This document shows, one piece after another, positions 1-54,413 of a stretch of 54,413 nt of DNA (its first letter is position 1; every line of letters starts with the position of its first letter). This stretch comes from Pelatocladus maniniholoensis HA4357-MV3 (lineage in GTDB: Bacteria > Cyanobacteriota > Cyanobacteriia > Cyanobacteriales > Nostocaceae): contig JAHHHW010000068.1 of NCBI GenBank assembly GCA_019359115.1, positions 1-54,413 on the forward strand, written 5' to 3'. The notes beneath the pieces are model-generated. The model was given only the letters and a program-made list of their open reading frames with translations. It was not told the origin of the DNA and made no database searches. Both the position numbers and the translations under genes were made by a program.

Positions 1-57
1 ACCAACTAAACGTTTGAACTCCCGATTAGATAGCCGTTTGGTTTGCTCGTGTTGCAT
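1..57 (-). CDS. Transposase, N-terminal 19 residues only (partial)
   Basis: Reading leftwards from an ATG at 57, the visible peptide is MQHEQTKRLSNREFKRLVG. A short basic start of the type xxxLSxxEFKRLxG is common at the N-terminus of small cyanobacterial IS5-like transposases, which catalyse cut-and-paste transposition of their own element. The gene lies about 50 bp inside the terminal repeat at 108-122, the usual position for a transposase start. The rest is outside the window, so no catalytic residue can be checked. The family assignment is by resemblance only. Confidence 0.5.
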   Translation of the reverse strand, partial: MQHEQTKRLSNREFKRLVG

Positions 58-122
58 GGGGGATATTGATTACATGATACAAAACCCTTAACTATACCAT
101 AAAATAATTTTGCAAGAGGTCT
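1..122 (-). mobile_element. End of an insertion sequence, cut by the window edge
   Basis: The terminal repeat TTTTGCAAGAGGTCT at 108-122 is the same 15 bp that bounds the small element at 37505-37626, so 122 is taken as the outer end of this element. A short transposase start lies just inside it and reads leftwards out of the window. To the right, sequence continues directly into the interrupted tail of a DUF952 gene. The other end and any target duplication lie outside the window, so element size and family cannot be fixed; an IS5-like element is a guess from the transposase start. Confidence 0.7.
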
Positions 123-244
123 ATTATAATATTCCACATATTTATGGTGCTTTGAATCTTGATGCTGTTTGGCAAGTGGTGGATTTTGAGTCTGTGGAGG
201 ATGGTAAATTTAGATTGCCACAAGAGGTTAAGGATTTGATATGA
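123..244 (+). pseudogene. DUF952 protein, C-terminal fragment cut by the IS
   Basis: An open frame with no start codon runs from the IS boundary to a TGA at 242-244. It reads YNIPHIYGALNLDAVWQVVD followed by about 20 more residues ending PQEVKDLI. The pattern PHxYGxLxLxAV plus a terminal FRLPxEV matches the C-terminal part of DUF952 proteins, a small family of unknown function. The stop overlaps the ATG of the next gene (ATGA), so the two were probably translationally coupled. The N-terminal half is replaced by the insertion sequence, so the gene is presumably dead. Confidence 0.75.
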
Positions 245-429
245 ATAATCAAGAGTTGAATGTGGGTGAGTATGTAGATCAGATGGCTTTGTTGTTGGAT
301 TTACGGTTGAGAGATGAGTATAGGGATGGAGTTGTAGCTAATTTTGAGAGAATTAAAGTGATCGCTCAATTGGTAAATTCTTTTCCCATACCACAAGATA
401 TTGAACCAGCGCCAATATTTGAACCATGA
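241..429 (+). CDS. AtzG-like small subunit (DUF4089 family), 62 aa
   Basis: A 62-residue acidic helical protein with no membrane segment. Its sequence (LDLRLRDEYRDGVVANFERI, then a hydrophobic stretch and FPIPQDIEPAPIFEP) matches the DUF4089/AtzG family, which has the typical pattern of regular hydrophobics and a C-terminal EPAPxFxP. In Pseudomonas ADP, AtzG is the small partner that holds the amidase AtzE in a stable complex. The ATG overlaps the stop of the broken DUF952 frame, and its own stop overlaps the ATG of the amidase by 4 bp, so the pair is coupled. The IS now sits about 120 bp upstream and may have removed or supplied the promoter. Confidence 0.8.
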   Translation: MNNQELNVGEYVDQMALLLDLRLRDEYRDGVVANFERIKVIAQLVNSFPIPQDIEPAPIFEP

Positions 430-1814
430 ATTTAGACTCTGCGGATGCTGTATCTATTGCTATAGCAGTGCGTGAAGGTAAAGTTAGCGCGGTGGAAGTG
501 ATGCAAGCAACTTTACAAAGAATTGCAGCACGAGATCGGGAACTCAATTGTTTTACCACTGTGACTGCTGATGCTGCTTTGGCTGATGCAGAAAGAATAG
601 ATCATGAAATTGCCCAGGGTAAAGATCCTGGTTTACTGGCTGGTGTACCTTTCGCTGTCAAAAATCTCTTTGATATTGCTGAGATTACAACTGTTGCCGG
701 TGCAAAAATTAATACTGAAAACCCGCCAGCGACACAAGATGCAACGGCGGTATCGCGATTGAAACAAGCGGGTGGAATACTTGTAGGCGCGTTGAATATG
801 GATGAGTACGCTTACGGGTTTGTGACGGAAAACTTTCATTACGGCGCGACTCATAATCCTCATGATTTACGGCGAGTTGCGGGTGGTTCATCGGGTGGTT
901 CAGCAGCAGCAGTTGCAGCTGGGTTAGTTCCACTAACGTTAGGTTCTGATACAAATGGTTCAATTCGTGTACCTGCTGCTTTATGTGGCGTTTTTGGTTT
1001 CAAACCAACTTATGGCAGATTGTCACGTGCTGGTGTAGCTTTATTTTCGAGCAGTTTTGATCATATCGGCCCTTTTGCACGTTCAGTACAGGATATCGCC
1101 ACAGCTTTTGATGTGTTGCAAGGGGAAGATGAACGCGATCCGGTTTGTACTAAACGTCCTCCCGTAGAGACGCGAAATTTATTATTAAAAAATATCGATG
1201 GGATTAAAATTGCGATCGCAGCTGATTATTTCCGTAAAGGGGCTAATCCTGAAGCTTTAGCAGCAGTACAAAAAGTTGCCGATGCTTTGTGTGTGAGTGA
1301 GTATATCACTATACCAGAAGCCCATCGCGCGCGCGCCGCCGCATTTGTAATTACCGCTTGCGAGGGAGCAAATTTACATTTGGAAAAGTTGCGTCAGCGT
1401 CCCCAAGATTTTGATCCAGCCACACGCGATCGCTTTCTTGCAGGTGCATTAATTCCTAGTCACTGGTATATCCAAGCACAGCGCTTTAGAAAATGGTTTC
1501 GCGATCGAGTACGAGAAATATTTGAAAAAGTTGATATTATTATTGCCCCAACTACGCCTATTTCTGCACCGTTAATTGGTCAACAAACGATGATTTTAGA
1601 TGGAGAAGAAATTCTTGTTCGTCCCCATTTAGGATTATTTACTCAGCCATTATCATTTATTGGTTTACCTGTTTTATCAGTACCAATTCAACGTGCAAAT
1701 GCTTTACCTTTAGGAGTGCAATTAATAGCTGCACCTGATCAGGAAGCATTAATTTTACGCGTCGCCTCGATTTTAGAAGCAAAAGGTATAATCTCTGCGT
1801 CCGTCGTCTCATAG
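426..1814 (+). CDS. AtzE-family amidohydrolase (amidase signature enzyme), 462 aa
   Basis: Amidase-signature enzyme. The Ser-cisSer-Lys triad is visible: Lys near residue 79 in PFAVKNLFD, the Gly/Ser loop GGSSGGSAAA near 153, and the nucleophile region GSDTNGSIRVPAAL near 177. Length is normal for the family (450-470). The adjacent AtzG-like gene points to the AtzE branch, whose characterised member hydrolyses 1-carboxybiuret in the cyanuric-acid pathway; the natural substrate in cyanobacteria is not known. It should not be confused with GatA of the Glu-tRNA amidotransferase, because no gatB or gatC is nearby and the AtzG partner is diagnostic. Cytosolic, with no signal peptide. Confidence 0.85.
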   Translation: MNLDSADAVSIAIAVREGKVSAVEVMQATLQRIAARDRELNCFTTVTADAALADAERIDHEIAQGKDPGLLAGVPFAVKNLFDIAEITTVAGAKINTENPPATQDATAVSRLKQAGGILVGALNMDEYAYGFVTENFHYGATHNPHDLRRVAGGSSGGSAAAVAAGLVPLTLGSDTNGSIRVPAALCGVFGFKPTYGRLSRAGVALFSSSFDHIGPFARSVQDIATAFDVLQGEDERDPVCTKRPPVETRNLLLKNIDGIKIAIAADYFRKGANPEALAAVQKVADALCVSEYITIPEAHRARAAAFVITACEGANLHLEKLRQRPQDFDPATRDRFLAGALIPSHWYIQAQRFRKWFRDRVREIFEKVDIIIAPTTPISAPLIGQQTMILDGEEILVRPHLGLFTQPLSFIGLPVLSVPIQRANALPLGVQLIAAPDQEALILRVASILEAKGIISASVVS

Positions 1815-1850
1815 GGAGATCCAGAAAATAAAATGTCCCGCCCTCGCTAA

Positions 1851-1933
1851 AGTCTGCTTAAGCAGACTGCTTGATCTATTGGAGTCGTCTTCAGACGACT
1901 TGTGCTATGAGCAAAGGGTTTAAACCCTTTGCT
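1851..1933. repeat. Cluster of three unrelated palindromes
   Basis: Within 83 bp there are AGTCTGCTTAAGCAGACT (1851-1868, perfect), AGTCGTCTTCAGACGACT (1883-1900, 8-bp arms around TC) and a perfect 24-bp palindrome at 1910-1933 with arms AGCAAAGGGTTT and AAACCCTTTGCT. They lie downstream of the amidase gene. No T-run follows the first two. They look like the short dispersed palindromic repeats of Nostocales rather than a single terminator. Confidence 0.85.
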
Positions 1934-2214
1934 TTGCGGAATTTTGAAAAAATTAGGATGCTCCCTTTTTCGCCTCCCTTAACTTGTTACGCACCAATGT
2001 GATACTATTACCTGAATGTTAGGGTGTAAGATGCCTCTTAACAATTACTCTCCAAAACATCTGACTTTCTCGATGAAGTTAGTCGCATCTACCTAAGTTT
2101 CAGCAAAATACGACAATAAAATTTTTCAGAACAAGCCTTCTGTTGGCATTTTATTTAACAATGCTCCTCATGATCTGAAGGTATGTAATTAGCATTGGGT
2201 GTATTGAACAAAAA

Positions 2215-2249
2215 TTTTCTGAAAAAGTATTCATGACTTTTTCAGAAAA
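2215..2249. other. Hairpin upstream of the PEP-CTERM gene
   Basis: TTTTCTGAAAAAGT and ACTTTTTCAGAAAA form a perfect 14-bp stem around a 7-base loop. It is about 90 bp before the next start codon. It could be a terminator, a leader hairpin or a small repeat; nothing in the sequence decides. Confidence 0.6.
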
Positions 2250-2339
2250 CAGTTTTTCATCTGTTCCCTGTATTATTTATCACTCCAAGCACAAACAAAA
2301 ATCTCACATCAATAATTTATTGAATAGGAACATAGTTTC

Positions 2340-3080
2340 ATGACAATTTTCAACAAGTTATCAATGATGACTGCTGGAGCCATATTAACTGCTTTGGGAA
2401 CAATTGCTACATCATCATCTGTTCATGCTGCTACAACTTTCTTTGGCCCTGGTCCTTACCAAAGCTTCAATGACAGTCCTTTGAAAGGAGGCGACTATTC
2501 TTACTTTTATCTTGAGGATTTTGAGGATGGCGTTTTGAATACACCAGGGGTCACATCTTCCAATGGACAAGTAAAAGGGCCTGAATCATTGAGAGATTCT
2601 GTTGACGCTGATGATGGCTTAATTGATGGTAATGGCGTAAATGGCTACAGCTATTACTTAGCTGACAATAGTGTAACTTTCACCTTTGATCAGAATCTTC
2701 TCGGTTCGCTTCCAACTGATGCAGGTATCACTTGGACAGATAGCTTTCCCATTGGTGATGTCGTGTTTGAAGCCTTCAATGCTGACAATGTTTCTTTAGG
2801 GACAATTGTCGCCTCTTATCTTGGCGATGGTTCACTTGACGGAGGAACAGCAGAAGATCGCTTTTTCGGGGTGTTTAATACCGATGGCATTGCTGCGATT
2901 AAAATTAGTATGCCTAATAGCAATGACTGGGAAGTAGATCACTTGCAGTATGGTTTAAGTAATTCTAAACCCGTACCCGAACCAGTGAGTATATTAGGTT
3001 TACTGGCTGCTGGTGCAATTGGTGTATGTTTACGACAACGCCAACAAAAACTAGCTAGCAAACACAAAAGAATTATCTAG
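2340..3080 (+). CDS. PEP-CTERM sorting domain protein, secreted, 246 aa
   Basis: An N-terminal signal peptide is visible (basic and polar start, hydrophobic run AGAILTALGTIATSSS, cleavage near VHA-A at about residue 30). The middle is a beta-rich acidic domain with many Gly, Asp and Asn and no recognised enzyme motif. The C-terminus has the sorting tag VPEPVSILGLLAAGAIGVC followed by a basic tail, the PEP-CTERM signal that exosortase recognises for export and anchoring. It is probably an envelope or extracellular-matrix protein. The function of the middle domain is unknown. A strong hairpin follows the stop codon directly. Confidence 0.85.
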   Translation: MTIFNKLSMMTAGAILTALGTIATSSSVHAATTFFGPGPYQSFNDSPLKGGDYSYFYLEDFEDGVLNTPGVTSSNGQVKGPESLRDSVDADDGLIDGNGVNGYSYYLADNSVTFTFDQNLLGSLPTDAGITWTDSFPIGDVVFEAFNADNVSLGTIVASYLGDGSLDGGTAEDRFFGVFNTDGIAAIKISMPNSNDWEVDHLQYGLSNSKPVPEPVSILGLLAAGAIGVCLRQRQQKLASKHKRII

Positions 3081-3115
3081 AGTATACATGCTAGCCTACC
3101 TAGCATGTATACTCT
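3079..3115 (+). terminator. Strong hairpin after the PEP-CTERM gene
   Basis: AGAGTATACATGCTAG and CTAGCATGTATACTCT form a perfect 16-bp stem with a 5-base loop, starting inside the stop codon of the preceding gene. There is no T-run, so it may act as an mRNA 3-prime stabiliser or a factor-assisted terminator. The 275 bp that follow hold no gene, only a degenerate copy of a common cyanobacterial repeat near 3212-3245 (GGGTGTGTTATGACG then GCTAACGCACCC). Confidence 0.7.
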
Positions 3116-3390
3116 CTGAAATAACAGCGATCGCATCCCCAAGATTTCGGTTTTACCTAAAACAGCAATTCATCTCACACTGCACCTGTACCCAGGAAGC
3201 GTGTTTTGAAGTAGGGTGTGTTATGACGTAGGCTAACGCACCCAATATTATTTTTTTGTAAAAAATATCTTAATTTGATTCTGTTTTATGAGACTATGCT
3301 TATAGTCAAAATTGCAAAATTTTGGCTAATTTTGTGGCTGATTCAACAATAAAGAATCACCGATTAATTAATATATCAAGGGGTAATCTC

Positions 3391-3789
3391 GTGCATAGCA
3401 GAAGAATGCAGATGGTCATGGATAGGACTGCGATCGCGCTGTCAACTACGTGTGCAATCCATTGTCTGTTTTTACCAGTTTTGCTCATCATGCTTCCTGC
3501 ACTAGCAACAACTTCTCTTGGTAGCGAAAACTTTCATCGTCTTATGCTGTGGTTTGCTTTTCCCGTCAGTGTGTTGGCGTTAACACAGGGGTGTCGTCGT
3601 CACAAAGATCGAATAGTGCTAACGGCTGGAATATTAGGGTTGGTACTTCTGACCACAACCGCAGTTTTTGGACATACTCTGCTAACAGAAGATGGTGAGC
3701 GTATTACTACGGTGTTAGGAGCAACAGCCTTGGCTTTTGGTCATATTCGTAACTATAGAATATGCAACAAAAATAAATGCAAAACTTGA
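3391..3789 (+). CDS. MerC-domain membrane protein, about 132 aa
   Basis: A small protein with about four membrane segments: AIALSTTCAIHCLFLPVLLI, LMLWFAFPVSVLAL, IVLTAGILGLVLLTTTAVFG and a weaker last one. Cys and His in the first helix (TCAIHC) match the metal-binding segment of MerC, a mercuric-ion uptake protein; cyanobacterial MerC-like proteins are linked to metal handling, with metal unknown. I chose the GTG at 3391 because AAGGGG lies 7 bp upstream. The frame also extends back to a TTG at 3322 without a ribosome site, and ATGs occur at 3406, 3412 and 3418. The C-terminus (NYRICNKNKCKT) adds more Cys. No merA, merT or merP is nearby. Confidence 0.7.
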   Translation: MHSRRMQMVMDRTAIALSTTCAIHCLFLPVLLIMLPALATTSLGSENFHRLMLWFAFPVSVLALTQGCRRHKDRIVLTAGILGLVLLTTTAVFGHTLLTEDGERITTVLGATALAFGHIRNYRICNKNKCKT

Positions 3790-3874
3790 TACAAAATGAC
3801 AGATAACTGATAATTTATAGGCAAAGCTGCTCTGGACATCAGTCGTAAAAGTCAGGCTTTGATTAAATCAAAAA

Positions 3875-3956
3875 TGCGGATGAAAGGACTTGAACCTTCA
3901 CACCTCTCGGTACTAGAACCTAAATCTAGCGCGTCTGCCAATTCCGCCACATCCGC
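3875..3956 (-). tRNA. trnL-UAG: tRNA-Leu (anticodon UAG)
   Basis: On the minus strand the acceptor GCGGATG pairs with CATCCGC, with discriminator A. The D arm is typical of leucine tRNAs (GGCGGAATTGGCAGACGC). The anticodon stem CTAGA/TCTAG encloses the 7-base loop TTTAGGT, giving anticodon TAG, and a long class II variable arm follows. The T arm carries GTTCAAGTC. The CCA end is not encoded. Length 82 is normal for tRNA-Leu. Confidence 0.95.
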
Positions 3957-4039
3957 ATCAGCTTTTTATCGTAACATAACAAATACTCTATAGCAATAAA
4001 GTTTTTGTTGATGGCTGCTTGCTAGTTTTCCAAATAACA

Positions 4040-4145
4040 TTGACAGAGCGTGACACTTCGTGTACAAACTCCGGCTTCCTGCCCAACAGTTTCCGCTTCG
4101 CGGTAAGTGAGAGGCTTCTTGCTGTTTTAGCTAAAAGCTGTAGGA
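4040..4145 (-). other. Structured repeat resembling the 3-prime end of an IS605/TnpB element (remnant)
   Basis: On the minus strand this stretch contains AAGCCTCTCACTTACC, the mini-hairpin CCGC-GAA-GCGG, then GGGCAGGAAGCCGGAGTTTG and a second mini-hairpin ACAC-GAA-GTGT. Two short stems with GAA loops around a purine-rich linker resemble the transcribed non-coding tail found after tnpB in cyanobacterial IS605-type elements. No tnpB or tnpA is present next to it. The likeness is from memory of such elements and is not proven. Confidence 0.35.
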
Positions 4146-4202
4146 GTAAGCCTTCAATTTGTGTGAAAATATTTTTACTTTTGATGATTTGTGAGAGAAA
4201 CC

Positions 4203-4946
4203 ATGACGATGCATCCGACTCTCCAACGTGCATTTGCTAACCACTGCGCCCTCAAAGTTATCAGTGGTTTGAATAATTTTGATACTGCCCGTGTGGCAGC
4301 TACTGTGAAAGCAGCACACCACGGTGGTGCGACTTTTGTTGATATTGCTGCTGATTCTGCCTTAGTAGAATTAGCTAAGGGCTTGACGAATCTACCTATT
4401 TGTGTATCTGCGGTAGAACCAGAAAAATTTTTGTCAGCAGTAACTGCTGGTGCGGATTTAATTGAAATTGGGAATTTTGATGCTTTCTACGCTCAAGGAC
4501 GTAGATTTGAGGCTGAGGAAGTTTTAGCGCTAACTCACCAAACTCGCGCTTTACTGCCAGAAATTATGCTCTGTGTGACAGTTCCCCACATTCTCATGCT
4601 TGACGCGCAAGTACAACTGGCTGAGGAATTGGTAAAAGCTGGTGCTGACATCATCCAAACCGAAGGTGGTACTAGCAGCAACCCCACTCATGCTGGTACA
4701 TTAGGCTTAATTGAAAAAGCCGCTCCTACATTGGCAGCAGCTTACGAAATTGCTCGTGCGGTATCTGTTCCAGTACTGTGTGCTTCCGGAATTTCTAATG
4801 TCACCGCACCATTAGCGATCGCTGCTGGTGCTGCTGGAGTTGGTGTCGGTTCCGCCATCAACCAACTCAACAGTGAAGTAGCCATGATTGCTGCTGTCCG
4901 TAGTTTGCTAGAAGCTTTAGAAATGAGTGTAGAGGTTAGAAACTAG
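4203..4946 (+). CDS. DUF561 / Ycf23 family protein, about 247 aa
   Basis: The sequence has the alternating strand-helix pattern of a TIM barrel: CALKVISGLNNFD, ATFVDIAAD, PICVSAVEP, ADLIEIGNFDAFY, EIMLCVTVPHIL, GADIIQTEGGTSS, VPVLCASGISN, and the phosphate-loop-like GAAGVGVGSAIN. This is the DUF561 family, equivalent to the plastid gene ycf23; conserved in cyanobacteria and algal plastids, with no established enzyme activity. The ATG at 4203 is preferred over a GTG at 4191 because GAGAGA lies at a ribosome-site distance. It is divergent from the tRNA and stands alone. Confidence 0.85.
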   Translation: MTMHPTLQRAFANHCALKVISGLNNFDTARVAATVKAAHHGGATFVDIAADSALVELAKGLTNLPICVSAVEPEKFLSAVTAGADLIEIGNFDAFYAQGRRFEAEEVLALTHQTRALLPEIMLCVTVPHILMLDAQVQLAEELVKAGADIIQTEGGTSSNPTHAGTLGLIEKAAPTLAAAYEIARAVSVPVLCASGISNVTAPLAIAAGAAGVGVGSAINQLNSEVAMIAAVRSLLEALEMSVEVRN

Positions 4947-5076
4947 GGATCGGGGATCGGGGAAAAGGGAAAGGAAATTGGGAATTGGGATCAAGAATTG
5001 AGAATAATTGTTTATTCTCTCTCTTATACTCCATGTCCCCCATGTCCCCAATACCTGATCCCCTTTCCCCAATCCC

Positions 5077-6201
5077 CTACGCCAAACAATCCTTGAGGCT
5101 ATAAATTACCTGATCTTGTTGTTCCTCGGAAAGTTCTGGGAACATCGGTAAGGATAAAACCTCTTGGGATGCTTGTTCGGATATTGGTAGTTGTCCTGGT
5201 TGATAGTTCAAGCTTTGGTAAACTGGTTGTAAATGTAGAGGACGGGGATAGTAAATCATTGTATTTACCCCCTGTTCTTGTAATTGCTTGCCTACCCAGT
5301 CTCTTTTATTGTTGAGTACACGAATTGTGTATTGGTTCCAAACTCCTTCGCCACCATTTAATTCTTGGGGGGGAATGATACCGGGAACTTGATTGAGAAA
5401 TTGTTGGTAACGAGATGCGATCGCTCGTCTTTTTTGATTCCAAATATCTAAATAACGCAGCTTAATTTGTAAAATAGCCGCTTGGATAGCATCCAAACGG
5501 CTATTAACACCTATTTCTTCGTGGATGTAGCGATTTTTTTGGCCATGCTCTTTTATTACCCTTAACTTAGCAGCAATTTCTGGATCATTAGTCGTTATCG
5601 CCCCGCCATCACCACAACCACCGAGATTTTTGGTAGGGTAGAAGCTAAAACAGCCGATGTGTCCTATACTTCCTACTCTTTGTTCACCCCAAGTTGCACC
5701 TGTAGATTGAGCGCAATCTTCAATCACTGTGAGATGATGAGCGTTAGCGATACTCATTAGTGCAGTCATATCCACAGGTTGTCCAAACAAGTGGACGGGG
5801 ATAATCGCTTTAGTCTTGGGTGTGATCGCTGCTGCTACTTGTTGTAAATCTAAATTAAAAGTAGTTGCATCAATGTCAACGAAGACTGGTTTGGCCCCTA
5901 CAGCATCAATCACCTCAGATGTAGCAATAAAAGTGAAAGGTGTTGTAATTACCTCATCATCTGCACCTATATTAAAAACTCTCAGTGCTAGATAAAGTGC
6001 ATCCGTCCCGGAATTACAAGCCACACAATTACTGACATTATGATAAGCAGCAAACTGCCGCTCGAAGCTTCCAACTACTGGGCCACCGATATAACGACCA
6101 GAAGTTAAAACCTCTAAAACCGCAGTACTCACTTCTGCTTCAATTGAGGCGTATTGCTGTTTGATATCAAATGCAGGAATGGAATTTTGACTTTGAACCA
6201 T
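5077..6201 (-). CDS. DegT/DnrJ/EryC1/StrS family aminotransferase, 374 aa
   Basis: A PLP-dependent sugar aminotransferase fold. Visible landmarks are GRYIGGPVVGSFE, the cofactor-binding loop NSGTDALYLAL near 65, VFVDID, the PLP-ring Asp in VIEDCAQSTGA near 165, and the Schiff-base Lys in SFYPTKNLGG near 190, then GVNSRLDAIQAAIL. Full length for the family. These enzymes transfer an amino group to a keto-sugar nucleotide for surface polysaccharide or glycoside synthesis. No other sugar-biosynthesis gene is adjacent, so the exact sugar is unknown. The 130 bp between this gene and DUF561 hold CCCCAAT-type short repeats. Confidence 0.88.
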   Translation of the reverse strand: MVQSQNSIPAFDIKQQYASIEAEVSTAVLEVLTSGRYIGGPVVGSFERQFAAYHNVSNCVACNSGTDALYLALRVFNIGADDEVITTPFTFIATSEVIDAVGAKPVFVDIDATTFNLDLQQVAAAITPKTKAIIPVHLFGQPVDMTALMSIANAHHLTVIEDCAQSTGATWGEQRVGSIGHIGCFSFYPTKNLGGCGDGGAITTNDPEIAAKLRVIKEHGQKNRYIHEEIGVNSRLDAIQAAILQIKLRYLDIWNQKRRAIASRYQQFLNQVPGIIPPQELNGGEGVWNQYTIRVLNNKRDWVGKQLQEQGVNTMIYYPRPLHLQPVYQSLNYQPGQLPISEQASQEVLSLPMFPELSEEQQDQVIYSLKDCLA

Positions 6202-6594
6202 AAGTTTATTATTTATCTCAAGATAGATGCCTACATGAAATTTTTACCCAGAGAACTTTGGAATTTACTGTTACAATCCATACGTTTTCTACAAGACAAT
6301 ACACTCAAGGGTTTTTACATAAATTATGGCGATGTTGCATAATTTGCTAATTTAAAATGTGTAACTCTTGAAATGTTTGTCATTGCTTGCCTAAACCCTA
6401 AGTCGAGTTTTGCATTTGGAATTTCAAATCCTTGAAGGCATCCATTTGTTTGGGTAAAAAGTAATATACATCAACACAAGATCCAATACATATAATGAAA
6501 GTTCCCAGTGGTTGTTAGTGGTTAGTGGTTTAGTGAATAGTGGATAGTGGTTAGTAGTCAACCAATCAACAACTAACAACTAACGTCAAAACCT
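6202..6594. other. Intergenic gap, no gene seen
   Basis: Presumed divergent promoter region of the aminotransferase and the fetB-like gene. The last 100 bp (about 6505-6590) are short repeats of GTTAGTGG/TAGTGGT and CAACTAA type. No hairpin or regulatory site stands out. Confidence 0.5.
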
Positions 6595-7371
6595 ATGCAG
6601 GAACTGATCAAATTAGATTTAGTTGATTTGGCTAGCGCCACAGCATTGATGGCTGTAATCATTGGTTTATCTGTTTGGGAAAATCTCGGATTAGAACTCA
6701 ACCTAGTCCTTGGGACAGGGAGAACCATTTTACAACTAGTGGTATTGGGATACGTTTTAGATTTCATCTTTGCTTTTAACAATGCTTGGGCAGTTTTAGC
6801 GTTTTTAGTATTATTGCTGACAATTACGGCGATTGTCGCACGAAATCGCATTAGTCAAAAAATACCGCAAGTTTTGCCTTTAGTGTGGGTTTCCCTTTTA
6901 CTTAGCACGATTGTGGCTATAGTTTATACTAATCTTGTGATAATTCAGCCAAATCGATGGTATGAACCACAATATATAATTCCTCTGGCGGGGATCATAC
7001 TAGGTAATGCGATGAATGCAGCCGCGATCGCTGGTGAACGTCTTGTCAATACAATCAAAAACAGCCATCTAGAAATCGAAACTCATCTCAGTTTAGGTGC
7101 AACTCCCCAGCAGGCGATCGCCCAGTATCGCAAAGACGCCATTCGTGCTGGTTTAATTCCCACCATTAACCAAATGATGATTATTGGTTTAGTGACAATA
7201 CCAGGATTTGTTGCTGGACAGATATTAAGTGGTGTAAGTCCCCTTGATGCTGCTTCTTACCAAATTGTAATTATGTTAATGACTGCCTTTACCAATTTGC
7301 TAACAATCATTTTGTTAACTAAGGGGTTGAGTCGTTTGTTTTTTAACTCCGCAGCGCAGTTGGTTAGATGA
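6595..7371 (+). CDS. fetB: FetB-type ABC transporter permease (UPF0014), 258 aa
   Basis: About six to seven membrane helices, with the conserved family block GNAMNAAAIAGERL near 140-155 and the cytoplasmic coupling segment EIETHLSLGATPQQAIAQYR, followed by MMIIGLVTIPGFVAGQILSG. This is the UPF0014/FetB family; in E. coli FetB with the ATPase FetA exports iron and relieves oxidative stress. No FetA-like ATPase gene is next to it here, so the partner must be encoded elsewhere. The stop codon is followed at once by a dispersed repeat (7372-7400) that recurs at 30.2 and 33.2 kb. Confidence 0.85.
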   Translation: MQELIKLDLVDLASATALMAVIIGLSVWENLGLELNLVLGTGRTILQLVVLGYVLDFIFAFNNAWAVLAFLVLLLTITAIVARNRISQKIPQVLPLVWVSLLLSTIVAIVYTNLVIIQPNRWYEPQYIIPLAGIILGNAMNAAAIAGERLVNTIKNSHLEIETHLSLGATPQQAIAQYRKDAIRAGLIPTINQMMIIGLVTIPGFVAGQILSGVSPLDAASYQIVIMLMTAFTNLLTIILLTKGLSRLFFNSAAQLVR

Positions 7372-7641
7372 GGGGATTGGGGATTCTCCAGAGGAGACGC
7401 ACTCGCATTCGGGGATCTGGATAAAGACAAGGGAGATATAGAAAATTAAACACTAAGATTGATTATGTAACTGTAGCTACCTGACCAAATCGCTTAAGAA
7501 TTTGTAACACTATGTAAACTTCTTTGGCTGAAGTAAACGGGGCAAATATCCGTCATTTTGCTTTTCCCCAAGTTCTGGGAAAATTTCAGGTATATCCTTG
7601 TTTTTATCGTCTTTTTACTAACCACCAACAACTAACCATTT

Positions 7642-9519
7642 TTAGCTTGTTGGTATGTGTCCATGAATTTGGCTACCTTGAGCATCAAAGACAACCACTG
7701 CTAAATTAGCATTATCACTAATGATGTCTAGGGCTTGCTGTAAGCTTTGTAGGTGATTAGTAATATTAGCTACAGTATTCTTATCGGCTTGACTTAAGCT
7801 GCTGTTTAGGGCTTGTTCATACTCTGGAGTAATCCGAACAATTATTTCTCGGTCATTAATGGTATAATTGCAAACTCGAACTTCGCCAGAACAGGTTTTT
7901 TCTAAATCAGTTCGAGTTTGTTGTAAAGAGTTAGCAACTTGGAGTTTTGCTTGTGCTTGTTTAAGGGATGTTGAATAAGGTTGAATCAAAGTTTGAGCTT
8001 GAGTGTAGTACAAGCTATCTTGTTGGACTTGCTTAACAGTATTTAAAGCTTGGTTCCAGTATGTTACCGCAGCTTGCCATTGGTTTTGTTTTTCGTAGCG
8101 TTTGGCTTGTTCTGCGTTTTCAATGGCTTGTTTGTAGGTTTTGGCTGCTAGTTGTAGTTTAGTGGTGCGATCGCGTGCAGCTACGAGTTTGGGTTTATAC
8201 TCTATCAGCAGTTTTTGTACTTCTGAGTATACAGAGCTAGTCTTAGGAATAATAGTCAAGGCATTAATTGCTACTTGCCAAGTCGATTGGACTTTTTGTA
8301 ATTCTGGTAAGGTTCTAGCTGTGGTTTCTTGTTTGATGGCTACATTTGCAACATCTTTGGCTGCTGTTATTTTTTGTAACCATTTGTCTTCTACTTGCAA
8401 TTGCTGATTTACAGTTCGCAATTTGGCACGATATGTCGCTAATCTTGGCTGCACCCATCCATAAAGTTCATTATTTGTACTAATCATTTCGATTGGTGCG
8501 ATCGCTTGTCGCCAGAGATCTTGTCTAGCTTTTAGTTCTTCTAAATTATTTGCCGGGGTTTGGCTTTTTTGTGTCGCTAATGATGCTGCACTAAAGGCTT
8601 TGATGATTTTATTTATAGTTTCTGAATCCTTAGATAGATCAGTCGCTAGTGTCTCAGCTTTTTGGTAACGTGATGACCAACTGGGAATAGTTTTTAGCTT
8701 TGTGCTTGCTTCCACAAGTTGCTGTTGTAGTGTTGTTAATTCTGATTCAGATTTGGCATTGTATATTAATCGTTGCCATGATTTGCCTAGACCCTCGGCT
8801 GTTTGAATTTCTTTACATTCAGACATCACACAAGGACGAGTTAACAAATAAGCAGCTCCGCCTAAGACTGCAATTGCAGCTACAACTATACCTAACATCA
8901 TAGGTTTAATTGGGCGTTTTGACTTTAATGTTGTGTAATAAGACAAATCTGGTGCATCTGCCATCGGATCAAAAGGCTGCTCTTGAGATTCATCGGGAAT
9001 ATCTGTAGAAAACTGTTCATCCATCAACGCATCGGAAGCGGTAAATGGGGAAGAATTATCTATCTTGTCCTCTTGCTGTACTCCTCCCATTGCTTTTTCA
9101 TTCTCAGAAGAAACCTCGAACTCCCTTATTTCCTCAACTTTTGCTTGAGAGGCTTTCAAAATCAGGGAATGTTTAGCGTAAGGTAACTTTACCCCTGCGA
9201 TTCTCAGAAAAATTTCTACGTGTTGTCCGTGGCGATTCAGTAGCGATTGGAGTGCTTCTTCAAGCAATACAAAAATGTTTTCGGTATCAGATGTGACACC
9301 TTGAGGGTGTTGAGTTAAAATCATCAACTGATCCTTTTTGACAGCACACTTTACCTGGAAATATTCACCAGATGGAATTTCGGCACGCAGCTGTTCTTGC
9401 AAAATTTGTGCTATGAACTGTAAATCTTCTTCTATGACTGCTACTTGCTGATTTATATAGTTTTGATCATCTTCAAGTGTGTTAAAAGAACTTATTTTTA
9501 GTTTGGAACGTAGATACAC
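7642..9519 (-). CDS. Unknown membrane protein with long coiled-coil region, 625 aa
   Basis: I do not recognise a named family. Residues about 25-125 form a compact mixed alpha/beta region (LQFIAQILQEQLRAE, then FQVKCAVKKDQLMILTQHP). A polar linker follows to about 200. One membrane helix is seen near 208-228 (MMLGIVVAAIAVLGGAAYLL), followed by CVMSECKEIQ with two Cys. Residues about 240-540 are Gln/Ala-rich helices repeating W/Q-rich segments such as QARLATY-type and WQAAVTYWNQAL, which look TPR-like or coiled-coil. The C-terminal 90 residues begin with CSGEVRVCNYTI and end in a small alpha/beta module. Probably inner-membrane anchored with a large extracytoplasmic part. Confidence 0.7.
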   Translation of the reverse strand: MYLRSKLKISSFNTLEDDQNYINQQVAVIEEDLQFIAQILQEQLRAEIPSGEYFQVKCAVKKDQLMILTQHPQGVTSDTENIFVLLEEALQSLLNRHGQHVEIFLRIAGVKLPYAKHSLILKASQAKVEEIREFEVSSENEKAMGGVQQEDKIDNSSPFTASDALMDEQFSTDIPDESQEQPFDPMADAPDLSYYTTLKSKRPIKPMMLGIVVAAIAVLGGAAYLLTRPCVMSECKEIQTAEGLGKSWQRLIYNAKSESELTTLQQQLVEASTKLKTIPSWSSRYQKAETLATDLSKDSETINKIIKAFSAASLATQKSQTPANNLEELKARQDLWRQAIAPIEMISTNNELYGWVQPRLATYRAKLRTVNQQLQVEDKWLQKITAAKDVANVAIKQETTARTLPELQKVQSTWQVAINALTIIPKTSSVYSEVQKLLIEYKPKLVAARDRTTKLQLAAKTYKQAIENAEQAKRYEKQNQWQAAVTYWNQALNTVKQVQQDSLYYTQAQTLIQPYSTSLKQAQAKLQVANSLQQTRTDLEKTCSGEVRVCNYTINDREIIVRITPEYEQALNSSLSQADKNTVANITNHLQSLQQALDIISDNANLAVVVFDAQGSQIHGHIPTS

Positions 9520-10387
9520 AGTTTAATGACCCCCAGCCTTGTAATGTGAGAGAACATTTTTTTAGCACAATTTTTCGGCTTTAACCAAAAGTTAATATTC
9601 CCAATATCTATCTTTTGTAATTGATGTAAACAATACACAAGAACTATTTAATAAACTCAACACCATTATTAATTTCAAGTCAGATTTGGGAACAATAAGA
9701 TGTTTTACTTTTACAATCTAAGCTCTAAAAATATTTGACATATAGCAATCTTAAATTATGCGTAGAACTATCTGTTTTTCTTCCTATCGCTTCTCTACGC
9801 CTCGACGAGTTTTACTCAAAATTCACGGTTAAAAATTAATGCTGATTTTAACAAAATATTTTTGTTGATAACTTATTTTTTTACAAAAATAGTTAATTCG
9901 GCAGTAATTTGTATTAAAAATAATAATAGATGATAGTTTTTTGATGGTATAAGCCCCCAAAATTATTTGTATAACCAATCTATATAGAACCCTGTTAGCA
10001 AATGTATATTTGTCTAGAGTCTATTGCTCATTTGTGTTTTCTCTGATATAAATTCAAAAGCAAAAACTTGCGGTTGCTGAGATTCAAATTTTATTTCGCA
10101 TGAAAAAAAATATTTGTAGCAATGTATCAAAATTTGATGACAAAAACTCTTGTTCGCTGAAATACAAGAAATTTTACTGATAGAGTTAATTACTTGTTGT
10201 AGAAATGGTAAAAGCTAGTAACAAAAGTGATGAATTTACCAGATTTACTGAATTGGATAAAATTAATGAGAGAAAAATTTATCTTAGATAAATGACCAAA
10301 GTTTGATTGTGCAAACTAGGTGCAGCTTTCAGATGTTAGACAGCACCAATGCAACCAAATAAAAATGGCTAGAGATAAGGTGTGTCC
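9520..10387. other. Long AT-rich intergenic gap (about 870 bp)
   Basis: No gene above about 30 codons is convincing. The two flanking genes diverge, so both promoters must lie here. Base composition is clearly more AT-rich than the neighbours. I looked for a GTA-N8-TAC NtcA site and for strong hairpins and found none I would defend. Confidence 0.5.
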
Positions 10388-11620
10388 ATGGAATTGCTAG
10401 AGTATCAAGTCAAAGAGTGGTTTCGGACAATAGGCATTCCTGTATTGCCTTCTCAAAAAATTGACCATCCCACGGATTTAAAAAGATTAAAAATAAAATA
10501 CCCAATTGTACTGAAATCTCAGGTACATGCAGGAGAGAGGGCAAAAGCAGGTGGAGTCAGATTTGCTGAAACGACTATAGATGCGATCGCCGCCGCCCAA
10601 AATATTTTTAATTTACCAATTTTAGGCGAATTACCAGAAGTATTATTAGCAGAAGCTAAGTATAATGCCAAGCAGGAATTTTTTTTAGCGGTAGTTTTAG
10701 ATACAGCTGTTTGCCGACCGATACTTTTAGGTTGTAAAGAAGCAGATATTGATTGGGAATCTGCTGGCAAAAAAATGCAGCATGTGGTGGTAGAACAAGA
10801 TTTTTCACCATTTTATGCGCGACGTCTGGCTTTAAAAATGGGATTACAAGGTGCATTAATGCAGTCTGTCAGCATAATTGTTGAGAAAATGTACGAGTTG
10901 TTTATAGAAAAAGATTTAGATTTAGTAGAAATTAATCCTCTGGGGGTAGATGCTTCTGGTCAAGTGATGGCTCTCAATGGTAGTGTCAATGTTAACGAAA
11001 GAGCGATCGCTCGTCACCCAGATATTGCTGAGATGGCGAGAAAAATGACCCATCGTCATAGCAGTGTAGAGTTTAACAAGAGATTGAGTGAATGGGATGC
11101 AGTAGAATTACACGGTAAAATCGGCATTTTAGGCAATGGTACGGGTTCAGTCTTAGCAACTTTAGATTTAGTAGTTAATGCTGGTGGTAAACCTGGTGTT
11201 TGTTTGAATTTGCGCCACGCTTTCCCCACCGATACTTCACCAACTACCTTTCGCGATCGCCTAGATAGAGCCATAAATATTTTGGCTGCTGATAAAAGTA
11301 TTCAAGTTATACTTGTAAATTTTCTAGGTAGTGTCCCTCAAAGTGGAGAAGTCGCAGAAGTAATTGCTGATTTTGTACAGCATCATAAAAACGAAATCAA
11401 AACCCAGACTTTACGTTCTAACGGTAACAAAAGCCGACGTGAAACCCACTTACCACACTTAGTTGTTCGTCTTGCTGGTTCTGAATTTAACGCAGCTAGA
11501 AAATATTTAACAACATTAAAAGTTCCTAGCGATGCATCTATAGTAGTAGTGGAAAATTTAGATGAAGCAGTAGCACAAGCAGTAAATCTTGCCAAAGCTA
11601 CTGCTCATAAAAGGTTTTGA
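10388..11620 (+). CDS. Degenerate succinyl-CoA ligase beta-subunit-like protein (ATP-grasp), about 410 aa
   Basis: Overall colinear with SucC: MELLEYQVKEWF at the start, the ATP-grasp segment LKSQVHAGERAKAGGVRF near 40, and LDLVEINPLGVD near 180. Key positions differ from E. coli SucC as I recall it: the Mg ligand Asp213 (in LDGK) is Asn here (LNGS), the glycine loop DVGGGAT reads NLRHAFP, and the GGIVRCD motif of the phosphohistidine helix reads GSVPQSG. The fold is probably kept but classical succinate-CoA ligase chemistry is doubtful. The ATG at 10388 is favoured (AAGG 7 bp upstream) over a GTG two codons earlier. Pairs with the next gene. Confidence 0.8.
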   Translation: MELLEYQVKEWFRTIGIPVLPSQKIDHPTDLKRLKIKYPIVLKSQVHAGERAKAGGVRFAETTIDAIAAAQNIFNLPILGELPEVLLAEAKYNAKQEFFLAVVLDTAVCRPILLGCKEADIDWESAGKKMQHVVVEQDFSPFYARRLALKMGLQGALMQSVSIIVEKMYELFIEKDLDLVEINPLGVDASGQVMALNGSVNVNERAIARHPDIAEMARKMTHRHSSVEFNKRLSEWDAVELHGKIGILGNGTGSVLATLDLVVNAGGKPGVCLNLRHAFPTDTSPTTFRDRLDRAINILAADKSIQVILVNFLGSVPQSGEVAEVIADFVQHHKNEIKTQTLRSNGNKSRRETHLPHLVVRLAGSEFNAARKYLTTLKVPSDASIVVVENLDEAVAQAVNLAKATAHKRF

Positions 11621-11835
11621 TAATGTTTCCTTTTAGCTTGAAAATAGGGAGCGAGAAGCGGGGAAAAGATTTCATTCCCTTTTTGTGTCATTTATCACAT
11701 GACTGTCTAGCTTGAAAATGGATGTAGGAGTGTAGGGGTGTGAGGGTATAGGAGAAAAAACCTCTTTCATCTTTAGTGATGAAACTTGTTTCATCAGGAC
11801 TGCTTTGTGCCTTGTGCCTTCATATGTGTGTTTTT

Positions 11836-12717
11836 ATGAACTTAACGCCAGACAGCAAAGTTATCATTCAAGGCTTCAGTGAATTTATATCGGCTACTCA
11901 TATTGGCCAGATGATAGATTATGGCACTAATTTGGTAGCAGGGGTAAAACCTGGATGTGGTGGTCAAAAAATACATGGTCTACCAGTGTTTGATCTTGTG
12001 GAAGAAGTAGTAGAAAAAGTTGGATTAATTGATACTACAATTATCAGTGTAAACGCTTACGATGTTTTAGATGCAGCTTTGGAAGCGATCGCATCTGGTA
12101 TTCGCCAAATTATCATCATTTCTCCTGGCGTACCACCATTAGATATGGTGCAGTTACTACGTAAAGCCGAAGCCACAGAAACATTAGTAGTTGGACCGAA
12201 TAGCCCAGGAATTATTGTCCCAGGTCGAATTCTTTTAGGTATTCAACCAAGTGAATTTTATACCCCTGGTCGGGTAGGAATCCTTAGTCGTAGCACTACT
12301 CTTACCTATGAAGTAGCCAGAGAACTAACGACAGCGAATCTGGGACAATCAATCAGTGTCAGTATTGGGAGTGATGCGATCGTTGGTTCATCGTTTATTC
12401 AATGGCTGCAAATTTTTGATGAGGATGACTCCACAGAGGCGATCGTATTAGTTGGTCAACCTGGTGGAGGACGAGAAGAAGCAGCAGCGCGCTACATTGC
12501 TGAAGCCATTGATAAGCCAGTTATTGCCTATATTGCAGGTACACATGCACCACCAGCAAAACATTGGCGTCAAACTGGGACATTAGCAGCAGTGATCGGA
12601 CGTCATCCAGACTTTGGTACAGCAAAAAGCAAATTAGCTGCATTTTCAGAAGTCAAAGTCCAAGTAGCAGAACGTCCTTCTATAATTCCAGAATTAGTCA
12701 AGAAGATTATTCAATAG
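11836..12717 (+). CDS. Degenerate succinyl-CoA ligase alpha-subunit-like protein (CoA-binding fold), about 293 aa
   Basis: Colinear with SucD from start to end: KVIIQGFSEF, VAGVKPGCGGQKIHGLPVF, PNSPGIIVPG, VGILSRSTTLTYE and KPVIAYIAG. Against E. coli SucD as I recall it, the phosphorylated His246 is Gln here (segment KHWRQTGTL for KRMGHAGAI) and the supporting Glu208 is also Gln (VGQPGG for IGEIGG). The spacing of 38 residues between them is identical, so the alignment is gapless. The CoA loop TGSQGTFH is also lost (SEFISATH). The start at 11836 is chosen by homology; the frame runs back 20 codons to a GTG. Intact frame, so probably a functional protein with another role. Confidence 0.8.
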   Translation: MNLTPDSKVIIQGFSEFISATHIGQMIDYGTNLVAGVKPGCGGQKIHGLPVFDLVEEVVEKVGLIDTTIISVNAYDVLDAALEAIASGIRQIIIISPGVPPLDMVQLLRKAEATETLVVGPNSPGIIVPGRILLGIQPSEFYTPGRVGILSRSTTLTYEVARELTTANLGQSISVSIGSDAIVGSSFIQWLQIFDEDDSTEAIVLVGQPGGGREEAAARYIAEAIDKPVIAYIAGTHAPPAKHWRQTGTLAAVIGRHPDFGTAKSKLAAFSEVKVQVAERPSIIPELVKKIIQ

Positions 12718-12813
12718 TTTGATTTGTCATTTGTCATTTGTCATTTGTTGCTGGTAAGGGTTTATTGCGTGTTTAGTTTTCTTAACTTGCGTCTACTGAT
12801 AACTGATAACTGG

Positions 12814-14172
12814 TTAAGTCCGATCCAACCCCAACCATTGTCCTATCTCTTGAATTAGCCAATGACGTTCTATAGTTGATAAAGGGCTAGAAGTGAATTT
12901 CTGTCCTTCTGCTTCAATGGTGACTCCTCTGGGTGCTGAACCCTGATTTACTAGCTCTTGATATATTTTTTCAATAGCTGGTGTTGGACGCCGTTGTCGC
13001 TTGTAGCAAAAACCAAATAATTTCCAACGTATTTCAAAATTTTGGCGATCAAAGTAAAAATCAGTATGTCCAAAAGAAGGTAACACAGTTCCTTGCACCA
13101 CTGCGATCAGCATTGCCACAAAGAACAGCAACAAAAACCATGCCTGAGAACTGCCTCCTCTTATAAAAAAATTTATCAATTGTGGTAGTTGCCAGAGAAA
13201 AGGAATTGTAATTCCAACCAAGTAAAATAATCTAAAAGCTTTGCCACCGCGTCTCGGTATTTTAATTTCCAATTCACCAGCAGACTTCTTAATTTGAATT
13301 TGACTACCTGTGGGCTTACGACTAGTAATAGGTGGAGTTAGGGTATTTTTATTCTTAAGTGCTGCAAGTGCTTGTTTGGCAGTACTGATCCTTTCTGTTA
13401 CATTTGGTTCTGTGAGCTTACCAATCCAATTTACAAAACCCCGCTCAATGCTAACCTCATCAGTAAAAATAATCCGTGCATCCAGATGAGGCAAGTCGGC
13501 GGGAGATATCCCCGTAAGCAAATGTATTAAAGTTGCACCCAAAGAATACAAATCAGAAGCAGGAATAGCCCGACCAGCAAACTGTTCTATTGGTACGTAG
13601 CCATAAGTACCGACAACAGTGAAAGTAGCACCTTCTTGCACTGCTTGATCCTGAACTGCGCCGAAGTCAACCAAATAAACTCGCTCATCTTCACCCCAAA
13701 TCAAATTACTGGGTTTGATGTCGCGATGTAAAACAGGTGGGTTGAGTTCGTGTAGATAAACCAGAATACTGAGAACTTCAACAGCAATTTTTTCTACCTG
13801 TAATTCTGAAAAATGTTGACCTTTGTCTATTAAGTTCTGTAGAGATGTTCCAGGAATATAACTCTGTACTAGCCCAAACCAGGGGAATTTAGAACCAGAT
13901 TGATGCTCTAAAACAAAGTAATCTCGATATTTGGGGATACGGGGATGATTAAGATTTTTTAAGACTTGAGCCTCTCGTTCAAACAGTTTATGTTCATCCC
14001 ACTGCATTTGTGGGGTGAGAATTAGCAACTTGACGACAACTTTTTCTGGAGGCTGTTTAGTCAAATCTTTTGCCAACCAGGTTTGACGACTAGCATCTTC
14101 ACCTAATTTTTCCTGAATTTGATAGCGATTACAAAGTATTTCTCCTGCTTCTAACATCCCCAAATTCCCCAT
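12814..14172 (-). CDS. Membrane Ser/Thr protein kinase, 452 aa
   Basis: N-terminal Hanks-type kinase domain (about 16-275): VVVKLLI (ATP Lys near 48), FEREAQVLKNL (helix C Glu), VLHRDIKPSNLI (catalytic loop near 150), VYLVDFGAVQD (Mg-binding DFG) and GTYGYVPIEQFAGRAIPASDLYSLG. The glycine loop is unusual, LGEDASRQTWLAKD, with few Gly. A linker leads to two membrane helices near 320-360 and a C-terminal domain of about 80 residues. It is a paralogue of the next gene upstream, with the same layout, and the two are separated by a 21-bp-stem hairpin. The target is unknown; probably a membrane-tethered cytosolic kinase. Confidence 0.9.
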   Translation of the reverse strand: MGNLGMLEAGEILCNRYQIQEKLGEDASRQTWLAKDLTKQPPEKVVVKLLILTPQMQWDEHKLFEREAQVLKNLNHPRIPKYRDYFVLEHQSGSKFPWFGLVQSYIPGTSLQNLIDKGQHFSELQVEKIAVEVLSILVYLHELNPPVLHRDIKPSNLIWGEDERVYLVDFGAVQDQAVQEGATFTVVGTYGYVPIEQFAGRAIPASDLYSLGATLIHLLTGISPADLPHLDARIIFTDEVSIERGFVNWIGKLTEPNVTERISTAKQALAALKNKNTLTPPITSRKPTGSQIQIKKSAGELEIKIPRRGGKAFRLFYLVGITIPFLWQLPQLINFFIRGGSSQAWFLLLFFVAMLIAVVQGTVLPSFGHTDFYFDRQNFEIRWKLFGFCYKRQRRPTPAIEKIYQELVNQGSAPRGVTIEAEGQKFTSSPLSTIERHWLIQEIGQWLGLDRT

Positions 14173-14187
14173 GAAAAATTGTTAGTA

Positions 14188-14232
14188 GTTAGTAGTTAGT
14201 AGAGGCGCAGAGCGCCTCTACTAACTACTAAC
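14188..14232 (-). terminator. 21-bp perfect hairpin between the two kinase genes
   Basis: A 21-base arm at 14188-14208 (GTTAGTAGTTAGTAGAGGCGC without its last base) pairs perfectly with 14212-14232 around a 3-base loop. The inner GAGGCGC/GCGCCTC clamp is extended outwards by TAGTTAG heptamers that are inverted on the two sides. It overlaps the stop codon of the upstream kinase gene (14228-14230) and ends 15 bp before the start of the downstream one. It could terminate or insulate the first transcript. Confidence 0.7.
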
Positions 14233-15550
14233 CAATCCCTAACCAATGTCTGATTTGTGCTGCCATCCAGCGACACTCTTCTTTACTTAAAGGTGGTTTT
14301 AATTTTCCAAATGAATACTCAGATACACCTAAAGCTAATGTTACCTCTGGTACTTTATGACTACCATAACCACCAGTCTCACCACTAAATACTTTGTCAA
14401 TTTCACAAACCTTTCCTCGCTGTCTACGCAAGCAAAGACCTAATAATTTCAATTCAATTTCAAATTCGTGATGCCCAAAGTAAATATTTGTTTCCACAAA
14501 GTTAGGCAAGAGAAACCAACCTGTTAGCAGTAAACTAGCCATCAGCCATATCCAACCTTCCACGCTACCTAAGCTAAAACCACCACTGAAAAAGTATAAC
14601 CAAATTGCTAGTGCTACTGTTGCAGCAATATTTTTCGGGTCAGTTAATGTCTTTTGCCAAAGCACTGGAATTCTAATGTGCAAGTGTTCGGGAGATTTTT
14701 GCAATTGAATTTGACTATCAGCAGGTTTGGCACGAACTATTTTAGAGATAGCAATTTGATTTGCTTTGAGAAGCTTCAGTGCTTCTTTGGCACTAGTGAA
14801 GCGTCTGTCTAAATTGGGTTGTGTCAGCTGTTCTAACCAGCGAACAAACCCAGGATTAAGTTTTAGTAAGTGAGCAAATTGCAAGCGAGAATCTTGCTGT
14901 GGCAAATCTGCTGGTGGAATACGGGTTAGCAAATGAATCAAGGTTGCGCCCAAAGCATAAAGATCAGATGCTGGAGTTGCTCTACCACCAAACTGTTCTA
15001 GTGGAGCATAACCATAAGTTCCTACTATTGTAAAAGTTGCCCCTTTTCTAGCAGCGCGATCTTGTACTGCGCCAAAATCTACTAAATAAATCTGAGAATT
15101 TTTTCCTAAAAGTAAATTGCTGGGCTTGATGTCGCGATGCAAAACTGGTGGACTCAAACTGTGCAGATAAATCAGAATCTTCAAAATTTCGGCAGCAATT
15201 TTTCGTACTTCTGCTTCGCTGAACACTCTCCCTTTTGCCAGTAATTCCTTAAATGACGAACCGGGAATATATTCTTGCACTAGAGCAAAATGAAGTACTT
15301 GATCTTCAAAGCCAAAATAATTACGATACTTTGGAACACGCGGATGATTCAGTTGTTTGAGTATCTGGGCTTCTCGCTCAAAAAGTTTAATATCTTCCCA
15401 CTTAGCTTGGTCGCTAAAAGTAAGCAGTTTAACGATGACTTGTTCATGCGTGGACAAATCCCATGCTAACCAGGTTTGACGACCAGCATTGTCACCAAGT
15501 TTTTCTATAAGCTGATAGCGATCGCGTAATACCTGTTGGATTTGCAACAT
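14233..15550 (-). CDS. Membrane Ser/Thr protein kinase, paralogue, 440 aa
   Basis: Coding extends to the stop at 14228. Same design as the neighbouring kinase: ATP Lys in VIVKLLTFS, FEREAQILKQL, catalytic VLHRDIKPSNLLLG, DFG in IYLVDFGAVQD, and GTYGYAPLEQFGGRATPASD. The glycine loop reads LGDNAGRQTWLAWD, again with Trp where Val is usual. Two membrane helices lie near 308-350, and a C-terminal domain of about 85 residues is shared with the paralogue (IYFGHHEFEIELKLLGLCLRRQRG versus FYFDRQNFEIRWKLFGFCY). Tandem duplication is the simplest origin. The upstream gap to argB contains TATACCC-type repeats. Confidence 0.9.
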
Positions 15551-15871
15551 CGTCTGGTGAAAATATAGACGTCTAGGAAAAGAGTTTAGGGTTACGGAGT
15601 TGTAGGGCTGACGCTCACGCCGTCAGCCGAACGGGTATAGGAGTATTTTTGGAGTGCGAGTAAAAATTTTAGGCTATTTTTAAAGATATGAATTTCAAAA
15701 AACTCTTGTTTTCTCTTACACCCTTATACTCTTAAACCCTGACAGCCTTATACCCTTATACTTTTACACTCTAACTAAATCAGCACGAACATCTTAGCAA
15801 CAAATATTCTTTTCTATGAGAAATTGTTGTGAGTACTAATTTAACGAATAAAAGCTCCTCATAGACTTATT
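15551..15871. other. Divergent gap with hairpin and TATACCC repeats
   Basis: Contains GGCTGACG-CTCACGC-CGTCAGCC (about 15608-15630), an 8-bp stem hairpin, and runs of CTTATACCC-type repeats around 15715-15770. It must hold the divergent promoters of the kinase and argB. No specific site could be assigned. Confidence 0.5.
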
Positions 15872-16765
15872 ATGATCAAAGATTCTGAGTACATTCGACA
15901 AGATGCGGCAACTCGTGTACAAGTACTGAGTGAAGCACTACCTTACATTCAACAATTTACAGGTCGAACTGTAGTTGTTAAATACGGAGGTGCTGCTATG
16001 AAAGATAGCAAACTCAAAGATAAAGTCATTCGCGATATTGTCTTTTTGTCATGTGTTGGCTTACGACCAATTGTGGTACACGGTGGTGGTCCAGAAATTA
16101 ATAGTTGGCTAGATAAATTAGGAATTGAACCACAATTTAAGAATGGTCTGCGTGTCACAGATGCCCCCACAATGGATGTGGTGGAAATGGTGTTAGTTGG
16201 TCGTGTTAATAAAGAAATCGTCTCTTTGATTAATCAAGCTGGTGGTTCTGCTGTGGGGCTATGTGGTAAAGATGGCAACCTGATAAAAGCGCGTCCCCAA
16301 GGAGATGAAGGTATAGGCTTTGTTGGAGAAGTCAGCTATGTCAATATTAATATTTTGGAAACACTGGTAAGTAATGGGTATATTCCCGTAGTATCTAGTG
16401 TTGCCGCAGATGATAATGGACAAGCTTATAATATCAATGCTGACACCGTAGCGGGCGAAATCGCAGCAGCGTTAGGGGCAGAAAAGTTGATTTTGCTCAC
16501 CGATACACGTGGAATTTTAAAAGATTACAAAGAACCTACTAGCTTGATTCCTAAAGTAGATATTAGAGAAGCCCGTGATTTGATTGCTAGTGGTGTGGTG
16601 AATGGTGGCATGATTCCTAAAGTTAATTGTTGTGTGCGATCGCTTGCCCAAGGAGTTCGCGCCGCACACATTATTGATGGCCGCATCCCTCACGCCCTCC
16701 TACTAGAAATCTTCACTGACGGCGGTATAGGTACGATGATTTTTGGTTCTCAATTTATGTCGTGA
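15872..16765 (+). CDS. argB: Acetylglutamate kinase, 297 aa
   Basis: Phosphorylates N-acetylglutamate, the second step of arginine synthesis. Visible motifs: the nucleotide-binding start [13 protein letters not shown] near 32-45, [60 protein letters not shown] and GGMIPKVN near the C-terminus. The N-terminal helix of about 20 residues ([20 protein letters not shown]) is that of the arginine-sensitive hexameric enzymes, which in cyanobacteria are controlled by the PII protein GlnB. Full length. Alone in its transcription unit, or followed by the TPR gene 115 bp downstream across TATACCC repeats. Confidence 0.97.
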
Positions 16766-16880
16766 ACTACCATTGGGTGTAAGGGTATGAGGGTGTAACA
16801 AAAAACAAGAAATTTTTACCTACACTCTAAAATATTCCTACACCCCTATACCCTTATACCCTTACACTCCTATACAAAAC

Positions 16881-17402
16881 GTGAGTTCAGATAGTATAGA
16901 AATTGCCAAAAATCGCTATCAGCAAGGAAGAATAGCCTTTGAGAGTGGGCTATACCGAGAAGCTATTGAACAACTAGAAAAAGCAAGCGCCTTGTTGGCT
17001 CGTAATACTCGCCTTAGTGGTGAAGTACAAATTTGGTTGGCAACAGCTTACGAAGCAGCAGGGCGTACAGATGATGCGATCGCCTTGTGTGAACAACTCA
17101 AACGTCATCCCCATTCAGAAACTAGCAAAGAAGCACGACGACTCCAATACATTCTCAAAGCACCTAGATTGCAACGTCCGCAAGAATGGATGACTCAAAT
17201 CCCTGATTTTAGTAATATTGCTGATAATGAAAGTAAAATTAGTTTCTCTGCCAAGCCTAACAAATCTTCTGCACCTAAAAAGCCACCTGAGCGAGAATTA
17301 GTTGACCTCAGTCAGGTCAATACTAAAGATAATCGCTTTATCTGGGTAGCATTGATTGCGATCGCTCTAACATTATTGAGTTTAATCTGGTTGAATTTTT
17401 AG
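16881..17402 (+). CDS. TPR protein with C-terminal membrane anchor, 173 aa
   Basis: Residues about 5-95 form two to three tetratricopeptide-like helical hairpins (KNRYQQGRIAFESGLYREAIEQLEKA, then VQIWLATAYEAAGRTDDAIALCEQL). A polar Lys/Pro-rich linker follows and the protein ends in a single helix FIWVALIAIALTLLSLIWLNF, a tail anchor. The start is a GTG at 16881. It precedes a DUF3153 lipoprotein gene, a neighbour pair I believe is common in cyanobacteria. Function unknown; likely a scaffold at the membrane. Confidence 0.8.
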   Translation: MSSDSIEIAKNRYQQGRIAFESGLYREAIEQLEKASALLARNTRLSGEVQIWLATAYEAAGRTDDAIALCEQLKRHPHSETSKEARRLQYILKAPRLQRPQEWMTQIPDFSNIADNESKISFSAKPNKSSAPKKPPERELVDLSQVNTKDNRFIWVALIAIALTLLSLIWLNF

Positions 17403-17524
17403 GGACTGGGGATCGGGGATCAGGGAACAGGGATCAGGGACAAGGGGGACAACTAATCACTGATCACTGATTCATGCTCCGATCCCAATCCCCAATAACT
17501 ATTGACTTTTGAGGAGATTTTATA

Positions 17525-18328
17525 GTGATAAATTTGTCTACTTTGGGAAAAAATTTAGCGCGGCTGAAATATATTTGCTTGGTGTTGATGGCAACTTTAT
17601 TGCTTTCTGGTTGTGTGGATTATGACGTGGGGGTACGTTTTGATAATTCTAATAGTGGTGAGTTGGTGCAGCATATTAAGTTGGGAGAACGCCTTACTAG
17701 CTTTAGTGGTGAACCTGTGTATGAATGGTTGAATAGTATAGAACGTCGCGCTCGTCAAGAAGAAGGTAAAGTACGACGACCTTCTAAGGAAGAAGTAATT
17801 GTAACAATTCCTTTCAGTAATGGTGAAGAATTGCAAACAAAATTCAATCAATTTTTTCACCCTACTGTTGATCAAAAAACTGTCACCAGCGAATCTGACT
17901 CACAGTTGCCAAAAGTAGAATCAAATTTACTTCTAAATCAGAATAATTTTTTGCTATTGGTGCGGAATCACCTGATTTATGATTTAGATTTGCGATCGCT
18001 CGCTTTAATTTCCAGCGATGGTAATGTCTTGGCAAATGCTGGTTCTATTCTTAATTTAGACTTTAGATTAAAGAGTCCTTGGGGAGCAAGAAGTATTCAA
18101 AGAACAGAAAATACTCCTCTACTAGAAAAAAATAGCAATCAACTAGTATGGCATCTTAACCCTGGCGAACTCAATCACATAGAAGCAGTTTTCTGGCTTC
18201 CTAGTCCTTTAGGTATTGGTACATTGTTGATTGTGTTATTTGTTGGGGCAGGATATTATCTACGATATAAATTTATGCCAGATCCTAGAATTCAGTTTGC
18301 CTCCAAAACAGCAGCGACTGAAGTTTAG
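17525..18328 (+). CDS. DUF3153 lipoprotein, 267 aa
   Basis: Signal peptide with a lipobox: YICLVLMATLLLSGC, Cys near residue 30. The mature part starts VDYDVGVRFDNSNSGELVQHI, the hallmark of DUF3153, and ends with a membrane helix near 225-245 (LGIGTLLIVLFVGAGYYL) and a short tail. GTG start at 17525 with GAGGAG about 8 bp upstream, a strong ribosome site. Family function is unknown; it faces the outside of a membrane. It is followed by a clear intrinsic terminator. Confidence 0.85.
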   Translation: MINLSTLGKNLARLKYICLVLMATLLLSGCVDYDVGVRFDNSNSGELVQHIKLGERLTSFSGEPVYEWLNSIERRARQEEGKVRRPSKEEVIVTIPFSNGEELQTKFNQFFHPTVDQKTVTSESDSQLPKVESNLLLNQNNFLLLVRNHLIYDLDLRSLALISSDGNVLANAGSILNLDFRLKSPWGARSIQRTENTPLLEKNSNQLVWHLNPGELNHIEAVFWLPSPLGIGTLLIVLFVGAGYYLRYKFMPDPRIQFASKTAATEV

Positions 18329-18336
18329 CTAAGAGA

Positions 18337-18377
18337 CTAGTACCGCTTCCAAGGTAGCGGTACTAGGGTGTTTTTTT
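18337..18377 (+). terminator. Intrinsic terminator after the DUF3153 gene
   Basis: CTAGTACCGC and GCGGTACTAG form a perfect 10-bp stem with a 10-base loop, followed by GGTG and seven T. It has all parts of a Rho-independent terminator and lies 9 bp after the stop codon. Confidence 0.9.
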
Positions 18378-18444
18378 GGGGACAATGCTATGAGACTGCG
18401 ATTGAAATCGCAGACGGATTTTGAGACGCTCCCCTACTCTAAGA

Positions 18445-18894
18445 TTACTCGTGTAACCAAGGCATGATGTGTGGTTGCCAATTCACTAATTCTTCATCTT
18501 TGAACCACAGAGAAATTTCGCGTTGTGCGGTTTCGGCCGCATCGGAACCATGAATCAGATTGCGGCCAATATTGACACCAAAGTCACCCCGGATTGTCCC
18601 AGGTTCTGCTGTTAAGGGATTTGTCGCACCAATCATTTTTCTTGCCGCAGCTACGATGCCATCACCTTCCCACACCATTGCTACCACTGGACCGGAAGTA
18701 ATAAAATCAACTAACCCTGAAAAAAACGGTCTTTCCTTATGAACATCGTAGTGAGCTTCAGCTAGTTCTCGGCTAACTTTCAAGAATTTTAAGCCAACTA
18801 GGGTAAAGCCTTTAGTTTCAAAACGACGGATAATTTCACCAGCTAGTTTACGCTGTACGCCGTCAGGCTTAATGGCAATAAATGTGCGTTCCAA
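18445..18894 (-). CDS. ndk: Nucleoside diphosphate kinase, 149 aa
   Basis: Transfers the gamma phosphate between nucleoside triphosphates and diphosphates. Seen: [14 protein letters not shown] at the start, [21 protein letters not shown], the Arg-rich [19 protein letters not shown] with the catalytic His in NLIHGSD, and the usual end. I set the start at a TTG (18894) because GAGGAG lies 6 bases upstream of it and the product is then exactly the usual 149 residues; an ATG 11 codons upstream has no ribosome site and lies beyond the family N-terminus. Convergent with the DUF3153 gene. Confidence 0.95.
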
Positions 18895-19187
18895 AGCGAT
18901 CTCCTCAAACTGAAATAAATTTATCAATTGTCATTAGTCATTTGTCAATTGACCAATGAGCAATGACCAATCACAGAATATCTTACGAAAAGTATACATG
19001 CACCAAACCCTTACCAATAACCAATGACTTTTGACAAATGACGACCCCAACCATTAGAGACGCGAAATTACCCTGCGGGAACACTAAAAGCGAACGCGTC
19101 TCTACATTTGTGCCGACTTAACTTATGTGCGTTGAAATACGAATCGATTAAATGTAAATTCGTGGTTGAAACATAAAGGTCGGGAAA

Positions 19188-21206
19188 ATGCGTCTTGATT
19201 CTACTGCTGCATCTGATGAGGTGGTGAAGCCGCCGTCCCATAATGGTAAAAAATCTGAATTGAAAAATCACAAGCACAAAAAATTGCTGCCACCTGCCAG
19301 CATACAAGAAGGAACAAGCGTCTGGAAAATAGAAGATAGCGAGGCGCTGTATCGCATTGAAGGTTGGGGACACCCTTATTTTTCTATCAACGCAGCAGGT
19401 CATATTACTGTTTCTCCGAAAGGCGATCGCGGCGGTTCTCTGGATTTATATGAGTTGGTGAATGCTCTCAAGCAGCGTAACCTGGGATTGCCGATGTTGA
19501 TTCGGTTTTCTGATATTTTAGAAGACCGAATTGAGCGGTTAAACGCCTGTTTTGCGAAAGCGATCGCTCGCTACAACTATCCTGGTGTTTATCGTGGCGT
19601 ATTTCCGGTCAAATGTAACCAGCAGCGTCATTTAGTCGCAGATTTGGTACGTTTTGGTAAACCGCATCAATTTGGCTTAGAAGCCGGTTCTAAGCCAGAA
19701 TTAATGATTGCTCTAGCGATGCTAGACACACCAGGAGCATTGTTAATCTGTAACGGTTACAAAGACCAAGAATATATTGAAACAGCGATGCTAGCCCAAA
19801 GATTAGGGCAAACACCAATAATTGTCTTAGAACAAATTGAAGAAGTCGATTTGGTGATTGAAGCTAGTCGCCAATTAGGTATTCAGCCAATTGTGGGAGT
19901 GAGAGCAAAACTCAGTACCCAAGGGATGGGACGTTGGGGAACCTCCAGTGGCGATCGCGCTAAATTTGGTCTGACAATTCCCGAAATTATTGATGCAGTT
20001 GAAAAGTTACGTGTTGCTGATCTGTTAAATTCTTTACAACTCCTGCATTTTCATGTTGGTTCACAGATCTCTGCTATTAATGTCATCAAAGATGCCATCC
20101 AAGAAGCTAGCTGTATATACGTAGAATTAGCAGCTTTGGGGGCAAACATGAAGTATCTCGATGTTGGTGGTGGCTTGGGTGTGGATTATGACGGCTCCCA
20201 AACCAACTTCTACGCTTCCAAAAATTACAACATGCAGAACTATGCAAATGATATTGTGGCAGAGTTAAAAGATACATGTTCTGAGCGGAATATAGCCGTA
20301 CCAACACTGATTAGCGAAAGTGGCAGAGCGATCGCCTCTCATCAGTCGGTATTAATTTTTGACGTTCTTAGTACCAGCGAAATTCTCACAGAATTACCTG
20401 AACCGCCCAAAGATGGAGAATCCCATATCATTAGTTACCTTTGGGAAACTTACCAATCAATCAACCAAGAAAATTATCAGGAGTTTTACCACGACGCGAC
20501 CCAATTCAAAGAAGAAGCTATCAGCCGCTTCAATTTAGGAATATTGAGCCTGACTGAACGCGCCAAAGCTGAACGTCTATACTGGGCTTGCTGTCAAAAA
20601 ATACTGAGTATTACGAGAAAAGAAGAGTACGTACCTGATGAATTGGAAGACCTAGAAAAAATCATGGCTTCCATCTATTACGTAAATCTTTCTGTGTTTC
20701 AATCAGCACCTGATTGTTGGGCTATAGATCAGTTATTTCCAATTATGCCGATCCACCGTTTAGATCAAGAACCAACACGACGAGGTATTCTAGCAGACCT
20801 AACGTGTGATAGTGACGGCAAAATCGACAGTTTTATTGATTTGCGAGATGTGAAGTCAGTTTTAGAACTTCATCCCTTTAAAGCCGGAGAACCTTACTAT
20901 TTGGGAATGTTCCTCAATGGAGCCTACCAGGAAATTATGGGGAACTTACACAATTTGTTTGGTGATACCAACGCCGTTCACATTCAGTTGACACCCAAAG
21001 GCTTCCAAATTCAACACGTGGTCAAAGGTGATACCATGACCGAAGTCGTAAGTTACGTCCAATACGATTCCGAAGATATGGTAGAAAATATCCGCCAGCG
21101 TTGCGAATTAGCTTTAGAAGAAAATCGCATCACACTAGCGGAATCTCAGCGATTGCTGCAAACCTATGAGCAGAGTTTGAGAAGGTATACGTATTTGTCT
21201 TCGTAG
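19188..21206 (+). CDS. speA: Biosynthetic arginine decarboxylase, 672 aa
   Basis: PLP-dependent, makes agmatine from arginine for polyamine synthesis. Seen: YFSINAAGHITVSP, the PLP Lys in GVFPVKCNQQRHLV near 141, the HFHVGSQI loop near 290, DVGGGLGVDYDG near 325, SESGRAIASHQ near 370, and the C-terminal block GAYQEIMGNLHNLFGD. Length is normal for SpeA (630-670). The first 40 residues are a variable polar extension. Downstream is a 130-bp gap of CCCCRAT-type heptamers. Just upstream (19051-19107) is a dispersed repeat with GAGACGCG arms that shares 23 bases with 37718-37740. Confidence 0.96.
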   Translation: MRLDSTAASDEVVKPPSHNGKKSELKNHKHKKLLPPASIQEGTSVWKIEDSEALYRIEGWGHPYFSINAAGHITVSPKGDRGGSLDLYELVNALKQRNLGLPMLIRFSDILEDRIERLNACFAKAIARYNYPGVYRGVFPVKCNQQRHLVADLVRFGKPHQFGLEAGSKPELMIALAMLDTPGALLICNGYKDQEYIETAMLAQRLGQTPIIVLEQIEEVDLVIEASRQLGIQPIVGVRAKLSTQGMGRWGTSSGDRAKFGLTIPEIIDAVEKLRVADLLNSLQLLHFHVGSQISAINVIKDAIQEASCIYVELAALGANMKYLDVGGGLGVDYDGSQTNFYASKNYNMQNYANDIVAELKDTCSERNIAVPTLISESGRAIASHQSVLIFDVLSTSEILTELPEPPKDGESHIISYLWETYQSINQENYQEFYHDATQFKEEAISRFNLGILSLTERAKAERLYWACCQKILSITRKEEYVPDELEDLEKIMASIYYVNLSVFQSAPDCWAIDQLFPIMPIHRLDQEPTRRGILADLTCDSDGKIDSFIDLRDVKSVLELHPFKAGEPYYLGMFLNGAYQEIMGNLHNLFGDTNAVHIQLTPKGFQIQHVVKGDTMTEVVSYVQYDSEDMVENIRQRCELALEENRITLAESQRLLQTYEQSLRRYTYLSS

Positions 21207-21336
21207 ATACTAAGCAAGGGACAAGGGAAGAGAGTGGGGAGTGTGGAGAGCGTGGGAAGACAACAGAGAAATATTTCCCCCCGATCCCCTGTTCCCCTAT
21301 CCCTATCCCCTATCCCCAATCCCTGATCCCCGATCC

Positions 21337-22503
21337 CTAACTCGCATTCGTTCCCAAAAGTTCTGCGATCGCTTGATGCTCAACAGGGGTGTGAGAAGGT
21401 GGTAGTTGACGAGCATCGGTAATCAGCCAGTCTAAAGAAGCTGCTTGGACGTCGATAGTTGCGCCAGTCTTATCCACACAATAGCGTCCAAAGACTAGCT
21501 TATCCACTAGTCGCACTCCTGCCCCCAGGCGCGACCATTCAAAGATGACGCTGTTTTCCACCGTTGCACCACTGCATATCCAGCAATTGGGACCGATCAT
21601 TGTTGGACCAACAATTTTCGCCCCATCTTCTATCTTTGTCATACCACCGATGTACACTGGACCTGTGATATCAACTTTGTCCCAATTCACAGCTGTATTT
21701 AAGCCAGTGTAAATGCCAGGGGCAACTTGATGACCAGGAATTTGGACGTTTTTAATTTCGCCTAGTAGCACACCACGAATCGCCCGCCAATAATCTGGGA
21801 CTTTACCAATATCTACCCATTCAAAATCCATAGGAATAGCGTAGAAAGGCGCACCCATTTCTACTAATTTGGGAAATAATTGACCACCGATGTCATACTC
21901 AACACCAGAAGGTATGTAATTTAGTACTTCTGGTTCAAAAATATAGATACCCGTGTTGATATTGGTACTGAGGGCTTCTTCTACCTTCGGTTTTTCTTGG
22001 AAGGCTTTAACGCGATTTTCTTCATCGGTAACAACCACACCGTAGCTGGGAACTTCTTCCCGTGGTACGGATTTCATAATAATGGTAGCGATTGACCCTT
22101 TTGCTTTGTGCCACTTGACCGCTTCTGTCAAATCCAAGTCAATCAAGGCATCTCCGCACAACACTACAAAAGTATCATCAAAAAATGGGTAGAAATCCTG
22201 GATTTTTTTCATGCCGCCAGCAGAGCCAATGGCTTCACCCACTAGTGTACCTTCAACAATTCGCCCTTCAAAAGAATAAGCAATCTGTACGCCAAAGCGC
22301 TGACCATCACGAAAATAACTTTCTATTTCTTCAGCCAAATGGCTCACATTGACCATAATTTGGTCAAATCCATGTTGGCGTAACAGTTCTAGTAAAAATT
22401 CCATCACTGGCTTTTGCAGGATGGGCATCATCGGTTTGGGCATAGTGTACGTAATCGGCTGTACCCGAGTTCCCTTGCCCGCCGCCAGAATCATCGCCTT
22501 CAT
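21337..22503 (-). CDS. NDP-sugar pyrophosphorylase (mannose-1-phosphate guanylyltransferase type), 388 aa
   Basis: Nucleotidyltransferase domain: MKAMILAAGKGTRVQPIT at the start, KPMMPILQKPVMEF, LCGDALIDLDL (metal Asp), EKPKVEEA near 170 and WVDIGKVPDYWRA near 235. A left-handed beta-helix domain with hexapeptide pattern follows (VYIGGMTKIEDGAKIVGPTM) and then a C-terminal extension. It makes an activated sugar for glycan synthesis; GDP-mannose is the commonest assignment for this subgroup but the sequence does not prove the sugar. Start at ATG 22503; the frame can be read back 8 codons to a TTG. Close relatives lack the phosphomannomutase domain, as here. Confidence 0.88.
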   Translation of the reverse strand: MKAMILAAGKGTRVQPITYTMPKPMMPILQKPVMEFLLELLRQHGFDQIMVNVSHLAEEIESYFRDGQRFGVQIAYSFEGRIVEGTLVGEAIGSAGGMKKIQDFYPFFDDTFVVLCGDALIDLDLTEAVKWHKAKGSIATIIMKSVPREEVPSYGVVVTDEENRVKAFQEKPKVEEALSTNINTGIYIFEPEVLNYIPSGVEYDIGGQLFPKLVEMGAPFYAIPMDFEWVDIGKVPDYWRAIRGVLLGEIKNVQIPGHQVAPGIYTGLNTAVNWDKVDITGPVYIGGMTKIEDGAKIVGPTMIGPNCWICSGATVENSVIFEWSRLGAGVRLVDKLVFGRYCVDKTGATIDVQAASLDWLITDARQLPPSHTPVEHQAIAELLGTNAS

Positions 22504-22831
22504 AATATACTTATTCCTCAACCACAAGCCAGTTTACTTTCAGTGAGTGATACTTAATCATCAGTTTGTTTTTGCTCTCAGTCATCCTTAAAACCACGGA
22601 ATACGGGAATTGTCGGACATGGTATAACCATATGCATAGCAAGATGACATGTGTTCGCGTAGGACATCCAAAATGCCCACCCCGTTCTTGTGGAACGGGG
22701 GAGGCGTTTCTTGAGTAAGAACTTTCTCCATAGTCAACAAGCGATCGCTTATCCTTTCAATTTACCCAGATTTTGGTGTGATCTGAAGCATTTAATCTAG
22801 AAATAATTGATATTTCTAGATTAAATATTGC
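22504..22831. other. Gap with a GC-rich hairpin and a terminator-like stem
   Basis: A GC-rich hairpin at about 22681-22701 (CCCCGTTC-TTGTG-GAACGGGG) follows GGACATCCAAAATGCCCAC. This layout resembles the subterminal palindrome at the right end of IS605-type elements, but no transposase is present, so at most a remnant. A HIP1 site lies at 22741. The 16-bp stem at 22790-22826 is listed separately. Confidence 0.4.
22790..22826 (-). terminator. 16-bp perfect stem after scpA
   Basis: ATTTAATCTAGAAATA and TATTTCTAGATTAAAT pair perfectly around ATTGA. It lies 6 bp beyond the scpA stop codon. AT-rich, with no T-run, so a terminator or 3-prime stabiliser is likely but not certain. Confidence 0.65.
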
Positions 22832-23662
22832 TTATTGCATCAACTGTTCCAATTGTCTGATATTATTTTCTTTTTCTGTAATTAATCTAATTTTAATATC
22901 TTGGTAAAACTCCTCTTGGCATAACTCCACTTTAGATTGAGCCGAAAGCAAAAGTAACGCCCAAAAAACACTGACTTTATGGCTGTTTGGTGAATCATGA
23001 CCAGTTTCATGCTGTGATTGTTTTGTTTGTGTCCACAGCTGCACTAATTGTTCCAAATTCAACCAATTTTGCTCTAGACAAAGCTCTGTTGACCAACAGT
23101 ACAAAAGCTGTTCTAACTCTCCAGCAACTTCAGTCAGATTTTCCTGGTGAGCTAATTCTAATGCGGCTCGCATTGTCTGCAAGCTAGGCTGACGTCGAGG
23201 ACGCGGTGGCTTATTTACTTTTTCCACCAGTTTGAGTTGTTCTGCCATCACCTGCAATTGCTCTATTAGCTCTTGCAGAGTGACGCGACGCTTTGGTGGA
23301 GGCATTGCTGCTGGACGACGACGTATATGTCGCTCAAATTGCAGGCGATGAGCCTGGTACAATGCACCATTTTCGATTTCCTCCAGCAGCATGTCATCTG
23401 CTAAAGTTTCTTGTTCATCGGCAGCAGATTGTAATTGCATCAAAGTATTGGCTTTGAATAACACCAGCATTGATGCAGATAAAAAAGCCTGCCCAGATTG
23501 AGACAAATCAGCTTCATAGCCTTTTTTTGTTGTCTGGGGTGCCATTAATTCTATATAGCGGTCAATAACCTCAATCACCTGCACATCCCAAGGATCTATT
23601 TCTCCTTCTTCGGCCTGATGTATGAGATTTTCAATTGTTGTCAGTAGCTCAGAAGCATTCAT
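22832..23662 (-). CDS. scpA: Segregation and condensation protein A, 276 aa
   Basis: Kleisin subunit of the SMC-ScpAB condensin that compacts and segregates chromosomes. The N-terminal pattern LLTTIENLIHQAEEGEIDPWDVQVIEVIDRYIELM is the SMC-neck binding helix with the family motif (I/V)DPxDVQV. Then FLSASMLVLFKANTLM, the middle segment with basic RRRPAAMPPPKRRVTLQEL, and a C-terminal winged-helix region with KVSVFWALLLLSAQSKVELCQEEFYQDIKI. Length normal. scpB and smc are not in the window. The 110 bp upstream are TAGTTAG/TAGATAG repeats, so the promoter must sit within or beyond them. Confidence 0.9.
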   Translation of the reverse strand: MNASELLTTIENLIHQAEEGEIDPWDVQVIEVIDRYIELMAPQTTKKGYEADLSQSGQAFLSASMLVLFKANTLMQLQSAADEQETLADDMLLEEIENGALYQAHRLQFERHIRRRPAAMPPPKRRVTLQELIEQLQVMAEQLKLVEKVNKPPRPRRQPSLQTMRAALELAHQENLTEVAGELEQLLYCWSTELCLEQNWLNLEQLVQLWTQTKQSQHETGHDSPNSHKVSVFWALLLLSAQSKVELCQEEFYQDIKIRLITEKENNIRQLEQLMQ

Positions 23663-23775
23663 TCACAACTTGTTTAGATAGTAGTTAGTAGATAGTAGTT
23701 AGTACATAGTAGATAGTACATAGTAGATAGTATTTTATCTTTGGTCACTAAACACTAACCACTAATCACTAACCA

Positions 23776-24141
23776 CTAGTTACTAATCATTTCTGCTTGT
23801 GCTTGTTGATTAGAGGCATCATTTGCTGGTGGTAGTGCCAGTTTTAAAGATTGAACTTCTGTTTGGTACTCTTCTATTTTGCTTTCTAATTCCTGGATGT
23901 GGACATTAGTTTGACGCAGTTTTTGATTAGATAGCATAAGTCGCTGCCAATGTGTCCAAATGCTAAATACCCAAGCAAAAACTGCACCCAGTCCGATCGC
24001 CAATAGTAGCTCTACTGCGATTGGTGCTTGTAATTGCACTCCAGGCACAATATGAATTGTGGTTGGTTCAGTGTTTTGTATTGTAAATAAAGCAAAAGCT
24101 AAACAAGAGATAAAAATAATCACAAAATTTACTTGTCTCAT
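23776..24141 (-). CDS. LapA-domain membrane protein, 121 aa
   Basis: Two membrane helices (VNFVIIFISCLAFALFTIQN and VELLLAIGLGAVFAWVFSIW) separated by a short loop with PTTIHIVPG, then a coiled coil (LSNQKLRQTNVHIQELESKIEEYQTEV) and a polar tail. This is the LapA/DUF1049 layout; E. coli LapA helps control LPS assembly with LapB. The cyanobacterial role is not established. It lies upstream of scpA in the same direction with repeats between. Confidence 0.8.
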   Translation of the reverse strand: MRQVNFVIIFISCLAFALFTIQNTEPTTIHIVPGVQLQAPIAVELLLAIGLGAVFAWVFSIWTHWQRLMLSNQKLRQTNVHIQELESKIEEYQTEVQSLKLALPPANDASNQQAQAEMISN

Positions 24142-24331
24142 TGGAAACCTATATATTTACGTCAAAATTTTTGTCTAGTGCTTCCCTGAAACTCGCAATC
24201 AATACTATTGTGAATTGGAATTCCTGATTGTGCAACTACTAGCTTGCAGATATTTTTAGCAGGGGAAAGAGATTTTCATGACCTAATTTGTAGGTAAATT
24301 GAGTACTTAGTTAAATAGTTAGTTCATCTAC

Positions 24332-25405
24332 TTAAAAAGTTGTATTTGATACAGTCTGTTTAGCTTTAGTGTAATTCATCGTATCAAAAGTACCTTTTAT
24401 AGTCCCAGCAATCGGCACTGCCAACAGTGATCCTAAAAACCCACCAATCTCAAATCCCATTAAAATCGCTACAAAAATCCAGATGGGATTGATCCCGATA
24501 AAATCTCCAAGTAATTTTGGCCCTAACAAATTATCTTTTACTTGCTGCATGAAAATGGCTGCGATCGCCACTTGTACTGCTAGCCACCAATTTTGTAGCA
24601 ATAGCAAAACTGTGACACTACCAATACCTAAAGTTGCTCCCACAAAGGGAATAAGTTCGGCTATCCCAATGAAGATGGCAAATACAAGCGCAAAGGGGAC
24701 TTTGAGAATCAAAAAAATGGGAGTTAGACTCACCACCATAAACAAACCCAACAAAAATTGAATCAGAAAAAAGTTTTGAAAATTTATTCGGAGGGATGTG
24801 GTGAAAGGCACACGGATATGAGAAGGTAAAAGATTGACTAAACCATACCAAAGGCGATCGCCATACAAAAGCATGTAAAAAGCTAACACAATTACCAACA
24901 CAGCATTCAGCAATCCTGATAGCAGCGTTCCCGCAAATCCTACAGCACCAGAAGGTATTTGCTGCACTAATATTTGAATGTTGGCATTAATTTGTTGATT
25001 AATAACACTGAAATTTAGAGGCAAACGTCGTCTCTTTGCCAAGATTTGCAATCGATCTAAATTGTCTTGACTACTATTTAACCAATCAGGGATTTTATTT
25101 AATAATTGGTTGGTTTGGTCAATAACCATCGGTACGAGCGTTACACCCAAAATTACAAACACAGTTAAAGTCAGTAGTAATACAATAATTACTGCTTGGG
25201 CGCGAGAAATACGAGCGCGCTCAAAAAACTTCACTGGATAATTCAGTAAAAAAGCAAGTATTGTGGCAATACTGAAAATTGTAATAGGATGCTGAAAATA
25301 GCTAAACAGTACAGACAATAGCCAAACATTCAGCGCGATGATTGGACCGCCCAGACCATAGATTAATAGATTTTGAACAGAAGACCAACGTCGCATTTGA
25401 TGCAA
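24332..25405 (-). CDS. AI-2E family transporter, 357 aa
   Basis: About eight membrane helices in the usual order: two pairs at the N-terminus (LIYGLGGPIIALNVWLLSVL, ITIFSIATILAFLLNYPVKF), a soluble middle (PDWLNSSQDNLDRLQILAKR), then helices ending with FIGIAELIPFVGATLG, KDNLLGPKLLGDFIGINPIWIFVAIL and GGFLGSLLAVPIAGTIKGTFD, which are the family signatures. Family members include the quorum-signal exporter TqsA and Na+(Li+)/H+ antiporters, so the substrate is open. Either the first ATG or the one three codons on may be used. Confidence 0.88.
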   Translation of the reverse strand: MHQMRRWSSVQNLLIYGLGGPIIALNVWLLSVLFSYFQHPITIFSIATILAFLLNYPVKFFERARISRAQAVIIVLLLTLTVFVILGVTLVPMVIDQTNQLLNKIPDWLNSSQDNLDRLQILAKRRRLPLNFSVINQQINANIQILVQQIPSGAVGFAGTLLSGLLNAVLVIVLAFYMLLYGDRLWYGLVNLLPSHIRVPFTTSLRINFQNFFLIQFLLGLFMVVSLTPIFLILKVPFALVFAIFIGIAELIPFVGATLGIGSVTVLLLLQNWWLAVQVAIAAIFMQQVKDNLLGPKLLGDFIGINPIWIFVAILMGFEIGGFLGSLLAVPIAGTIKGTFDTMNYTKAKQTVSNTTF

Positions 25406-25515
25406 TGTTCTTTACAAAACTCCTCGCCTGGATTGGTAAAACTTACTGAGCAAACTTACTTCACGCTGATGATCATCATAATTATTTTTTACAAAACTAC
25501 CAGGATACAAACCCT

Positions 25516-26160
25516 ATGGACAAAACTGTAGCTGATCTTCGCAAAGACTACACCTTACAGGGGTTAAATGAAACTGATGTTGCTCCTAATCCTTTTATAC
25601 AGTTTCAAAAATGGTTTGACGAGGCACTAACAGCACAGTTGCTAGAACCAAATGCCATGACACTTGCCACTACCACTCCCGATGGTAAACCATCAGCAAG
25701 AATAGTGTTACTCAAAGATTTCGACGAAAGGGGTTTCGTTTTTTTCACTAACTATAACAGTCATAAAGGACAAGAATTAGCTGAAAATCCCCAAGCAGCC
25801 CTCGTTTTTTGGTGGGCAGAATTAGAAAGGCAAGTCCGGATCTGTGGACATGTAGAAAAAGTATCGGAAAATGATTCCGATAGGTACTTTCAAAGTCGTC
25901 CTTTTAAAAGTCGCCTTGGTGCATGGGCATCCAATCAAAGCAATATCATAGAAAGTCGAACACTTTTAGAGCAACGGTTTCAAGAACTACAAGCAAAGTA
26001 TGAAAACCAGGATGTACCCCGACCACCTCATTGGGGAGGTTTACGGGTGATCCCCACACAAATAGAGTTTTGGCAAGGACGTTCTAGTCGCCTGCACGAT
26101 CGCATACTATATACTCGTTTAGATGATGGCGATTGGAAAATACAGCGTCTCTCACCCTAG
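25516..26160 (+). CDS. pdxH: Pyridoxamine 5-phosphate oxidase, 214 aa
   Basis: FMN enzyme that makes pyridoxal 5-phosphate from pyridoxine or pyridoxamine phosphate. Landmarks: [52 protein letters not shown], the [15 protein letters not shown] block near 135, [13 protein letters not shown] near 175 and [16 protein letters not shown] at the C-terminus with the substrate-contact RLHDR. Full length. It ends 4 bp before the end of the convergent small gene. Confidence 0.96.
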
Positions 26161-26164
26161 AATC

Positions 26165-26524
26165 TTAAAACAGAGAACGACTTACGCCCATATCATTATC
26201 TTCATCAGGATCATCGAAGGGGGGTATTTGTCCTGTAATTCTTGGAGATATTTCCCGAGATTCGCCAATATTTGGAGGAGGAAAAGAATATTTAGTTTTT
26301 GATGATTCTAAATCTTTTTCTAAGTGAGTTTTTTGCTCTAAAGTTTTGCGGATATCCTGCAAGTCTCGCTGAAATTGGTACCCAAGTTGAACTACCTCTT
26401 CAGGAGTAAGTTTGTAATCGCTCAAGTTCTTAGCAGCATCGTCTAAAACATTGATCGCCCAGATAATATCTTGTTTTGCTTGTGCTAAACGATGCTTGGC
26501 TTTTTCAAAATCGGTTTGACTCAT
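26165..26524 (-). CDS. Unknown small protein, 119 aa
   Basis: No family recognised. Residues 1-75 are helical and charged (FEKAKHRLAQAKQDIIWAINVLDDAAKN, then YKLTPEEVVQLGYQFQRDLQDIRKTL) and could be coiled coil. The last 45 residues are polar and Pro/Asp-rich. No signal peptide or membrane helix. It is convergent with pdxH with almost no gap. Coding-like composition and a clean frame support it as a gene. Confidence 0.65.
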   Translation of the reverse strand: MSQTDFEKAKHRLAQAKQDIIWAINVLDDAAKNLSDYKLTPEEVVQLGYQFQRDLQDIRKTLEQKTHLEKDLESSKTKYSFPPPNIGESREISPRITGQIPPFDDPDEDNDMGVSRSLF

Positions 26525-26572
26525 TTTAAATTTGTTGGTGGTTAGTAGTTACGCAAAATTAAATTCATTCGT

Positions 26573-26697
26573 GGAGATAGGGAACAGGGAACAGGGATCG
26601 AGGAACAGGGAACAGGGAACAGGGAACAGGAAGACTATGTGTGTAATTAATTCTGCTTGAGTAGTTAGTAGTTAGTAGTTAGTAGTTAGTAGTTAAT
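26573..26697. repeat. Short tandem repeats GGGAACA and TAGTTAG
   Basis: About 26575-26632 is made of GGGAACA copies with small variants, and 26660-26697 of TAGTTAG/TAGTAGT copies. These are two classes of 7-bp tandem repeat typical of heterocystous cyanobacteria. Similar runs occur at 23675-23780, 28318-28365 and 34550-34620 in this window. Confidence 0.85.
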
Positions 26698-28309
26698 TAT
26701 TTCCCTTATCCCCGATTCCCGATCTCCAATTAACTCCCTCTAACACTTCTTCTATAGATTCGGCAAAATCTTTACCTGTTTGCTTTGGTAGTTCCGGCTT
26801 TTCATTCAATGTCTTCAAAAGCGTAGATTTGAGTTCCGGAAAACATCCACGGATACTTTCTAAATCCGGATCTTTACTAGTCCATTCCCAAAAATCTCTA
26901 TTTTGTTCTCTGGCTAGGCTGTAAGTTAGGTAGAGATAGGCTTGCTTTTGGGTTTCATCGGTGACATCCACATCCAAGCGATAAGCTAGAGCATACCAGC
27001 AGGCAAGATAATACAGTAATTGGTAGTTTAATACTGTGGTAGCATCCCAGTTTTTTGCTGTTTCCAGGTTTTGGATTTCCTGTTTTGCTGCCAAGATCAA
27101 ATCTTCTTTTCTTGTGAGTAATTGGGCGATCGCACGAGCAACTTTTAACCGTAATTCCACAGTTGCTTCTGTAACTCTTTTGAGTGCTTCTTCGTAGTGA
27201 GCGATCGCACTCTGGAGATGATTAATTTTTCTGTCACCTTGTTCTGTGCGTGCTAAGAGGCTGTAAGTATCAGCCAAGTTATCGTGTGGTTGATACCAAT
27301 CTGGGTAAAATTCTATGGCGTCTTGCAACTCATCAATCGCCAATGGGTAGAAAAATTTACCGTGAGTTTGGGCGCTAGATTGGTTCAGGACACCGAAGAA
27401 ATTATGAATTTGGCCTAGATAGCGTTGACGCTTGCTACCTAAATACAGTTTGGGTATACCTCTGATCATCTCACGCTTAGAGAGTTCTAATGCTAGCCAA
27501 CGACTAGCTGTCCGCAATAACTGTCTATAACGATCTTTAAGTGCTATTTTTGACTGTTTATCTGCTTCGGAGTCAGGTAGTTCCCAGACAGTGTAAATCT
27601 GAGCAGCAATGCGATTATCTATGTCCTGAATTTCAAATGTAATACCAATTCTTTTATGTTCTTCACTCTGGCTTTGTAAGATTCCAGTAACTTTAGTGCC
27701 ATAGGGTGGGAATACTACTGCAAGTAGTTGTACCAATGGATCAATTTGGTCAGGAGTTAACTCTTTGACAGAAGATATAAAATTGGTGAGTTGTTGATTT
27801 GCAGTAGCTTGTGGTAGGGGAAATCTAGTAGAGGAGAGATTGATTTCTGGCCCCACACTATTGATATGCTCCTTTGACCTTTGATAGACGCTTTTCATCT
27901 CTCTGGCTAATCTTTCCCGTGCCAATTGTGACAATCCTGGTAAAACACCCTCGATTTCATCTGCACCAGTTGCATTACTGAAATTATCGATTATCAATTG
28001 GGAAGAGCGATTAATCATTAGTAAAAAGAATCGTCGAATCACAAATAAACTCAGTAATCCTACTAATATTTTTACCAATAAAAAGACAACAGCAGTAAAT
28101 CCTTTATCTAGCTCCTCAAAAGTTTCCACCAAATCTTTACCAGAAGCCTTTGTGTTCTTAGGCTGACTCAAAGATTGTGGTGTAACAGTTGTTGCGGGAG
28201 TAACTGTTGGAGTGGCTGTGATCTGTGGGTTTGGTACAGGCGTTTGTGAATGTGCTGTCCCAGAATTGAGAAGCAATAAGGTAAAGATTAACAAAAGCTG
28301 CGCTTTCAC
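26693..28309 (-). CDS. Unknown membrane protein with TPR-like C-terminal half, 538 aa
   Basis: N-terminal signal peptide or anchor (AQLLLIFTLLLLNSGTAHS), a Thr/Pro-rich linker (TPVPNPQITATPTVTPATTV), one membrane helix near 73-95 (VVFLLVKILVGLLSLFVI), then a large soluble region. Residues about 290-480 have TPR-like helices (YPDWYQPHDNLADTYSLLAR, IAHYEEALKRV, YYLACWYALAYRL). No enzyme motif seen. It lies downstream of the TerC gene in the same direction. The 3-prime end of the gene runs into the repeat block at 26.6 kb, and its last residues (about GIGDKGNN) are partly encoded by it. Confidence 0.7.
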   Translation of the reverse strand: MKAQLLLIFTLLLLNSGTAHSQTPVPNPQITATPTVTPATTVTPQSLSQPKNTKASGKDLVETFEELDKGFTAVVFLLVKILVGLLSLFVIRRFFLLMINRSSQLIIDNFSNATGADEIEGVLPGLSQLARERLAREMKSVYQRSKEHINSVGPEINLSSTRFPLPQATANQQLTNFISSVKELTPDQIDPLVQLLAVVFPPYGTKVTGILQSQSEEHKRIGITFEIQDIDNRIAAQIYTVWELPDSEADKQSKIALKDRYRQLLRTASRWLALELSKREMIRGIPKLYLGSKRQRYLGQIHNFFGVLNQSSAQTHGKFFYPLAIDELQDAIEFYPDWYQPHDNLADTYSLLARTEQGDRKINHLQSAIAHYEEALKRVTEATVELRLKVARAIAQLLTRKEDLILAAKQEIQNLETAKNWDATTVLNYQLLYYLACWYALAYRLDVDVTDETQKQAYLYLTYSLAREQNRDFWEWTSKDPDLESIRGCFPELKSTLLKTLNEKPELPKQTGKDFAESIEEVLEGVNWRSGIGDKGNN

Positions 28310-28433
28310 AGTTATTAGTTAGTCATTGGTCATTGGTCATTGGTCATTGGTCATTGGTCATTGGTTATTCTCCCTGCTCCCTTGTCCTCCTTGTCCTCTT
28401 GTCTCCCCACACTCCCCACACTCCTCACACTCC

Positions 28434-29174
28434 TCACACTTCCTCAACTTCTTTAGACTGTACTAATGTCTTTTGAGATTCTGTCGGTACTGATGCGGGT
28501 AGGGTGCGTTGGGAAAATCCCCAGGTTAAAATTAGGGCGATCGCAGTAATCATTAACCATTGTGGTGGTACTAAATCTTCATTTACCACGCGCAGCAATA
28601 GGCGTAACCCCACAAGTGCAACAGTGATATAACCTGCGTCCTCTAGATTCTCAAATTCATCTAACCACCTAATAAACAAGCCTGCCATAAATCGCAGAGT
28701 AATCACACCAATCGTTGTCCCAGCCAGTACTAGCCAAGTTTCTTGGGAAACAGCGATCGCAGTGGTGACACTATCCAAAGAAAAAGCCAAATCTGTCAAA
28801 GCGATTACGGGGATCACTTGCCACAATGAACTAAAACGCGGGCCGTGATGGTGATGTTCGTTATCTTCTTCTGAAGTAAAGTGTTGGAATACCAGCCACA
28901 GAAGGTAAGCTGCACCTAGTAATTCAAATTGCCAGAACTTTTGTACCCAAGTAGCGGTGAGCAGTAGAGAAATTCGCAGGACATAAGCAAAAACTAGACC
29001 TATGTTGAGTGCTTGGTTTTCCAGCTTTTTGTCTTCTAGTCCTTGAGCGATCGCAGCAAGAGCAATAGCGTTATCAGCAGATAGCACCGCCTCCAAAAAC
29101 ATCAAAATCAGCAAAACTATAGCCGCTTCAATGCTGAGATGAAAATTAAGATAGTCAAAAATTTTGTCTAGCAT
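28434..29174 (-). CDS. TerC family membrane protein, 246 aa
   Basis: Seven or more membrane helices. Signature segments: EAVLSADNAIALAAIAQGL with the acidic residues in the first helix, a His-rich loop (EEDNEHHHHGPRF) near 105, and VIALTDLAFSLDSVTTAIAVS near 128, whose acidic pattern mirrors the first. This is the TerC/YceF family, linked to Mn2+ efflux and to tellurite resistance; the thylakoid homologue has a role in membrane protein insertion. Metal transport is the most likely role here (inference). Its C-terminal end is followed by a run of ACTCCTCACA-type repeats. Confidence 0.88.
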   Translation of the reverse strand: MLDKIFDYLNFHLSIEAAIVLLILMFLEAVLSADNAIALAAIAQGLEDKKLENQALNIGLVFAYVLRISLLLTATWVQKFWQFELLGAAYLLWLVFQHFTSEEDNEHHHHGPRFSSLWQVIPVIALTDLAFSLDSVTTAIAVSQETWLVLAGTTIGVITLRFMAGLFIRWLDEFENLEDAGYITVALVGLRLLLRVVNEDLVPPQWLMITAIALILTWGFSQRTLPASVPTESQKTLVQSKEVEEV

Positions 29175-29474
29175 TCCGAGTTTCTCAAGCAGTGAAAATG
29201 AAATCAGTTAACAGTGAACAGTAAACAGTAAACAGTTATCGCGCATATAGTAAGGGAACTGTTACCAAAAGAATAAAACTGATGACTGTTAACTGTTAAA
29301 AGTTACCAGTAACAGAGGAATTAATCTAAAAAGCGCAATAAATTGCTACCTTAATCAAGCTTAACGTGTGGGCGAGGAATTGTGACATACTCCTACACTG
29401 ACTCTTCGAGTACAGTGTAGGCTTCCAAGACAATCCGGCGTGCTTTTAGCCGGGGAATATAAGCATCACGACTC

Positions 29475-29697
29475 GGAAGTTCTTGTTTCAACCTTGGAAG
29501 TTCTGGTTTCAACCTTAAAAGTTCTGGTTTCAACCTCGGAAGTTCTGGTTTCAACCTTGGAAGTTCTTGTTTCAACCTCGGAAGTTCTGGTTTCAACCTC
29601 GGAAGTTCTGGTTTCAACCTTGAAAGTTCTGGTTTCAACCTTGAAAGTTCTTGTTTCAACCTTGAAAGTTCTTGTTTCAACCTTGAAAGTTCTGGTT
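29475..29697. repeat. 21-bp minisatellite, 10 full units and a partial one
   Basis: Units of the form GGAAGTTCTGGTTTCAACCT plus C or T, with single-base variants (GG/GT at the centre, GGAA/GAAA/AAAA at the start). Because 21 is a multiple of 3 and the unit has no stop in several frames, open frames cross it on both strands, for example a (K/Q)ELxRLKP heptad protein on the minus strand and a TSEVLVSTLEVLVS-type repeat on the plus strand. I treat those as by-products, not genes. The right edge fuses directly to the dedA fragment. Confidence 0.93.
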
Positions 29698-30006
29698 TTG
29701 TGAAGCGACAAATCCAGCAGTAAACAGTAAGCTATCTCCAGGTAGAAAAAAACCAATTAATAAACCAGATTCAGCAAAAATAATTCCCCAAACTCCAAAG
29801 TATCCTAAGAGGTTGTTTGAAAAGTGATTGGCTGTAATTTTAATTACATTATTACCCCCCTTACAAAGGGGAGAAACAAGAGAAATCCGGTTCCCTCCCC
29901 TTTACAAGGGGAGGGTTAGGGTGGGGTAAAAAATATTTGATACATCAATCATGACTTTTCAAACATCCTCTAATGATTTAATAAGTTGTAGCAAATCAAA
30001 ATGCAT
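29695..30006 (-). pseudogene. dedA-like membrane protein gene, MITE-disrupted and truncated
   Basis: From ATG 30006 on the minus strand the frame reads MHFDLLQLIKSL, is interrupted by the MITE, and after removal of the MITE and one copy of the TTA duplication continues [20 protein letters not shown] and then [16 protein letters not shown]. This is the conserved N-terminal part of DedA/VTT-domain proteins ([21 protein letters not shown]), inner-membrane proteins of the lipid-scramblase/flippase type. After about 48 codons the sequence runs into the 21-bp minisatellite and hits a stop a few codons on. The remaining three quarters of the gene is missing. Two separate lesions, so certainly non-functional. 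Confidence 0.9.
29809..29970. mobile_element. MITE, 162 bp, inside the dedA-like gene
   Basis: Terminal inverted repeats GAGGTTGTTTGAAAAGT (29809-29825) and ACTTTTCAAACATCCTC (29954-29970) match at 16 of 17 positions. A 3-bp direct repeat TAA flanks it on both sides (29806-29808 and 29971-29973), the TNA-type target duplication of some IS5-group elements. Removing the element and one TAA restores the dedA reading frame exactly. No coding capacity. The interior has CCCCTTTGTAAG-type inverted blocks and GGGTTAGGGTGGGGTAAAAA, which is also inside the other MITE at 37505. Confidence 0.93.
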
Positions 30007-30244
30007 ATAAACTCACAAAATTAAAGAGATTAAAGGGTATTTATCTGCTGTAAATCAAAAATAGTATGAAAGTTTAGGTGATTTTAATGGTCAATGGTTT
30101 ATGGGAAAAATGTCCCCCGTGTCCCCCGTGTCCCCCTTCCCCAATCCCTAATCACCGTACTCTGTGAGAAGTCGCTTGCGCGTCTACGCGTAGCGTCTCC
30201 TCTGGAGAATCCCCAATCCCCGACCCCCAATACAGGTATAAATC

Positions 30245-31027
30245 ATGCTAAAACACCTGAAATTAATAGGAATATTTTGGAGTACAGCTATGGCGGCTGA
30301 AATGGAGTATCGTGTTAACTTCCTGTTAGCAGCCCTAAGTAGCGTAGGCAATTTAGTAGGCAGTTTATTTGGATTATTCTTATTTTACGGAAAAGGCTAT
30401 ACGTTCGCTGGTTGGTCATGGGAAGCAGCTTTGCTAGTGCTGGGAATTTTTACTCTATTGCAGGGGTTTTCAGCAACTTTTCTCGCTCCTAACCTAAATC
30501 GCATTGTCCGCCATGTCCAAGAAGGAACACTCGACTTTGTTTTACTAAAACCAATCCCTAGTCAGTTTTGGCTTTCTACCCATACTCTTTCACCTTGGGG
30601 ATTACCAGATTTAGTTTTTGGCACCATATTGATTATCCATGCAGGTACACGACTCAATTTAGAGATAGGCGATTACCTGTTAAGTGTTATACCCTTGTGT
30701 TTTGGCTTAATCATACTTTATAGCCTGTGGTTTATGCTGGGAGCTACCAGTATTTGGTTTGTCAAAATTTATAATGTTACTGAGGTTCTGCGTGGTTTGT
30801 TGGAAGCTGGCAGGTATCCGATGGTAGCCTATCCTGTTGCTTATCGTTTTTTCTTCACTTTTATAGTACCTGTCGCATTTTTAACTACAGTACCAGCAGA
30901 AGCAATGTTAGGTCGCAGCGAAATAAGTTGGATGCTGGGTGCGGGAGTGCTGGCTGTGCTGCTATTTTTTGTTGCTAGTCAGTTTTGGCAGTTTGCATTA
31001 CGGTTTTATACCAGTGCTTCAAGTTAA
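30245..31027 (+). CDS. ABC-2 type transporter permease, 260 aa
   Basis: Six membrane helices with a cytoplasmic N-terminal helix (LKLIGIFWSTAMAAEMEYRVNF). The block IVRHVQEGTLDFVLLKPIPSQF near 95-115 is the hallmark of the ABC-2 permeases formerly called DUF990, which occur as two different permeases plus one ATPase. Only one permease is here and no ATPase gene is adjacent, so partners are elsewhere. Substrate unknown. The upstream 60 bp carry the dispersed 34-bp module and CCCCAAT repeats, leaving little unique promoter sequence. Confidence 0.85.
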   Translation: MLKHLKLIGIFWSTAMAAEMEYRVNFLLAALSSVGNLVGSLFGLFLFYGKGYTFAGWSWEAALLVLGIFTLLQGFSATFLAPNLNRIVRHVQEGTLDFVLLKPIPSQFWLSTHTLSPWGLPDLVFGTILIIHAGTRLNLEIGDYLLSVIPLCFGLIILYSLWFMLGATSIWFVKIYNVTEVLRGLLEAGRYPMVAYPVAYRFFFTFIVPVAFLTTVPAEAMLGRSEISWMLGAGVLAVLLFFVASQFWQFALRFYTSASS

Positions 31028-31161
31028 TAACAGAGCGATCGCCCAATTAGAAATTAGGATCGGGGATTGGGAATCGGGAATCGGGGATTGAGTATGAATC
31101 AGTTAACAGTGATCAGTTTAATTTGATAACTGATCACTGATTAGTTGTCCCCGTGTCTGTG

Positions 31162-33981
31162 TTATCCCCCCATCTGACTCAACCAGTAACTAACGTCAAC
31201 GGCTAATTTTTGCCCTAACTTTAGTAATTGTCGATGCTTCATGATGTCTTCACCACTAGCGATCGCGATTTGACATTGGGGAATAATCTTGTTGTACAAA
31301 CAACTAAAGTATATTTCTTGAGGGCGCTCCAAGGTGATCCCGACATTTAGCTGATAGCCGATATCTATCAACCTTTCCAAGCGCTGGATATCTGCATCAA
31401 ATGTACCATTGGGATCGTGCAAGAATTGCCAAAGCAAGCGCAAAATCAACTGTTCTAACATCTGCTTACCTTCGGGAATATTTAACCGACAGCGCAGTTG
31501 TTTAGCTTCATTAGCGATCGCTTGTAATTCCAAGATGTAATTTATACTCAATTGCGATTCGTTAATATCTTGTTCTAAGGCACGTATTGTGGTCAGACAT
31601 CTATAGCTCAAAGCTATTTCTGCTGCGACTTGCAATTCTTGTGGTGCGGCTAATTCATCTCGATGGAATGCCATCAGCACACCGTAATTATCCCTGTAAG
31701 TTTGTGTATAAAGTTGGTCTAATCTTGTCAGCGTTTCCTGACTCAACAATTGCATTAGACGGTGACGTTCTTCAGCAAAAAGATTTTCTAAGCTAAAGGC
31801 TTGATCCCCAAATAACTGCATCATTACTAAGATAGTGTTCGCTGCACTAGCTTTTTGCAGTGATGCCAACAATTTTTCTTTGATTTGACTGTAATTACGC
31901 CTTCCTTCAAATGGTTGAATGCAACAGTGGAAATCCCAACCTCCTAAATGCAGCACTGCAAAGACTAAATGTTCAGTTTCCCAGGTGATTTCTGATATTA
32001 ACTTTAACTGTCCGACTGCAAGTGTTAAGCTTCCCAGACGTTGCAAATGGTAATCTAACTCATGAACGTTATAGCAATAAACTCGTTTTTGGTAAGGATG
32101 AGAATGTTTGATAGTACAGTTGTTGGGTGAAGTACCATTGCCATTGCCATTGCGGGTTTCACCTTTGTGATTGTTAAACAAAGAAGCGATCGCGTGATGG
32201 GCTGCAACTTGCTTAAAGGTGATTTGTGAAGTCACCACCAATTGGCGATAAACTTCCCCACCATGTCCGAAAATATCAACATTACTGGGAGCAATGGCAA
32301 GGCGTTTGAGGAATTCTTTTTCTAGTTGCACACCTGCCACATCTGCTGCCAATTCTAAAGCACGGGCGGCGTAGCGCAAAATCTGTGTTCCTTCCGGACG
32401 AGATATTTCCTCAAAAAACCAACCACAACTAGTAAACATCAACAAAGCATGACGCTGCATTTCCAGCAAGCGTAAAGCGTCTATTTGTTCTGTATCCTTG
32501 AGTTTGCTTTTTTGATGACGGGCGAGGAAACGGTGAATATTGTTTGGTGAACGATCCAGAATTACTTTGATATATTCATCTCTTGCTTGCCAGGGATCAA
32601 TGAAAAACTGTCTACCGTGTTCTTCATACACTTGCGTCAGGCGATCGCGTAACCAATTTAGGGCATTTCGTAATGGGCGACGCCATTGTTGATGCCATTC
32701 ACCGCCACCACAACCGCAGTTATCTTGCCATCTATCAACACCATGGGCGCAACTCCAAGCGGTAACAGGTTTTAACTCTACCTCCCAACAAGGAGGATTC
32801 AAACTCAGATAATGGGCAAAGTTGGTGACAGTCCAACCCCGGTGAGAAAATTCTTTAGTAAAGGCGTATGCGAGAGTTTTCTCTGTTCCTCCCTTGTGAT
32901 GTCCAAAAGTTTCCCCATCTGTCGCGACAGAAATTAATTGTGCAGGACGATGATCCCCGCGTACCGCCGAACCAATGCGCCCTGCTAAATGTCCGGAGTT
33001 GTAGAGAACATCACTAAAGCCCATATCCCGCGAAATCGGGCCATCGTAGAAAAAGATATCGATGTAAGGAAGGGACTGGTGATTAGGGATCGGTGATTGG
33101 GAAATAGAATAATCTCCATTTCCCAATTCCTGATCCCCGATCTCCGATTCCTGATCCCCGTTCGCGTAGCGTCTCCTCTGGAGAATCCCCAATCCCCCAA
33201 CCGTACTCAAGGGAGAAGAAGCTGTGCTGAGTGTGGGTTTGAGATAGCAACGATAGGGACGGGTGGGATCAATCTGACTACCGCCGACTTCGTGCCATTC
33301 AGGATGGGGATTGTCTTTGGTTGCTAGAGGACGACAACGCTGTGCTTGCGAGGGTGCTAAGACAATAAAGCGAATTCCTTCTTTAATCAAGGCTTCGAGG
33401 GTGGCGTAGTCTACAGCAGTTTCTGCCAACCACATACCTTCGGGATCACGTTTAAAGCGGGATCGGAAATCTGCTTTCCCCCAACGAATCTGCGTATATT
33501 TGTCGCGATCATTGGCCAGGGGCATGATGATATGGTTGTATACTTGCGCGATCGCGTTGCCATGTCCATGCAAACGTTCACAAGATTTGCGATCGCCTTC
33601 TAAAATTCGCTGATAAACTTCTACGTCGTGGCGTTCTAGCCAGGACATCAGCGTTGGCCCAATATTAAAGCTCAAATACTCGTAATTATTAACGATCCCC
33701 ACTAGTTCGCCCCGATCATTTAGCACTCTAGCAAAGGCATTCGGGCGATAACATTCATGATGAATGCGTTCATTCCAATCATGAAATGGTGCTGCACTTG
33801 GTTGGCGTTCGATCGCATCCAAATATGGATTTTCCCGTGGTGGTTGGTAAAAATGACCGTGTACACTCACGTAAACACCCGTCGCCGTCGTCAAGGGATT
33901 AGGCGATTTGGTGTTTGGAGAATTTTCTTGTGATGTCAAATCTATGCCAGTTTGACCTGGCATTTCAGCAGCAGAAGTCAT
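31162..33981 (-). CDS. Glycoside hydrolase family 57 protein with DUF3536, 939 aa
   Basis: N-terminal GH57-type barrel: VSVHGHFYQPPRENPYLD near 37, IHHECYRPNAFARVL, LAETAVDYATLEALIKEGI near 180 with the GH57 Glu region, FFYDGPISRDMGFSD near 312, VATDGETFGHHKGGTE near 350 (catalytic Asp region), then WSCAHGVDRWQDNCGCGGG with several Cys/His. The C-terminal half is DUF3536. GH57 enzymes act on alpha-glucans by a retaining mechanism; this subgroup has no characterised activity that I know. Residues about 255-303 (33070-33215) are an insertion of intergenic-type repeat DNA kept in frame, see findings. Cytosolic. Confidence 0.88.
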   Translation of the reverse strand: MTSAAEMPGQTGIDLTSQENSPNTKSPNPLTTATGVYVSVHGHFYQPPRENPYLDAIERQPSAAPFHDWNERIHHECYRPNAFARVLNDRGELVGIVNNYEYLSFNIGPTLMSWLERHDVEVYQRILEGDRKSCERLHGHGNAIAQVYNHIIMPLANDRDKYTQIRWGKADFRSRFKRDPEGMWLAETAVDYATLEALIKEGIRFIVLAPSQAQRCRPLATKDNPHPEWHEVGGSQIDPTRPYRCYLKPTLSTASSPLSTVGGLGILQRRRYANGDQESEIGDQELGNGDYSISQSPIPNHQSLPYIDIFFYDGPISRDMGFSDVLYNSGHLAGRIGSAVRGDHRPAQLISVATDGETFGHHKGGTEKTLAYAFTKEFSHRGWTVTNFAHYLSLNPPCWEVELKPVTAWSCAHGVDRWQDNCGCGGGEWHQQWRRPLRNALNWLRDRLTQVYEEHGRQFFIDPWQARDEYIKVILDRSPNNIHRFLARHQKSKLKDTEQIDALRLLEMQRHALLMFTSCGWFFEEISRPEGTQILRYAARALELAADVAGVQLEKEFLKRLAIAPSNVDIFGHGGEVYRQLVVTSQITFKQVAAHHAIASLFNNHKGETRNGNGNGTSPNNCTIKHSHPYQKRVYCYNVHELDYHLQRLGSLTLAVGQLKLISEITWETEHLVFAVLHLGGWDFHCCIQPFEGRRNYSQIKEKLLASLQKASAANTILVMMQLFGDQAFSLENLFAEERHRLMQLLSQETLTRLDQLYTQTYRDNYGVLMAFHRDELAAPQELQVAAEIALSYRCLTTIRALEQDINESQLSINYILELQAIANEAKQLRCRLNIPEGKQMLEQLILRLLWQFLHDPNGTFDADIQRLERLIDIGYQLNVGITLERPQEIYFSCLYNKIIPQCQIAIASGEDIMKHRQLLKLGQKLAVDVSYWLSQMGG

Positions 33982-34620
33982 GTAGTGTATCCAAAATCAA
34001 AAATACTTGCAATTGTGCCGACAAATATATGCGTTTACCTTGTATAGCGGCATTTCTGGTAAATATTAGCTCATGTAGACAACAACGACCAGATGAATGC
34101 ACTTCAGAGTATAGCTCATAAAATTACGGGCAATCTGCATCATCAAGCAGTCGTTTCCCGAAATTCAGGAATAAAACAGCTAATTGAAAAAGCCTTTTGA
34201 TAGGTTTTCCCATTAGCAGTACCAAAAAATTAATTGTCTTTTAATATATTAAACATGATTTCTGGTGTAGAATTTACTGTTTAATAAAAACTTTTGCAAA
34301 GAAAAGTTATTAATACTCCGTAAAACTCCAAGTTATTTTACAAATTTTGCTATCTGTGTGTAAATAGCACAATTTCTGAACAATTTAAAAGTAGAGAAAA
34401 AGACAAGGGAAACAAGGGAGCAGAAGGGAGAAAGCAGAAAACAAACTACTAACGCTTGACGATTGAACCTTAATTATTGACCGATAACCCCGGATTTATC
34501 CGTGGAATCAATTCGTTTTCTAAAATCCAAAATCTAAAATCCAAAATTGTTTGACGATTGACCCTTGACGATTAACCATTGACCATTGACCATTGACAAT
34601 TGACCATTAACTATTAACAA
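33982..34620. other. Divergent gap before the Ca2+/H+ antiporter
   Basis: Contains a candidate 35-codon ORF (34093-34200, listed separately), AT-rich sequence at 34200-34380, and a block of TTGACCATTGACCAT-type heptamers at 34550-34620 that ends exactly at the start codon of the antiporter gene. A recognisable ribosome site for that gene is therefore lacking. Confidence 0.55.
34093..34200 (+). CDS. Possible small protein, 35 aa
   Basis: ATG to TGA reads MNALQSIAHKITGNLHHQAV followed by VSRNSGIKQLIEKAF. The composition is protein-like (amphipathic helix pattern at both ends) and it contains no repeat DNA. There is no good ribosome site and no family that I recognise, so it may be chance. Comparison with related genomes would decide. 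Confidence 0.35.
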   Translation: MNALQSIAHKITGNLHHQAVVSRNSGIKQLIEKAF

Positions 34621-35712
34621 ATGTCAGGTAAAAACATTCTCTTTTTAGTTCTATTGCTGTTTATTCCAGTTTCTGTGGCGGCTCACTTTTTAGAGTGGGG
34701 AGATTTAATCGTTTTCATTGCTGCTGGATTAGCTATTTTACCTCTAGCTGCTTGGATGGGAACAGCCACAGAAGAAATTGCTGTGGTGGTAGGCCCTAGC
34801 TTAGGAGGATTATTAAATGCTACCTTTGGCAATGCCACAGAATTAATTATTGCGATCATTGCCCTCAAAGCAGGATTAGTAGATGTAGTCAAGGCCAGTA
34901 TCACTGGCTCAATTATTGGCAATTTGCTATTGGTGATGGGTTTGGCTATGTTATTAGGCGGATTGCGTCATAAAGAACAGACATTTCAACCGATAGTAGC
35001 GCGGATGAACTCATCTGCGATGAATTTAGCGGTGATTGCTATTTTATTACCCACAGCAATGAATTTTTCCTCACCAGCAATTGGTGAAAAAACCCTGCAA
35101 AATCTTTCTTTAGCAGTAGCTGTTGTCTTAATTCTGGTTTATGCTTTGACACTGTTATTTTCGATGAAAACTCACTCCTATCTTTACGATGTCGGTGTAG
35201 CAGAAACAGAAGCTTTGGAAGTGGAGGATCACAAGCCTAATATTTGGTTGTGGAGTGGGGTGTTGCTCGTATGTACCCTTTTAGTAGCAATAGAATCAGA
35301 ACTACTAGTGGATTCTCTAGAAGCAGCTACATCACAGTTAGGCTTAACAGCGTTATTTACAGGCGTGATCCTTGTTCCTATTATTGGCAATGCTGCTGAA
35401 CATGCTACAGCTGTCAGTGTGGCAATGAAAGACAAAATGGATCTTTCTCTTTCCGTAGCAGTGGGATCAAGTATGCAGATTGCTCTGTTTGTTGCTCCGG
35501 TGTTAGTGATTGTTGGGAAGGTTTTCGGTCAACCTATGGATCTAGATTTTAGCCCCTTTGAATTGGTGGCCGTGACTGTATCAGTCTTAATTGCAAATTC
35601 CATTAGTTCTGATGGTAAATCAAATTGGTTAGAAGGTACGTTACTTTTAGCGGCTTACATACTTTTAGGATTTGCTTTTTACTTCTACCCAGTAGTTGAT
35701 GCTATGAGTTAG
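34621..35712 (+). CDS. Calcium/proton antiporter (CaCA superfamily, Cax type), 363 aa
   Basis: Eleven or so membrane helices in two homologous halves. The two ion-binding repeats are clear: GGLLNATFGNATELIIAIIAL near 60-80 and PIIGNAAEHATAVSVAMKDK near 255-275, with the acidic residues that bind Ca2+. An acidic stretch (ETEALEVEDHKPN) separates the halves, as in CAX proteins. It exchanges cytosolic Ca2+ for H+; in cyanobacteria such proteins work at plasma or thylakoid membranes in salt and Ca2+ tolerance. A 34-bp perfect palindrome follows. Confidence 0.93.
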   Translation: MSGKNILFLVLLLFIPVSVAAHFLEWGDLIVFIAAGLAILPLAAWMGTATEEIAVVVGPSLGGLLNATFGNATELIIAIIALKAGLVDVVKASITGSIIGNLLLVMGLAMLLGGLRHKEQTFQPIVARMNSSAMNLAVIAILLPTAMNFSSPAIGEKTLQNLSLAVAVVLILVYALTLLFSMKTHSYLYDVGVAETEALEVEDHKPNIWLWSGVLLVCTLLVAIESELLVDSLEAATSQLGLTALFTGVILVPIIGNAAEHATAVSVAMKDKMDLSLSVAVGSSMQIALFVAPVLVIVGKVFGQPMDLDFSPFELVAVTVSVLIANSISSDGKSNWLEGTLLLAAYILLGFAFYFYPVVDAMS

Positions 35713-35753
35713 AGACAGGACTAAGTTTGGTAATAACCGAAACTATGATTTTT

Positions 35754-35787
35754 ACAGTAGGGGCAATTGATCAATTGCCCCTACTGT
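35754..35787. terminator. Perfect 34-bp palindrome after the antiporter gene
   Basis: Arms ACAGTAGGGGCAATTGA and TCAATTGCCCCTACTGT are perfectly complementary with no loop. It is 42 bp after the stop codon. The core GTAGGGGCAATTG is a dispersed cyanobacterial repeat, so it may be both a repeat and a terminator. No T-run follows. Confidence 0.65.
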
Positions 35788-36275
35788 GTATAGTTTTGCA
35801 TAAATTATAAGAGAATCGTGAGTAATCGGTGATCAGTAATAAAAATGTGAATCATCTATCACTAATTACCAAAATAGTGTAAGTAAACAAATGAAGGGTG
35901 ACACCCCCCAACCCCCTCATTACTTGGCTCAACAAGGAGATTGAGCTACTTAGTAGGAAATTACAATTGCACAAACTTGAACGCTACCTTAATAGTGTTA
36001 AATTTAAAATTTAAGTGTAGGAATAATAAACTATACTATGGTTTACGTCTTTTTGTTTTTTTTGTTTGAAATGGCTTGATATTACACATATATTCACTCT
36101 ATCTGAAATTTTACTCAGATTTTAATTTGCCATCTATCAAAGGAGGCTACTCTGAATATCGCACCGATTTTTTGAAGAAAATAACTAAATTTTTTAGTTA
36201 TAAATACGCACCATTCCGGAGGATTAACTGTTTGGTGTGTGAAAGAAAATGTGGGCGTTAGTAAAATGAAATACC
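35788..36275. other. Gap with no gene seen
   Basis: AT-rich. Contains an AAAGGAGG at 36139-36146 that is not followed by a long frame, and a pyrimidine/T-rich stretch at 36048-36065. An open frame of 61 codons here has no protein-like features. Promoter of the peptidoglycan-binding gene is presumed to be here. Confidence 0.45.
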
Positions 36276-37058
36276 ATGAGTGATATGGGTCTACTGATAA
36301 CAGGCGTGTTAACAACAGGACAACCTTCTTTGCCTAATACCCAGGTGAATTCACCGATTCAGCTAGACAATGACATAAATAAGTCAGAAGAAAATCAGTT
36401 ATCTGAGGTTGTTCCTACAAATCAAATCACACCACCTGAATTCATTGCGGAGGATGAACAGGTTTTGGTGATATCGTCAGCGATCGCACCAGATGTTCTT
36501 GATGACAATCATCAAGTTCAAACTATCAAACAAAAGTTGCAAGACTTTGATGAATCCAGGAATTCCCCAGTTGTAACAGAAGATACTGTTAAAGACAGTG
36601 TTGATGGCTCAAATGTACAGCCAGAGTTTACTTCCATTTCTGAAGGGACAACAACTGACGATAATTTTTCACATACTTTTACTTCCACAACTCAAGCTCA
36701 AGATATAAATAAATATACTGCCGTTTCACCAAACCCTGTTCACCATCAGCCTCAGCCTCAATATATTGCAGGAGGACTTAGACAATCACCTCGTATCAGA
36801 AATAAACAGCCAACAAACAACACACGAGTAACTAAATTTGCCCAAGCTAGTCCGACTTTACCAATTCTCGGTTTTGGTAATAGGGGTGATGCGGTCAGAG
36901 TGTTGCAACGGGTGTTACGATTTAACGGTTATACTGTGCAAGTGGATGGAATTTTTGGTGCTTTAACAGAATCTGCTGTCAAAGCTTTTCAAAATCGCCG
37001 AAATTTAGTTTCAGATGGAATAGTTGGTCAAAACACCTGGCGAGAGTTAACAAGGTAG
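36276..37058 (+). CDS. Peptidoglycan-binding domain protein, 260 aa
   Basis: Residues 1-185 are a long polar, low-complexity region (Gln, Ser, Thr, Asp, Pro rich) without a clear signal peptide; the first 15 residues (MSDMGLLITGVLTTG) are only weakly hydrophobic. The last 65 residues are a PG_binding_1 domain: LGFGNRGDAVRVLQRVLRFN, then GYTVQVDGIFGALTESAVKA and FQNRRNLVSDGIVGQNTWREL, with the repeat DGIxGxxT. It should bind cell-wall murein if exported. No catalytic domain is attached, so an anchoring or targeting role is likely. Confidence 0.82.
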   Translation: MSDMGLLITGVLTTGQPSLPNTQVNSPIQLDNDINKSEENQLSEVVPTNQITPPEFIAEDEQVLVISSAIAPDVLDDNHQVQTIKQKLQDFDESRNSPVVTEDTVKDSVDGSNVQPEFTSISEGTTTDDNFSHTFTSTTQAQDINKYTAVSPNPVHHQPQPQYIAGGLRQSPRIRNKQPTNNTRVTKFAQASPTLPILGFGNRGDAVRVLQRVLRFNGYTVQVDGIFGALTESAVKAFQNRRNLVSDGIVGQNTWRELTR

Positions 37059-37278
37059 TCCGTTGTCAAATGTTTTTTACTAACGACCCTTGACTCTTGA
37101 CCATTGATTATTTATCTATGAATCTTTATTGCAATAAAAGTTCAATTATTTGATATTGAAATTACTCTCAATTTGAACATCAGTAAACATAAATCAAGTT
37201 TTTTATGATACGACAGATTTACCCAGTTCACTTATTTATAATTGCAGCATGGGAATTGAAATTTGGGTGGATTGCATT

Positions 37279-37392
37279 ATGAGTGAACAAACACACCAAG
37301 CAACACAAGATCATAGTGTAGGCAACATCATGATCATCTCTCTGCTTGCCTTATGTGGGCTAACTGTCATATTTCTACTAGGAATTTTTTAG
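37279..37392 (+). CDS. Possible small single-helix membrane protein, 37 aa
   Basis: MSEQTHQATQDHSVGNIMII followed by SLLALCGLTVIFLLGIF. A polar N-terminus and one hydrophobic helix ending directly at the stop, the layout of small photosynthetic or respiratory complex subunits, though I cannot match it to a named one. The frame can be read back 10 codons to an ATG at 37249. The upstream sequence is AT-rich without a clear ribosome site. Confidence 0.5.
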   Translation: MSEQTHQATQDHSVGNIMIISLLALCGLTVIFLLGIF

Positions 37393-37504
37393 TTAGGATT
37401 CAAAAATCTTGGATTTGTTAAAATTGATTCTCAAACAGCAGCCTAGAAATTATCAATATTGGGCTGCTGTTTTGCATTATTTGGTTGTTGGTTGGGACTT
37501 AATA

Positions 37505-37626
37505 AGACCTCTTGCAAAAGTCGAATGAACCCCCCTCAATCCCCCCGTTCACGGGGGGAAGATTTAGTTCCCTCCCCGTAAACGCTTAGGGTTAGGGTGG
37601 GGTAAAAATATTTTTGCAAGAGGTCT
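37505..37626. mobile_element. MITE, 122 bp, with the same ends as the IS at the window start
   Basis: Perfect 15-bp terminal inverted repeats AGACCTCTTGCAAAA (37505-37519) and TTTTGCAAGAGGTCT (37612-37626), flanked by ATA on both sides, a possible target duplication. The interior has a CCCCCCGTTCACGGGGGG hairpin and GGGTTAGGGTGGGGTAAAAA. No coding capacity, so it must be moved by a transposase elsewhere; the IS at 1-122 has an identical 15-bp end. Confidence 0.9.
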
Positions 37627-37793
37627 ATACTACTCGGTTAAGAAAAGCGACCAACCTAAAATCCAATATGCTTGGTGTTAAGCCCACAATCCTTTGTACC
37701 AGACGCGTAGCAATATTCCGCAGGGTAATTTCGCGTCTCTACGTTCCCAAAATCGAAGCGAAAAATCTTTGCAGTATTAAAACTTTAAAAAAC

Positions 37794-37871
37794 AAAAAGC
37801 GCTTGGGAGTGTTACCGTGTTTCCACCCCAGGCGCTTTTCGTTTTACACTTGCTCCTCACACACAATTAAA
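37794..37871. ncRNA. Hairpin unit 1 of a tandem pair (possible small RNA)
   Basis: On the plus strand: an imperfect hairpin AAAAAGCGCTTGGGAGTG ... CCACCCCAGGCGCTTTT with a 12-base loop region, then GCTCCTCACACACAATT at 37852. It aligns over its whole length with unit 2. On the minus strand the hairpin ends GCGCTTTTTGTTTTTT, which is a good intrinsic terminator, so the transcript could run either way. Confidence 0.5.
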
Positions 37872-37940
37872 AGATATCACTACTTTTAGATGATGACAAG
37901 TACTTAAGATAAAAAATTTTCTGTTCAATAATTTGCCATT

Positions 37941-38018
37941 AAAAAAGCGCTTGAAGTGTTACCATGTTGCCACTCCCAGCGCTTTTTACTTCAAACTTAC
38001 TCCTCACACACAATTAGA
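37941..38018. ncRNA. Hairpin unit 2 of the tandem pair (possible small RNA, Yfr1-like motif)
   Basis: On the plus strand: AAAAAGCGCTTGAAGTG, loop, CCACTCCCAGCGCTTTTT, then ACTCCTCACAC at 37999-38009. That 11-mer is the unpaired core of the cyanobacterial small RNA Yfr1 as published. Here the strong hairpin lies 5-prime to the motif and no second strong terminator follows, so the match to the full Yfr1 layout is incomplete. On the minus strand the same unit is a terminator hairpin for purH-side transcription. Confidence 0.5.
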
Positions 38019-38093
38019 TATTAACATTGTGTTTATCTATCTATAAGCATAATATAGACACTTTGGCAAGTGTAACATCCTACTTAAGATAGA

Positions 38094-39629
38094 TTAATGT
38101 AAAAAGTGACGTATGCCTGTGAAAACCATGACTAAACCAAGTTCATTTGCAGCTTGAATCGAATCTTGATCTCGTAAACTTCCACCTGGTTGCACGATCG
38201 CCATAATTCCAGCCATCGCCGCAGTTTTCACAGAATCATCAAAGGGGAAAAATCCATCACTAGCAAGGACTGCACCTTTAGCTTTCTCACCAGCTTGTTC
38301 AAGGGCTATTTTCACTGAACCAACGCGGTTCATTTGTCCTGCACCAACACCTAAAGTTGTGCGATCGCTACTTACAACAATGGCATTCGATTTGACGTGT
38401 TTACAAACTTTCCATGCAAACAGTAATTCTGCTAATTCTGTGGGTGTGGGTTGGCGTTCGGTGACGATTTGCCATTGACTGGTATTGGCGACAATATCAT
38501 CTGAAGCTTGGACTAGGAAACCACCTGCGATCGCTTTGACTGTTTCTTTGGAACCACTACTTAAATCTGGTAAAATCAAAACCCGTACTTTTGACTTCGC
38601 AGCCAGAATTGCTTTGGCGTCCTCTTCACATCCTGGTGCGACTACACATTCTAAAAATGTTTTCGTTAACTCAGTTGCTGTTGCAGCATCAATTGGACGG
38701 TTGAGGGCAACAATACCACCAAAAGCAGACACAGGATCAGCATTGAATGCTTTTTGGTAAGCTGCGGCAATTGTATCTCCTTGAGCTGTACCACAGGGAT
38801 TAGTATGTTTAATCACCGTAGCAGCAGGACTATCTGTGAATTCAGCGATGATGCGGCGTGCTGCTTCTAAATCAACTAAGTTATTGTAACTGAGTTCTTT
38901 GCCTTGCAGTTTAGTAGCAGCAGCCCAACCTGTGGAGTTTGCACCGCTTTGATACCAAGCTGCACTTTGATGGGGGTTTTCGCCATAGCGCAAAGATTGT
39001 AGTTGTTTTCCAGAAATAGTGAATGTTTCTGGTATCTCTATTTGTTGTGTTTTGAGCAGATAAGATGCGATCGCTTGATCATAACTAGAAGTATGCAAAA
39101 ATCCTTTCAAAGCACATTTTTGGCGAAATTCCAACGATGGTTCTGTGTGTTGGCGTAATTCCTGTAAATACTCGTCATATTGACAGGGATCGCACAATAC
39201 GGTCAAATGGGCAAAGTTTTTTGATGCTGCTCTCAGCAGAGTAGGGCCACCAATATCAATTTGCTCAATTGCTTCTGCTAATGTGACATCAGGTTTAGCG
39301 ATGGTTTCCTCAAAAGGATAGAGATTTACCACCACTAAATCTATTGGGCGAATTTGGTTATCTGTCAAATCCATCATATCTTGCGGAATATCGCGACGCG
39401 CGAGAATTCCTCCGTGAATGCGCGGATGTAGAGTTTTAACACGACCACCTAATATTTCTGGAGAGCCTGTGTAATCTGCGACTTTTTTAACTGGTAATCC
39501 CGCATTTTTGAGAGCTTGAGCAGTACCACCACTGCTAATCAACTCAAAATCAAATTCTTCTACTAAGCTACGAGCAAGTTCAATTAATCCAGTTTTATTT
39601 GATACACTCAACAGTGCAAGACGCGCCAT
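38094..39629 (-). CDS. purH: Bifunctional AICAR transformylase / IMP cyclohydrolase, 511 aa
   Basis: Catalyses the last two steps of IMP synthesis. N-terminal cyclohydrolase (MGS-like) domain: MARLALLSVSNKTGLIE, ELISSGGTAQALKNAG, GGRVKTLHPRIHGGILA and DLVVVNLYPFE. C-terminal transformylase domain: LRYGENPHQSAAWY, KELSYNNLVDLEAA, the catalytic KHTNPCGTAQGD near 265, and QANELGLVMVFTGIRHF at the end. I start it at ATG 39629, which gives the family N-terminus; the frame extends 11 codons further upstream. Upstream lies the palindrome cluster around the transposase. Confidence 0.96.
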   Translation of the reverse strand: MARLALLSVSNKTGLIELARSLVEEFDFELISSGGTAQALKNAGLPVKKVADYTGSPEILGGRVKTLHPRIHGGILARRDIPQDMMDLTDNQIRPIDLVVVNLYPFEETIAKPDVTLAEAIEQIDIGGPTLLRAASKNFAHLTVLCDPCQYDEYLQELRQHTEPSLEFRQKCALKGFLHTSSYDQAIASYLLKTQQIEIPETFTISGKQLQSLRYGENPHQSAAWYQSGANSTGWAAATKLQGKELSYNNLVDLEAARRIIAEFTDSPAATVIKHTNPCGTAQGDTIAAAYQKAFNADPVSAFGGIVALNRPIDAATATELTKTFLECVVAPGCEEDAKAILAAKSKVRVLILPDLSSGSKETVKAIAGGFLVQASDDIVANTSQWQIVTERQPTPTELAELLFAWKVCKHVKSNAIVVSSDRTTLGVGAGQMNRVGSVKIALEQAGEKAKGAVLASDGFFPFDDSVKTAAMAGIMAIVQPGGSLRDQDSIQAANELGLVMVFTGIRHFLH

Positions 39630-39656
39630 AATTTCCCAGTTTGATTTGATTAAGAC

Positions 39657-39896
39657 AAGCAATATCCCATCTGGGAATAAATTCCCAGGCTAAAAGCAAA
39701 ACTCGGCTAAAGCCAACTAAGAGGTTTTGATTAATTGTTATATTCTCTAATATTTGGAACTTAGAACATAGTCAGCTTTAGCTGAGTTGAGCTATTAGCC
39801 TCAGAATTAATTCTGAGGCGGACTAAAAGCAATATCCCCCTGGGAATAAATTTCCAGGCTAAAAGCAATATCCCCCTGGGAATAAATTTCCAGGCT
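39657..39896. repeat. REP-like palindromes and left 114-bp direct repeat
   Basis: Three copies of a unit AAGCAATATCCC then TGGGAATAAATTTCCAGGCT are present: 39657-39691, 39825-39860 and 39861-39896, the last two being tandem 36-bp copies. Each has an inverted core CTGGGAATAAATTTCCAG. Between the first and second lies a 114-bp block (39712-39825) with AGTCAGCTTTAGCTGA and the perfect palindrome CCTCAGAATTAATTCTGAGG; the same block recurs at 40426-40539 on the other side of the transposase gene with two base differences. Confidence 0.92.
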
Positions 39897-39978
39897 AACT
39901 AGGAAAATACCAAACTCAGTTTAATGCTTGTGGCGATCGCGGGAATACTAAGTGCAGAACATATCAAATACAACTTTT

Positions 39979-40416
39979 ATGTCTTTGTGGCGACTTTACT
40001 ATCATCTTGTTTGGGCTACAAAAAAATGCCAGCCATTAATCACCACCAATATAGAAACCGAACTTTATAGTTACATTATTGGCAAAGCCGATCAATTAGG
40101 TAGCATCATCCATGCAATTGACGGCGTAGAAAACCACATTCATTTAGTAGCTTCAATTCCGCCCAGAATTTCCATTTCTAATTTTGTCCAAAATATCAAA
40201 GGTAGCAGCGCTCATCATCTCAATCATCTATCCTCTTCCAAAGATGTGTTTATTTGGCAACGTGGATATGGCGTTTTCTCGCTAGGAGGAAAACAACTTG
40301 AGCAAGCTGTTGCTTACGTGAAAAATCAGAAAGCTCATCACCTGAACGGAACCACAATTTCATCTTTGGAAAATCATACTCATGAAGATGATAGTCCAAA
40401 GTTCAAAACCTCTTAG
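39979..40416 (+). CDS. Y1 (HUH) transposase, IS200/REP-associated type, 145 aa
   Basis: Single-strand transposase. MSLWRLYYHLVWATKKCQPL is the typical start; the HUH metal site is HIHL in VENHIHLVASIPP near residue 62; the catalytic Tyr is in EQAVAYVKNQKAHH near 118. Length fits IS200 TnpA/RAYT proteins. The frame can be read back 9 codons to a GTG, but ATG 39979 gives the family N-terminus. It is bracketed by near-identical 114-bp repeats and REP-like hairpins, and its stop codon lies within a 15-bp stem hairpin. The C-terminal 25 residues are polar and variable. Confidence 0.88.
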   Translation: MSLWRLYYHLVWATKKCQPLITTNIETELYSYIIGKADQLGSIIHAIDGVENHIHLVASIPPRISISNFVQNIKGSSAHHLNHLSSSKDVFIWQRGYGVFSLGGKQLEQAVAYVKNQKAHHLNGTTISSLENHTHEDDSPKFKTS

Positions 40417-40443
40417 TCAGCTTTAGCCGACTAAGAGGTTTTG
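40404..40443 (+). other. 15-bp stem hairpin over the transposase stop codon
   Basis: CAAAACCTCTTAGTC (40404-40418) and GACTAAGAGGTTTTG (40429-40443) pair perfectly around a 10-base loop. The TAG stop codon at 40414-40416 is in the left arm. In IS200-type elements such subterminal hairpins are the transposase recognition structure, so this is the best candidate for the right end. Confidence 0.75.
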
Positions 40444-40539
40444 ATTAATTGTTATATTCTCTAATATTTGGAACTTAGAACATAGTCAGCTTTAGCTGAG
40501 TTAAGCTATTAGCCTCAGAATTAATTCTGAGGCGGACTA
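40426..40539. repeat. Right copy of the 114-bp direct repeat
   Basis: Direct copy of 39712-39825, with two substitutions by my count (GCCGAC for GCCAAC, GTTAAG for GTTGAG). Its left end overlaps the hairpin at 40404-40443, and its right end joins the tandem array without a gap. Confidence 0.93.
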
Positions 40540-40922
40540 TTTTGCAACTCGCAAACTAAACTTTTGCGACTCATAAACTAGCTTTTGCAACTCGCAAACT
40601 AAACTTTTGCGACTCATAAACTAAACTTTTGCGACTCATAAACTAGCTTTTGCAACTCGCAAACTAAACTTTTGCGACTCATAAACTAGCTTTTGCAACT
40701 CATAAACTAGCTTTTGCAACTCGCAAACTAAACTTTTGCGACTCATAAACTAACTTTTGAACTCATAAACTAACTTTTGCAACTCGCAAACTAAACTTTT
40801 GCGACTCATAAACTAACTTTTGCAACTCGCAAACTAGCTTTTGCAACTCGCAAACTAGCTTTTGCAACTCGCAAACTAAGCTTTTGCGACTCGTAAACTA
40901 GCTTTTGCGACTCGTAAACTAA
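40540..40922. repeat. Tandem array of 18 units of 20-22 bp
   Basis: Units of the form TTTTGC(A/G)ACTC(GC/AT/GT)AAACTA(AAC/GC/AC). I count 18 contiguous units, with two main types: CAACTCGCAAACTAAAC and CGACTCATAAACTAGC, which alternate in the first half. Length varies by one or two bases between units, so no frame stays open. There are no spacers, so it is not a CRISPR array. The units begin exactly at the end of the right 114-bp repeat. Confidence 0.95.
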
Positions 40923-41231
40923 TCCTTTTTTTGTTACCTTCAGCAGAGAATTAATCTGAAACCCTGATTTTGACGTTGTTTTTCACCAAGAGGATTTACA
41001 TGCAATACCGTTGATTTATTCTCAAAATTCTGTAAGTTCACTCAGGCTACTATGTGTGCTAATTGCGTATTCTATTAGTATCAAAAAACCTAGTATGCCT
41101 AGTCATCAGGTTCTCTAAGCTGTTCAGCATTTAAATCGAGCGAGCAATCTCGACACAGTAAGCAGTATAGCTCTCAAAAATCCTAGTTTAAATGCACATC
41201 AGCTTATATCAAATCCAAACAGGAAAAGTTT
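40923..41231. other. Gap after the array, no gene seen
   Basis: Begins with a T-run (CCTTTTTTT) where the array stops, then ordinary AT-rich DNA. Presumed promoter of the next gene. A ribosome site AGGAAAAG lies about 6 bp before the ATG at 41232. Confidence 0.5.
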
Positions 41232-41597
41232 ATGGCGCAACGTAAACGCAACTCTATCGCACTCACCAAAGCTGAACGACGGATTGAAGGAATGCAGATG
41301 ATTAATTCTGAGTTAGACTTTGGTCATGGATTATCAATCGCTATGTACCAGACGAAAATTCTGGAGTTACGAGACAAGCTAGCCGCCTATAATCGAGCAA
41401 GGGCGATGGTAGAAAGAACACAGAATGCATTAACAGAAGCAGAACGTGAATTAAATGTGTATTCTGAGCAGATGCTGTTGAGTGTTGCATCTCGCTATGG
41501 CAAAAAGAGTGATGAGTATGGGATGGCTGGTGGAACGCGCAGATCAGAGCGAAAGAAACGCGCGGTAGCGGATCAAACACCAATACCTGCTGAGTAA
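41232..41597 (+). CDS. Unknown small basic coiled-coil protein, 121 aa
   Basis: No family name recognised. A basic N-terminus (MAQRKRNSIALTKAERRIEG), then mostly helical sequence with heptad pattern (ILELRDKLAAYNRARAMVER and TQNALTEAERELNVYSEQML), a short YGKKSDEYGMAGGTRRSERK segment and a basic tail. No membrane helix. A good ribosome site and clean codon use support it as a gene. Possibly DNA- or RNA-associated from its charge, but this is a guess. Confidence 0.7.
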   Translation: MAQRKRNSIALTKAERRIEGMQMINSELDFGHGLSIAMYQTKILELRDKLAAYNRARAMVERTQNALTEAERELNVYSEQMLLSVASRYGKKSDEYGMAGGTRRSERKKRAVADQTPIPAE

Positions 41598-41662
41598 AGC
41601 ATTACGTCAAGGTAGATAAAACGGTCAATAATTTGATTAATATCGATAAGGAGAGTTAAATC

Positions 41663-42309
41663 ATGGGAGAAAATATCTGTCTTTAGAATTTATTCAGCTT
41701 CCCCCAAAAACAGGAAAAGCACCTAAAGGATTAATCGTCGCTTTGCATGGTTGGGGTGCAAATGCTGAGGATTTAGCATCTTTAGCACCATACTTAAATT
41801 TGACTGATTATCAATTTGTGTTTCCCAATGCACCTTTTTCTCATCCTCATTCGCCTATGGGAAGAGCTTGGTATCAACTGAGCGCGGATAATATGTATGA
41901 GGGACTAACACAAAGTCGGCAATTATTGACAGATTGGTTGCTTAGTTTAGAAAATAGAACTGGTATACCGCTATCGCAAACGATTTTAAGCGGTTTTTCC
42001 CAAGGAGGGGCAATGACTTTAGATATAGGATTAAAGTTACCCTTTGCAGGTTTAGTTGTCATGAGTGGCTATTTACATCCTGGTGCTATAGAGACATCGC
42101 TTGCAACATCTCTAGCTCCGGTTTTAATCACTCATGGCAGATATGATCAAGTAGTACCATTACGAGCCGCACTCAACGCCAAAGAAACTTTAGAGTCGCG
42201 AGGAATTGCAGTACAGTACTATGAATTTGATATGGGTCATGAAATCCAACTACCAATCCTAGAATTAATACGTAATTTTGTGATTAATACTCAAGTAACT
42301 ACAGAGTAG
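41663..42309 (+). CDS. Carboxylesterase/phospholipase-type serine hydrolase with a frameshifted start
   Basis: Alpha/beta-hydrolase: LIVALHGWGANAEDLASL (oxyanion strand), nucleophile Ser in LSGFSQGGAMTLD, Asp in THGRYDQVVPL and His in DMGHEIQLP, the YpfH/phospholipase-carboxylesterase layout. The frame is open from 41662, but the only ATG with a good ribosome site (AAGGAGAG, then ATG at 41663) is one base out of frame and stops after seven codons. Adding one A to the AAAA run at 41670-41673 gives MGEKYLSLEFIQLPPKTG, which joins the hydrolase. So either a sequencing slip, a recent mutation, or use of a non-ATG start in frame (for example CTG at 41677). Confidence 0.75.
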
Positions 42310-42485
42310 CTTGTTGCTAGATTTTGTCTTATCCCAGTTACAAAAGTTTTACAAAATCCGGTATATATTCGGAAAAATTTCACGTAATTCATGCTCTCAA
42401 ATGAGTAATATATATTGGGTGGCTGCGTCGGGCGCAAACAAACCCAAACTGGATGCAAATGCTGCTAACGGGAGGGGCGAGCATT

Positions 42486-42698
42486 ATGAAAACTCTAAGC
42501 ATTTCCAAAAAAGACATTGCTACTATGACTCCACAAGATGTAGAAAAATTAGCTACACGCTTGGAGCAGGATAACTATAGCAATGCTTTTGAAGGTTTGG
42601 ATGATTGGCACATGCTACGTGCGATCGCATTTCAACGCCCAGAGTTAATTGAACCATATATTCACCTTCTAGATTTAGAACCCTACGATGAGGCCTGA
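42486..42698 (+). CDS. DUF2555 protein, about 70 aa
   Basis: A small acidic helical protein: [20 protein letters not shown], then [20 protein letters not shown] and [22 protein letters not shown]. The [13 protein letters not shown] block is typical of DUF2555, found in cyanobacteria, function unknown. GGGAGG lies about 10 bp before ATG 42486. It overlaps the start of coaBC by 11 bp, so the two are co-transcribed and probably coupled. Confidence 0.85.
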
Positions 42699-43896
42699 CA
42701 AACGGGTTCTGATTGCTATGGGCGGCGGGATCGCCGCCTACAAAATTTGTGAAGTTGTTTCCACATTATTTAAAAGTGGTGTGGAAGTCAGAACTATTCT
42801 GACTAATTCTGCCCAAAAATTTATCACACCTCTGACTTTTTCCACTCTCTCACGCCATCCCGCCTTTACAGATGAAAATTTTTGGCAACCAATTTATTCT
42901 CGTCCCTTACATATAGAATTGGGCGAATGGGCAGAAGTGTTCTTAATCGCACCTTTGACAGCTAATACATTAGCAAAATTAGCTCACGGAATGGCTGATA
43001 ATTTGCTTACAAATACCGTCTTAGCTTCCACTTGTCCTGTAGTATTAGCACCAGCGATGAACACCGATATGTGGGAACAACAGACGGTACAGCAGAATTG
43101 GCAAAATGTTTTAAAAAATAGTCGTTTTCATAGTTTGCAACCAGGATCGGGATTACTAGCGTGCGATCGCGTCGGTGCTGGAAGAATGGCAGAACCGCCA
43201 GAAATCATTGCTTATATTCAATCTTTACTGCACACTAGAGGTAAGCGGGACTTAACAGGAAAGCGAGTCTTAATCAGTGCGGGGGGAACACGAGAGCATT
43301 TTGACCCCGTGAGATTTATTGGTAATCCTGCTACGGGAAAAATGGGGTTAGCTTTAGCACAAGCAGCATTACATCGAGGCGCAAATGTGACTTTAGTACA
43401 TACCCCGATGAATGCTGAAATTCCTTTAGAGATAAAAGCAATTCCTGTGGTAAGTGCTGAAGAAATGCACTCTGCTATAGTACGTAATTATTCTAATATG
43501 GATGTCATAATTATGTCGGCAGCAGTTGCAGATGTCAAACCACGAGAGTATAATACTGAGAAATTGCCCAAGCGATCGCTTCCAGAATATTTAGCTTTAG
43601 AACCTGTACCCGATATAATTGCAGAATTGTCCCAGCAGAAACAACCTCATCAATTATTAATTGGATTTGCTGCTCAGACAGGAGATATTATCACTCCCGC
43701 TTGGGAAAAATTGCACAGAAAAAATTTAGACGCAATTGTTGCTAACCCAGTAGATAAACCTGATAGTGGTTTTGGCAGCGACAACAACCAAGCAGTATTC
43801 TTAGATAGACAAGGTCGTCAGCTAGAAATTTCACCATGTACTAAATTGCAGCTAGCTCATTATTTATTTGATTTTGTTGGTAGTTTTAGTAGTTAA
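42688..43896 (+). CDS. coaBC: Bifunctional phosphopantothenoylcysteine decarboxylase / synthetase, 402 aa
   Basis: Two successive steps of coenzyme A synthesis. N-terminal CoaC flavoprotein: [18 protein letters not shown], the catalytic His in [13 protein letters not shown], the substrate motif [12 protein letters not shown] and the Cys of [14 protein letters not shown] near 155. C-terminal Coa[21 protein letters not shown] near 190, [22 protein letters not shown] and [10 protein letters not shown]. Full length for the fused enzyme. The gene starts inside the end of DUF2555. Confidence 0.96.
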
Positions 43897-43998
43897 TTGG
43901 ATAACTGCTTCACTTTAGCTGTATGAGTGTCCAAGCTCAAGAAATTTTCAAGTTGATATTAATCAATAATGATATAAAAGGGTGCAAGCTACGGCATA

Positions 43999-45231
43999 AT
44001 GATTGCGAGCAGAGCAGAATTGCCACAAATGATACTAACAAGGCTGACAGAAGAATTAGACAATCTAAGTAAAAATGGTAGTAACGGAGTTCTCATCTTA
44101 TACAACCACACTGTCGTTTGGAATCTTTACTTTAATGGCGGGAAGTTGGTTTATGCTACAGGTGGAATGCATCCTGTTAGGCGCTGGAATAGAGCCTTAA
44201 AGCAGCATTGTCCCAATTGGCAGTGGAATGTTGAGTCTTCTGTATTGTCCGACGATAATCAATCTTGGGAATGTCACCTCCTTGCTCAAGGGATTAGCCA
44301 AAGAAAATTGAGTGCAATCCAAACCAAGTTAGTAATTCGTAGTATTGTTCAAGAATGTTTTTTTGAAATAAGTAACTATAGAGACTTAAAAAATAACTGG
44401 ACACCTACTCAAAAAGATATATTTCATTTACCCCAGCTCATAGCCTTGTCTTCCTGGGAAATACTTTCAGTTTTTACCAAAGCAACAAACACACAACAAA
44501 AATGGCAAGCTGCTGGTTTAGATCACCTTAGTCCCAGTCTCGCCCCAGTTTTGACTTCAACGGTAGATTCTCAAATCATCCCAGTTTCCGATAAAAAGTA
44601 TTTCAACAGTGATTTCACCCTATGGGATATTGCTCTAGAGCAAGAAAAATCAGTAGTAGAAGTGGCTCTCTATTTAATCCCTTGGGTTGATAAAGGTATA
44701 TTAGAACTTCAGAAGATTCCAGATTTACCATTACCAACTATAAAAAAAATAGTAGCAGCAACGCCCCCCTCATTAGAAAATAAATCTATTACATCTGTTC
44801 AAAAATCTGCTCAGGAATCTGCTCAAAAATCCATTCAAGAATCTATTGATAAATCTACCCAAAAACAACCTTTAATTGCTTGTATTGATGATAGCCCAGT
44901 GTTGGCTTATGCTTTAAGAAAAATATTGATCCCCGCCGGATATCAAATGTTGAGTATTCCAGAGCCGATGCGAGGATTTTCTCAACTCATCGAACACAAG
45001 CCTGATTTAATCTTGTTAGACTTGCTCCTACCAAATGCTGATGGTTATAGCATCTGTAAATTTTTGCGCGATACCCCCACTTTTCGGAATACGCCAATTA
45101 TTTTTTTGACAGAACGAAATAACCCTATTGATCGGGCCCATGCTATGTTAGTCGGTGCCACTGAATTTTTAGGTAAGCCACCACAGCCAGAAGAATTATT
45201 ACAAATGCTTCATAAATACCTTGGGCAATAA
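43999..45231 (+). CDS. PatA-like response regulator (DUF4388 plus receiver), 410 aa
   Basis: The N-terminal half (1-230) is a PATAN/DUF4388-type domain: NGVLILYNHTVVWNLYFNGG and KLVYATGGMHPVRRWNRAL, then SWECHLLAQGIS. A Ser/Gln/Lys-rich linker with repeats (SVQKSAQESAQKSIQESI) leads to a C-terminal receiver domain at 285-408 with LIACIDDSPVLAYALRKIL, phospho-acceptor Asp in LILLDLLLPNADGY, FLTERN and the Lys of FLGKPPQPEEL. PatA in Anabaena controls heterocyst pattern; others (PixG, TaxP1, PilG) act in phototaxis. It stands next to a chemotaxis locus read from the other strand, so a role as its output regulator is likely. Confidence 0.88.
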   Translation: MIASRAELPQMILTRLTEELDNLSKNGSNGVLILYNHTVVWNLYFNGGKLVYATGGMHPVRRWNRALKQHCPNWQWNVESSVLSDDNQSWECHLLAQGISQRKLSAIQTKLVIRSIVQECFFEISNYRDLKNNWTPTQKDIFHLPQLIALSSWEILSVFTKATNTQQKWQAAGLDHLSPSLAPVLTSTVDSQIIPVSDKKYFNSDFTLWDIALEQEKSVVEVALYLIPWVDKGILELQKIPDLPLPTIKKIVAATPPSLENKSITSVQKSAQESAQKSIQESIDKSTQKQPLIACIDDSPVLAYALRKILIPAGYQMLSIPEPMRGFSQLIEHKPDLILLDLLLPNADGYSICKFLRDTPTFRNTPIIFLTERNNPIDRAHAMLVGATEFLGKPPQPEELLQMLHKYLGQ

Positions 45232-45257
45232 ATAAGTGCCTAAAGTCACAGCCAATC

Positions 45258-45274
45258 ACTTTTCAAACAACCTC
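45258..45274. mobile_element. Solo end of the GAGGTTGTTTGAAAAGT element family
   Basis: ACTTTTCAAACAACCTC followed by TTA, the TNA-type flank. On the minus strand the identity with the left end of the dedA MITE continues inwards to 27 bp (through GATTGGCTGT). No matching second end is found before the stop codon of the regulator gene 30 bp upstream, so it is a truncated copy. Confidence 0.8.
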
Positions 45275-45338
45275 TTAAAGAAGTTGGGGGATCTTGCAAT
45301 ACGGTTCGGTTAATAATTTTTCGTCATAATTTGGGTAT

Positions 45339-45367
45339 GTAGAGACGTTGCAGTGCAACGTCTCTAC
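45339..45367. repeat. 29-bp palindrome in the gap between patA-like gene and cheW
   Basis: GTAGAGACGTTGCA and its complement TGCAACGTCTCTAC flank one central base. The GTAGAGACG...CGTCTCTAC arms are a dispersed palindromic repeat of cyanobacteria. As both neighbouring genes end here it may also terminate transcription from either side. Confidence 0.8.
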
Positions 45368-45487
45368 GAGGTATAAATGCCAATCAATTTGTCTTATCCG
45401 AAACGTATAGGGAGATCTGGGATTCCGTATTTTCTCACAACTCAATTAGAATAGCTATAGTTCGTATAATAAAGATCACTGGATGAA

Positions 45488-46579
45488 TCAAACCGCTTCA
45501 TCCACAATTAAGCCACCCTTCAGGAAAATTTTAGGTATATCCAGAATGCTCATAATTTTTTCCTGATAGGGAGCAGCCCCTTGACAATATTGAGCATTAA
45601 TTGAATTGATTGTAGTTGGTATTGCTGTTACTTTTTGTAAGTTCAGGGAAAACATCACATCATAAATTTCTTCGACTATTACACCAGCAACTATACCCTC
45701 AACTTCGATTACCATTACTTTAGAACCAACAAGCACACTCTTTGATGGCACATTTAATAGTAATCCACGCAGATCAATTAGGGTAAGTATCTCACCTCGC
45801 AGATTCATATTACCGATGATATGTGATGGACAACAAGGAATAGGAGTCACATGATAAATATCAGTAAACTCCCGCACCATTTCTAAATCAACACCAAAAA
45901 GATAGTCATTTAAAGTAATGATTGCTAAAGTTTTAAAGTTTTTAAAATCCTGAGTTTTTGTTGAAAGTCTAAGGTTATCTGCTCTTTGTTTAAAAACTTT
46001 TCTTTCTTCTAAAGTTGCATTTTGGCAAAATGTAGACTTTTGTAGCAGTAAAAAATCGGAATCGTTCGTTTGAAGTTCGTCTACATTAGAACTATCAAAC
46101 ATATCCTGTTGCAGATAGTTTTGTAAAGACACAAGTTGTTGTGTCTCGTCAAAGTATAACCAATTATTTGGATTATTTAGGATTAAAATATCATCTGGAA
46201 AATGAGTAACACCAGTAATAATATTTCTTTGTTCAACGACTAATTTTCGTTCATCATTAAGTTCAGTAGCAATTTCATCTAAAGATATTTCTCTAATTTC
46301 ATGAATTTGATTAACAAGAATGCCTAATCGTAATTTTTCATACTTTAAAACTACTACACTATCTGTCAAGTGAGAATCTGGTGACAGATAGCCCAATTTC
46401 AGATTCAAATCCATTACTGGCAAAATCTCTCCCCGGAGATTGACAAAACCAATAATTCCATTAGGAACTTCTGAAATTGTTGTCAACTCTGGCAGATTGA
46501 AAATCTCTTCTACGTAAACCGTGTCAACGCCGTAGAGATAGTTATTTAAACTAAAAGTGAGATACAGATTTTTCTTCAT
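45488..46579 (-). CDS. cheW: Double CheW-domain adaptor protein, 363 aa
   Basis: Two CheW domains in tandem. First at about 5-150: LYLTFSLNNYLYGVDTVYVE, ISEVPNGIIGFVNLRGEILPVMDL. Second at about 205-355: LAIITLNDYLFGVDLEMVRE, ITPIPCCPSHIIGNMNLRGEILTLIDL. The repeated GVDxxxVxE and NLRGEILxxxDL blocks are the CheW signature. It links receptors to the kinase CheA. Double CheW proteins can bridge arrays. The ATG overlaps the stop of cheR by 4 bp on the minus strand, so the two are coupled. Confidence 0.92.
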   Translation of the reverse strand: MKKNLYLTFSLNNYLYGVDTVYVEEIFNLPELTTISEVPNGIIGFVNLRGEILPVMDLNLKLGYLSPDSHLTDSVVVLKYEKLRLGILVNQIHEIREISLDEIATELNDERKLVVEQRNIITGVTHFPDDILILNNPNNWLYFDETQQLVSLQNYLQQDMFDSSNVDELQTNDSDFLLLQKSTFCQNATLEERKVFKQRADNLRLSTKTQDFKNFKTLAIITLNDYLFGVDLEMVREFTDIYHVTPIPCCPSHIIGNMNLRGEILTLIDLRGLLLNVPSKSVLVGSKVMVIEVEGIVAGVIVEEIYDVMFSLNLQKVTAIPTTINSINAQYCQGAAPYQEKIMSILDIPKIFLKGGLIVDEAV

Positions 46580-47439
46580 TTTTTGATTACTGACTTTTTA
46601 ATATAAACAAGGGATTCTGGGAATATTTTTGTGTGAAAATTACTCAAATTTTGATTGCAAAGTTCTGTATGTCCTGTAATTAAATATCCTAATGGTTGGA
46701 GAGTGTGATAAATTTTTTCTAAAATTTTGGCAATTACTGTAGGTTCAAAATAAATAAACACATTCCGACAAATAACTAAATCCATATCTCTAAAATCGGA
46801 ATATGGATGAATAAACAAATCTTTGACTAAATTTGTATATTCAAACTTGACCATTTTTTTGATTTCTTCATCTAAGTAATAATTATTATTAAAATCGATA
46901 AAATATTTGTGAATTATATTTGCATCAACGCTTCTCAATGACCAAGCTGTATAAATTCCTTCCTTTGCTTTTTTCAATGCTTCTTTGTTGATATCTAAAG
47001 CCAAAATCGTTACATGCCATTCCTCTAAATTAGGAATCAACTCTTTTAAAATAATTGCAATCGAATAAGGCTCATCACCTGTTGAACATCCTGCGCTACA
47101 AATACGAATAGTTTTGTAATCTCGTTTACGTTTAATTATTTCGGGAAGAATTTGATTTCGTAATAAATTAAATTGTCCTTTATCTCTAAAAAAGTAACTT
47201 TCTGTATTCGTCAAAATCGCAATAAATTTCTGCCATTCTATGTAGCCATATATCGTAGAAGATACTAAAACTTTATAATATATTTCTGGGTATAATATTT
47301 TCAGAGCTTTCATACGCAAAAATATTTTTTGGATCAAATTTGCTTGATCGCGCTCTCGAATTTTGATTCCGGTATGCTTGGCAATTAATCGAATAAAAGC
47401 TTTTTTTAGCCCTATACTTAAAGTCTCTGCTTCTGACAC
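46576..47439 (-). CDS. cheR: Chemoreceptor methyltransferase CheR, 287 aa
   Basis: Methylates receptor glutamates using SAM. Seen: the N-terminal helical domain FIRLIAKHTGIKIRERDQAN, TNTESYFFRDKGQFNLLRNQ, the SAM motif IRICSAGCSTGDEPYSIAII near 115, ILALDINKEALKKA and DLVICRNVFIYFEP. Length and order are those of CheR. It lies between cheB (20 bp upstream) and cheW (4-bp overlap), so a methylation-based adaptation system is present. Confidence 0.94.
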   Translation of the reverse strand: MSEAETLSIGLKKAFIRLIAKHTGIKIRERDQANLIQKIFLRMKALKILYPEIYYKVLVSSTIYGYIEWQKFIAILTNTESYFFRDKGQFNLLRNQILPEIIKRKRDYKTIRICSAGCSTGDEPYSIAIILKELIPNLEEWHVTILALDINKEALKKAKEGIYTAWSLRSVDANIIHKYFIDFNNNYYLDEEIKKMVKFEYTNLVKDLFIHPYSDFRDMDLVICRNVFIYFEPTVIAKILEKIYHTLQPLGYLITGHTELCNQNLSNFHTKIFPESLVYIKKSVIKK

Positions 47440-47460
47440 TTTGACTCCTGATTATTCTCT

Positions 47461-48528
47461 TCACAATTTATGAAAATTATTTTGCAACAGAGACAGCAAC
47501 CTTGGCGCGATCGCCTGAATTGGTAAAACCTGTTGCGCGGCTCCTAACTCAACTGCTGCTTTTGGCATTCCAAACACAACAGAAGAAGCTTCATCTTGAG
47601 CGATAGTCAAACCACCAGCTTGAGCGATCGCCTGCATTCCTTCTGCTCCATCTCTACCCATCCCAGTTAACAAAATTCCCACAGATGCTTGACCATAAAA
47701 TTTGGCAACAGATGCAAATGTAACTGTCACCGAAGGGCGATGTCCTGCAACTGGTGGTGAGTCAGAGTAAATAAATCTCCCCCTTTCATCAAGTTCTAAA
47801 TGCTGTTGTTCTGGTGGAAAATAAATTCTCCCTGGTTTTGGTATGTCCCCTAGTTGAGCAATTTGAATTGATAATCGACAATCAACACCTAACCAATCAA
47901 TTAATCCTTGCAAAAAACCAAGATAAATATGTTGTACACAAATCACTGGTAAGGGAAAATTTAATGGTAATTTAGTTAATATCTCTTTCAGAGCTTGGGG
48001 ACCACCTGTAGATGCTCCAATAACTACTAGTTTTGGTTTAGTCAAAGAGCGAGAATACAAACCAGCCAGATTTTCTGCTTGTAAATTCTGTGTTTGTGTA
48101 GCCAGTTTTCGCTTTTTCCGAAATACTTTTACCCCAGAAAGAATTTTTATCTTGTTAATCAACTCCTGTTTGAATACCTCATCATCTTCTACCAATCCGA
48201 TGGTTGGCTTCGGAAAAATATCCACAGCTCCTGCTTCTAAAAGCTGAAAAATATTTTTGGAATCATCTGTTTGTACGGAAACACTAATTACTAAAATTGG
48301 TCGCGGATAGAGTGCCATAACTTCAGTTATCAACTCTAAACCATTCATGTGAGGCATATGAAAGTCTGTACAAATTACATCTGGTTCAACTTTAGGAATT
48401 AGTTGCAAAGCTTCTAAACCAGTGCAAGCTTCTCCAACCACCTCAATTTGTGGTGATGAGGTCAAAATTCTTTTTAAAAGTACCAGAGCAATTTGTGAAT
48501 CTTCAACTAACAAAACTCGAATTGGCAT
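47461..48528 (-). CDS. cheB: Chemoreceptor methylesterase CheB, 355 aa
   Basis: N-terminal receiver domain: RVLLVEDSQIALVLLKRILT, phospho-Asp in VICTDFHMPHMNGLEL, Lys in IFPKPT. A linker, then the methylesterase domain at about 165-350 with catalytic Ser in VVIGASTGGPQALKEIL, His in VICVQHIYLGF and Asp in LLTGMGRDGAEGMQ. It removes methyl groups or deamidates receptors when phosphorylated by CheA. Upstream, a heptamer block separates it from cheA by 157 bp. Confidence 0.95.
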   Translation of the reverse strand: MPIRVLLVEDSQIALVLLKRILTSSPQIEVVGEACTGLEALQLIPKVEPDVICTDFHMPHMNGLELITEVMALYPRPILVISVSVQTDDSKNIFQLLEAGAVDIFPKPTIGLVEDDEVFKQELINKIKILSGVKVFRKKRKLATQTQNLQAENLAGLYSRSLTKPKLVVIGASTGGPQALKEILTKLPLNFPLPVICVQHIYLGFLQGLIDWLGVDCRLSIQIAQLGDIPKPGRIYFPPEQQHLELDERGRFIYSDSPPVAGHRPSVTVTFASVAKFYGQASVGILLTGMGRDGAEGMQAIAQAGGLTIAQDEASSVVFGMPKAAVELGAAQQVLPIQAIAPRLLSLLQNNFHKL

Positions 48529-48685
48529 TGATTATTTTTTAGTGGTTAGTGGTTCGCTCAAAAAACATATAATTGGGTAGACACAAATAAAGCTAACTGG
48601 TGAGGGTCGTCATTGGTCATTGGTCATTTGTCGGGAGCATCTCCCCGTTCCCCGCTCCCCATTCTCCGCTCCCTGTTGTACTTAT
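48529..48685. repeat. Heptamer-rich spacer between cheA and cheB
   Basis: Contains TTAGTGG/TTGGTCA copies (48538-48630) and CCCCGTTCCCCGCTCCCC-type C-rich repeats (48645-48675). The start of cheB follows without a clear ribosome site. Confidence 0.75.
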
Positions 48686-51463
48686 TTAAATTAATCTTCC
48701 TAATATTTCTAAAAGAACATCTTGATTAAAATTACTTTTGATAATGTAAGCATTAGCCCCGACATCAGCTCCTCTTGTTTTATCTGCCTCAGAAGCAAGT
48801 GTTGTCACTAAAATAATCGGCAATGTTTGATATTCTGAATGCTGACGTATTTTAGCAGTAAGTGACAATCCATCAAGATTGGGCATTTCGACATCAGAAA
48901 TAATCGCATCAAATTTACGAGTTTGGAGTTTGTTATAGCCATCTAGTCCATCTTCCGCGATTACGACTTCATATCCGGCTTTTTCCAAAAGCCGTTTTTC
49001 TTGGGTGCGAACAGGGATGGAATCTTCTACTAAGAGAATCACTGGTTTTGTTTTTACTATTTTTCTTTGTTTTGCAGAAACTACAGATGTGGTTTGCTGG
49101 TGCAAAGATTTGAGCAAATCGGAGGGATTAAGAATCATGCACACTTTTCCAGAACCGAGAACTGTGGCGCCACTGACATTACGCACCCGTTTTAATAACT
49201 GAGTTTGAGGTTTAATTACTACTTCTTGAGTTTGCATAAGGCGATCAACAAACAATCCAAATTGTTCTTCTCCTACTTTGATTAAAATACAAGGTTGTTG
49301 AGTGTGGTTTTGTTGCTCAAATTTAACAACTTGAGTATAAGCAGGAGAGTTATAAAGTTCCAGCAAATCAGCAAGATTCGCAACCACAATACTTTGTTCA
49401 TCCAAGTTAATAGTTATGCAATCTTTTTTAATCAAAATTTGTTGAGGAGAGATAAATAAAGTTCTTTGCACAAACTCAATCGGTAAAGCATGAACAATAC
49501 CTTGAACTTCAAACAGCAGTACATTGTTAATCGCCAAACTTGTATTTAACTGAATGCGAAAGGTACATCCTTGAGTTGGGATTGATTCGATTTCAATATT
49601 ACCTTTGAGTCGTTCGATGTTTGTCCGTACGACATCTAAACCGATTCCTCTACCAGAAATTTCTGTAATAAAACTTTGGGTTGAAAAACCAGGAGCCAAG
49701 ATCAAAGCATGAATTTGGCTATGAGTCATAGTTTCCAGTTCTTTATAACTGTACAATCCACGTTTGAAGGCGGTTTGTTTGATTTTCTCGATGTTTAACC
49801 CTCGTCCATCATCTGCTATTTCTATGACAATTTTGTTGGCAATTTGATAGCCCTTCAACCAAATAGTGGCGACGGGAGATTTACCGAGTTTTTCTCGCTC
49901 ACTGGGAGTTTCAATGCCATGATCTATAGCATTACGAATCATGTGCATCAGAGGATCTTTAATTTCTTCGAGAATACGTTTGTCAGTGGTGATTTCTCCA
50001 CCGGATATCATTAATTCCACTTGCTTGGATTGTTGTTTGGCTAAATCTCGAACGGTGCGAGGAAGTAACTCAAACACGGTGGATAAAGGTAAAAGCCGGA
50101 GAGTACGAATTTTTTCTCTTAATTCTCCAGTAACAATGTCTAATTTAGTATTGTGTTCTTGAATTGTATTTCTTAAAGAATAGATAGTTTTTTCTAAGCG
50201 TTCTGTGTAGGGATCAATGTTTAATGATGAAGACTCAGCAACTTTTGTTTGGTTATAAAAAGCTTTCCACTCTTCCCAGAGGTTTGTCATTTCCTCTATT
50301 GCAGTAGCGGTATGAGCTATGGCATTTTTGGTGAGAGTTAGTTCTTCGGTGTGTGTAATTAAAGCATCTAAATGAACAGTTTGTACCCGAATTGTATCGA
50401 TGTGATAAGGTTGACTAGATCCTAAAGAGGGAGGGGGTAAATCTTGAATTACTGGCTTGACAGAAATTGGGGTGGGAAGTGGCGAGAGTTCAGGAAGAAC
50501 TGGTAAAGATTCCGGGGTTGTGGATGGAGTAACAACTCCCACTAAATTGTCAAGTATTTCGGCTGTATTTACCCCAGTTGCTTCACCAGTCACAGCTTCG
50601 TATACCAAAAAACCGATCGCATCCAATGCTTGATAAAGGCGATCGCTCACTTGTGGAGTTAAGCTCATTTGTTGACGTTTGATTCCCAACAAAATCTCTT
50701 CGAGTTGATGGGTGAGGGTGACTACATTTTCTACCCCTAAACTACGGGAATCTCCCTTCAAACTGTGAGCTTCTCGCAGTAACTGTTGTAACGTGGCTTC
50801 ATCTTGTGGCTGCTTTTGCAAGTGTAGTATACCTGCTGCCAGTGTCTGCAAACGTTCTTCGCTAGTAGTTTGATAAATGTCTCGAAGTTCTTCGTCTTCT
50901 ATAAAAGAAAATTTTGTTTGAGGAGTATTGCTATTATCTGTTGGAAAGACGGGCGATCGCGCGTCTTTCAACCCATTGGTGCTTATTGTAGATTGATTCT
51001 CTTGTGCAACTAATTCTTGTGGGGTGATAACTAGTTGTACTTCTTCTAAAAGTTCCTGTTCTGGCGGTTTTGACTGTGCAACAGCTACCATTAATTGTTC
51101 AAGGATATCAGCTGTATCTACCCCAGTTGCTTCACCAGTTACAGCTTCGTATACCAAAAAACCGATCGCATCCAATCCGAGATAAAGGCGATCGCTCACT
51201 TCTGGAGTTAAGATCATTTCTTGGCGTTTAAGGCTCAAGAGAATCTTTTCGACCCGATCACTGAGAGTTACTACATCTTCTACACCAATAATTCTGGAGT
51301 CACCTTTGAGGCTATGGACTATTCTTGCTAATTTTTCTAAAGTAGCTTCAACTTCATCCTTTGGCTGTTGTTGTAGATGCAGCAAACCATCTGTCAGTTT
51401 TTGTAAATTTTCTTCACTGGAAATTTTATACAATTCCCGCAATTCTTCATCTTCTATAAACAT
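48686..51463 (-). CDS. cheA: Hybrid CheA histidine kinase with two Hpt domains and a receiver, about 925 aa
   Basis: Order: Hpt-1 (about 1-110, HSLKGDS), linker, Hpt-2 (about 190-295, again HSLKGDS), dimerisation helices near 360-460, ATPase 490-640 (MHMIRNAIDHGIETPSE N-box, ADDGRGLNIEK, SGRGIGLDVVRTNIE), CheW-like domain 650-785, receiver 800-925 (ILLVEDSIPVRTQEK, phospho-Asp in IISDVEMPNLDG, Lys in YIIKSN). It passes phosphate from the receptor-CheW complex to CheB, PatA-type and own receivers. The two Hpt domains share 110 of 119 aligned bases in one segment. ATG 51463 is used because MFIEDEELREL matches the start of the second Hpt; the frame also runs six codons into the ATTGGTC repeats. 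A methyl-accepting receptor gene lies directly upstream. Confidence 0.94.
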   Translation of the reverse strand: MFIEDEELRELYKISSEENLQKLTDGLLHLQQQPKDEVEATLEKLARIVHSLKGDSRIIGVEDVVTLSDRVEKILLSLKRQEMILTPEVSDRLYLGLDAIGFLVYEAVTGEATGVDTADILEQLMVAVAQSKPPEQELLEEVQLVITPQELVAQENQSTISTNGLKDARSPVFPTDNSNTPQTKFSFIEDEELRDIYQTTSEERLQTLAAGILHLQKQPQDEATLQQLLREAHSLKGDSRSLGVENVVTLTHQLEEILLGIKRQQMSLTPQVSDRLYQALDAIGFLVYEAVTGEATGVNTAEILDNLVGVVTPSTTPESLPVLPELSPLPTPISVKPVIQDLPPPSLGSSQPYHIDTIRVQTVHLDALITHTEELTLTKNAIAHTATAIEEMTNLWEEWKAFYNQTKVAESSSLNIDPYTERLEKTIYSLRNTIQEHNTKLDIVTGELREKIRTLRLLPLSTVFELLPRTVRDLAKQQSKQVELMISGGEITTDKRILEEIKDPLMHMIRNAIDHGIETPSEREKLGKSPVATIWLKGYQIANKIVIEIADDGRGLNIEKIKQTAFKRGLYSYKELETMTHSQIHALILAPGFSTQSFITEISGRGIGLDVVRTNIERLKGNIEIESIPTQGCTFRIQLNTSLAINNVLLFEVQGIVHALPIEFVQRTLFISPQQILIKKDCITINLDEQSIVVANLADLLELYNSPAYTQVVKFEQQNHTQQPCILIKVGEEQFGLFVDRLMQTQEVVIKPQTQLLKRVRNVSGATVLGSGKVCMILNPSDLLKSLHQQTTSVVSAKQRKIVKTKPVILLVEDSIPVRTQEKRLLEKAGYEVVIAEDGLDGYNKLQTRKFDAIISDVEMPNLDGLSLTAKIRQHSEYQTLPIILVTTLASEADKTRGADVGANAYIIKSNFNQDVLLEILGRLI

Positions 51464-51469
51464 GATTTG

Positions 51470-51533
51470 GTCATTGGTCATTGGTCATTGGTCATTGGTC
51501 ATTAGTCATTGGTCATTGGTCATTGGTCATTGT
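51470..51533. repeat. ATTGGTC tandem repeats in the cheA leader
   Basis: About nine copies of ATTGGTC, one with a G-to-A change (ATTAGTC), fill almost the whole 83-bp gap between mcp and cheA and reach to within 7 bp of the cheA start. On the coding strand each copy reads ATGACCA, so each has an ATG whose frame closes after five codons (ATGACCAATGACCAATGA). Confidence 0.9.
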
Positions 51534-51546
51534 CCATACTCCCCAT

Positions 51547-53460
51547 CTACACGATTTCTTTGAGAGTCAGAGCAACTGCGCTGAGTTGTTCAGTACCAAG
51601 TTTGGTTTGGTTGATACCAGTAGCAGTTTCTTTTGCTCCTCTGTTGATATTGTCCATTGCTTGGACAACTTGTTGAATAGCATCTAATTGTTGCTTGAGA
51701 TTGAGTGAGATTTGTTGATTATTCACGACCATATAATTAATTGCGCCTGCTACTCCAGCAAAAGCTTGATCTGATTTTTGAACATTTTCCACTCCTGTTT
51801 TCACTATCTTGGTGCCTTCTTCTGTCACCATGACAGTTGAATTAATAGCTTTTTGAATGCTAGAAACGAGGATATTAATCTTGTCAGCAGATTTTTGACT
51901 TTGATCGGATAATCTGCGAATTTCATTGGCAACTACAGCAAAGCCTTTTCCATATTCTCCAGCACGGACTGCTTCAACTGAGGAATTGAGCGCCAACATA
52001 TTAGTTTGGTTTGCTAAATCAGAAACAATTTGGGAAATACTAGCAATTTGACTAGCTTGTGCGCTTAGATGCACAATTTGGTCGGCGATCGCAACTACTT
52101 TCTTTTCGAGGATGAACATACTTTCGAGAGTTTCTTTCACAGCTTGACTACCATCTTCTGCGGTTGTGAGAGCTTGCTGTGCGGCGGTAGTGGCTGATTT
52201 TGCTTGTTGAGCTGACTGACGACAAGAAGCTTCCAATTCATCCATCGTTGTTGTAGTTTCATGTACTGAGGCTGCTTGCTGTCCAGCTATGCGTGCTTGC
52301 TGATCCAAACCAGAAAAAGTTTGCTGAATAGATGCAGATATTACATTCACTAATTGCTTGATCAGATGTACAACTTGACGTGTCCTGAAAATTGCCAGCG
52401 ATAGCACCACAGCCAGAGAAATAAGAATAATCAAAATGGTGACGATTTTCAATGAATGGACAGTGGCAAAAACACTATTTTTGGGGATTCGATTGATTAC
52501 TACTAAAAATTCTGGTTGATTTGGACTGGGATCAACTCGACGGAATGCAAATAGATAATCTCCTTGCTCAACAAATCCCTTTTCACTACTTAATATCTTT
52601 TTGGCTACATTTGGAGAATAATCTTGATCTAATTTGTCATTTTTTTTAAATTCAAATCCCCACTCTTTTGCAGCATTGGGATGGGAAATGTAAAATCCAT
52701 CTTGATTAACAATGAATTTTTCTTGATCTGGATATATATTTTCTGTATTTTCCCGTTGATTATTACCCTCTTTAAAAGCTTTGATAAATTTATCAGCAAA
52801 TACATTAGCGACAATAATTCCCTTTTTTTGTCCAGATGAATTCAGAATCGGTATACTGTACCTAATAGTTGCTTGATAAGGTTTTTTTATCTCACCGTTT
52901 TCCTGGTTGAGATCAACAGGAGAAACATATAACTTTTTAGGTGAGAGCTTCATCGTTTCAGTAAAAAATTCTCTATCTCTTTGTTGTTGTAGTTCTCCTT
53001 CAGGGACAATTTTGCTCTTAGAACCATCAACATCAACTCGTACTAATTCTTTGCCATTTTCATCTATGTAACGGAGTTTCATATAATGAGGATTTTGTTC
53101 CATCATGGCAACAAAATTAGCTTGTAACTGTCCAACCCAGGCGTTATAGGATAAATTAGTTTCCCCGTCTAATCCACCATTATCTCTTGCTCGGATGATT
53201 CCTTGAATTGGAGGAGTTTTGCTTAAGAAAAAAACGTTATTACTAACACCATCTAGAAAATCATTAATCTTATTAGCTTCTTTATTTGACTCAGTTTCCA
53301 TATTGTTTTTTGCAACTTCCAATAGGCTGTTATTGGAAGCATAAATACCATACAATCCCACAATTGAGACGGGAATCATAGTACTGAAAACAAGCAATAT
53401 GATAAATTGATCCTGAACTTTTAATTGATTCGGCAATTTTTTGAAGATTTTACTTAACAT
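51547..53460 (-). CDS. Methyl-accepting chemotaxis receptor with a periplasmic sensor domain, 637 aa
   Basis: Membrane helix 1 near 18-40 (FIILLVFSTMIPVSIVGLYG), a large outside domain to about 340 of the dCACHE type (WVGQLQANFVAMMEQNPHYM, KLRYIDENGKELVRVD, YRYSIPIL-like segments and DGFYISHPN), helix 2 near 343-365 and a cytoplasmic signalling domain ending at 637. The hairpin tip is ANQTNMLALNSSVEAVRAGE and YGKGFAVVANEIRRLSDQS near 485-520. No clear HAMP domain follows helix 2, and there is no NWETF-type tail for CheR docking. It is first in the mcp-cheA-cheB-cheR-cheW group. Ligand unknown. Confidence 0.93.
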   Translation of the reverse strand: MLSKIFKKLPNQLKVQDQFIILLVFSTMIPVSIVGLYGIYASNNSLLEVAKNNMETESNKEANKINDFLDGVSNNVFFLSKTPPIQGIIRARDNGGLDGETNLSYNAWVGQLQANFVAMMEQNPHYMKLRYIDENGKELVRVDVDGSKSKIVPEGELQQQRDREFFTETMKLSPKKLYVSPVDLNQENGEIKKPYQATIRYSIPILNSSGQKKGIIVANVFADKFIKAFKEGNNQRENTENIYPDQEKFIVNQDGFYISHPNAAKEWGFEFKKNDKLDQDYSPNVAKKILSSEKGFVEQGDYLFAFRRVDPSPNQPEFLVVINRIPKNSVFATVHSLKIVTILIILISLAVVLSLAIFRTRQVVHLIKQLVNVISASIQQTFSGLDQQARIAGQQAASVHETTTTMDELEASCRQSAQQAKSATTAAQQALTTAEDGSQAVKETLESMFILEKKVVAIADQIVHLSAQASQIASISQIVSDLANQTNMLALNSSVEAVRAGEYGKGFAVVANEIRRLSDQSQKSADKINILVSSIQKAINSTVMVTEEGTKIVKTGVENVQKSDQAFAGVAGAINYMVVNNQQISLNLKQQLDAIQQVVQAMDNINRGAKETATGINQTKLGTEQLSAVALTLKEIV

Positions 53461-53852
53461 GGCTGATGAGTGATACTTAGAGATGTTTTACAGAGAACTA
53501 TTTATCTATTTATTGGTCAATACTTGGGAATGGGAAAAACCTAGATTTTCATGATTAGTTTATAAAATTTTCTCCTAAATGACTAAGATAAAAATAGAGA
53601 AAGTGGGAAAGGAGAAAAAGAATAGGAATAGGATTTTGATTTGTGCTGGTGTAGGCAGTTCATGATGGTTATTCAATTCCTAATTACCGATTACTATTCA
53701 TCGTGAATTTAAATTTTTATGTGTTTGTTAAATCTTCTGAAAAAAACAATCTAAGTTTACTTTTATTTGTATTTATCAATGCTCAGAATTTGCTGTAAAA
53801 TATTTACTATTACAAATTGATAGATATTAGGAAATTATCTGATTAGGTTTTA

Positions 53853-53869
53853 GAGGATGTTTGAAAAGT
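53853..53869. mobile_element. Solo end of the GAGG(A/T)TGTTTGAAAAGT element family
   Basis: GAGGATGTTTGAAAAGT preceded by TTA, the same end and TNA-type flank as the dedA MITE. No inverted partner occurs in the 540 bp to the window edge, so it is a remnant or the start of a larger element beyond the window. Inside it a CCAATACGCTTGGTATTAAG stretch follows, related to 37667-37686. Confidence 0.75.
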
Positions 53870-53969
53870 CCTCTTGTCGATAGCAAAATGTTGTAGATAC
53901 CCCTAAATCCCCCTACCCTTCAAGAAGGAAAAGCCCAATACGCTTGGTATTAAGTAGAAAAGTAGAAAA

Positions 53970-54075
53970 GTAGGTTGGGTTGAGCGCGAGCGTAACCCAA
54001 CAAAGTTCTGACGCTGTTGGGTTACTCTCTCTAGAAGCCGCGCAGGGCGCGTCTACGTTCCTCAACCCAACCTAC
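53970..54075. repeat. 106-bp inverted-repeat element (GTAGGTTGGGTTGAG ends)
   Basis: Perfect 15-bp inverted ends GTAGGTTGGGTTGAG (53970-53984) and CTCAACCCAACCTAC (54061-54075). The interior has a second inner copy of TAACCCAACA and TGTTGGGTTA. This is the widespread cyanobacterial GGGTTGAGCG/CAACCCAACC intergenic repeat in MITE-like form. Non-coding. Confidence 0.88.
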
Positions 54076-54272
54076 ATCAGTTTTAGTTTTGACAAATACT
54101 TTGATATTTTAAGCACCTATGCCAAATTACAAGGATAAGATCGACGCACAATGCCGATTTTCCTGGTAGCCTTGGCATATAATCCACAGACGCAAGTACT
54201 TAAGCTACTTCCAAAATCTGTGGCAGATTGGTAGACTCCGCAGATTATACATCAACGTAGGAGAAAGTAAGC

Positions 54273-54413
54273 ATTGGTTATTGGTCATTGGTCATTGGTC
54301 ATTGGTCATTGGTCATTGGTCATTGGTCATTGGTCATTGGTCATTGGTCATTGGTCATTGGTCATTGGTCATTGGTCATTGGTCATTGGTCATTGGTCAT
54401 TGGTCATTGGTCA
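54273..54413. repeat. ATTGGTC tandem array, about 20 units, running off the window
   Basis: After one ATTGGTT, the unit ATTGGTC repeats without interruption or variation to the last base, about 19 further copies. This is one of the short tandemly repeated repetitive (STRR) heptamer classes of heterocystous cyanobacteria. Its true length is not known because the window ends inside it. Confidence 0.95.

Follow-up and report, generated by a model that had tools for sequence, protein, structure and literature searches.

Two tandem hairpin units behind purH of Pelatocladus maniniholoensis are almost certainly Yfr2 (Cyano-1) small RNA genes

Introduction

Two short hairpin units stand in direct repeat behind purH of Pelatocladus maniniholoensis HA4357-MV3, in a window of 54,413 nucleotides (i.e., the whole stretch of DNA analysed here). 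One of them carries ACTCCTCACAC, which a preliminary description took for the core of the small RNA Yfr1. Which RNA is encoded by these units, if any, and on which strand? The answer developed below is that they are, with near certainty, two tandem Yfr2 (Cyano-1, RF01701) genes on the minus strand. The features are the following:

37790..37866 (77 nt), minus strand: unit 1, assigned to Yfr2/Cyano-1 small RNA, distal to purH (RF01701, 51.5 bits, cut-off 41)
37938..38013 (76 nt), minus strand: unit 2, assigned to Yfr2/Cyano-1 small RNA, adjoining purH, stem without the usual single-base bulge (RF01701, 41.4 bits, cut-off 41)
37852..37864, minus strand: unpaired 5' anti-Yfr1 motif of unit 1, GUGUGUGAGGAGC (sequence and predicted pairing with the Yfr1 of this genome)
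37999..38011, minus strand: unpaired 5' anti-Yfr1 motif of unit 2, GUGUGUGAGGAGU (sequence and predicted pairing with the Yfr1 of this genome)
37871..37899, minus strand: promoter-like stretch of unit 1, TTGTCA - 17 - TATCTT with TG before the -10 (promoter scan 9/12, weak alone; layout common to 81 upstream stretches)
38018..38026, minus strand: extended -10-like TG-T-TAATAT of unit 2, with a poor TTATAG at the place of the -35 (by eye; not among the promoter-scan sites)
38094..39662, minus strand: purH (AICAR transformylase/IMP cyclohydrolase), upstream neighbour of the units (ORF; Pfam PF01808, 412.6 bits for 38097-39626)

Results

Structure of the two units

Both units contain the GCGCT/AGCGC hairpin and the (G/A)CTCCTCACACACAATT tail that had been described. 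The starts of their repeat families are spaced by 147 and 148 nt; over 81 nt, the copies of unit 1 and unit 2 share 75% identity. On the minus strand each unit is composed of UUGUGUGUGAGGAG(U/C), a linker, a long stem with a loop of 12 nt (as obtained by folding) and a U run. The stems were said to differ while mostly keeping their pairing, and this is the case: each has 15 standard pairs over 16 positions (the single-base bulge of unit 1 excluded), the remaining position being a C-A mismatch in unit 1 and a G-A mismatch in unit 2. The loops, GAAACACGGUAA in unit 1 and GCAACAUGGUAA in unit 2, differ at two places. The single-base bulge is present in unit 1 and absent from unit 2, which is still accepted by Rfam; the counterparts of unit 2 in three genomes of the same genus, judged by eye, are also without bulge. 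Both units have an unpaired 5' stretch complementary to the Yfr1 core. In unit 1, the minimum-energy fold pairs four bases around this motif and the centroid leaves them unpaired.

The z values of the folding energy are −3.52 (unit 1) and −1.56 (unit 2) on the minus strand, −4.95 and −3.22 on the plus strand. Folding energies by themselves do not separate the strands, nor do they favour the minus strand.

Concerning the surroundings, an IS200-like (Y1) transposase gene (39952-40416; Pfam PF01797, 95.4 bits) adjoins purH. An inverted-repeat element is found at 37505-37626; genome-wide, its end, AGACCTCTTGCAAAAG, has 48 exact copies, 26 forward and 22 reverse (none for the reversed control), and the element looks like a small MITE-like repeat.

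Family identity

When all Rfam models were compared with the whole window, the only matches over cut-off were the two units, both to Cyano-1 (E 4.2e-6 for unit 1, 8.6e-4 for unit 2), and one tRNA. Unit 2 exceeds the RF01701 cut-off by 0.4 bits. The Yfr1 model (RF01116) has no match at cut-off on either strand of the window, and none up to E 5 over 37600-38200. The covariance search that had been proposed for Yfr1 thus returned its partner family instead. Ten other weak Rfam matches near the units (E up to 5), far under their cut-offs, were taken as chance. Cyano-1 is entered as RF01701 in a table of PMC2864571, and PMC8400943 gives the Cyano-1 motif as the characteristic feature of Yfr2 RNAs.

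On the plus strand of unit 2, ACTCCTCACAC (37999-38009) lies within the reverse complement of GUGUGUGAGGAGU; unit 1 has GCTCCTCACAC and does not contain the full motif. What had been read as a Yfr1 core is the reverse complement of the motif by which the 5' end of Yfr2 pairs with that core. Since Yfr2 carries the complement of that core, the units looked like Yfr1 on the other strand. An attractive misreading is thereby settled, in that the Yfr1-like motif of the plus strand is, when read on the minus strand, the anti-Yfr1 motif of Yfr2. A core lying unpaired between two stem-loops, as in Yfr1, is absent from the units: each has a single stem-loop, and the core is represented by its complement alone. 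A duplicated or derived Yfr1, or an antisense species, had been proposed: a structured and duplicated RNA tied to Yfr1 is indeed found, but it is not Yfr1 or a derivative of Yfr1, RF01116 matching only elsewhere in the genome. The pair is a further member of an already known family, with a somewhat unusual second copy.

Covariation and strand

The copies collected were 90, i.e., 87 Rfam matches in named loci, the two units of the window and one copy of locus L011 found by motif. After removal of 17 copies with a repeated identical body, the 73 distinct copies that remained, every one purH-linked, were aligned with MAFFT. RNAalifold gave 18 pairs, 10 of them with two-sided changes. For the 17 named pairs, 98.0% of the 1241 cells of the 73 copies pair and two-sided changes occur at 9 pairs. 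Two-sided cells amount to 69, vs. 19.7 ± 6.2 in shuffles, and covariation to 0.261, vs. 0.174 ± 0.006 (0/500 shuffles as high in both cases). In slid controls, i.e., with the partner moved by 1-3 columns, 39.6-60.8% of the cells pair, the structure having an advantage over these controls as it was derived from the same sequences. MAFFT is apparently one base off at the 3' arm of unit 2 of the window and of its L011 counterpart, which would lower the pairing count. Covariation over the 73 copies is thus strong.

On the minus strand, G-U accounts for all 85 cells with a one-sided change; the same cells are A-C mismatches on the plus strand. The minus strand is therefore taken as the strand under selection, and the earlier hint at it, i.e., the better terminator, was correct. 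Nine successive columns are invariant within the anti-Yfr1 stretch, the longest such run, and the 12-nt loop is also conserved across the aligned copies. Of the 90 copies, 89 have an exact GTGTGAGGAG in the unpaired 5' stretch (that motif had itself served to collect one copy of the set).

Promoters and transcript

Upstream regions were compared for 81 distinct stretches, taken from the 89 copies in which the motif is exact; L013_5206, without it, was excluded. The -10 box TATNNT is conserved (A 95%, last T 93%), as is the G of the preceding TG (84%). A TTGCC-like box 17 nt further upstream is weaker (letters 49-77%). The promoter scan gave 5 sites, vs. 1.7 ± 1.2 expected, and the plus strand accounts for two of the 5. 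The terminator scan, which permits loops of 3-8, found none; the Yfr2 loop here is of 12.

Judging from the spacing, start sites would be near 37864 and 38011. Each Yfr2 gene may thus yield, from its own promoter-like extended -10, an RNA of about 77 nt with a terminator-like 3' hairpin. Transcription of the units in this strain is presumed by analogy with other species.

Other motif sites and the third copy

Seven ACTCCTCACAC sites are present in the genome, three of them within the window. The pair at 28420-28439 was discarded, being in a CTCC-rich simple repeat; ACTCCTCACACTCCTCACAC, at these positions, is within CTCC/CACA-rich repeats, a chance source of Yfr1-like motifs. Loci L004, L008 and L010 were also rejected as Yfr1 (no Yfr1-like folding in a 100-nt fold). 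GTGTGTGAGGAG is found exactly five times: in the two units, in a copy on contig C85, on C107 (a repeat of L008) and at C88:27875, the last being rejected as Yfr2 (no Yfr2-like fold, z 0.64). Three genomes of one genus (G008, G060 and G091) contain 23, 28 and 38 Yfr1 core 13-mers. The reversed control gives 15, 15 and 28, respectively, so these 13-mers are probably due to simple repeats.

The C85 copy (C85:148444-148513, L003) is a third Yfr2 copy that scores 38.7 bits with RF01701, below the cut-off of 41. It is a distinct sub-type, with GAGGAGCGAACCAG and the loop GAAACACGGCCA; its neighbours are HAD hydrolase and DALR-domain genes.

Distribution and genomic loci

A search of related genomes for the pair had been proposed. 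Both units are side by side in the three other genomes of the same genus that were searched, two of them with a unit-2 copy at 40.4 bits, i.e., just below cut-off. This recurrence and the E values of the Rfam matches exceed what chance would give. At the family level, RF01701 is found in 144 of the 145 genomes drawn (over cut-off in 143) and the 13-base Yfr1 core, as an exact string only, in 144; the two genomes in which one or the other is missing are incomplete (88% and 54%). In each of 40 family genomes, this one among them, RF01116 is matched once and only once; Yfr2 has 130 copies in these 40, one to five per genome.

These 130 copies fall mostly into two loci. (i) Seventy-eight are at most 6 kb downstream of purH on the same strand (75 within 1.2 kb). 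Yfr2 stands behind purH in 34/40 genomes, with one to four copies each; G037 has purH twice, with two Yfr2 copies at each. The genomes without purH-linked Yfr2 are G007 (no purH found), G009, G013, G022 (two copies 6.0 and 6.2 kb from purH, just beyond the limit), G024 and G034 (other contigs in the last two). (ii) A shorter lone copy (67-70 nt, <42 bits) is found elsewhere in 37/40 genomes, i.e., all except G013, G014 and G027. Around 20 hand-picked lone copies of these 37, a HAD hydrolase gene is a neighbour in 20/20 and a DALR-domain gene in 19/20; the polymerase-I-like neighbour (named from sequence) of the lone copy of this genome is seen in 3/20. Fifteen copies are of neither kind.

For named genomes, the best 80 PurH loci of a longer candidate list were used; the closest named PurH among the matches listed is that of Fischerella muscicola (95% identity). 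Its Yfr2 stretch and the G057 one are identical in a comparison of 400 bases, the two being thus not independent. RF01701 is over cut-off in 40 of the 80 loci (87 copies), always downstream of purH and on its strand. Yfr2 is found at 39/42 loci of heterocyst-forming relatives (by title; L011-L051 and L085, including L026, whose title carries no genus name), the misses being L038, L041 and L044. Among the other 38 loci, one has Yfr2 (Trichocoleus, L057).

In multi-copy loci, 9 of 80 copies have their nearest neighbour within their own locus (200 shuffles: mean 1.75, maximum 7), a test confounded by near-identical relatives in the set. There is some homogenisation within arrays, but little.

PMC6778093 places yfr2 genes at unconserved loci, for cyanobacteria at large. 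The two stable loci of this family differ from that view, which is a small addition; in the literature searched, a part of what is published, no account of Yfr2 beside purH was found. With two stable loci in one large family, orthologous Yfr2 copies can be compared, and deleted singly.

Pairing with the Yfr1 of this genome

RF01116 has a single match in this genome, at C139:13913-13977 (L009, 1479-1543; 61.8 bits), with the core unpaired between two stem-loops. It is between guaB (IMP dehydrogenase) and trxA (thioredoxin), all on one strand; PMC2190773 reports guaB and trxA as yfr1 neighbours in 25/31 and 27/31 genomes, respectively. It should be noted that yfr1 and the yfr2 array adjoin genes for an IMP-using and an IMP-making step, respectively.

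Co-folding with this Yfr1 gives −19.7 (unit 1), −22.1 (unit 2) and −19.9 kcal/mol (C85 copy); 0, 1 and 0 of 300 dinucleotide shuffles, respectively, reach such binding energies. The plus-strand transcripts give −0.3, −1.2 and −0.7 kcal/mol. All three Yfr2 copies are thus predicted to bind this Yfr1, and the plus-strand transcripts are not. The 12-nt loop is unpaired in the predicted complex. Duplexfold, which ignores the self-folding of each RNA, gives long mixed duplexes (−39.3 to −39.8) and not the motif alone.

Discussion

Function

The single-stranded 5' end GUGUGUGAGGAG(U/C) of Yfr2 would pair with the core CACUCCUCACAC of the single Yfr1. Yfr1 so bound would be kept off its target mRNAs, and could occupy Yfr2 in return; a succession of promoters would increase the dose of Yfr2. 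By analogy, titration of Yfr1, i.e., a sponge, is probably the main job of these Yfr2 genes, though with a fair measure of doubt. According to PMC6778093, Yfr2 pulls down Yfr1 in Prochlorococcus, lifts the repression that Yfr1 exerts on a GFP reporter in E. coli, and is protected from RNase E cleavage when Yfr1 is bound. For Nostoc, PMC6974561 gives an EMSA of Yfr2 with Yfr1, a genome with four Yfr2 repeats and a rise of Yfr2 under nitrogen deprivation, and labels as hypothetical the step in which Yfr2 regulates Yfr1 negatively. Yfr1 and Yfr2 are among the small RNAs predicted from transcription start sites in Nostoc PCC 7120 (PMC4734099). RNase E cleavage and nitrogen-stress induction may extend to the present RNAs.

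The same genes could have their main job on other targets (mRNAs or antisense RNAs), Yfr1 binding being secondary; this concerns function, not identity, and is a serious possibility, short of likely. In Prochlorococcus, pull-downs with Yfr2 recover many other RNAs, and its main partner may therefore not be Yfr1; 48% of the enriched Yfr2 peaks are antisense to RNAs, and Yfr1, Yfr2 and Yfr10 jointly touch hundreds of genes (all PMC6778093). The loop, conserved yet unpaired in the predicted complex, would fit such targets; the place of the longest invariant run, in the anti-Yfr1 stretch, argues for Yfr1.

A broader proposal, which we regard as improbable, is that two anchored Yfr2 sub-types (an array with several promoters behind purH, and the lone DALR/HAD variant) face the single Yfr1 as an antagonistic pair, maybe wired to purine branch-point flux or gene dosage, the array setting the titration of Yfr1. 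The branch point is suggested by PurH making the IMP that GuaB, encoded beside yfr1, consumes.

Alternative identities

It is very unlikely that the units are ordinary terminators of purH without a separate RNA. They come directly after this gene, and their A-run/T-run hairpins fold on both strands; but the near-invariance of GTGTGAGGAG, the conserved -10 before it and the presence of as many as four copies behind purH argue against mere terminators, as does the transcription of Yfr2 RNAs in other species (PMC2662882). A duplicated or altered Yfr1 read from the plus strand, for which the motif at 37999-38009 speaks, can be practically discarded, given the RF01116 results, the wrong order of hairpin and motif, the lack of the full motif in unit 1 and the 85 cells that would be A-C.

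Comparison with known systems

As Yfr2 genes, the units share with the Yfr2 family (Yfr2-5; Cyano-1, RF01701) (i) the unpaired 5' GUGUGAGGAG, a variable linker and a long stem with a 12-nt loop; (ii) several copies per genome, with a promoter-like stretch before each. PMC2662882 gives as Yfr2 traits a conserved unpaired 5' stretch, a conserved central loop of 12 nt on a long stem and a bulge at −4 from the loop. A Yfr2 gene would further have a promoter of its own and a separate transcript of about 80-95 nt; what is seen here in this respect are the promoter-like sequences. Unlike usual Yfr2 genes, two copies are in tandem behind purH, and unit 2 has no single-base bulge near the loop. Compared with Yfr1 (RF01116), the core is present as its reverse complement, and structure, order and locus are all other. 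With Yfr10 the relation is one of motif only: Yfr10 has the Yfr1 core in a loop (PMC6778093), whereas the units have its complement in their 5' tail.
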